Virus record (IMG/VR): IMGVR_UViG_3300005529_000093
Coordinates: 1-25,317 of that record
Length of the DNA stretch: 25,317 nt
Origin: a virus
Strand: one strand, 5' to 3'
The number at the start of each line of letters is the position of its first letter. Position 1 is the first letter of the stretch. Below, in pieces: positions 1-25,317 of the stretch. Below the pieces are notes generated by a model. It did no database searches. It saw only the letters and a list, made by a program, of their open reading frames with translations, and was not told where the DNA came from. Both the position numbers and the translations under genes were made by a program.

Positions 1-729
1 GCCGACGCGCACGGCGGAAAGCGCGTGCGGGCCGGCGAGCACGAACACGGTCTCGACGTATTCGAGATCGCCGACGAGCTCGATCAGCGGCTGGCACGCG
101 AGTTGCGGAAACACCCGCATGGTGCCCACCACGCGGGCGGGCGCGGCGCCGGCGGCGAGGATGTTGCCGGTCAGCGCCGCGGGCTGCAGCGTCGCCTGGC
201 TGCCGGTCGAAGCCTGCGGCAGATTGGTTTGCGCGCGCGGCGGCGGGATCAGTGCGGCGATCGCCAGCGCCCCGCCGATGCCGACCGCGGCGCCCGCGAT
301 CGAGGCTCCTATGGCACCGCCCGCGAATGACGCGCCGAGCAGTCCGAGCCCGGCCGGCCCGAGCGCGCCGCCCGAGACCGCGGCTGCGACCAGCAAGACG
401 GCGATGGTGGCGACGAGCGCGATCGTGCTCTTTTGCCCGCCCCCGCCCCCGCCAGGGCCGCGCAGCGGCATGGTGAAGGTGACGGCGACGTCCCGGCCGG
501 TCGCAACCCGCGGCCGCACCAGGTGCCAGGCCCCGCGCGGCACGAGCTCGCCGTTGACGCGCGCCTCGCATAGTTCCGTAAAGCCCGCCGGCGGATCCAT
601 GCGGATCAGGATCTCGGCGATCGACGGCATGCGGCCGTTGGGATGCACGGCGAGCATGCGCACCGCGCCGTCGAACGGGCGCTCGCGCAACGCAGCCATC
701 ATCGGCCGATGCGGAACGGGGAGATTCAT
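1..729 (-). CDS. Tail tip protein, I/J-like N-terminal part (partial)
   Basis: This is a partial gene: it starts at ATG 729 and runs off the left edge, giving 243 open codons. The product begins MNLPVPHRPMMAALRERPFD. Residues 1-90 look like a small beta-grasp region of the kind seen in lambda tail assembly protein I. A Gly-rich linker (GPGGGGGG, about residues 91-98) follows, then a long Gly/Ala-rich hydrophobic stretch (about 100-160). After that comes a J-type start containing PARVVGTMRVFPQLA and then YVETVFVLAGPHALS. Tail-tip proteins of this kind sit at the distal end of siphovirus tails and contact the host. The start overlaps the stop of the NlpC-like gene as ATGA, which supports it and suggests coupled translation. 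Position as the last gene after L/K-like genes fits the family. The receptor-binding part lies outside the window. Confidence 0.75.
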   Translation of the reverse strand, partial: MNLPVPHRPMMAALRERPFDGAVRMLAVHPNGRMPSIAEILIRMDPPAGFTELCEARVNGELVPRGAWHLVRPRVATGRDVAVTFTMPLRGPGGGGGGQKSTIALVATIAVLLVAAAVSGGALGPAGLGLLGASFAGGAIGASIAGAAVGIGGALAIAALIPPPRAQTNLPQASTGSQATLQPAALTGNILAAGAAPARVVGTMRVFPQLACQPLIELVGDLEYVETVFVLAGPHALSAVRVG

Positions 730-1160
730 GCGAGCTCCTTGTGGCGGAAAAAACCGAGAATGCGATGGCGGATGCGGGGATGATCGAGCGGCATGATCAC
801 GGAATCGGTCGCCTTCCACACGTGCAGCAACGCGTCGGGCGAGAGCATCACGCCGACATGGCCAGGGACGCGGCGAGAAACGCCGTTCATGTCGGTCATC
901 GCCGACATCAGCACCACGTCGAACGCGCGGGCCGGCGGGATGACCGAGAGCCAGGGCTCGCTCGCCGCGCCATCGCGGAACTGACGCGAAGCCGCGATCA
1001 GATCGGCGGCGGACAGTTCGGCATAGGTCGCAAGCTCAATGGCGCGCTCGGTCTTGAACACCTGATAGACGATGCCCCAACAGTTCGAGCCGCCGAGATC
1101 GTATCGCGTGTCGTGAAACGGAATGCCGACGTAGCGGCCGGCCCATTGCGGAACGATCAT
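726..1160 (-). CDS. NlpC/P60-like tail assembly peptidase (lambda K-like)
   Basis: Predicted 144-aa cysteine peptidase of the NlpC/P60 type, used in siphovirus tail tips for tail assembly or local peptidoglycan cutting. The likely catalytic Cys is C27 in GGSNCWGIVYQ. A His follows in VPGHVGVM (H101) and a third polar residue in LLHVWKA (H113), giving the Cys-His-His order of the family. I chose ATG 1160 because it overlaps the upstream stop as ATGA. An in-frame start at 1208 would add 16 residues and overlap the upstream gene by 52 bases with no ribosome site. The downstream overlap with the tail-tip gene is also ATGA. Order after an L-like gene matches lambda-type tail modules (L, K, I, J). 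The family call rests on motif and position only. Confidence 0.8.
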   Translation of the reverse strand: MIVPQWAGRYVGIPFHDTRYDLGGSNCWGIVYQVFKTERAIELATYAELSAADLIAASRQFRDGAASEPWLSVIPPARAFDVVLMSAMTDMNGVSRRVPGHVGVMLSPDALLHVWKATDSVIMPLDHPRIRHRILGFFRHKELA

Positions 1161-1666
1161 CGATAGAGCCCCGGCAAGCGGCTCTGGGTCGATCGGATGG
1201 CCGGCCACGGCTCGGTCGCGATGTCGAAAGAGAAGATGTCGGCCGAGAGGCCCAGCACGTCGCAGGAGATGTTGCGCAGGAACAGTTCCGGCGCCGAATA
1301 TTCGACCGCCGGCGTGCCGAGCGCATTGCGCGGCAACGCATTGTCCCAGTCCGAGCGCGCGAACAGTTCGAGCTTCAGCCGCGGCGCGGTGTCGAGCAGC
1401 AGCACGGCGGCGCCGATCGCCTTTTCGACGTTGGCGATCGCGATCTTGGCCTGCGGCGGCTGCTCGTCGTCGGTCAGAAGCGAGATCGAGAAACCGAAAC
1501 CGAAATAGGTGTTGCCCTGGTAGAGGTAATCGACGCCGGGCGCGTCGGAGTTCACGCGGATCGCGTCCTCGAGCGCGGGATGCGTGATCGTCGCGAAAAT
1601 GACGAAGATCTCGCTCGACGCCGAGGCCTCGATCGAATCGCGAAAGCCGGCCTGCAGGACGCGCAT
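1157..1666 (-). CDS. DUF1833-like minor tail protein (lambda L-position)
   Basis: 169-aa protein resembling the DUF1833 family of phage tail proteins. It has an N-terminal FVIFATITHPALEDAIRVNSD stretch, a central region of beta-strand character, and a C-terminal ATEPWPAIRSTQ...LPGLYR ending. By position, between an M-like protein and the NlpC-like peptidase, it occupies the slot of lambda minor tail protein L and probably forms part of the tail-tip ring. It lies 4 nt downstream of the preceding gene and overlaps the following gene as ATGA. No cysteine cluster for an iron-sulfur site like that of lambda L is evident: I see a single Cys in RNISCDVLG. The function is inferred from position and family resemblance. 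Confidence 0.65.
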   Translation of the reverse strand: MRVLQAGFRDSIEASASSEIFVIFATITHPALEDAIRVNSDAPGVDYLYQGNTYFGFGFSISLLTDDEQPPQAKIAIANVEKAIGAAVLLLDTAPRLKLELFARSDWDNALPRNALGTPAVEYSAPELFLRNISCDVLGLSADIFSFDIATEPWPAIRSTQSRLPGLYR

Positions 1667-1670
1667 GATT

Positions 1671-2039
1671 TCACGGCATCAGACGGACGGAGATGGTGAC
1701 GCGATAGCGCGGCGTGCCGCGCACGAAGGCGAATTCCTTGTACTGCGGCTCGGCCGCGAACTGGAACGTCGCCATGTCGTTGGTCGCCGGATGCTTGCGC
1801 TTGAAGATCAGCACGCCATCGGCGAGATCGCTGCGATAGAAATTGCGCAAGGATACGCGCTCGGCCGCGTTGGCGTACATCTCCCACGACAGCAGATCAG
1901 AGGAGACCGACGAGCGCCGCCGGCGTTTGGGCGGCCCGACTTCCGGCGCGAACTCGGCGACGTTCGTCTCCGGCTTCTCCGAATAGGAGCCGACGATATG
2001 CGCCTGATTGACATCGGGCGGCCAGTAGACCGTCGCCAT
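1671..2039 (-). CDS. Minor tail protein (lambda M-position)
   Basis: 122-aa protein immediately downstream of the tape measure gene, with a 7-nt gap. It has a short N-terminal part (MATVYWPPDVNQAHIVGSYS), a basic stretch GPPKRRRRSS near residues 35-44, and a beta-rich C-terminal half (ATFQFAAEPQYKEFAF, then YRVTISVRLMP). The slot between the tape measure and an L-like protein is that of lambda M, a tail-tip baseplate component. Sequence similarity to lambda M is not obvious by eye, so the assignment is mainly positional. No catalytic motif is visible. Confidence 0.5.
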   Translation of the reverse strand: MATVYWPPDVNQAHIVGSYSEKPETNVAEFAPEVGPPKRRRRSSVSSDLLSWEMYANAAERVSLRNFYRSDLADGVLIFKRKHPATNDMATFQFAAEPQYKEFAFVRGTPRYRVTISVRLMP

Positions 2040-2046
2040 GGGAAAC

Positions 2047-3852
2047 TCAGCGCCGGATCGCGCCCGGGGTGAGCCCGAACCGCACGCCCATGGTGCGATC
2101 GAATCGCCCGGTCGCGAGCTTCTGATCCATCGCCGAGATCACGAGATCGAGAATTTCGACATCGCCCTGATTGCGCTGGCGCTGCTCGACCGAGGATCCC
2201 GGCGGGGTGATGACGTTGACCTGCGTCCTGCCGCCGCCGATGTTGGGATCGATGCGGCCGGAGGCGCTGGGAATGAACAGCTCGGGCCCGCGCTCGCCGA
2301 CGAGATAGCGCCTGCCGATCGAGACGTCGCCGCCCTCGGCGAAGGTGCCGTCGATCCCGGCGGCGACCGCGGCGCCCCCGCCCGCGCCGGGAAACGGAAA
2401 GATCGAGCCGAGCAGGCCGCCGACGCCGCCGGTGGCGCTTTTGGTGCCGAGGATCCCGGCAAGCGGACCGGAGCCGAGCAGCTCGGCCTGCAGCAGCGCC
2501 TGGATCAGCGCGCGCAGCGCGTTCTGCGCCACCTGTTGCAGGGTCTGGGTCTTGGTGATCAGGCCGTCGACGATGTTGACCAGCATGTCGCCGCCGAAAC
2601 GCAGCGCCTCGTTGAAGCTCTGAAACGACATCAGCGCGTCGTGCGCCTTCGCGGCCGCCTTGGCGTAGGTCTCGGCCATCGCGTCGATCTTCTGGCGCGT
2701 CTCGTCGGTGACGGTCTCCTCGTCGCGCCCCGCGGCCGCCAGCAGCTCGGCGGTCGCCCTCGCCTTCTCCTTGGCCTCGGTATTGAGCCCGACGCTCGTG
2801 GTCTCGGCATTGAGGAGCTCGATGCGGCGCTGCAGGCGATCGATCGCGGTATCGAGCGCATTCTTTTCGTCCGATTCCTCCTCCGGCGGTCGTTTGGTGG
2901 GAGTAATCGCGGCACCGAATGCCGCGGCGCCGGCGGTGCTTCCCAACCTTCCCGCTATGGCAGCGGCGACGGGTCCGCTCGGGCTGGAAAGCCCGGTGAC
3001 GGCCCCAACAACGCGGCCAAGAGTGGCGAGACCCTGAAGGAAGCCCGCTAGAAACTTGCCGCTGACATCGAGCAGACTGAGCATGCCGGGCATGATGTCG
3101 CCGATCGCCGCCTGCATCCGGGTCACCCACAGCGTCGATGCCTCGTTCCATTGCTCGACGAATTTGTGAGCCTTGTCGACGAGCTCGCGATCGGTAACGG
3201 CACCGGCCTCCTTCGCGCCGGCTGCCACCTGATTGATCGCATCGGCGCCCTTTTCCAGAAATGGCACCGCCTCCTTGGAGAAGCCGGCCATTTCCGCAAT
3301 GTCGACCTTCATCCGCTCGGTCGGCGCGTTGCGGATCATGTCCGCGATGATTCCGAACGCCTTGCTGGTATCGACGACGTGTCCGTCGATGTCCTTCCAT
3401 TGGACGTTGTTGGCATCGAACCATTTCGTGAGATCGTTCTCCTTGCGGCTCGCCTCGTCGAGCAGCTTGCCGAGCTGCTCCAGGCCGGACGTGATGTCCT
3501 TGCCCTTCATCCCGCCGATCGCCCCGGCGAATTGCAGGGACTGCAAGCGCTCCAGGGAAACGCCAGCCAGCTTGGCCGAATTATCCAGATCGACGAGCTC
3601 ACGGTTCGCGTCATGGATGAATTTGACCAGCGCCGCCAACGACACGCCGGAGAGGATCGCCGCCAGCGCGGTACGCAGACCGGCTGCCCCAGCCGCCAGA
3701 TCGTCCATCGACGATTTGACGCCTTCGAAGCTCGATTCCATTTTCCCCATGGCGTCGGAGACGATCTTCTCCGCCTCGGTCAGCGAATCGCGCATCGGCG
3801 CGGCATTCGCCTCGAGCACGACGCTCAGCGTGCGCAGCGGGGTGTCGGCCAT
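2047..3852 (-). CDS. Tail tape measure protein
   Basis: 601-aa tape measure protein, the rod that sets tail length and is probably ejected during infection. The N-terminal region is helical (PLRTLSVVLEANAAPMRDSL, then helices with many Ala/Glu/Lys). Gly/Ala-rich hydrophobic segments lie around residues 50-75 and 265-310. The C-terminal part carries a signature common in these proteins: GTFAEGGDVSIGRRYLVGER followed by GPELFIPSASGRI. At roughly 1.5 angstrom per residue (family rule) it predicts a tail of about 90 nm, which is short for a siphovirus. It starts 4 nt after the stop of the tail chaperone extension, the classical gene order, and has no strong ribosome site of its own, so coupling is likely. 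Confidence 0.9.
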   Translation of the reverse strand: MADTPLRTLSVVLEANAAPMRDSLTEAEKIVSDAMGKMESSFEGVKSSMDDLAAGAAGLRTALAAILSGVSLAALVKFIHDANRELVDLDNSAKLAGVSLERLQSLQFAGAIGGMKGKDITSGLEQLGKLLDEASRKENDLTKWFDANNVQWKDIDGHVVDTSKAFGIIADMIRNAPTERMKVDIAEMAGFSKEAVPFLEKGADAINQVAAGAKEAGAVTDRELVDKAHKFVEQWNEASTLWVTRMQAAIGDIMPGMLSLLDVSGKFLAGFLQGLATLGRVVGAVTGLSSPSGPVAAAIAGRLGSTAGAAAFGAAITPTKRPPEEESDEKNALDTAIDRLQRRIELLNAETTSVGLNTEAKEKARATAELLAAAGRDEETVTDETRQKIDAMAETYAKAAAKAHDALMSFQSFNEALRFGGDMLVNIVDGLITKTQTLQQVAQNALRALIQALLQAELLGSGPLAGILGTKSATGGVGGLLGSIFPFPGAGGGAAVAAGIDGTFAEGGDVSIGRRYLVGERGPELFIPSASGRIDPNIGGGRTQVNVITPPGSSVEQRQRNQGDVEILDLVISAMDQKLATGRFDRTMGVRFGLTPGAIRR

Positions 3853-3856
3853 CGAT

Positions 3857-4036
3857 TCAGGCGTCCGGATATTGCGCCATCAGCGCGTCGAGATCCTCGC
3901 GGGTCATCGGCTCGTCATCCGGCGCGCCGGCGTGGAACTCGACGAAGCCGTCGATCGCCGCCTGGATCTCGTAGAGCGAGGCCTCCCAGAAATCCGCCGG
4001 GCGCCAGCCCATCTTGCCGCAACAGGTCTCGATCAT
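3857..4036 (-). CDS. Tail assembly chaperone, downstream (GT-like) reading frame
   Basis: A 59-codon open frame if read from ATG 4036, but probably expressed mainly as a -1 frameshift extension of the gene at 4060-4467. The visible protein contains CCGKMGWRPADFWEASLYEI, a close match in style to Phage_TAC_6/GTA gp10.1-type chaperones (GW..d.FW...p.E). It ends in MTREDLDALMAQYPDA. The -1 frame stays open from the slippery site at 4090 down to TGA at 3857-3859. This would add 77 residues, including an Arg-rich junction, to give a 203-aa fusion. ATG 4036 has no ribosome-binding site, which favours frameshifting. Some gene transfer agents carry such a protein as a separate gene, so independent initiation is possible. 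Confidence 0.8.
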   Translation of the reverse strand: MIETCCGKMGWRPADFWEASLYEIQAAIDGFVEFHAGAPDDEPMTREDLDALMAQYPDA

Positions 4037-4059
4037 GCGCCGCCACGGGATCGCGCCCT

Positions 4060-4467
4060 CTACGCGTCCGTCCCCGCGACGGCGTCGCCTTTTTTTGCGT
4101 CGGCTCCGTCGTCCTTCAGCCCGAAGGTCAGCGCGTCGACCACCTTCTCGCCCACGGCGACGATCGCGCCGAGCGGCAGCTTCTCGACCTTGGCGGCGGC
4201 CGCGCGCAATCGCTCCTGCGGGTCCTCGCCCTTGGCCGACACGTCGAGATGCATCAGCGCCGTGCGGATGGTGACGATCGACGCCGCGCGCAGGCGGCGC
4301 AGAATGTCGTCGAGCCCGGCCGCGCCGAGCTGGGTCTCGATCGCGGCGACCGCGCGCGCGCTGGCGACGAGCACGAACGACTGGCCGGCGCGGCTGAACG
4401 GCACCTCGCCGCGCGCCGGATTGGCTGGCGCCGATTGCAACGCGCCGGGGACAAGATCATCCGTCAT
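4060..4467 (-). CDS. Tail assembly chaperone, upstream (G-like; GTA gp10/Phage_TAC_11-like)
   Basis: 135-aa helical protein resembling GTA gp10-like tail assembly chaperones (Phage_TAC_11), which coat the tape measure before tail-tube polymerisation. It contains GEVPFSRAGQSFVLVASARA, then AAIETQLGAAGLDDILRRLR, and ends in an acidic/Lys tail (LKDDGADAKKGDAVAGTDA). The stop is TAG at 4060-4062. Its AAA-AAA Lys codons form part of an A7 slippery heptamer (see 4068-4096), so some ribosomes should shift into the downstream frame. Its ATG overlaps the major tail protein stop as ATGA. It sits between major tail protein and tape measure, exactly where lambda G/GT lies. Confidence 0.8.
   Translation of the reverse strand: MTDDLVPGALQSAPANPARGEVPFSRAGQSFVLVASARAVAAIETQLGAAGLDDILRRLRAASIVTIRTALMHLDVSAKGEDPQERLRAAAAKVEKLPLGAIVAVGEKVVDALTFGLKDDGADAKKGDAVAGTDA
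4068..4096 (-). promoter_or_regulatory. Probable programmed -1 ribosomal frameshift signal
   Basis: On the minus strand the sequence reads GC AAAAAAA GG, with A7 at 4096-4090. In the upstream gene's frame it is A_AAA_AAA, an ideal X_XXY_YYZ slippery heptamer. Seven nucleotides downstream (GGCGACG) a perfect 5-bp stem CCGTC/GACGG with loop GCGGG lies at 4082-4068, at the spacing expected for a stimulatory structure. A -1 slip moves ribosomes into the chaperone extension frame, as in lambda G/GT. Heptamer phase, stem and chaperone-like downstream protein all agree. A homopolymer length error is the main alternative. Confidence 0.8.
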
Positions 4468-4892
4468 GCGCCGACGCCCGCGTTGGCGGTGACGGTCACC
4501 TGCCCGGTCGATTTGATGGTCAGGCTGAAATCGAGCGGGTTCTCGTGGGTGCCGGAGAACGCCTCATCGGCGAACAGCGCGGCGAACTGGAAGGTGGCGA
4601 GCCCGGGCACGATCACCTGCATGGTCGGCTTGGTCTGGCCGATCACCGCGTTGTAGGCGGCGTTGGCGGCGGAATCGTCGTTCCACAGCCCGGCGCCGGA
4701 GACCTCGAACGACTGCACCGAATAGTCGCCCTCGTAGGCCAGCACCCCGCCGAACACGGAGTCCGACGTGGTGAGATCGACCACGGCGTTGTTGATCTTC
4801 ATCGAGCGCGCGCGCATGCCGCCGATGGTGACGAACGTCCCGCCGCCGGTGTCGATCTTGAGCAAGAGATCGCGGCCTTTCTGCTTGGCCAT
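4464..4892 (-). CDS. Major tail protein (TP901-1 / Phage_tail_2-like)
   Basis: 142-aa tail tube protein. It starts MAKQKGRDLLLKIDTGGGTF, has a beta-rich body (RSMKINNAVVDLTTSDS, YEGDYSVQSFEVSGAGLW, KPTMQVIVPGLATFQFAALF) and ends in a sandwich-like stretch (PLDFSLTIKSTGQVTVTANA). This is typical of the TP901-1-type tube protein that polymerises around the tape measure. I chose ATG 4892 because GGGGAGA lies about 8 nt upstream. An in-frame start at 4970 would read through the palindromic repeat and add unnatural residues. It overlaps the chaperone start as ATGA. A 110-bp gap upstream, with its own ribosome site, suits a highly expressed gene. Confidence 0.85.
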   Translation of the reverse strand: MAKQKGRDLLLKIDTGGGTFVTIGGMRARSMKINNAVVDLTTSDSVFGGVLAYEGDYSVQSFEVSGAGLWNDDSAANAAYNAVIGQTKPTMQVIVPGLATFQFAALFADEAFSGTHENPLDFSLTIKSTGQVTVTANAGVGA

Positions 4893-4920
4893 TTGTCCGT
4901 TCTCCCCTGGGTTGGAAGTT

Positions 4921-4992
4921 TCATCCTGAGGTGCTCGGCGCCGCCCTTCGAGGCTCGCTTTCGCGAACATCTCTCAGGATGACGGCGCCGAG
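4921..4992. repeat. Chromosomal-type palindromic intergenic repeat
   Basis: Two pairs of perfect 10-bp inverted arms fill the gap between the DUF3168 gene and the major tail protein. TCATCCTGAG (4921-4930) pairs with CTCAGGATGA (4973-4982), and CTCGGCGCCG (4934-4943) pairs with CGGCGCCGAG (4983-4992). The arm order is A B A' B' rather than nested. The inner stretch holds CCTTCGAGGCTCGC and a TTCGCGAA palindrome. The CATCCTGAGG...TTCGAGGCTCGC vocabulary is typical, from memory, of intergenic palindromes in Bradyrhizobium and Rhodopseudomonas chromosomes. It is odd inside a late phage operon. Confidence 0.6.
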
Positions 4993-5002
4993 CCGCGAAG
5001 AA

Positions 5003-5389
5003 TCACTCGTAGGCGTAGAACGTCGCATGGACGACGCCGTGATAGGTGATGCCGTCTTGTTCCTTCATCGTGACGAGGCTCTTGACGAACACGATGACGG
5101 GGCCGTAGCCGGCCGCGGCGAGCGTCTTGTTGTGCAGCGCCTGGCGCACCAGCTTGAAGAGATCGTGCACCGCCTTCTGGCCGCCGGCGCGGGTCCACAG
5201 ATGCAGTTGCAACACCGCCTCGAAACCGTCGGACAACGACAGATCGTCGGCGACCGCCGACCATTCGCCGAGCTCGACGAACGGGAAACCCAGATAGTTC
5301 GGCGGCACGTCGTCGAGCGCGTTGACGCCCTGGGCGATCAGGGCGTCGAATGCGGCCTTCTGCAGCGGCCCGAGATCGAGATCGGCCAT
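5003..5389 (-). CDS. DUF3168 family tail completion protein (gp17-like)
   Basis: 128-aa protein of the DUF3168 type. The N-terminal helix is LDLGPLQKAAFDALIAQGVN, followed by VPPNYLGFPFVELGEWSA. A beta strand FEAVLQLHLWTRAGGQKAVH leads into LVRQALHNKTLA. These features fit the family fold of lambda U / HK97 gp10-neighbour tail terminators, which cap the tail tube before joining to the head. It lies 4 nt downstream of the gp10-like gene. The stop is followed by the palindromic repeat and then the major tail protein, which is the standard order. Confidence 0.75.
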   Translation of the reverse strand: MADLDLGPLQKAAFDALIAQGVNALDDVPPNYLGFPFVELGEWSAVADDLSLSDGFEAVLQLHLWTRAGGQKAVHDLFKLVRQALHNKTLAAAGYGPVIVFVKSLVTMKEQDGITYHGVVHATFYAYE

Positions 5390-5393
5390 CCGA

Positions 5394-5852
5394 TCAACCC
5401 TGACGCGCCGCCTGTTCGACGCTAACCCCGATGCGCTCGCCGAGACGACGCTTCATCGGGGTGATGATCTGATGATAGGCGGGAAAGAAGAACGGATGCG
5501 CCGGCACGTAGCCCTCCGTCGATCCCGAACGACTCGCGCGCGCGGCGGCGGACGGAAATTTCGCCGCTTCCTGATGAAGGTTGGCGAGACGATGACCGAA
5601 CTCGAGCCAGGTCGCCTCGGGCGAGTTTTTGTCGCCGGCGCTGATGGTGACGCGGATGCTCGCGGCGCCGCGCTCGACGGTCTTGTGGATGGTCGCGGCG
5701 AGCTTGCCGGACTTGTGGTGCACGAGCTGCTTGGCGCGCGCGACCATCGCGTCGGCGCCCTGGACGAGCTCGCTCTCGATCGCCGTCCCGCAGGCCTGCG
5801 GGATCGCCCGCATCGCCCTGAACAGTTCCACGACGCCGGAAAACTTGGCCAT
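5394..5852 (-). CDS. HK97 gp10-like head-tail joining protein
   Basis: 152-aa protein of the HK97-gp10 type, found at the neck or tail end of siphoviruses. It contains MAKFSGVVELFRAMRAIPQA, a helix ending in MVARAKQLVHHKSGKLAATI (the family's R.A..L.......G.L..SI pattern), then SPEATWLEFGH and VPAHPFFFPAYHQI, a usual C-terminal motif. ATG 5852 was chosen because its A is the last base of the preceding small gene's TGA, a TGATG coupling. An in-frame ATG at 5882 has no ribosome site and would overlap that gene by 31 bases. It lies between the head-closure gene and DUF3168, as expected. Confidence 0.8.
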   Translation of the reverse strand: MAKFSGVVELFRAMRAIPQACGTAIESELVQGADAMVARAKQLVHHKSGKLAATIHKTVERGAASIRVTISAGDKNSPEATWLEFGHRLANLHQEAAKFPSAAARASRSGSTEGYVPAHPFFFPAYHQIITPMKRRLGERIGVSVEQAARQG

Positions 5853-5962
5853 CAGTTCAGCCAAATGTTCAGAACCGAACATAGTGTGGCCGTCACGAAC
5901 AGATAGGCTGCAACGACACCCCAGCCCCGCAACGTGAAAAACAGGGAAAGAAACAACCTCAT
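5852..5962 (-). CDS. 36-aa hydrophobic membrane peptide
   Basis: A very short gene. ATG at 5962 lies 1 nt after the stop (5964-5966) of the head-closure gene, and its TGA (5852-5854) shares one base with the ATG of the gp10-like gene. The peptide begins MRLFLSLFFTLRGWGVVAAY, contains LFVTATLCSVL and ends NIWLN. It is almost wholly hydrophobic and probably spans the membrane once or twice. Exact fit into the gap with coupling at both ends argues that it is translated. No family is recognised. It could be a holin-like or exclusion peptide, or serve only to couple translation. Nothing in the sequence decides between these. Confidence 0.55.
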   Translation of the reverse strand: MRLFLSLFFTLRGWGVVAAYLFVTATLCSVLNIWLN

Positions 5963-5963
5963 C

Positions 5964-6296
5964 TCACACCGCCACGCCGCGCTGGATCACCATCTCGATC
6001 ATGCCGCCGCGGCGCACCGTCGCGTCGATCGAGCGGATGTTGTAGAGCTCGCCGCGGATCGCGACCGACCAGGCGGTGGTGACGCTTCTTGTCAGCGCGT
6101 CCTGACGCACGGCGAGCGTCGCCATGTTCTCGGTCTCGGTACGGCCCGCCTCGCGCGCCTCGCGCCCCGCGGCGACGATAAGATGCGCCCAGCGGGTGAA
6201 CTGATCGACCCAGATATGGGAACGGCCACCCATGCCGTCCGGCACGTCCTGGAGCGCGCGAAACGTCGCGCGCTTGTCCATCTTGCCGGAAGGCAT
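5964..6296 (-). CDS. Head-tail adaptor / head closure protein (SPP1 gp16-like)
   Basis: 110-aa protein with the usual look of phage head-closure proteins. It has a short basic start (MPSGKMDKRATFRALQDVPD), a GMGGRSHIWVDQFTRWAHLI strand region, and REAREAGRTETENMATLAVR followed by a small beta barrel. Near the end NIRSIDATVRRGGMIEMVIQ matches the conserved late part of the family (I......d.r...le...). It closes the portal vertex after packaging and docks the tail. No clear ribosome site is visible, and an alternative ATG lies 15 nt downstream at 6281. The order connector - two small proteins - closure - gp10 - DUF3168 is standard. Confidence 0.7.
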   Translation of the reverse strand: MPSGKMDKRATFRALQDVPDGMGGRSHIWVDQFTRWAHLIVAAGREAREAGRTETENMATLAVRQDALTRSVTTAWSVAIRGELYNIRSIDATVRRGGMIEMVIQRGVAV

Positions 6297-6311
6297 GGGA
6301 GGCGATCAGGA

Positions 6312-6812
6312 TCAGCCCGACGTGCCGATGATGCGCAGCTTGCCGGTCACCGCGGTGGTCCCTCCGGAATTGGCGAGCTTGAGAATGTCGCCGGTCGTTG
6401 CCGTCACGGCCCATCCGGTGTTGGGCGCGACCAGCAGCGCACGCCCGCCGGGCTTGACCGCGATCGTGTGCGTGGCGCCACCGAACGGGCCGACAAACTG
6501 AGCGGAGGCCGCATTCCCCATCACGATGTCGTTGACATTCGCGGCATCGGCCTCGATCTCGATCGCCTTGATGCTGACGAACGTCAGAGTCGTGCCGAAG
6601 GCGTCGGCGAGCGCGCCGGCGAGATCGTAGGTCTGAGAGCCCGAGGCGGCGATGTTGATCGCGACCTCGTAGAGCAGATCGGCCTGGCCGGCGCCGACGC
6701 CGCTGGTGAGCACGATCGGATCGGCCGCCGGCACGTTGAGCTGCGGGCTGTCGAGGCTCGAACCGCGATAAACCGCCTCGATCGAGGCGCGGATGGTGGC
6801 GAGCAGGCTCAT
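6312..6812 (-). CDS. Virion-type beta-rich protein, unknown role
   Basis: 166-aa protein of unknown family. The N-terminus SLLATIRASIEAVYRGSSLD is helical. The remainder looks beta-rich: YEVAINIAASGSQTYDLAGA, FVSIKAIEIEADAAN, PFGGATHTIAVKPGGRALLV, then NTGWAVTATTGDILKLANSG and a C-terminal VTGKLRIIGTSG. The Gly/Thr/Ala-rich strands suggest a structural protein such as a decoration or tail-associated protein rather than an enzyme. It lies within the head-tail joining block, and its ATG overlaps the preceding stop as ATGA. No catalytic motif, signal peptide or membrane helix is visible. The function is not known from sequence. Confidence 0.5.
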   Translation of the reverse strand: MSLLATIRASIEAVYRGSSLDSPQLNVPAADPIVLTSGVGAGQADLLYEVAINIAASGSQTYDLAGALADAFGTTLTFVSIKAIEIEADAANVNDIVMGNAASAQFVGPFGGATHTIAVKPGGRALLVAPNTGWAVTATTGDILKLANSGGTTAVTGKLRIIGTSG

Positions 6813-7111
6813 GCTTGTCTCCTCGATGGTTCGGGGTCGGACGGATCGGGCGGGACCGGCGCGATGCCGGGCAACGCATAGCGCAGCGGACGCAGCGCAT
6901 CGGCCGGGCCGTCATGATGCATCAGGCTCCATGCATTCATGGCGACGACGAAGCGTTCGGCGATGTCGATGTCCCGCAACGAACGTGACAGCGTGCGCAA
7001 CAACACCGCGCCGTTGGCGTCGAGCACGACGAGACGGCGCGGGTTGCGCCGGCAGATTTCGACGCGCACCGGCAGCGCGAACAGCATCGCGGCCGCGGCG
7101 GTGGCGGACAT
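6809..7111 (-). CDS. Small hypothetical protein in head-tail block
   Basis: 100-aa protein not recognised. It starts MSATAAAAMLFALPVRVEIC, then has DANGAVLLRTLSRSLRDIDI and AERFVVAMNAWSLMHHD, and ends in a Pro-rich acidic tail (PPDPSDPEPSRRQA). The hydrophobic N-terminus is too broken for a confident membrane helix. It follows the gp8-type connector by 3 nt and overlaps the next gene as ATGA, so it is clearly part of the late operon. A minor head-tail joining role is a guess from position only. Confidence 0.5.
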   Translation of the reverse strand: MSATAAAAMLFALPVRVEICRRNPRRLVVLDANGAVLLRTLSRSLRDIDIAERFVVAMNAWSLMHHDGPADALRPLRYALPGIAPVPPDPSDPEPSRRQA

Positions 7112-7114
7112 GAT

Positions 7115-7822
7115 TCAGTAGTGCACGCGATAATTCGCGAGCAGCGCGTCGACGCCGATCGGCAGTTCCACCACCGCGGCGCGCGAGCGCTCGGCGATGA
7201 AGGCGGCGTCGCGATTCTCGTAGAAATGCGAGACGAGCAGCATCATGGCGTGCTTGATCGGCCAGGGGATATCGGTCACATTGGCGAATCCGCAGGTGTA
7301 GGTGATCTGCACCGCATCGAGTTTCCCGATCAGTGTCAATGGCCAGATCGTCGCCGGCGCCGGCGCGATGCGACCTTTCTGTTTGTTCGCCTTGATGGCG
7401 GTGACCTGATAGAGACTCGGGTCCATCGTCTGCAATGTGCCGCTGTCGTCGATGTATTTCAGGCTGTCGACGCTGATCAAAGGCGGATATGGCAGATCGA
7501 TCGCGAGCTGCTCGCTGATCGGATAATGAAACGGGGGATAGCTCCAGCGCTGATAGAGCCCGGCGCCGGGGAAGCGATCGAGCGTCAGTTTCCATTGCTG
7601 CTGACAGAGCGCCATGCCGAGATAGCCGCCGGCGGCGCCGGGATCGAGAAACCCCACCACTGCCGGGATCAGCTGATTGCCGATGAAATCGTCGTCGTCG
7701 GTGAAATCGACGCGCAATTGCTGCTTCGCCTGGGCGAGCGTGATCGGCAACGCCGTCGGCGCCGTCACGAGCGTGAGCTCGCGACGTCCGCTCGAATGGA
7801 AGTCGTGCGGCTGATAGTCCAT
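7115..7822 (-). CDS. Head-tail connector (phiE125 gp8 / HK97 gp6-like)
   Basis: 235-aa protein of the phiE125 gp8-type connector family, which stacks below the portal ring. The N-terminal motif TLVTAPTALPITLAQAKQQL plus RVDFTDDDDFIGNQLIPAVV is a hallmark (P.....LaeaK.hLRvd...dD..i..lI.aA). Later come PPLISVDSLKYIDDSGTLQT, the conserved beta region DAVQITYTCGFANVTDIPW, and the closing helix PIKHAMMLLVSHFYENRDAA. ATG 7822 shares its A with the upstream TGA (TGATG). An in-frame TTG at 7825 is less likely. Confidence 0.85.
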   Translation of the reverse strand: MDYQPHDFHSSGRRELTLVTAPTALPITLAQAKQQLRVDFTDDDDFIGNQLIPAVVGFLDPGAAGGYLGMALCQQQWKLTLDRFPGAGLYQRWSYPPFHYPISEQLAIDLPYPPLISVDSLKYIDDSGTLQTMDPSLYQVTAIKANKQKGRIAPAPATIWPLTLIGKLDAVQITYTCGFANVTDIPWPIKHAMMLLVSHFYENRDAAFIAERSRAAVVELPIGVDALLANYRVHY

Positions 7823-8169
7823 CAAGCGTCCGTCACCAGGCCGTCAGTCACGTAGCCGTGCCAGCCACAGCCGCCGCTCAACAACACCGAGCGGCTGCCG
7901 CCGTCGCCATCGAGCGTGAGATCGTGAAATCCCGTGCCGCGCAGCGACCAGCGGCCAGGCCCCGGCGTCACATCATCGGCGATGCCGCGCGATCGCGACC
8001 AGCAGATCACGGCGTGCGTCCCTGCGCGGCCGCGATTGGCGACGAAACATTTCGGGCACAGAAATTCCACACCCTGCGCATCGTCGATCGAGTCGACGAT
8101 GCGAAAGTAGACGTGCCCGCCCTCGGGTTCATAGCGCAGCCAGCGCGGATCGAGATCGATCAGCCGCAG
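7822..8169 (-). CDS. Small Cys-containing protein (DUF6527-like), apparent CTG start
   Basis: Reads as a 115-aa protein if started at CTG 8169. The only conventional start in frame is GTG 8070, which gives 82 aa. Codons upstream of 8070 look fully protein-like and continue the domain: LIDLDPRWLRYEPEGGHVYF, then RIVDSIDDAQGVEFLCPKC. After this come GTHAVICWSRS, VTPGPGRWSLRGTGFHDLTL and the C-terminal SGGCGWHGYVTDG. CPKC plus later Cys/His residues suggest a small metal-binding fold. I associate the pattern with DUF6527-like phage proteins. AGGCGG lies 4 nt upstream of CTG 8169 and CTG 8163 is also possible. The upstream stop is only 8 nt away. It overlaps the connector gene as TGATG. The role is unknown. 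Confidence 0.6.
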   Translation of the reverse strand: MRLIDLDPRWLRYEPEGGHVYFRIVDSIDDAQGVEFLCPKCFVANRGRAGTHAVICWSRSRGIADDVTPGPGRWSLRGTGFHDLTLDGDGGSRSVLLSGGCGWHGYVTDGLVTDA

Positions 8170-8177
8170 CGGGCCGC

Positions 8178-8423
8178 CTACGTAGGGCGCTCCTCGATCG
8201 GCTTGATCTCCGTCGAGGCCGGATCGGCCGGCGCAGGGTCAGATGCTGCAGCCGGCGGATCGACTGGCGCGGCGCTCTTGCCCGGCTTCTCGACGAAGCC
8301 TTCCTTTTTCAGTCCAGCGACGAGATCGTCGCGAATGTCCTCGACGGCACCCTCGACCAGCGATCGATGGGTCACGCCGTCGTGCGAATAGTGGAAGCCC
8401 TTGAGAATCTTCATGCGAGCCAT
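8178..8423 (-). CDS. Small phage protein, unknown
   Basis: 81-aa protein starting MARMKILKGFHYSHDGVTHR, then SLVEGAVEDIRDDLVAGLKK and EGFVEKPGK, ending in an Ala/Pro/Asp-rich disordered tail. The first half resembles the short phage proteins with a fold around a beta hairpin plus helix that often sit between capsid and connector genes. I cannot name the family with certainty. ATG 8423 has an excellent ribosome site (GGAGGAA, 8 nt upstream), so longer in-frame versions are rejected. Its TAG at 8178 lies 8 nt before the CTG start proposed for the next gene. Confidence 0.6.
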   Translation of the reverse strand: MARMKILKGFHYSHDGVTHRSLVEGAVEDIRDDLVAGLKKEGFVEKPGKSAAPVDPPAAASDPAPADPASTEIKPIEERPT

Positions 8424-8457
8424 GATGTGTTCCTCCGTTGGAGCTGATGATCGGGGT

Positions 8458-8835
8458 TCACCCGACGATGACGTGGAAGCTACCGTTCTTGGCGTTGCCG
8501 CCCGAGGCGATGACGATCTGCAGGCGATCGGCGGCGGCGTAGATGTGATCGTCCACCGCCGTGCCGCCGGCCGCATAGAGCGACGCAGCGCCGGTGATGC
8601 CATGCGTTGCCACGCGCGGGTAGCGCGAGGCGGAGGCATTGACGTTCGACTCCGACCAAACGGATTCCCCGGTCGCCTCGAGCGTCGCCGTCATGGTCGA
8701 GCCGTTGTCGAACGGCGTGGTGCCGTCCTTGACGTAGCGGATGCCGAGCACGCGCCCGGTGAACACCGGCGTGAAGACCGTCGCCGAGCCGTCGGCCGCG
8801 GTCACGACCGGAACGACGAAGCGCTGCACGTACAT
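8458..8835 (-). CDS. Virion-type protein, unknown
   Basis: 125-aa protein with a beta-rich pattern: YVQRFVVPVVTAADGSATVF, TGRVLGIRYVKDGTTPFDNG, a STMTATLEATGES strand, then ADRLQIVIASGGNAKNGSFH. Alternating strands and Gly/Asn turns fit a small structural protein, perhaps a capsid decoration or fibre-base protein. The start has a clear ribosome site (GGGAGG, 6 nt upstream). It lies between an exported protein and a small phage protein in the head block. No enzyme motif is visible. Confidence 0.55.
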   Translation of the reverse strand: MYVQRFVVPVVTAADGSATVFTPVFTGRVLGIRYVKDGTTPFDNGSTMTATLEATGESVWSESNVNASASRYPRVATHGITGAASLYAAGGTAVDDHIYAAADRLQIVIASGGNAKNGSFHVIVG

Positions 8836-8881
8836 GCTCGCCTCCCGCTGTCAGGAGATGATCTTGGGGAAAAGGACGCGA

Positions 8882-9430
8882 TCAGGTGCCGATCGCGATC
8901 CAGTTGACCTTCTTGGAGAAGGAACCGGCAGCGGCCGGCGTGGGATCGGTACCCGAGGTGTTCTGCCAAGTCTTGAGCAGGAACGAGCCTGCGGCCGGCG
9001 TGCCGGCCTGGTCCCCGATCGCGCAAGTTACCCACGAGTTCGCGTCGGCAACATCGGTCTCATAGCTGCACACGACCGCGACGACGGTCGTCAAGCCCGA
9101 TGCGATGGTATCGCTCGCGGAAGCGGTGGTCGCCTGCCCGCGCGCCAGTTTGTAGCCCGACGCGACGGCGGCCGGGGCCGTGCTCAGCACCGCGGTGCGG
9201 TCGGTGCCGGCGATCTTCAGCGCGCCGCCCGAGGCGACGTTGAACACGCCACCGGATTCCACCTGCCAGGTGCAGCCCGAGCCCGCGTGCCACAGCGATC
9301 CGCCCTGGTCCATGTAGCAGGCCACGTTCTGGGCGAACGCCGCGATCGGCTCCTTGACGAGCGAGCCGATGCCGAGACCGGCCAGAACCGCGCCGACGAA
9401 CGCGCCGACGAAGGCGAGAGATTTGCGCAT
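8882..9430 (-). CDS. Exported beta-rich phage protein with N-terminal signal
   Basis: 182-aa protein. Residues 1-34 form a basic-hydrophobic signal (MRKSLAFVGAFVGAVLAGLG, then a second hydrophobic patch ending AAFAQ, a plausible signal peptidase I site). Four cysteines follow (38, 53, 121, 136), consistent with disulfides in an exported protein. Residues 40-75 carry short Ser-Gly-Gly repeats (QGGSLW, SGCTWQVESGG, VFNVASGG), as in beta-solenoid fibres. The C-terminal half (SDTIASGLTTVVAVVCSYET through SFSKKVNWIAIG) resembles a domain often met in phage head-region proteins. GGAGGG lies 7 nt upstream of the ATG. It could be a virion decoration protein or a surface protein acting against superinfection. 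Confidence 0.55.
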   Translation of the reverse strand: MRKSLAFVGAFVGAVLAGLGIGSLVKEPIAAFAQNVACYMDQGGSLWHAGSGCTWQVESGGVFNVASGGALKIAGTDRTAVLSTAPAAVASGYKLARGQATTASASDTIASGLTTVVAVVCSYETDVADANSWVTCAIGDQAGTPAAGSFLLKTWQNTSGTDPTPAAAGSFSKKVNWIAIGT

Positions 9431-9498
9431 TGGTAGCCCTCCGATGAGCGGGAGAAAATTGGCGCGATAGATTCGATGCTTCCCGGCGCCGCGGGAAT

Positions 9499-10863
9499 TC
9501 AGGCGGATTGTTTCAAGAGATGCGGATGCACACTCGGCCGCGAATGATCATAGCGGCGCTCGATCTCGGCCGCGCTCGGAAGACTCGCCCGTGGCGTCAT
9601 GCGCACCTTGGCAAGTCCGTCGGGCTGCGGTTCGATCGACACTTCGACGGCGTCATAGCCGTAGAGCCGGGTCGCCTTGGGCTCGATGCCGTCGAGCAGC
9701 GAGGAGTGTCCGGAGGTGCCGAGACGAATGCCCTTGGCGGCGGCATAACCGAGCCAGAACTCGACGCAGGCCCGGCCCTTCTCGGCCTGGTGACTGTGTG
9801 CATAGCTGAAATCGCAGCCGAACATCGAGATCTTCTCGACGCCGAGATGCACCGCATAGGCGACCGCGTAGGCCGCGGTCGAATTGAAATAATCGTAGCC
9901 GAGATGATTGATCACGTCTTCGAGCGGGAACGCGACGCAGCCCGGATAGCCCGCGCGCACCACGCTGGTGTAGATCGGGCCCGGATGCTTCTTGAGCCAG
10001 ACCAGCATCGAGGCGACCATGCCGTCGGGATCCGCTGCGGCGCGCACCTCCTGCACGGCGACGTCGTCCATGTGAAAGATGCGATCACAGGCGAGGACGT
10101 CGCCCAGCGCATTGATCGCCCACACCTCGTCGAACATGGTGCCGCGACCGCCCGCACATTTCACGTGTTCGATATAGGTCGCCAGCGACGGGCCGAGCCC
10201 GAGGATCGCGACGTGGGCCGGCGTAGGGGCGGACGTCTTCTGCAGCACTGGATGTTCCTTTCGCTCGGGTTTCATGATCGCTGCGGCGCGTCGCGCGTGC
10301 ACGATCAGAGTTCGGCCGGAGTGAGGACCGACCTCGGATTGTGGCCCACGCTGACCCATCACCTCGACAAGCTCCCAGCCGGTCTCGGCGAGCAACGCCG
10401 CGAATTCCGGGCGGGTGTAGTGACGATGATGAAACTTGTAATTCTTGAACGGAAAGTGTGTCTCGTTCGGAACGCTGGCGAGCAGGACCGGCGCCGCTTC
10501 GCGCAGCGCGCGCAGCATCGGCCGCGGGTCCTCGAGATGCTCGATGGTCTCGAAACAAATCGCGGCGGCGACTTGCGTGCCAACCGGCATGCTGAACGAG
10601 CTGGCATCCGCAACGAGCCGCGTCACCAGCGGATGATGATAGTGCCGCCCGGCGTAGGCGATCGCGTCCGGATCGTTGTCGATTGCGAGCACCGCATGCC
10701 CGGCCTCGGCCAGGATCTTCGCGCCGTAGCCGACGCCGCAGGCAAGATCGATCACGCGACTGCCGGGCGGCAAGATGCGCACCGCCCATTCGTAGCGCGC
10801 GACATGGTCGCGCCGGATCCCGTCGAGGGTCGGCGCGACCTGTCTTTCACCGGATTCCAACAC
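9499..10863 (-). CDS. Fusion: SAM methyltransferase + MptE/DUF115-like domain
   Basis: 454-aa protein with two parts. Residues 20-190 are a class I SAM-dependent methyltransferase: motif I is VIDLACGVGYGAKI (37-50), IDNDPDAI (61-68) is the acidic strand-2 motif, and FETIEHLEDP (104-113) is motif III-like. Residues 215-410 look like a Rossmann-like domain of the MptE/DUF115 kind: VAILGLGPSLATY, VWAINALGDVLACDRIFHMD, YFNSTAAYAVAYAVHLG, ISMFGCDFSYAH. Such domains occur with glycan or surface modification genes and are also seen as separate phage genes. The start is GTG 10863, 2 nt after the upstream stop. Internal Met197 has no ribosome site, so a single polypeptide is likely. It may modify a virion protein or host surface glycan. 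Confidence 0.65.
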   Translation of the reverse strand: MLESGERQVAPTLDGIRRDHVARYEWAVRILPPGSRVIDLACGVGYGAKILAEAGHAVLAIDNDPDAIAYAGRHYHHPLVTRLVADASSFSMPVGTQVAAAICFETIEHLEDPRPMLRALREAAPVLLASVPNETHFPFKNYKFHHRHYTRPEFAALLAETGWELVEVMGQRGPQSEVGPHSGRTLIVHARRAAAIMKPERKEHPVLQKTSAPTPAHVAILGLGPSLATYIEHVKCAGGRGTMFDEVWAINALGDVLACDRIFHMDDVAVQEVRAAADPDGMVASMLVWLKKHPGPIYTSVVRAGYPGCVAFPLEDVINHLGYDYFNSTAAYAVAYAVHLGVEKISMFGCDFSYAHSHQAEKGRACVEFWLGYAAAKGIRLGTSGHSSLLDGIEPKATRLYGYDAVEVSIEPQPDGLAKVRMTPRASLPSAAEIERRYDHSRPSVHPHLLKQSA

Positions 10864-10865
10864 GA

Positions 10866-11300
10866 TCAGGTCGCGACCGGCGCGTTCTGCGGACGGCCGA
10901 GAATCGCATCGATGCCGATCGGGGTACCGGCCGTGATGGTCGACGATACCTTGAGCTTCACGTATCGCTTGAAGCCGATATAGCCGAGCCGCTTGACGCA
11001 GTTCTTGCTGACGCCGGAAACCCGCGATGCCGTGGCGCCGAGGCCGACGTTGGCCTCGAGCCCGAGCATGTCCGCGTCGGCGACCGACGTGAACGAGCCG
11101 CCCGTGGTATCGCCCTCGGTCAGCAGCGCCGTAAACACGGCGTTGGTCGCCGTGACGGTGCCGTAGTTGATCAGGAACTCGATGGCCTGATAGCCGGCCG
11201 TGTCGATGGCGGGCGTGGTCTTGCCGGTGCCCGTGGTGCCGATCGCGACGGCAGAGATGCCGCGCTTGACGGCAATATTGTTGTGCAGATCGCGCTTCAT
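10866..11300 (-). CDS. Small head-region structural protein
   Basis: 144-aa protein directly after the capsid gene. It starts MKRDLHNNIAVKRGISAVAI and continues with YQAIEFLINYGTVTATNAVF, LLTEGDTTGGSFTSVADADM and a beta-rich end (RYVKLKVSSTITAGTPIGID, AILGRPQNAPVAT). The ending resembles a family of small phage proteins found next to capsid genes, possibly decoration or stabilisation proteins. A GAGGTAG ribosome site lies about 7 nt upstream. A GTTGTGKT string near residue 22 looks like a P-loop but there is no partner motif, so ATPase activity is not claimed. Confidence 0.6.
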   Translation of the reverse strand: MKRDLHNNIAVKRGISAVAIGTTGTGKTTPAIDTAGYQAIEFLINYGTVTATNAVFTALLTEGDTTGGSFTSVADADMLGLEANVGLGATASRVSGVSKNCVKRLGYIGFKRYVKLKVSSTITAGTPIGIDAILGRPQNAPVAT

Positions 11301-11339
11301 GGCATTCTACCTCGTAAGTTCGATGAAGGGAGGATGAGA

Positions 11340-11363
11340 CGCCCCGATCCGAAGATCAGGGCG
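11340..11363 (-). terminator. cUUCGg hairpin downstream of capsid gene
   Basis: On the minus-strand RNA the arms CGCCCUGAUC and GAUCGGGGCG form a 10-bp stem (one G-U pair) closed by a UUCG tetraloop with the stabilising C-G closing pair. It lies about 30 nt after the capsid stop. No U-run follows, so it is more likely an attenuator, processing or 3'-end-protecting hairpin than a full terminator. It could help keep capsid mRNA more abundant than downstream messages. Confidence 0.5.
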
Positions 11364-11393
11364 CTTCGTTCAGGAGAGTCGTCGCGATTCCGA

Positions 11394-12701
11394 TCAGGTG
11401 CTGATCTTCATCTTCACGATCGCCTCGCCGAGCGTGACCCCGCCGCCGACGCGCTTGCGCGCGCGGAACAGGATCATGCCGTTGGCGGCGACCGTGAACG
11501 GATCGCGCAGCACCTGGATCGACACGCGGTCGACCACGCGATAGGCGCGGCGGAAGTCGCCGACCGCCACCGGATAGGTGCCGGCGGCGACGTCGGGCAT
11601 GTCCGGCATCTCGGCGTAGGGTGCGCCGAGCACCGTGTTCACCTGACCCGCGGCGATGCCTGGCAGCCACAGATACTGCCCGGTGGCGTCCTTGAGCTGC
11701 CGGATCTTGCCGAGCGTCTGTCGATTGAAGATCCAGGTGGCGTTGGCCGCGTAGGAGGTCTTCAGCCCCTTCGCGCTCGGCGTGCCGAAGAACACGTTGA
11801 TCAGCGCGTCGGCCTGGAAGTCGGTGGCGAGCCCGGAATTGACGACGAGCACGTCGCCGTTGGTCAGCACGCCCTCGGCCTGCTCGGCGCCGCCGATGCC
11901 GGAGATGAACTCCTTGCCCTCGGCGACCGCGAACTGCTCGACGAACTCGCCTTGCATCTCAGCTTCGATGTCGAACGCGGAATCCTCGATCATCTGCTGG
12001 GAGATATGCACCTCGGCGAACAGCTCACCCGCCGGGATGTCGACCATGCCGGTCTTGTAGCCGGTCGTCTCCGAACGCAGACCGATCTCGCTGACGCGCT
12101 TGGCCGCGAACACGCCGGTACGCTTGGGCAGCCGCAGCGAGGGCACGCTGATCGTCGTCACTCGGGCGAGCGCCCGCAGCGGCGACATCAGAATGACCGC
12201 CTTGATGATCTCGCGCTCGAGCTCGCTCGGCGCGAGATAATAGCCGCCGAGCGTGTCGTTGCCGCCGAACAGCGATTTGTATTCGTTGAGCGCCTTGGCG
12301 TCGGCGTCGGCCGGCAGCGATTCCTTCTGCAGCCGGGCCCAGCGGTTGAACACCGCCTTGTATTGCACGTGCTTGGGATCGGCCGGATCGGTATTGTCGA
12401 ACTTGATGCCGGCACGATTGAGCTTGGTCTCGATCTCCTTCATCCAGGCGCTGGCGGTCTTGTTCTGCTCCTCGATCGCCTTGAGCTGGCCTTGGGTGAG
12501 CGTGATCGCCTGGTTGAGCGGCTCGAATGCGGCGAGCGTCTTCTCGATCTTGCCGAGTTTCTCGGTCGTCACCGGATCGGCGACGCCCTTGGTCTCGATC
12601 TGCTTGATGCGCTCGTCGTTCGTCTTCTTGAATTCCTCGAAGCCGGTCATCACCGGCTCGACGGCCTTTTCGACCGCAGTCTTGAGCTCTGCAGCGTCCA
12701 T
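11394..12701 (-). CDS. Major capsid protein, HK97 fold
   Basis: 435-aa capsid protein. The N-terminal 100 residues are helical and charged (delta/scaffold domain: ELKTAVEKAVEPVMTGFEEF, KTLAAFEPLNQAITLTQGQL). The mature part follows: NDTLGGYYLAPSELEREIIK, the usual first-strand motif, then SPLRALARVTTISVPSLRLP, and VSEIGLRSETTGYKTGMVDI in the A/P domain region. Later comes the helix region EMQGEFVEQFAVAEGKEFIS, then QTLGKIRQLKDATGQYLWLP and GDFRRAYRVVDRVSIQVLRD near the C-terminus, both standard for Phage_capsid. A ribosome site (AGGGA) precedes ATG 12701. The order protease-capsid with delta domain cleaved by the neighbour protease is typical. Confidence 0.92.
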   Translation of the reverse strand: MDAAELKTAVEKAVEPVMTGFEEFKKTNDERIKQIETKGVADPVTTEKLGKIEKTLAAFEPLNQAITLTQGQLKAIEEQNKTASAWMKEIETKLNRAGIKFDNTDPADPKHVQYKAVFNRWARLQKESLPADADAKALNEYKSLFGGNDTLGGYYLAPSELEREIIKAVILMSPLRALARVTTISVPSLRLPKRTGVFAAKRVSEIGLRSETTGYKTGMVDIPAGELFAEVHISQQMIEDSAFDIEAEMQGEFVEQFAVAEGKEFISGIGGAEQAEGVLTNGDVLVVNSGLATDFQADALINVFFGTPSAKGLKTSYAANATWIFNRQTLGKIRQLKDATGQYLWLPGIAAGQVNTVLGAPYAEMPDMPDVAAGTYPVAVGDFRRAYRVVDRVSIQVLRDPFTVAANGMILFRARKRVGGGVTLGEAIVKMKIST

Positions 12702-12739
12702 GGGATGAGTCCCTTTGTTTGCGATGAGCGTTCGCCGTT

Positions 12740-13807
12740 TCAGCGGCGGAACGCGTCGGCGAGCGGCGCAAGGCCTCCCGCGATGGCTTGCCGAATGATG
12801 TCGTCGTCCTCATCCCGAGGATCGAGCGCCTTGTAGCCGCGTTCGGCGATCGCCGCGGCCTGGGCGCGCGAGAACCCGCCTGCATCCCGCAGGAAGGCCT
12901 CGAACTCGCGGATCGTCCCGATCCCCGAGCTACTCAGACTGTGAATGCGGGCCGAGGTGTTGGCCGGGAACGTCACCGGCCCGACCTCGGGCAATTCCTT
13001 GATGGTCTCGATGATGCGGCGCGGCTCGTTGTCCTTGGTGCCGCGCACGTGACGGCCGACCAGATACGCCATCGAGAGCGAGTCGAGTTGACCTTCCTTC
13101 ATCGCGCCGTAGAGCCGCTTGCCGCTCTCGGTATCGAGATTGATCAGTTGGCCCTTGCACTCGAGGCCGCGCGTGTCCTCGCTCATGCCGTTCCACTTGC
13201 CGACCGGCAGCAGATCCTCGGGCGCCGGCGCGGCGAAGAACGACGCCAGTCCGCCGTGATTGAGCAGCATCTTTGGCATGGTGCCGGCGTTCTTGTGATC
13301 CGCGAGCACGCCGGTGAAGGCGCCGGGCTTGATCAGATCGCCCTTGTCGTCCTCGTTGTTGAAGACCGAGCCGTAGCCCTCGAACGTGCCGGCCGGCTTG
13401 CCGTCGCCTTCGGTGAACTTGTATTCGAAGCGGCTGAAATTGAAATCGAGCCCGGGGCGCGCGAGCGACTTGCGATCCTTGTCGATCGCGTCGAGCAGCG
13501 AGGCAGCGGCCTTCTCGACCGCGCCGTCGGATTGCTGCGCTGCGCGTTGCTTCGCCGCGATCACGCCCGCTCGATAGACCTTGCCGCCCTTGCCGTAGGG
13601 ATATTTGAAGCGGCCCTTGGTCTTCTCGGCGGCCGAACGGTCGATGCCGAGATGGAATTTCGAGTAGGTGTCCCAATCCTCGCCCTTAGACCCGAGCAGC
13701 GCGTTGCCGTCCGACGCGTCGAACGACCACGGCGAGGACTTGTCGATCTTGCCGGCGGCGATCAGCGAATGGGCGTGGCTCTCGCCGGCGAGATTGAGAT
13801 CGGTCAT
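12740..13807 (-). CDS. HK97-type prohead protease with N- and C-terminal extensions
   Basis: 355-aa serine protease of the prohead (U35/HK97 gp4) type. The catalytic core is about residues 125-290: FEGYGSVFNNEDDKGDLIKP, LLNHGG with the probable catalytic His (H184), and LDSLSMAYLVG with the probable Ser (S245). The N-terminal 115 residues are a separate module (SSPWSFDASDGNALLGSKGE, FHLGIDRSAAEKTKGRFKYP, YGKGGKVYRAGVIAAKQRAA) not present in the shortest family members. The C-terminal helix FEAFLRDAGGFSRAQAAAIA may act as a scaffold or targeting tail. It cuts the capsid delta domain during maturation. It lies 4 nt after the portal stop. Confidence 0.88.
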   Translation of the reverse strand: MTDLNLAGESHAHSLIAAGKIDKSSPWSFDASDGNALLGSKGEDWDTYSKFHLGIDRSAAEKTKGRFKYPYGKGGKVYRAGVIAAKQRAAQQSDGAVEKAAASLLDAIDKDRKSLARPGLDFNFSRFEYKFTEGDGKPAGTFEGYGSVFNNEDDKGDLIKPGAFTGVLADHKNAGTMPKMLLNHGGLASFFAAPAPEDLLPVGKWNGMSEDTRGLECKGQLINLDTESGKRLYGAMKEGQLDSLSMAYLVGRHVRGTKDNEPRRIIETIKELPEVGPVTFPANTSARIHSLSSSGIGTIREFEAFLRDAGGFSRAQAAAIAERGYKALDPRDEDDDIIRQAIAGGLAPLADAFRR

Positions 13808-13810
13808 GGC

Positions 13811-15067
13811 TCACTCCGTGTGGGCGTCATCGCCCTGCGAGGGGTCTGCGGGCCCGGGCGCGATCGCCGGGTTGGTGGGCGTCGGCAGCTGGCTCGCGGT
13901 GCCGCCGAGCGGGTTGAGATCGCAGCGATCGCGCACCTCGTCCTGCGTCATCCAGGCGGGCGAGCCGCCGGCGCCGAGCGCCTTCGAGAAATATTCCGAC
14001 TGCGCCTTGCTGTCGCCGCGCATGAGCTCGTGATACGAGATGCGCGTGATGAGATCCGGCTCGCCGGCGAGCAGATCGCGTTTCGTCGTCTGTTCGAGAC
14101 GCCGCCCCCACGGCATCAGCGAATGCACCACGTGGGCGATGAAGAAGGCCTCGGCCGAGGCGAACGTCGGGGCCTTGTCCGCGTGGCCGATCATCTGCGG
14201 GAACACGCGCAGCATCCGGCAGATTTCCTCGACCTGGAATTTTCGGGTCTCGAGGAACTGGGCGTCGACCCCGGTCATGCCCTCGCGCGGCGTGAATTTC
14301 TGTCCGGCGTCGAGCACGATGGTCTTGAACGCGTTGCGCACGCCGGACCAATGCTTGACGATCGCCTCGCGCAGCCGCTCCTTTGCCGGCTCGTCGAGTT
14401 TGCCCGCGACCTCGATCACCCCGCCGGTCTGCGCAGCGTTGGCGTGGAGCATGGCATGGGTTTCTTCCGCGGCGATCGAAAGCCCGATCGCCTCGCGGGC
14501 GAGCCGCATCACGTCCATGCCCATGACGCCGCGCCAAGTCGGGCCGCGCAGATGCAGGATGTCGGTGCGCGGCAGCGTCTTAATCGTGCCGTCGAGATCG
14601 GTCACGTCGTAGACGATCGCGCCGTCGGTTCGCTGGCGCGCCACGCAGCGCCCCGGGATCAGCGGAATGAGCTCGACGATCTCCTTCTTGCCGGGCGGTC
14701 CGACGCGATTGATGTAGTCGTAGGCGTTGCCGGTCAGCGCCGCGTGATAGAGCTTCATCTCGCGCCACTCGAACGAAGTCAGCCAGTCCGCCGGCGCGTG
14801 CTCGATCAGTCGATCCACCGGATGATCGCGCAGCGGGAGCTTCGAGGCGCCGGCGATCTGATAGACCCCGAATGGCAGCATCGCAATGCCCTCGGCGAGC
14901 ACGCGCAGGCAGGCGAACACAGTCGAATTGGCGAGCGCAGTCTCGATCGTGACCGACACGCCGGACCGCGCCATCGGCTGGCCCAGCAGCGCCTGCCAGG
15001 TCAGCGCCGAGATGTCGGCGGCCTTGTATTCGAGCCCGGTGCGGAGCGCGCCGAACAGCGAGCGCAT
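13811..15067 (-). CDS. Portal protein, HK97 family
   Basis: 418-aa portal protein forming the dodecameric DNA entry channel. The N-terminus has TALANSTVFACLRVLAEGIA followed by MLPFGVYQ, the standard start of Phage_portal members. ADWLTSFEWREMKLYHAALT and GNAYDYINRV come next, then ELIPLIPGRCVARQR. A late region contains LDAGQKFTPREGMTGVDAQF and FQVEEICRMLRVFPQMIGHA, which matches the conserved ...r.f.v.eIa..fgVPp.llG motif. The C-terminus is Pro/Gly-rich. ATG 15067 shares its A with the TGA of the upstream membrane peptide (TGATG). Position after terL is as expected. Confidence 0.9.
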   Translation of the reverse strand: MRSLFGALRTGLEYKAADISALTWQALLGQPMARSGVSVTIETALANSTVFACLRVLAEGIAMLPFGVYQIAGASKLPLRDHPVDRLIEHAPADWLTSFEWREMKLYHAALTGNAYDYINRVGPPGKKEIVELIPLIPGRCVARQRTDGAIVYDVTDLDGTIKTLPRTDILHLRGPTWRGVMGMDVMRLAREAIGLSIAAEETHAMLHANAAQTGGVIEVAGKLDEPAKERLREAIVKHWSGVRNAFKTIVLDAGQKFTPREGMTGVDAQFLETRKFQVEEICRMLRVFPQMIGHADKAPTFASAEAFFIAHVVHSLMPWGRRLEQTTKRDLLAGEPDLITRISYHELMRGDSKAQSEYFSKALGAGGSPAWMTQDEVRDRCDLNPLGGTASQLPTPTNPAIAPGPADPSQGDDAHTE

Positions 15068-15264
15068 CAGCGCCTCGACAGCAGCCAGGCCGCGACGATC
15101 AGCATCACGCCTGCGACGATGAATCCGGCCGGCTCATAGATGCTCCAGCAGCCGTAGGCAATCGAGCCCGCGCCGAGGATGCCGGCAAGATCGACGATCA
15201 GACTGGGGAGAGTGGCGGCCGTCGCGGCGAGGCCTCTTGCGAGATTTGAGCGCAGCGACGCCAT
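15067..15264 (-). CDS. 65-aa two-helix membrane protein between terL and portal
   Basis: 65-aa hydrophobic protein. It starts MASLRSNLARGLAATAATLP, has a first membrane helix SLIVDLAGILGAGSIAYGCW, a short SIYEPAG turn, and a second helix FIVAGVMLIVAAWLL ending in SRR. Two membrane spans with a basic end are predicted by eye. Small membrane proteins occur at this place in several Rhizobiales phages, but no function is assigned. ATG 15264 has a modest ribosome site (GGGGACGGA). A much longer in-frame version from 15873 lies wholly inside terL and is rejected. The TGATG overlap with portal suggests coupling. Confidence 0.65.
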   Translation of the reverse strand: MASLRSNLARGLAATAATLPSLIVDLAGILGAGSIAYGCWSIYEPAGFIVAGVMLIVAAWLLSRR

Positions 15265-15284
15265 GATGGTCCGTCCCCATTGTT

Positions 15285-16883
15285 TCAGCCGATCACCAGC
15301 AATTCGCCGCTTTCGAGATACGATCCGGACTCTTCCGGCTTCGCTGCATTGGCAATGCCGAGCGCCTCGATCGCGCCGACGACGAGATCGATCTTCTCGG
15401 CGGCGCGTTCCTTGTCCGGCTTGATGTTGCCGGCGGGATCCTTGCGCACGGCGGCATTGCCGCACATCCACTTGAACACCGGATGATTGCCGTGCTCGAG
15501 CTCCCCGGCGAGGAACAGCCGCTCGAATTCCTTGGTCGGCGCCGCCATCGACGCGTAGCCCTGACCGAACAGCGCCACCGGGATGCCGTGCTTGCCGAGA
15601 TTGACGGCGACCTGAGTCGCGTTCCAGCGATCGATGGCGATGCCGGGCTCGCCCTCGACCACGACGCGGAACATCTCGGCGTCCTCCATCACCGATTTCT
15701 CGACGAAATCGTAGTCGGTGACGTTGCCGGGCGTCGTCACGAGCGCGCCCTGACGGATCCATTGTCTGTAGGGCGAGCGCGGCGCGTCGCGCTCCTCGAC
15801 CGTGTCCTCGGGCACCCAGGCGCGCGGGATGAACACCCAACGCTCGCCGGGCTTTTCCGGCGGGAACAGCCACACGTTACCCGTGATGTCGCTGACCGAG
15901 CCGAGATCGATGCCGCCGTAGGCGCGTCGTCCCTTCATCCGCTCGGGCAGTTTCTTCCACAGGTCCGGGTCCTTGGGATCCTCGGTGTTCGCTCCCCAGC
16001 GCAGCATCGGCAGCCAGCGCTTCTGCTGCTCGACCCACAGCCCGAGATGATAGCGCTTGAAATCGTTCTCGAGCCGCGGGTTGCGTTGCGCGTTTCGGCA
16101 CGCCGCCTCGAGGAAGTCGGCCTTGGGCGAGACGCCGAAATTCGGGTTCGCCTTCTTCCAGGTCTCGGGCGAGGTCCAGTCGTCTTCCGCGTCGGCGCCG
16201 TAGATGAAGCAATAGCATTCGGGGTCGAGATCGGGGTTCTCCAGGATCGCGAGCGCGTCCTGATAGAGCTCGTGCGCATAGGTCTTGAGCTTGCCGGCGG
16301 TCGAGATGATGGCGTCGAGCGGTTGCCGCCGCGACGCCATGCCGTCGACCAGGAAGCGATGCAGGTCGGGCGAGGTCCATTCGTGCGCCTCGTCGCCGAG
16401 CGAGCCGTGAACGTTGAAACCGTGTTTGCCTTTGGCGTCGCCGGAGAGCGCCTTGAAATTCGACATCAGCGCCGGGCAGAACAGCGCCGTCGCCGTCGTC
16501 TCATAATGCTCGGAGAGCGCCGCCGACATCGAGACCATGTCGCGGGCCTTGCCCCACAGGATGCCGGCCTGGCTCTTGTCGGTCGCGTAGGCGTAGACCT
16601 CGGCGCCGGGCTCGCCGTCCGCGATCGTGAGCGCATGGCCGATGCCGGCGAACCACTCCGTTTTCCCGTTCTTCTTCGGCACGAAGCCGCGAACGCGGCG
16701 GTAGCGCCGGGTGCCGTCGCTCCGTCGCCGCCAGCCGAAGATGTTGCGGGTGTGCGGTATCTGCCACTCAGCGAGATGGAAAGTCTTGCCCGCCCACTCG
16801 CCGGTGACGTTGGTCAGATAGCGCGGAAAGAACTCGACCGCGGCATCGGCCAGCGCCGCGTCGAAATAGAACGGGCCCGACAC
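15285..16883 (-). CDS. terL: Terminase large subunit
   Basis: 532-aa packaging ATPase-nuclease. Walker A is VPKKNGKTE at residues 68-76 and Walker B with catalytic Glu is SLGDEAHEW (D164, E165). The C-terminal nuclease has acidic residues at GGIDLGS (D326), AIDRW (D418) and EKIDLVVGA (D499), as expected for the RNase H-like fold. It forms the motor at the portal and cuts concatemeric DNA. The start is GTG 16883 (reads VSGPFYFD), 6 nt after the terS stop. Length is normal. The organisation terS-terL-portal-protease-capsid is of HK97 type. Confidence 0.93.
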   Translation of the reverse strand: MSGPFYFDAALADAAVEFFPRYLTNVTGEWAGKTFHLAEWQIPHTRNIFGWRRRSDGTRRYRRVRGFVPKKNGKTEWFAGIGHALTIADGEPGAEVYAYATDKSQAGILWGKARDMVSMSAALSEHYETTATALFCPALMSNFKALSGDAKGKHGFNVHGSLGDEAHEWTSPDLHRFLVDGMASRRQPLDAIISTAGKLKTYAHELYQDALAILENPDLDPECYCFIYGADAEDDWTSPETWKKANPNFGVSPKADFLEAACRNAQRNPRLENDFKRYHLGLWVEQQKRWLPMLRWGANTEDPKDPDLWKKLPERMKGRRAYGGIDLGSVSDITGNVWLFPPEKPGERWVFIPRAWVPEDTVEERDAPRSPYRQWIRQGALVTTPGNVTDYDFVEKSVMEDAEMFRVVVEGEPGIAIDRWNATQVAVNLGKHGIPVALFGQGYASMAAPTKEFERLFLAGELEHGNHPVFKWMCGNAAVRKDPAGNIKPDKERAAEKIDLVVGAIEALGIANAAKPEESGSYLESGELLVIG

Positions 16884-16889
16884 GTCACG

Positions 16890-17486
16890 TCAGTTCGGCT
16901 TGCCGCCCGACGAGCTCGCCACGTGCGCCAGAAACCCGACCGGAGACTGCGGCAGCGGATCTTCGGGCTGTTCGGGCAGCGCCTCGCCCGATCGCCCGTC
17001 GGGCTCCTCGAGCGTGTCGTCGAACAGATCGAGCGGGCGAGGCATCGCGGCGAGGCCGCGGATGAGATTCTGGCGCGCCAGCGGGTTCAGCCCGAGCCGA
17101 TCCTCGAGCGATTGCAACACGCGTTCGAGGTCGAGCATGTCCTTGAAGATCGGATGCCGACGCAGCAGCTTGCCGTGCTTGGATTCCGACACCCACCAGG
17201 TCTGCTTGCCGTCGAGCGCGAGCTTGTCGTCGACCCAGCGCGTCAGATAGCTCGCATAGCGTGCGATCTCGTTGATGTCGGTCAGGCGCGCCAGGCGCCG
17301 CGGCCCGAGCTCCTCGGTCACGCGGCGATAGAGATCGCGCTCGCGCGGCTGGGTGAGATAATCCGGCACCGGAAACGACAACGTGCCGCCGGACATTGCA
17401 GGCGCGTCCCGATCATGCAGCGGCCGGCGGCCCGGGTTGCCCCGCGCGCGCTTCAATTCGTCCGGCTGCGCTTTTCGACCACGCAT
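16890..17486 (-). CDS. terS: Terminase small subunit, P27 family
   Basis: 198-aa DNA-recognition subunit of the terminase. The start MRGRKAQPDELKRARGNPGR is the family hallmark (MRGRKP.P...k...GNPGkRp). Helical parts follow: LTQPRERDLYRRVTEELGPR, ARLTDINEIARYASYLTRWV, HPIFKDMLDLERVLQSLEDR and LGLNPLARQNLIRGL, all typical of P27. The acidic Pro-rich C-terminus (DDTLEEPDGRSG...) probably contacts terL. I chose ATG 17486 on homology. An in-frame start at 17573 would add 29 residues unlike the family. It is the first gene of the late operon. No strong promoter was recognised upstream. Confidence 0.88.
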   Translation of the reverse strand: MRGRKAQPDELKRARGNPGRRPLHDRDAPAMSGGTLSFPVPDYLTQPRERDLYRRVTEELGPRRLARLTDINEIARYASYLTRWVDDKLALDGKQTWWVSESKHGKLLRRHPIFKDMLDLERVLQSLEDRLGLNPLARQNLIRGLAAMPRPLDLFDDTLEEPDGRSGEALPEQPEDPLPQSPVGFLAHVASSSGGKPN

Positions 17487-17642
17487 TGCATTGTTCCATT
17501 GGGACTCGCATCGCTTGCGAAGCGGGCGAATCGTGAGTTGCATCCTACAGTCTATCCTGCGCGCAAGTCGCAACCGCGCGGAAACGACGGAAAAGCAGCG
17601 AATTACGCAATGTTTTCAATTACTTCCGACGCGGGATAGTCC

Positions 17643-17670
17643 TTGGCTTCGCTGCGGGAATCCATACAAT
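17643..17670 (+). promoter_or_regulatory. Possible sigma70-type promoter
   Basis: TTGGCT (17643-17648), 16-bp spacer, TACAAT (17665-17670): the -10 is one base from consensus and the -35 matches four of six. It points to the rightward operon but would leave a leader of about 380 nt. It is weak evidence and the only promoter-like pair I could pick out in this region. Confidence 0.25.
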
Positions 17671-17928
17671 GATCGTCAGCGAAGGGACCGCTCGACGTGC
17701 GACGCGCGCAACCCCGCAGAAAAACCATCGCCCCAAAGGGGCGGGCTGTCTGACAAAGCGAATTGCCCCTGTGCTCGACGCGCAGCCACTCGCGGGACCG
17801 ACTGTCTGACCCGCCGCGCTCCGCCATCGTGAGATGCCCGAGTCGTGAACCGCGCCGAGCACATCTAAGCGCAATTCTTCATCTCTGGATCTGACGCTAC
17901 CAACCTCGCAAAAGTCTCCCCGCGCCAT

Positions 17929-17949
17929 TTTGTTTGACGTTCAAACAAA
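17929..17949. promoter_or_regulatory. Operator-like perfect dyad
   Basis: TTTGTTTGA-CGT-TCAAACAAA: perfect 9-bp arms around a 3-bp centre, AT-rich in a GC-rich setting, in the divergent region about 107 bp before the first rightward start. This is the form of a dimeric repressor site (HTH type). The cognate protein is not visible; the small possible winged-helix protein at 18056 is one candidate. Confidence 0.5.
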
Positions 17950-17983
17950 CCGCGCGGCCGCGAGGGTCAGGATCTCAGCCTTG

Positions 17984-18020
17984 CGCCGCATCGTGACGGT
18001 CACACGTAAACGATGCGGCG
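17984..18020 (+). promoter_or_regulatory. Leader stem-loop of the rightward operon (11-bp arms)
   Basis: CGCCGCATCGT (17984-17994) pairs perfectly with ACGATGCGGCG (18010-18020) around a 15-nt loop. It lies just upstream of a second small hairpin and the ribosome site of the first rightward gene, matching in layout the two-stem elements found in later gaps. Confidence 0.5.
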
Positions 18021-18024
18021 ACGG

Positions 18025-18055
18025 GGTGCGACCCGCACCGACAAGGGGACCCAAC
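18025..18055 (+). promoter_or_regulatory. Small hairpin plus ribosome site, diverged element variant
   Basis: GGTGCG-acc-CGCACC (18025-18039) is followed by gACAAGGGGACCCAAC and ATG 18056. The same design, a GGTGC/GCACC stem directly followed by ACAAGGAGACC, recurs in front of five downstream genes with a different loop and one-base changes. It is probably the operon-leading version of that element. Confidence 0.55.
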
Positions 18056-18271
18056 ATGACACGGGAACAGAAACTCGCCGCGATCCGCGCCATTCTCGAC
18101 GCGATCGTCGAGGGCGTGAAAGCCGGCGGCTCGATGGGCACGCCGGGCGGCGTGCTCTACGCCGCGCTGCTCGACAAGATAAATCTCAGCCAGTTCGAGG
18201 CGATCATGGCCGCGCTCGTGCAGAGCGGCCGACTGCGCCGACAGGGCGAACGCTATTTCGCCGCCAACTGA
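18056..18271 (+). CDS. Small protein, possible winged-helix fold
   Basis: 71-aa protein: MTREQKLAAIRAILDAIVEG, then VKAGGSMGTPGGVLYAALLD, KINLSQFEAIMAALVQSGRL and RRQGERYFAAN. Three helices followed by a GRL..QGERYF hairpin look like a minimal winged-helix domain, with the last hairpin as the wing. Function as a DNA-binding protein is an inference from this pattern only. ATG 18056 is chosen for the ACAAGGGGACC ribosome site. A longer in-frame version from 17930 would read through the leader stems. It is the first gene of the rightward operon and could regulate it. Confidence 0.6.
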   Translation: MTREQKLAAIRAILDAIVEGVKAGGSMGTPGGVLYAALLDKINLSQFEAIMAALVQSGRLRRQGERYFAAN

Positions 18272-18282
18272 GGGAGACAACG

Positions 18283-18540
18283 ATGGCAAACGTTCGCGTC
18301 ACCGATCGCGCGCTCTGCATCGTCAAGGCGCGCCACAAGGCAACCGACAATCGCGGCTTCATCTATTGCGACAGCAACGTCGGACGACGCGGCGAGATTC
18401 GCTGGTATCGCGTGCTGATGGTCGGGCGCAAACGCCTCGCCCACAGCACGATGAACCGGCAAGTCGCCGAGACTTGGATCGCCGACATGGCCGGCCCGTC
18501 GGACGAATTCGAGGTCGAGCACATTCATCCCGGCATCTGA
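18283..18540 (+). CDS. Small hypothetical protein
   Basis: 85-aa protein not recognised: MANVRVTDRALCIVKARHKA, then GFIYCDSNVGRRGEIRWYRV, LMVGRKRLAHSTMNRQVAET and WIADMAGPSDEFEVEHIHPGI. It is mixed beta/alpha with a basic centre. GGGAGA about 6 nt upstream of ATG 18283 serves as ribosome site. It is 11 nt after the previous gene, the only junction in the first part of this operon without a hairpin element. Its stop is followed 2 nt later by the first full repeat element. Confidence 0.55.
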   Translation: MANVRVTDRALCIVKARHKATDNRGFIYCDSNVGRRGEIRWYRVLMVGRKRLAHSTMNRQVAETWIADMAGPSDEFEVEHIHPGI

Positions 18541-18542
18541 TC

Positions 18543-18609
18543 GAGCGCAGCACAGAGGGGCGGCGAGTTGCCGCCCTTCGATGGTGCGCTTGGCACCAAC
18601 AAGGAGACC
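18543..18609 (+). repeat. Inter-gene two-state RNA element, copy 1
   Basis: Box 1 GAGCGCAGCACAGAG starts 2 nt after the upstream stop. The hairpin GGGCGGC-gagtt-GCCGCCC follows, then box 2 TTCGATGGTGCGCTT. Box 2 overlaps the small stem GGTGC-gcttg-GCACC, and aACAAGGAGACC leads into ATG 18613. Boxes 1 and 2 can pair at 12 of 15 positions, including 2 G-U. Confidence 0.85.
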
Positions 18610-18612
18610 AGC

Positions 18613-18846
18613 ATGAAATACCGAATCGCACAGTGCGTGGACGGTCAAATCGTCACGACCGAGCCGGCCGATATTTTCGCCTGGGCGGAAGTGGCCGGGT
18701 TCCAGATCGTGAAACTTAGCAACAACCCGCGCCAACGCGCCGAGCTGCAGGGTCAGCCGATATTCGTCTCGCTCTGCGGGCCGATGTGGGACGGCGATGC
18801 AGTGCGTTACGAGGATCAGCGCAGTAACGACATTCTAAGCACATAA
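18613..18846 (+). CDS. Small hypothetical protein
   Basis: 77-aa protein not recognised: MKYRIAQCVDGQIVTTEPAD, IFAWAEVAGFQIVKLSNNPR, then QPIFVSLCGPMWDGDAVRYE and DQRSNDILST. The GPMWDGDAVRYEDQ ending resembles small accessory proteins seen on alphaproteobacterial plasmids, from memory and unverified. ATG 18613 is set by AAGGAGACC about 6 nt upstream, in copy 1 of the element. TAA is followed 2 nt later by copy 2. Confidence 0.6.
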   Translation: MKYRIAQCVDGQIVTTEPADIFAWAEVAGFQIVKLSNNPRQRAELQGQPIFVSLCGPMWDGDAVRYEDQRSNDILST

Positions 18847-18848
18847 AG

Positions 18849-18921
18849 GAGCGCAGCACAGAGCCGATCGCGCCAGAAACACGGTCGGTTCGATGGTGCG
18901 CTTGTGCACCACAAGGAGACC
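18849..18921 (+). repeat. Inter-gene two-state RNA element, copy 2
   Basis: Box 1 GAGCGCAGCACAGAG starts 2 nt after TAA. The hairpin CCGATCG/CGGTCGG (7 bp, one U-G pair, 11-nt loop) is unrelated in sequence to copy 1 but again pairs. Box 2 TTCGATGGTGCGCTT, small stem GGTGC-gcttgt-GCACC and ACAAGGAGACC follow, leading to ATG 18926. Confidence 0.85.
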
Positions 18922-18925
18922 AGCC

Positions 18926-19333
18926 ATGAACGACTATGAAGCAAAGCAGGAACGACGGCGCGAACGTCTGCGGGCCCGCGCCGAGCGCCTGCATGCCGAG
19001 GGCGTCGCCCGCGTCAAGCGCGGCGACGATGCCCTGCATCTCATCCCGCTCGGGCAACCGATCCTGATCGGGCATCACTCAGAAAAATCGGATCGCGCGT
19101 ATCGCAATCGCGCCCTCAACAACATCGGCAAGGGCTACGAGTTGCAGACCGAGGCGCGCCAAGTCGCCGCACGCGCCGAAGCGGTCGGCACCGGCGGCAT
19201 TTCTTCCGACGATCCCGAGGCGGGCGCAATCATGATCGCCCGGCTCGTCGCCATCGCCATCTTCACCGCCGAGCTCGTGGTGATCTTCGGGATCGTCGAG
19301 CATCAGTTCGTGGGCGTGCTGATGTACCCCTGA
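18926..19333 (+). CDS. DUF3560-like protein with C-terminal membrane helix
   Basis: 135-aa protein. Residues 1-100 match the style of DUF3560: MNDYEAKQERRRERLRARAE, GQPILIGHHSEKSDRAYRNR, a helical KGYELQTEARQVAARAEAVG, then GGISSDDPEA. DUF3560 proteins are common on conjugative plasmids and some phages and have no settled function. The charged coil that usually follows SSDDPEA is replaced here by a hydrophobic segment (about 103-123, LVAIAIFTAELVVIFGIV), probably a membrane span, then EHQFVGVLMYP. So the protein may be membrane-anchored. ATG 18926 is chosen for the element's ribosome site. A strong pair of GC hairpins follows the stop. Confidence 0.7.
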   Translation: MNDYEAKQERRRERLRARAERLHAEGVARVKRGDDALHLIPLGQPILIGHHSEKSDRAYRNRALNNIGKGYELQTEARQVAARAEAVGTGGISSDDPEAGAIMIARLVAIAIFTAELVVIFGIVEHQFVGVLMYP

Positions 19334-19339
19334 AACGCA

Positions 19340-19406
19340 GGCCCCGCCGAAGCGCTCGCGCGCCACGCGGGGCCCCGGGGAACCCCGCCGCGCTGCCGCG
19401 GCGGGG
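19340..19406 (+). promoter_or_regulatory. Tandem GC hairpins after DUF3560-like gene
   Basis: First hairpin: GGCCCCGC (19340-19347) with GCGGGGCC (19367-19374), loop 19 nt. Second: CCCCGCCGCG-ctgc-CGCGGCGGGG (19383-19406), 10-bp perfect arms. No T-run follows. The pair stands where the other gaps carry the repeat element and is again followed by GACAAGGAGACC, but the two conserved boxes are missing. Confidence 0.6.
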
Positions 19407-19443
19407 AAACCCCATCTGCCCGCGACAAGGAGACCAAGCCTTG

Positions 19444-19479
19444 ATGCGTTTTAGCACAGCGGACAGGCCCCAAATCTAG
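19444..19479 (+). CDS. Possible 11-codon minigene
   Basis: ATG 19444 follows GACAAGGAGACCAAGCCTTG, the same strong ribosome site used by neighbours, with about 11 nt spacing. It reads MRFSTADRPQI then TAG. A second copy of CAAGGAGACC then precedes the next real gene. It may be a leader peptide, a decayed gene start, or unused. Confidence is low. Confidence 0.25.
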   Translation: MRFSTADRPQI

Positions 19480-19506
19480 CATCGAATCAGCAAGGAGACC
19501 AGCCAC

Positions 19507-19698
19507 ATGGCCCGCAAACCCCAGGCCCCGAGCCTGATGGATCGGCTGCGCGAACGCATCGCCGCCGAGCCAAATCCGCCGCCGCCGCTCACGCAATCGA
19601 AGGGCTCGGCGGCGATCATCCGCAACCGCCGACGCCTCGGGCTTCCCGATCTGCCGACCGACGCCGAGCGCGCCGAATGGGCGAAGCGTCGCAAGTGA
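19507..19698 (+). CDS. Small basic hypothetical protein
   Basis: 63-aa protein rich in Arg, Pro and Ala: MARKPQAPSLMDRLRERIAA, EPNPPPPLTQSKGSAAIIRN, RRRLGLPDLPTDAERAEWAK and RRK. No domain is recognised and it is probably partly disordered. The basic composition would permit nucleic-acid binding. CAAGGAGACC about 8 nt upstream sets ATG 19507. The stop is followed 3 nt later by copy 3 of the repeat element. Confidence 0.6.
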   Translation: MARKPQAPSLMDRLRERIAAEPNPPPPLTQSKGSAAIIRNRRRLGLPDLPTDAERAEWAKRRK

Positions 19699-19701
19699 CA
19701 A

Positions 19702-19770
19702 GAGCGCAGCACAGAGCCGCCGCCCGCAAGCGGCGACTCGATGGTGCGCTACTGCACCAACAAGGAGACC
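19702..19770 (+). repeat. Inter-gene two-state RNA element, copy 3
   Basis: Box 1 GAGCGCAGCACAGAG starts 3 nt after TGA. The hairpin is CGCCGC-ccgcaa-GCGGCG. Box 2 reads CTCGATGGTGCGCTA, so the G-U at the inner end of the box helix becomes G-C, a paired change, while the outermost pair is lost. The small stem is GGTGC-gctact-GCACC. aACAAGGAGACC leads to ATG 19776. Confidence 0.85.
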
Positions 19771-19775
19771 CGACA

Positions 19776-20096
19776 ATGACTGATCGATCAGCGCAGATCG
19801 CCGCAATCAAACAATTGCGGGAATACGATCACGTGTTCATATCGCCCGAAGGCGTCGCGCATTTTACCGCGCCGTTCGGATTCAAGGGCACGATGGTTCG
19901 TTTGAAGGCGAACCCGAACGATCCCAAGGGACTGACGCTTGAGAACGGCGCGGAGGAAGCCGAAGGGGCGGATGCAGCTTCACTGGCCGCCGAGATTTGC
20001 CGCCATCTGGGCGTCGAATGTCCTGCGATGCTCGGACGCGGCTCTCAACTCCGTGTCTGTTGCGACGTCTTGCTCGAACATCTCGAAAAGAACTGA
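19776..20096 (+). CDS. Small hypothetical protein
   Basis: 106-aa protein not recognised: MTDRSAQIAAIKQLREYDHV, FISPEGVAHFTAPFGFKGTM, VRLKANPNDPKGLTLENGAE, then a helical second half (AASLAAEICRHLGVECPAML, RVCCDVLLEHLEKN). It has three cysteines in the C-terminal half but no clear metal motif. The first half could be a small beta barrel. The start is set by the ribosome site in copy 3. The stop is 2 nt before copy 4. Confidence 0.6.
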   Translation: MTDRSAQIAAIKQLREYDHVFISPEGVAHFTAPFGFKGTMVRLKANPNDPKGLTLENGAEEAEGADAASLAAEICRHLGVECPAMLGRGSQLRVCCDVLLEHLEKN

Positions 20097-20098
20097 TC

Positions 20099-20172
20099 GA
20101 GCGCAGCACAGAACGCCGTCCGCAAAAATTCGGGCGGCGTTCGATGGTGCGCTTGTGCACCGACAAGGAGAC
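20099..20172 (+). repeat. Inter-gene two-state RNA element, copy 4
   Basis: Box 1 reads GAGCGCAGCACAGAA, with the last base A instead of G. Its partner in box 2 (TTCGATGGTGCGCTT) is T, so G-U becomes A-U: a paired change. The hairpin is CGCCGTCCG/CGGGCGGCG with an 8-nt A-rich loop. The small stem is GGTGC-gcttgt-GCACC. gACAAGGAGACT leads to ATG 20178. Confidence 0.85.
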
Positions 20173-20177
20173 TGAAC

Positions 20178-21842
20178 ATGAGTACCACGCAAACGACAGT
20201 GCCGTTGTCGCAGCTTCGGCTCGACCCGGTCAACGTTCGCAAGGGCGATCGGGGTCCCGATCCCGAGTTCGTCGCATCGATCAGAGCCAACGGCGTCGAG
20301 ATGCCGCTGGCGGCGCGACCGAACGGGACCGGCTATCTCGTCACCGACGGCGGCAAGCGCCTCGCAGCGTTGCAGGCGCTCGCCGAGCGAGGCGACATCC
20401 CCGCCGATCACCCGGTGCCGGTCGTCGTCAAGAAACGCACCGATACCCAGGCGAAGGAACTCAGCCTGACCTTGAACGTGATCCGGTCCGGCATGCACCC
20501 GGTCGATGAATTCCGGGCGCTCGCTGAGCTCCATCGCGACAAATCGAAACCGCTCGACGTGGATGCGATCGCGACTCGCTTCGGCTGGCCGCGCAAGCAG
20601 ATCGAGCAGCGCCTCGCGCTGGGTTCGCTAGACGACAAGATCCTCGACGCCTGGCGCCAAGGCACGATCAACGCCGACACCGCCAAGGCGTTCACCCTGT
20701 GCGCGAGCAAGAAGGCGCAAGTCGAGCTGTTCGACAAGCTCGGCAAGCACGGCCGCATCGATGACTGGGCCGTCAAATCCGCGTTGCGCATCGGCCACGA
20801 CAACCCCGGACGATTTCTCGCCGTCATCGGCGTCGAGAATTACATCAAGCGGGGCGGCCGGGTGACCGAGGATCTGTTCGGGACGGATCACGTCGTTTCC
20901 GACCCGAAACTCGTACACGCCATGATCGAGGAGAAGCTCGCCGCCGTGCGCGACGAGCTCCTCGCCGAAGGCTGGGCGTGGGTCATCGATCGCCCGAACG
21001 ACTATTATCTCTACGGGCGCATCCAAGGCACGATCAAGACGCCGAAGGAGAAGCGCGAGCGCCTGAAAGCGCTCGAAACGCTGCTCAACGCCGCCGAGGA
21101 AACCGACGAGGACGATCCCGAGGCTCTCGCCGCGCTCACGGAGCATACCGTGCTGCAGGGCGAGATCGCGCGGGCGTCCTTCACGCCGGAGCAAAAAACC
21201 AAGTCCGGCGTGTTCGTCCATCTCGAACGCGAGGGTTCGATCAGCTTCGAATTCGGCCGGATCAAGCCCGCCGCGCGTCGGGAGATCGAACGCGAAAAGA
21301 CGCGGAGCGTGGCGAGCGGGACCGAAGGCAAGACGAAAGCCAAGTCGGCGACGCCCGTCATCTCCAACGCGCTCAAGATGCGGCTCGACGTGCAGCGCAC
21401 GAAAGCGACCAAGCAAGCGCTGCTCGCCGATGCTCACGGCAACGCACTGGGCGATCTGGCGGCGAAGATCATCGCTTCGCAGATCACGCCGGATCGACCC
21501 TACGCGATGCACGTGAGCGATCGCGACATGGTCGCGCTGCGCAAGACCATCACCGGCAAGGTGATGAACCAAGCGCTGCGCGATTGCTTCGACGCCAAGG
21601 ATTATTTCGAGTCGGCGCCGAAGGGACTGGTGCTCGCAGCGATCCGCGACGCCGTCAACCCCGACGAGGCGCGCAAACTCCTCGGCAAGAAACGCGGCGA
21701 GATCGCCAAGTTCGCGATCGCAAATGTCGCCAAGACCAAGTGGCTCCCCGCCGAGCTGCGGACCGAGCATTACGATGGCCTGGCCGCCAAGCCGAACGGC
21801 AAGCCCAAGACCAAATCGACCAGCAAGTCGAAGCGCACGTAA
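20178..21842 (+). CDS. ParB-like protein (large)
   Basis: 554-aa ParB/Spo0J-like protein. The N-terminal ParB domain (about 5-115) has LSQLRLDPVNVRKGDRGPDP, ASIRANGVEMPLAARPN, a variant nucleotide-binding box DGGKRLAALQAL (usual form GERRxRA) and SLTLNVIRSGMHPVDEFRAL as box II. A KorB-like helix-turn-helix region follows (DVDAIATRFGWPRKQIEQRL, ALGSLDDKILDAWRQG). The middle and C-terminal parts (about 230-554) are long, helical and charged, ending in a Lys-rich tail. Such long ParB-like proteins occur on plasmids and phages. No ParA is visible in the window, so a role in partition is not shown; DNA binding or nuclease-like action is possible. Copy 4 supplies the ribosome site. Confidence 0.8.
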   Translation: MSTTQTTVPLSQLRLDPVNVRKGDRGPDPEFVASIRANGVEMPLAARPNGTGYLVTDGGKRLAALQALAERGDIPADHPVPVVVKKRTDTQAKELSLTLNVIRSGMHPVDEFRALAELHRDKSKPLDVDAIATRFGWPRKQIEQRLALGSLDDKILDAWRQGTINADTAKAFTLCASKKAQVELFDKLGKHGRIDDWAVKSALRIGHDNPGRFLAVIGVENYIKRGGRVTEDLFGTDHVVSDPKLVHAMIEEKLAAVRDELLAEGWAWVIDRPNDYYLYGRIQGTIKTPKEKRERLKALETLLNAAEETDEDDPEALAALTEHTVLQGEIARASFTPEQKTKSGVFVHLEREGSISFEFGRIKPAARREIEREKTRSVASGTEGKTKAKSATPVISNALKMRLDVQRTKATKQALLADAHGNALGDLAAKIIASQITPDRPYAMHVSDRDMVALRKTITGKVMNQALRDCFDAKDYFESAPKGLVLAAIRDAVNPDEARKLLGKKRGEIAKFAIANVAKTKWLPAELRTEHYDGLAAKPNGKPKTKSTSKSKRT

Positions 21843-21843
21843 C

Positions 21844-21915
21844 GAGCGCAGCACAGAGGGGCGGCGGCAACCCCGCCGCCCTTCGATGGTGCGCTTTCGC
21901 ACCGACAAGGAGACC
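21844..21915 (+). repeat. Inter-gene two-state RNA element, copy 5
   Basis: Box 1 GAGCGCAGCACAGAG starts 1 nt after TAA. The hairpin GGGCGGCGG-caacc-CCGCCGCCC has 9 bp. Box 2 is TTCGATGGTGCGCTT. The small stem is extended to GGTGCG-cttt-CGCACC. gACAAGGAGACC leads to GTG 21920. Confidence 0.85.
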
Positions 21916-21919
21916 AATC

Positions 21920-22153
21920 GTGAAAACCCAACTCGACCTGTTCGTTCCGACGATCGAACGGTCGGCGGAAATCCCGGCGGGGATCGTCTATTCCTTCGCC
22001 GGGCGCCCGCTGCTGGTAGTGAAATGCTACGGCAGCGATCCCGCCGCGCCGGTCATCGTCGAGGAGCTCGCGAGCTTCTCGCCGCGCGTCTTGCGCGGCC
22101 AGCTCGCGCTGTGGTCGGCCGACGGCGTCTCGCGCGCGATGCGGAGGCGCTGA
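21920..22153 (+). CDS. Small hypothetical protein, GTG start
   Basis: 77-aa protein starting at GTG 21920: (M)KTQLDLFVPTIERSAEIPAG, then IVYSFAGRPLLVVKCYGSDP, AAPVIVEELASFSPRVLRGQ and LALWSADGVSRAMRRR. It is beta-rich with a basic end; no family is recognised. The start is set by AAGGAGACC in copy 5. It lies 2 nt before the next gene, so the two are probably translated together. Confidence 0.6.
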   Translation: MKTQLDLFVPTIERSAEIPAGIVYSFAGRPLLVVKCYGSDPAAPVIVEELASFSPRVLRGQLALWSADGVSRAMRRR

Positions 22154-22155
22154 AC

Positions 22156-23046
22156 ATGGCCGCCATCATCGAACTGCCGGTCCATCGGATCATTCCCGAT
22201 CCGAACCAACCGCGGAAAACCTTTCCGCCGGACTACATCAAAGACCTCGCGGCGTCGATCAAGCGCCGCGGGCTGATCCAAGCCATCAGCGTGCGGCCAC
22301 TTCCGCAAGCCAAGCGCAACGGGGCGCTCTACATCATCACCGCCGGCGAGTGCCGCTGGCGCGCGCACGTCCTGCTCAAGCGCAAGACCATCCCGTCGAT
22401 CGTCGACGCGATCGACGAACGCGAAGCGCGATTGCGCTCGATCGTCGAAAATCTGCAACGCCGCGACATGAACCCGATCGAGGAGGCGCGCGCGTTCCAA
22501 CTGCTGATCGGCGACGACTACAGCGTCGATCAGATCGTCGAGGAGCTCGGATTGAAAAGCCCGGCCATCGTTCGACAGCGGCTCGATCTGCTCGACTTGC
22601 TGCCGGAGCTCCAGCAGCTGGTGCTGAGCGGCAATCTCGCCGTCAACATGGCGTGGGGCGTCGCCCAGGTCGCGCATCCGTTGCAGATGCGATTGATGCG
22701 CGAAATCCAGAGCGGCAAGCTGCGCACCAGCGAACAAGTCAAGCACGCCGGCATCGCCTTGCGCGACGCCGCCGCCCAGCTCGACGCGTTCGCTTCGCTG
22801 CCGAAGGCCTCGCCCCGCGATCTCGCGAAAGTCTCGCGGCTCGAGGAGATGATCGGCTCGATCGCCGAGATGGTCATGGCGGGGTTTCAGGACGGCGAAT
22901 GCGTCGCCGCGCAGCGGGTCTCCCCGGATCGTGTCAAGCTGATGGCCGACAAGCTGGCGCTGATTCGCAAGCACGTCTATCAAATGGAGCACGCGTTGCG
23001 TTGCGTCGCCACGCAAACGGAAATCAAACTGGAGACGACGCAATGA
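22156..23046 (+). CDS. ParB-like partition/DNA-binding protein (canonical motifs)
   Basis: 296-aa ParB family protein. Box I is ITAGECRWRA (61-70, close to the GERRxRA CTP-binding motif) and box II is ENLQRRDMNPIEEARAFQLL (98-117). A helix-turn-helix lies at about 122-145 (YSVDQIVEELGLKSPAIVRQ). A linker (LPELQQLVLSGNLAVNMAWG) and a helical C-terminal half (LEEMIGSIAEMVMAGFQDGE, LMADKLALIRKHVYQMEHAL) follow. These are features of chromosomal and plasmid ParB that load on parS. No parS-like site or ParA was recognised here. It follows the previous gene by 2 nt and overlaps the ASCH gene as ATGA. Confidence 0.82.
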   Translation: MAAIIELPVHRIIPDPNQPRKTFPPDYIKDLAASIKRRGLIQAISVRPLPQAKRNGALYIITAGECRWRAHVLLKRKTIPSIVDAIDEREARLRSIVENLQRRDMNPIEEARAFQLLIGDDYSVDQIVEELGLKSPAIVRQRLDLLDLLPELQQLVLSGNLAVNMAWGVAQVAHPLQMRLMREIQSGKLRTSEQVKHAGIALRDAAAQLDAFASLPKASPRDLAKVSRLEEMIGSIAEMVMAGFQDGECVAAQRVSPDRVKLMADKLALIRKHVYQMEHALRCVATQTEIKLETTQ

Positions 23047-23432
23047 AAGTCCTCACCATCCATCAGCCGTGGGCGTGGCTCATCGCCCGCGGCATCAAGG
23101 ACGTGGAGAATCGCCGCTGGCCGATCAACTATCGCGGCCTGCTGCTCGTGCACGCCGGCATCGGCTCATCCTCAGTGCCGATCGAGGTGACCGATCTTGT
23201 GCGCCACATGCGGGGCGACGAGCCTCTGCCGATCGGCGGCGTGATCGGGCTCGTCGAGATCATCGATTGCGTGCGATCTCACCCGAGCAAGTGGTTTCAC
23301 GGACCGTTCGGCTTCGTGCTGCGCAACGCCCGCGAACTGTCGTTCACGGCGTGTCGCGGCCATCAGGGTCTGTTCGACCCGCCCGCCGCGCTCGCCGAGC
23401 TCGTCACGGCGATCCGCACCCACACGATCTGA
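23043..23432 (+). CDS. ASCH domain protein
   Basis: 129-aa protein with a clear ASCH fold pattern: MKVLTIHQPWAWLIARGIKD, VENRRWPINYRGLLLVHAG (residues 1-39), the family's I.QPWA.li..G.K..EnR.W...yRG.llihA. The middle GVIGLVEIIDCVRSHPSKWF and the closing GPFGFVLRNARELSF strand also fit. ASCH domains bind RNA or modified nucleosides, and some act as amidohydrolases on acetylated cytidine. The role in the phage is not known. It starts inside an ATGA overlap with the ParB gene and is the last gene before the terminator. Confidence 0.85.
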   Translation: MKVLTIHQPWAWLIARGIKDVENRRWPINYRGLLLVHAGIGSSSVPIEVTDLVRHMRGDEPLPIGGVIGLVEIIDCVRSHPSKWFHGPFGFVLRNARELSFTACRGHQGLFDPPAALAELVTAIRTHTI

Positions 23433-23440
23433 TCTCTGCC

Positions 23441-23485
23441 AAGCCCCGCCCATTCCGAGCGATCGGAACCGGCGGGGCTTTTTTT
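23441..23485 (+). terminator. Strong intrinsic terminator closing the rightward operon
   Basis: Outer arms AAGCCCCGCC (23441-23450) and GGCGGGGCTT (23471-23480) pair perfectly. Inner arms TTCCGA/TCGGAA (23453-23458, 23463-23468) close a gcga loop, with a 2x2 internal loop between. The T-run at 23479-23485 completes it. The convergent gene ends 12 nt later, so the hairpin may also help stop leftward transcripts. Confidence 0.9.
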
Positions 23486-23496
23486 GTGACCAAAAT

Positions 23497-24615
23497 TCAG
23501 GCGGCGATCTGTTCGCCACTGATCAGCGCTTGCGCCTCGGCGCGCGGCATCGCGTCGCCGGCGTATTCGAACACCGCACACGGCCGGCCGCCACCGCGTG
23601 CCATCGTCGAGGTCTTGCCGAGCGCGGGCGAGAACACGCCGGGTCGCTTCTGCAGCGCCCAACGCGGCGAACGATCGAACGATCGCACCAGCGAGGGATG
23701 CGCCGGATAGGTGTGCAATCGCAGCCCGAGTCCCTTGTGCGCTGCGCCGAGTGCGTCGACCAGGATCATCGCGAGCCCGAGGCCCTGATAGTCCGGCAGC
23801 GTAACCAGGCGCGACACGCCCTTGATGTCGCGAACCTTGGGATGTGGCCGATGCAGCACGCCGGCGAACGATGCGGGCACGCCCTCGACGAACAGCACGT
23901 AGCAGGCTGCCGAGTTGGCGAGCTCCGCGGTCAGATAGTGAAACGGCGCGAATAGTCGCCACGCCGCATGATCGACTCGCGCAATTTCGACATCGAGAGC
24001 GGGTCGTCGTTGAACCGACCTCCATTGGAAGGTCATCGTCGCCGGCTCCAGCATCCAATCGGGCTGCAGCCAATCGATCACGTCGTAGTGACACGTGATC
24101 GCGACGAATTTCTTCCCGCGCTTGCGCACGTGCTTCTGCACGGCATGACAGCCGATATGCGCCACCTGGCGATCCACGACCGACGTGAACTCGTCGATGA
24201 CGATCTCACCTCCGCCCTCGAGCAGATGTCGGGCGAGCTCGACGCGGAATTTCTCGCCGGTCGAGAGCACCCCGAACGGCTTCATCCACGATGGGATGGT
24301 GTTGAAACCGACCGCCGAGCAAATCTCGGCGATCTCCGCGATGGTGAAGCGCTCGTCGAAATCGTCGCACACCGACTCGGCTTTCCAGGCGAGCGCCGCC
24401 GGCTCGCCGAACAGTTGGCGCGCCACGGACGATTTTCCGGCGCCGGATGGACCGACGATCAGCCCCACGTTCCAGTCGCGCTCGTCGATCGGCAAGTCGC
24501 CGGCCCAGTGATGCGACAGCTTCTCGCTCGCAGGCACGTCGAACATGCCGGAGAGCTGCTTGACGCGCGGGGTGCGCGCGAGCCGCGTCTCGACTAGGAG
24601 ATCAACGCGTCGCAT
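23497..24615 (-). CDS. ABC ATPase-GNAT fusion protein
   Basis: 372-aa protein with two domains. Residues 40-190 are an ABC ATPase: Walker A GPSGAGKS (55-62), signature LSTGE (117-121), Walker B EIVIDE (137-142) and an H-loop His in AITCHYDVI (H176). Residues 205-340 look like a GNAT acyltransferase: VEIARVDHAAWRLFAPFHYL, ACYVLFVEGVPASFAGVLHR, and the acyl-CoA motif RLVTLPDYQGLGLAMIL (Q277-G-L-G-L). No membrane domain is present, so it is not a simple transporter subunit. Mom, the DNA-modifying protein of phage Mu, is GNAT-like. Together with the ParB-like partner this suggests DNA modification, but that is inference. ATG 24615 overlaps the upstream gene by 22 nt. A much longer in-frame version into that gene is rejected. 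Confidence 0.78.
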   Translation of the reverse strand: MRRVDLLVETRLARTPRVKQLSGMFDVPASEKLSHHWAGDLPIDERDWNVGLIVGPSGAGKSSVARQLFGEPAALAWKAESVCDDFDERFTIAEIAEICSAVGFNTIPSWMKPFGVLSTGEKFRVELARHLLEGGGEIVIDEFTSVVDRQVAHIGCHAVQKHVRKRGKKFVAITCHYDVIDWLQPDWMLEPATMTFQWRSVQRRPALDVEIARVDHAAWRLFAPFHYLTAELANSAACYVLFVEGVPASFAGVLHRPHPKVRDIKGVSRLVTLPDYQGLGLAMILVDALGAAHKGLGLRLHTYPAHPSLVRSFDRSPRWALQKRPGVFSPALGKTSTMARGGGRPCAVFEYAGDAMPRAEAQALISGEQIAA

Positions 24616-25193
24616 GTAAGGCCCTGACTCTCCAGTTGCGCCAGCAACTCGCGCTGATGGGTCTCGTCCCTGCAGCGCACCACGACAGAATAGGACAGCC
24701 CCTCGAGCTGCGGCCCCGTGTTCGGGCCGGTCGCCGCTGGCAGATATTTCGAGAGCTCCTTGTCGCTGAAGCCGAGCCCGGGGAGATCGGTGCCGAGAGC
24801 GTCGAGCTCGAGGAGCTCGGCGCCGAGCAGTTCGTCGTCCCACCCGGCTTTCAGCGCCAGCACATTGTCGGCGATCGCATACTCGCGACACTGCTGATCG
24901 GACCATGCCTCGGGCGCGACGATGACCGGGACGTCGGCGAGCCCAGCCAGCTTCGATGCATGCCAGCGACCCTCGCCGGCGATGATCGTGCCATCGGGCT
25001 TGGCGAAGATCGGTTTCGGCAGGCCGCGCAGCCGGATCGAGTCGGCAAGCTGCGCGAGCTGGCGCGGCGGGTGTTTGCGCGGATTGCGCGGATCGGGCTT
25101 GAGGCGATCGAGCGGCCAGCGCTCGATGCGCTCGGGAAGCCATGGCGCAGGCGCGCTGATAGCCTCTGCCGCAGGCGCGCTCGCGTCACTCAT
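24594..25193 (-). CDS. ParB-like nuclease-domain protein (phage type)
   Basis: 199-aa protein. After a disordered Ala/Pro-rich start, the ParB-like domain runs from about residue 23: IERWPLDRLKPDPRNPRKHP, LADSIRLRGLPKPIFAKPDG, then the box I variant IIAGEGRWHASKLAGL (GEGRWHA 73-79) and REYAIADNVLALKAGWDDEL. Phage proteins of this type are often fused or adjacent to DNA methyltransferases; here the methyltransferase part is absent and residues 150-199 form a different small domain. ATG 25193 is preferred because AAGGAAG lies 6 nt upstream; an in-frame GTG at 25220 lacks one. It overlaps the ABC-GNAT gene, so the two probably act together. Confidence 0.75.
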   Translation of the reverse strand: MSDASAPAAEAISAPAPWLPERIERWPLDRLKPDPRNPRKHPPRQLAQLADSIRLRGLPKPIFAKPDGTIIAGEGRWHASKLAGLADVPVIVAPEAWSDQQCREYAIADNVLALKAGWDDELLGAELLELDALGTDLPGLGFSDKELSKYLPAATGPNTGPQLEGLSYSVVVRCRDETHQRELLAQLESQGLTCDALIS

Positions 25194-25317
25194 TCGCGCT
25201 TCCTTGTCCTCTGGAGTCACCCGCCGCGAACGGCCGGGGCTTGCGATCGGAGGCGGGCAAAAAACCCTCGTCGGATGAAAAAAAGTTTTCGGAATTCTGC
25301 GAAATTGCGCGCGCGCT
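25194..25317. other. Upstream region of the leftward ParB-like gene
   Basis: 124 bases with no gene seen. It contains an A-rich patch (around 25259-25290) within GC-rich sequence, which could be promoter or start-region DNA for the leftward pair, but no clear -35/-10 pair was recognised. The sequence ends in a GCGCGCGC run at the window edge. Confidence 0.4.

Follow-up and report, generated by a model that had tools for sequence, protein, structure and literature searches.

Phage T7 carries RNase III processing sites between its early genes, and we know of no description of an alternative downstream pairing at these sites. Phage HK022 makes the put antiterminator RNAs, phage RNAs of about 70 nt with two hairpins that lie near promoters. 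The closest known concept for the element described below is that of the start-associated repeats, SAS and ESAS, known from mycobacteriophages of cluster K and Microbacterium phages of cluster EF (PMC3203893, PMC7302621, PMC11373665). Pope et al. described SAS as preceded by imperfect inverted repeats of 17 bp whose spacers vary, and found little support for mRNA hairpins (PMC3203893); a similar layout with other sequences was reported in the Microbacterium paper (PMC7302621), and putative SigA-like promoters were located within ESAS in the Adephagia paper (PMC11373665).

A repeated element in the gaps of a phage operon

The window, by which we mean the whole stretch of DNA analysed, is a 25.3-kb virus record with tailed-phage genes (terminase, portal, protease, capsid) on its minus strand and an operon on its plus strand (about 18056 to 23432) that encodes small genes, a DUF3560 protein, two ParB-like proteins and an ASCH protein. 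This operon contains five copies of the element, which occupy separate intergenic gaps of about 70-80 nt. Read from 5' to 3', strand A (GAGCGCAGCACAGA) comes first, followed by a variable hairpin, then strand B (TCGATGGTGCGCTT) and strand C (GCACC), with the ribosome-site repeat CAAGGAGAC last; the pairing of A with B is interrupted by a G.G mismatch and a CA/GA internal loop. The features of the locus are:

17984..18039, plus strand: partial sixth copy, recognised by reading the sequence; hairpin CGCCGCATCGT/ACGATGCGGCG and a lone B:C hairpin, GGTGC-GACCC-GCACC, without the A strand (box 1)
18543..18597, plus strand: element copy 1; A strand 18543-18553, inner hairpin, B (GGTGC) 18583-18587, C (GCACC) 18593-18597; R1 69.7 bits
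18600..18608, plus strand: start-associated ribosome-site repeat CAAGG(A/G)GAC; others start at 18042, 18912, 19426, 19491, 19761, 20164 and 21906
18849..18910, plus strand: element copy 2, preceding the DUF3560 gene; B 18895-18899, C 18906-18910; R1 66.2 bits
19702..19758, plus strand: element copy 3; B 19743-19747, C 19754-19758; R1 67.8 bits
20099..20161, plus strand: element copy 4, preceding the 554-aa ParB-like gene; B 20146-20150, C 20157-20161; R1 69.3 bits
20178..21842, plus strand: gene for a 554-aa ParB-like protein (HTH_ParB; phrog_7783), 3' of element copy 4
21844..21903, plus strand: element copy 5; B 21888-21892, C 21899-21903; R1 71.4 bits
22156..23046, plus strand: gene for a ParB protein (ParB_N, HTH_ParB)

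The partial copy precedes the first gene of the operon and was missed by the models. In copy 1 the stop of the upstream ORF finishes 2 nt 5' of strand A. A reversed control pattern gave no match in the window record.

A first-pass annotation of this DNA had reported five copies in these gaps, and all five proved to be real, on the plus strand and intergenic, with CAAGGAGAC and then a start codon after each (5/5). Its two boxes, which correspond to A and B, are indeed complementary at 12 of 15 positions around the G.G and CA/GA mismatches, and the innermost box pair varies as it had claimed (G-U, G-U, G-C, A-U and G-U in copies 1-5); the outermost box pair of copy 3 is G.A. The hairpin arms that it listed as pairing do pair in copy 2, albeit with one G-U among the pairs. 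Its statement that the hairpin differs in every copy has to be dropped, because copies 1 and 5 share 24 identical nt in the left half. Unrelated genes follow the copies as described, but not all are small, since copy 4 precedes the 554-aa ParB-like gene. Likewise, the 'one long interrupted RNA stem' holds for A:B, which covaries, but box 2 probably has an exclusive second partner downstream as well: a B:C hairpin between its GGUGC and the GCACC just 3', overlooked by the annotation, is present in all five window copies.

The locus resembles SAS/ESAS in having many repeats per phage directly 5' of starts, and in that, ahead of some genes, the ribosome-site repeat is joined by an imperfect inverted repeat whose spacer varies. 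CAAGG(A/G)GAC occurs eight times in the window, always on the plus strand and always before a start, and not once on the minus strand; the repeats at 19426 and 19491 stand without the element. However, this repeat differs from the cluster K consensus GGGATAGGAGCCC, and the inverted repeat, for which blastn in phages returned weak partial matches, is set beside that of cluster K by description. Moreover, the element differs from SAS/ESAS in its RNA covariation, its third strand giving a second fold, its lack of a promoter-like site and its sequence. We file it beside SAS/ESAS and not as a member. The likeness to the T7 RNase III sites is one of layout: in both, genes of a polycistronic phage message are separated by recurring irregular hairpins that measure about 20 bp and contain internal loops; here the duplex of A:B plus hairpin spans 20-26 nt in 23 copies, and cleavage is a proposal. 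By description the element is also put-like, as a phage RNA of about 70 nt with two hairpins, but its helices are mutually exclusive and its copies lie between genes, whereas put sites lie near promoters.

Base changes, fold and alternative pairing

We aligned 28 distinct copies and scored the pairing of the inner hairpin and the outer box 1/box 2 stem. In this alignment, which was fitted to the model and is thus biased towards structure, 96.9% of cells were paired and 15 of 19 pairs showed double changes (116 double-change cells), while sliding the partners lowered the score from 0.68 to at most 0.13. The first alignment, of 10 copies and not fitted to a model, was 98.9% paired and scored 0.40 compared to at most 0.12 when slid. 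The outer stem was also assessed independently of any model fit, by a core scan that required only CAGCACAGA..TCGATGGTG and left the outer stem free. Its matches separated cleanly into five distinct loci with 7-10 consecutive inner pairs and 48 others with at most 2; the outer stem had a mean of 4.4 of 5 pairs (4-5 each) in the five loci compared to about 2 of 5 in the other 48 (Mann-Whitney p = 1.5e-4). Outer stems among the five loci included GTGTGCA/TGCACAT, GTGAACA/TGTTCAT and AAAGCCACA/TGTGACTTT, and a second copy was also found in contig L477. Within a single phage, G003, the outer stem varies as GAGCGCA, GAGTGCA, GAATGCA, AAGCGCA and GTTGCCA. A 1x1 mismatch and a 2x2 internal loop occupy fixed positions in most copies, and the internal-loop positions differ among subfamilies (AGCUAG, AACGCAG, GCCCCAG).

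G-U cells numbered 52 and A-C cells 3, and therefore the conserved signal is the RNA of the mRNA (coding) strand; all copies are oriented towards the downstream gene. The proposal of a new inter-gene RNA element under selection was supported, with covariation that strengthened as copies were added (10, then 23, then 28). Altogether, the element almost certainly represents a structured RNA family, its copies being cis-acting elements of the mRNA strand that occupy the space between the upstream stop and the downstream ribosome site. An ATG in box 2 was considered as the start of a small upstream reading frame and rejected, since it is missing in L403, L404 and L408 and the frame is not conserved.

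Strands B and C formed 5/5 pairs in all 23 copies tested. The C variants GCGCC and GCATC still pair with B through wobbles, and in the copy at G003:12917 B reads GGUGG and C reads CCACU, with A altered too; this copy and that at L477:2284 carry matching changes on all three strands. Copies retrieved with patterns demanding GGTGCGC and GCACC cannot alone prove B:C, and the evidence for this helix rests on the window copies, the model-found copies and the core scan, in which it was present in 4 of the 5 loci compared to 5 of the 48 controls (p = 0.002). L470, a core-scan member and as such chosen without a B:C requirement, lacks strand C. Furthermore, the doubly partnered part of B is almost invariant and changes there fall nearly all on A, whereas further out in the stem both sides vary freely, as expected if B is held by both partners. 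An alternative pairing of A's GCAC with B was discarded because three G003 copies have lost it.

RNA folding of ten copies predicted A:B to be more stable than B:C by 3.4-8.6 kcal/mol. Across 23 copies, A:B was favoured by 0-9 kcal/mol when A was present, and the two helices lay within 0.6 kcal/mol of each other in four. Thus, in most copies B:C would need an event that removes or masks A. In the predicted 3' product of a cut just 5' of GGUGC, which contains no A, B:C formed with a probability of at least 0.8 in 22 of 23 copies. Taken together, B probably pairs with either A or C in a mutually exclusive, two-state fold.

Relatives and genomic surroundings

Covariance models and pattern scans located the element in 11 other viral contigs (about nine of them distinct) and eight bacterial genomes; the E-values of the models are rough. 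Pattern scans of IMG/VR yielded true relatives in three contigs (L050, L297 and L347), and control patterns read backwards gave no matches. Loose pattern scans produced mostly chance matches inside genes, and their matches were kept only with a stable inner hairpin and an intergenic context. The ten-copy model added two copies each in G001 and G002 and further ones in G003, which carries six in all; the outer stem AATTGCA/TGCAATT belongs to a member present in the viral contigs L413 and L415. The bacterial genomes searched were sampled Alphaproteobacteria. In a 297-genome sample of the order of a Bradyrhizobium genome the ten-copy model found seven copies in six genomes, and a second model found copies in two additional genomes of a 385-genome class sample, one of which had given no match in the order sample. 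The resulting frequencies, 2% in the order sample and 0.5% in the class sample, are lower bounds because few candidates per genome were scored whenever a search covered more than 40 genomes.

No member was returned when the element was compared by BLAST with named plasmids and phages, the models gave no match in five loci of named plasmids that carry a related ParB gene, and a model search of the contigs encoding protein relatives of the 554-aa and DUF3560 genes found them to be without the element. Bradyrhizobium barranii has a lone GGTGC-AATTCA-GCACC hairpin 5' of parB. The first-pass annotation had not recognised a named Rfam family, in agreement with our searches of Rfam 15: nothing reached the gathering score in the window, no copy matched up to E 5 (in a search of 17900-22200), and six relatives gave no match up to E 1. 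Literature searches found no description of the element.

In the bacterial genomes the element lies mostly between an ArdC or ArdA-like anti-restriction gene (5') and a ParB-like gene (3'); ArdC was identified by its ArdcN and zincin domains, and the ArdA-like protein scored slightly below the Pfam cut-off. The L408 copy precedes a DUF4440/SnoaL-like gene. No gene family was common to more than two carrier phages (BLASTP 1e-5; several contigs partial), and therefore the element is not passed on together with a set of genes, and a trans factor, if any, would be host-derived. The copies are also no recent duplications on one element, an outcome that would have spoken against the original proposal, as they occur in phages and bacterial genomes with almost no common genes. 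No intrinsic terminator (hairpin plus T run) was present in the copies, and the terminator-like count equalled that of shuffles; sigma-70-like promoter sites were likewise absent from the copies, with the sole one at 17643 and a count equal to shuffles.

Possible functions of the element

The likeliest reading, which we put forward tentatively, is that a host nuclease would cut the element, which would thereby serve intercistronic processing and mRNA stability. The irregular duplex would be the signal for a double-strand-specific host enzyme, most likely RNase III, and its length together with mismatches at set places fits such a substrate. The cut would fall immediately 5' of GGUGC, in the 3' side of the internal loop, leaving a 3' hairpin on the upstream mRNA and removing A, whereupon B and C could fold as a 5'-terminal hairpin that protects the downstream mRNA and leaves its ribosome site exposed. 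Strand A may be covered by a ribosome that terminates at the neighbouring stop, which would delay duplex formation. A polycistronic phage or mobile-element message would in this way be split into separately stabilised pieces. Points that count against processing are that RNase III is not known to require a conserved internal-loop sequence like this one, the greater predicted stability of A:B over B:C when A is present, the member without strand C (L470), the predicted ribosome-site access, which is equal in both states, and the tight stop-codon link, which is also expected of a translation sensor.

Such a sensor is the basis of a rather less probable model, a translation-coupled two-state switch in which a terminating ribosome would cover A, B:C would form and initiation at the next gene would be altered, with A:B reforming when no ribosome is present. 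We rank it second after processing because A lies under the terminating ribosome: in 19 of 21 copies the offset between the start of strand A and the upstream stop is within -3 to +2 nt, whereas 1 to 41 nt separate C from the ribosome site. The conservation of B:C also agrees with it. However, predicted accessibility of the ribosome site barely changes (mean 0.57, and 0.56 with A masked), C lies 16-22 nt 5' of the ribosome site in ArdC-ParB loci, and compact phage gaps alone could place A beside the stop. The equal openness of the ribosome site in both states speaks against a simple on/off masking switch, and a riboswitch or thermosensor that masks this site was rejected on the same prediction. 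Less probable again is a site for a host RNA-binding protein or RNA polymerase factor, either a put-like antiterminator or a regulator, that would read the internal loop AGCACAGA/UCGAUGGU and choose the fold. The recurrence of the core loop in unrelated phages with paired outer stems of differing sequence, and the lack of a common phage gene, are consistent with such a factor, but the loop positions vary among subfamilies and there is no known ligand or protein and no Rfam match.

We consider it improbable that the element is a passive structured spacer, or a recombination boundary for gene swapping, that needs only to fold. The unrelated genes after the element and the scarcity of genes in common among carrier phages would suit this idea; on the other hand, the differing outer stems within G003 are poor substrates for homologous recombination, and the conservation of B:C is left unexplained. 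Finally, the element could act as DNA, for instance as an inverted repeat bound by ParB, or as a promoter like those in the Adephagia ESAS, and several copies do adjoin ParB-like genes. Such a DNA-level role is very improbable given the excess of G-U over A-C cells, the uniform orientation towards the downstream gene, the lack of sigma-70-like promoters in the copies and the variable spacer length.

Neither a function nor a clear RNA structure has been assigned to the start-associated repeats of phages, known since 2011. For the set of elements described here, the fold is established by base changes, which also point to a competition between two folds. Its occurrence in unrelated phages and in ArdC/ArdA-ParB loci makes the function testable with compensatory mutants, and the covariance model of 55 positions can annotate the element in unclassified phage and plasmid genomes. 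More speculatively, the element may be a widespread two-state module at the gene boundaries of unrelated phages and integrated elements, in which the ribosome ending one gene would set the fold of the next gap, possibly via a host factor reading the conserved loop. If true, this would constitute a general, previously undescribed device for intercistronic control.

Partial copy and long gap in the window

Window, 17984-18039: hairpin and lone GGTGC-GACCC-GCACC, ahead of the operon's first gene
Window, 19334-19506: a pair of ribosome-site repeats, at 19426 and 19491, inside a 170-nt gap

At the operon start, the B:C hairpin was present without strand A. The gap at 19334-19506 also holds GC-rich inverted repeats. 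Its first ribosome-site repeat is followed by an 11-codon frame (ATGCGTTTTAGC...TAG), which may encode a tiny peptide or be what is left of a gene.

Second element class and ribosome-site repeats

Viral contig L297:8928-9000 and L297:9574-9660: second-class intergenic element, two copies

This element runs CGCAGAGTG, hairpin, AATGCGGCA, second hairpin (GCCGG-TCACAAG-CCGGC or GCTGG-TCACAAG-CCAGC, with covarying arms) and ribosome site. An extended ribosome-site repeat precedes many genes in the window and in viral contigs L050, L297 and L347, each phage having its own version (AAGGGACCAAGC in L297, AAGGAGAGAG in L347 and CAAGGAGACC in the window).

Gaps ahead of parB in rhizobial plasmids

Bradyrhizobium barranii pCC829_1, L429:2450-2500: lone GGTGCAATTCAGCACC hairpin ahead of parB
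Mesorhizobium plasmid MesoLj131c2, L430:2425-2490: CCCGCCGC...GCGGCGGGG...CCCCGC in the gap ahead of parB

Strand A was not found with the lone pCC829_1 hairpin. The MesoLj131c2 gap, unrelated in sequence to the element, looks like the same A-hairpin-B-C competition.
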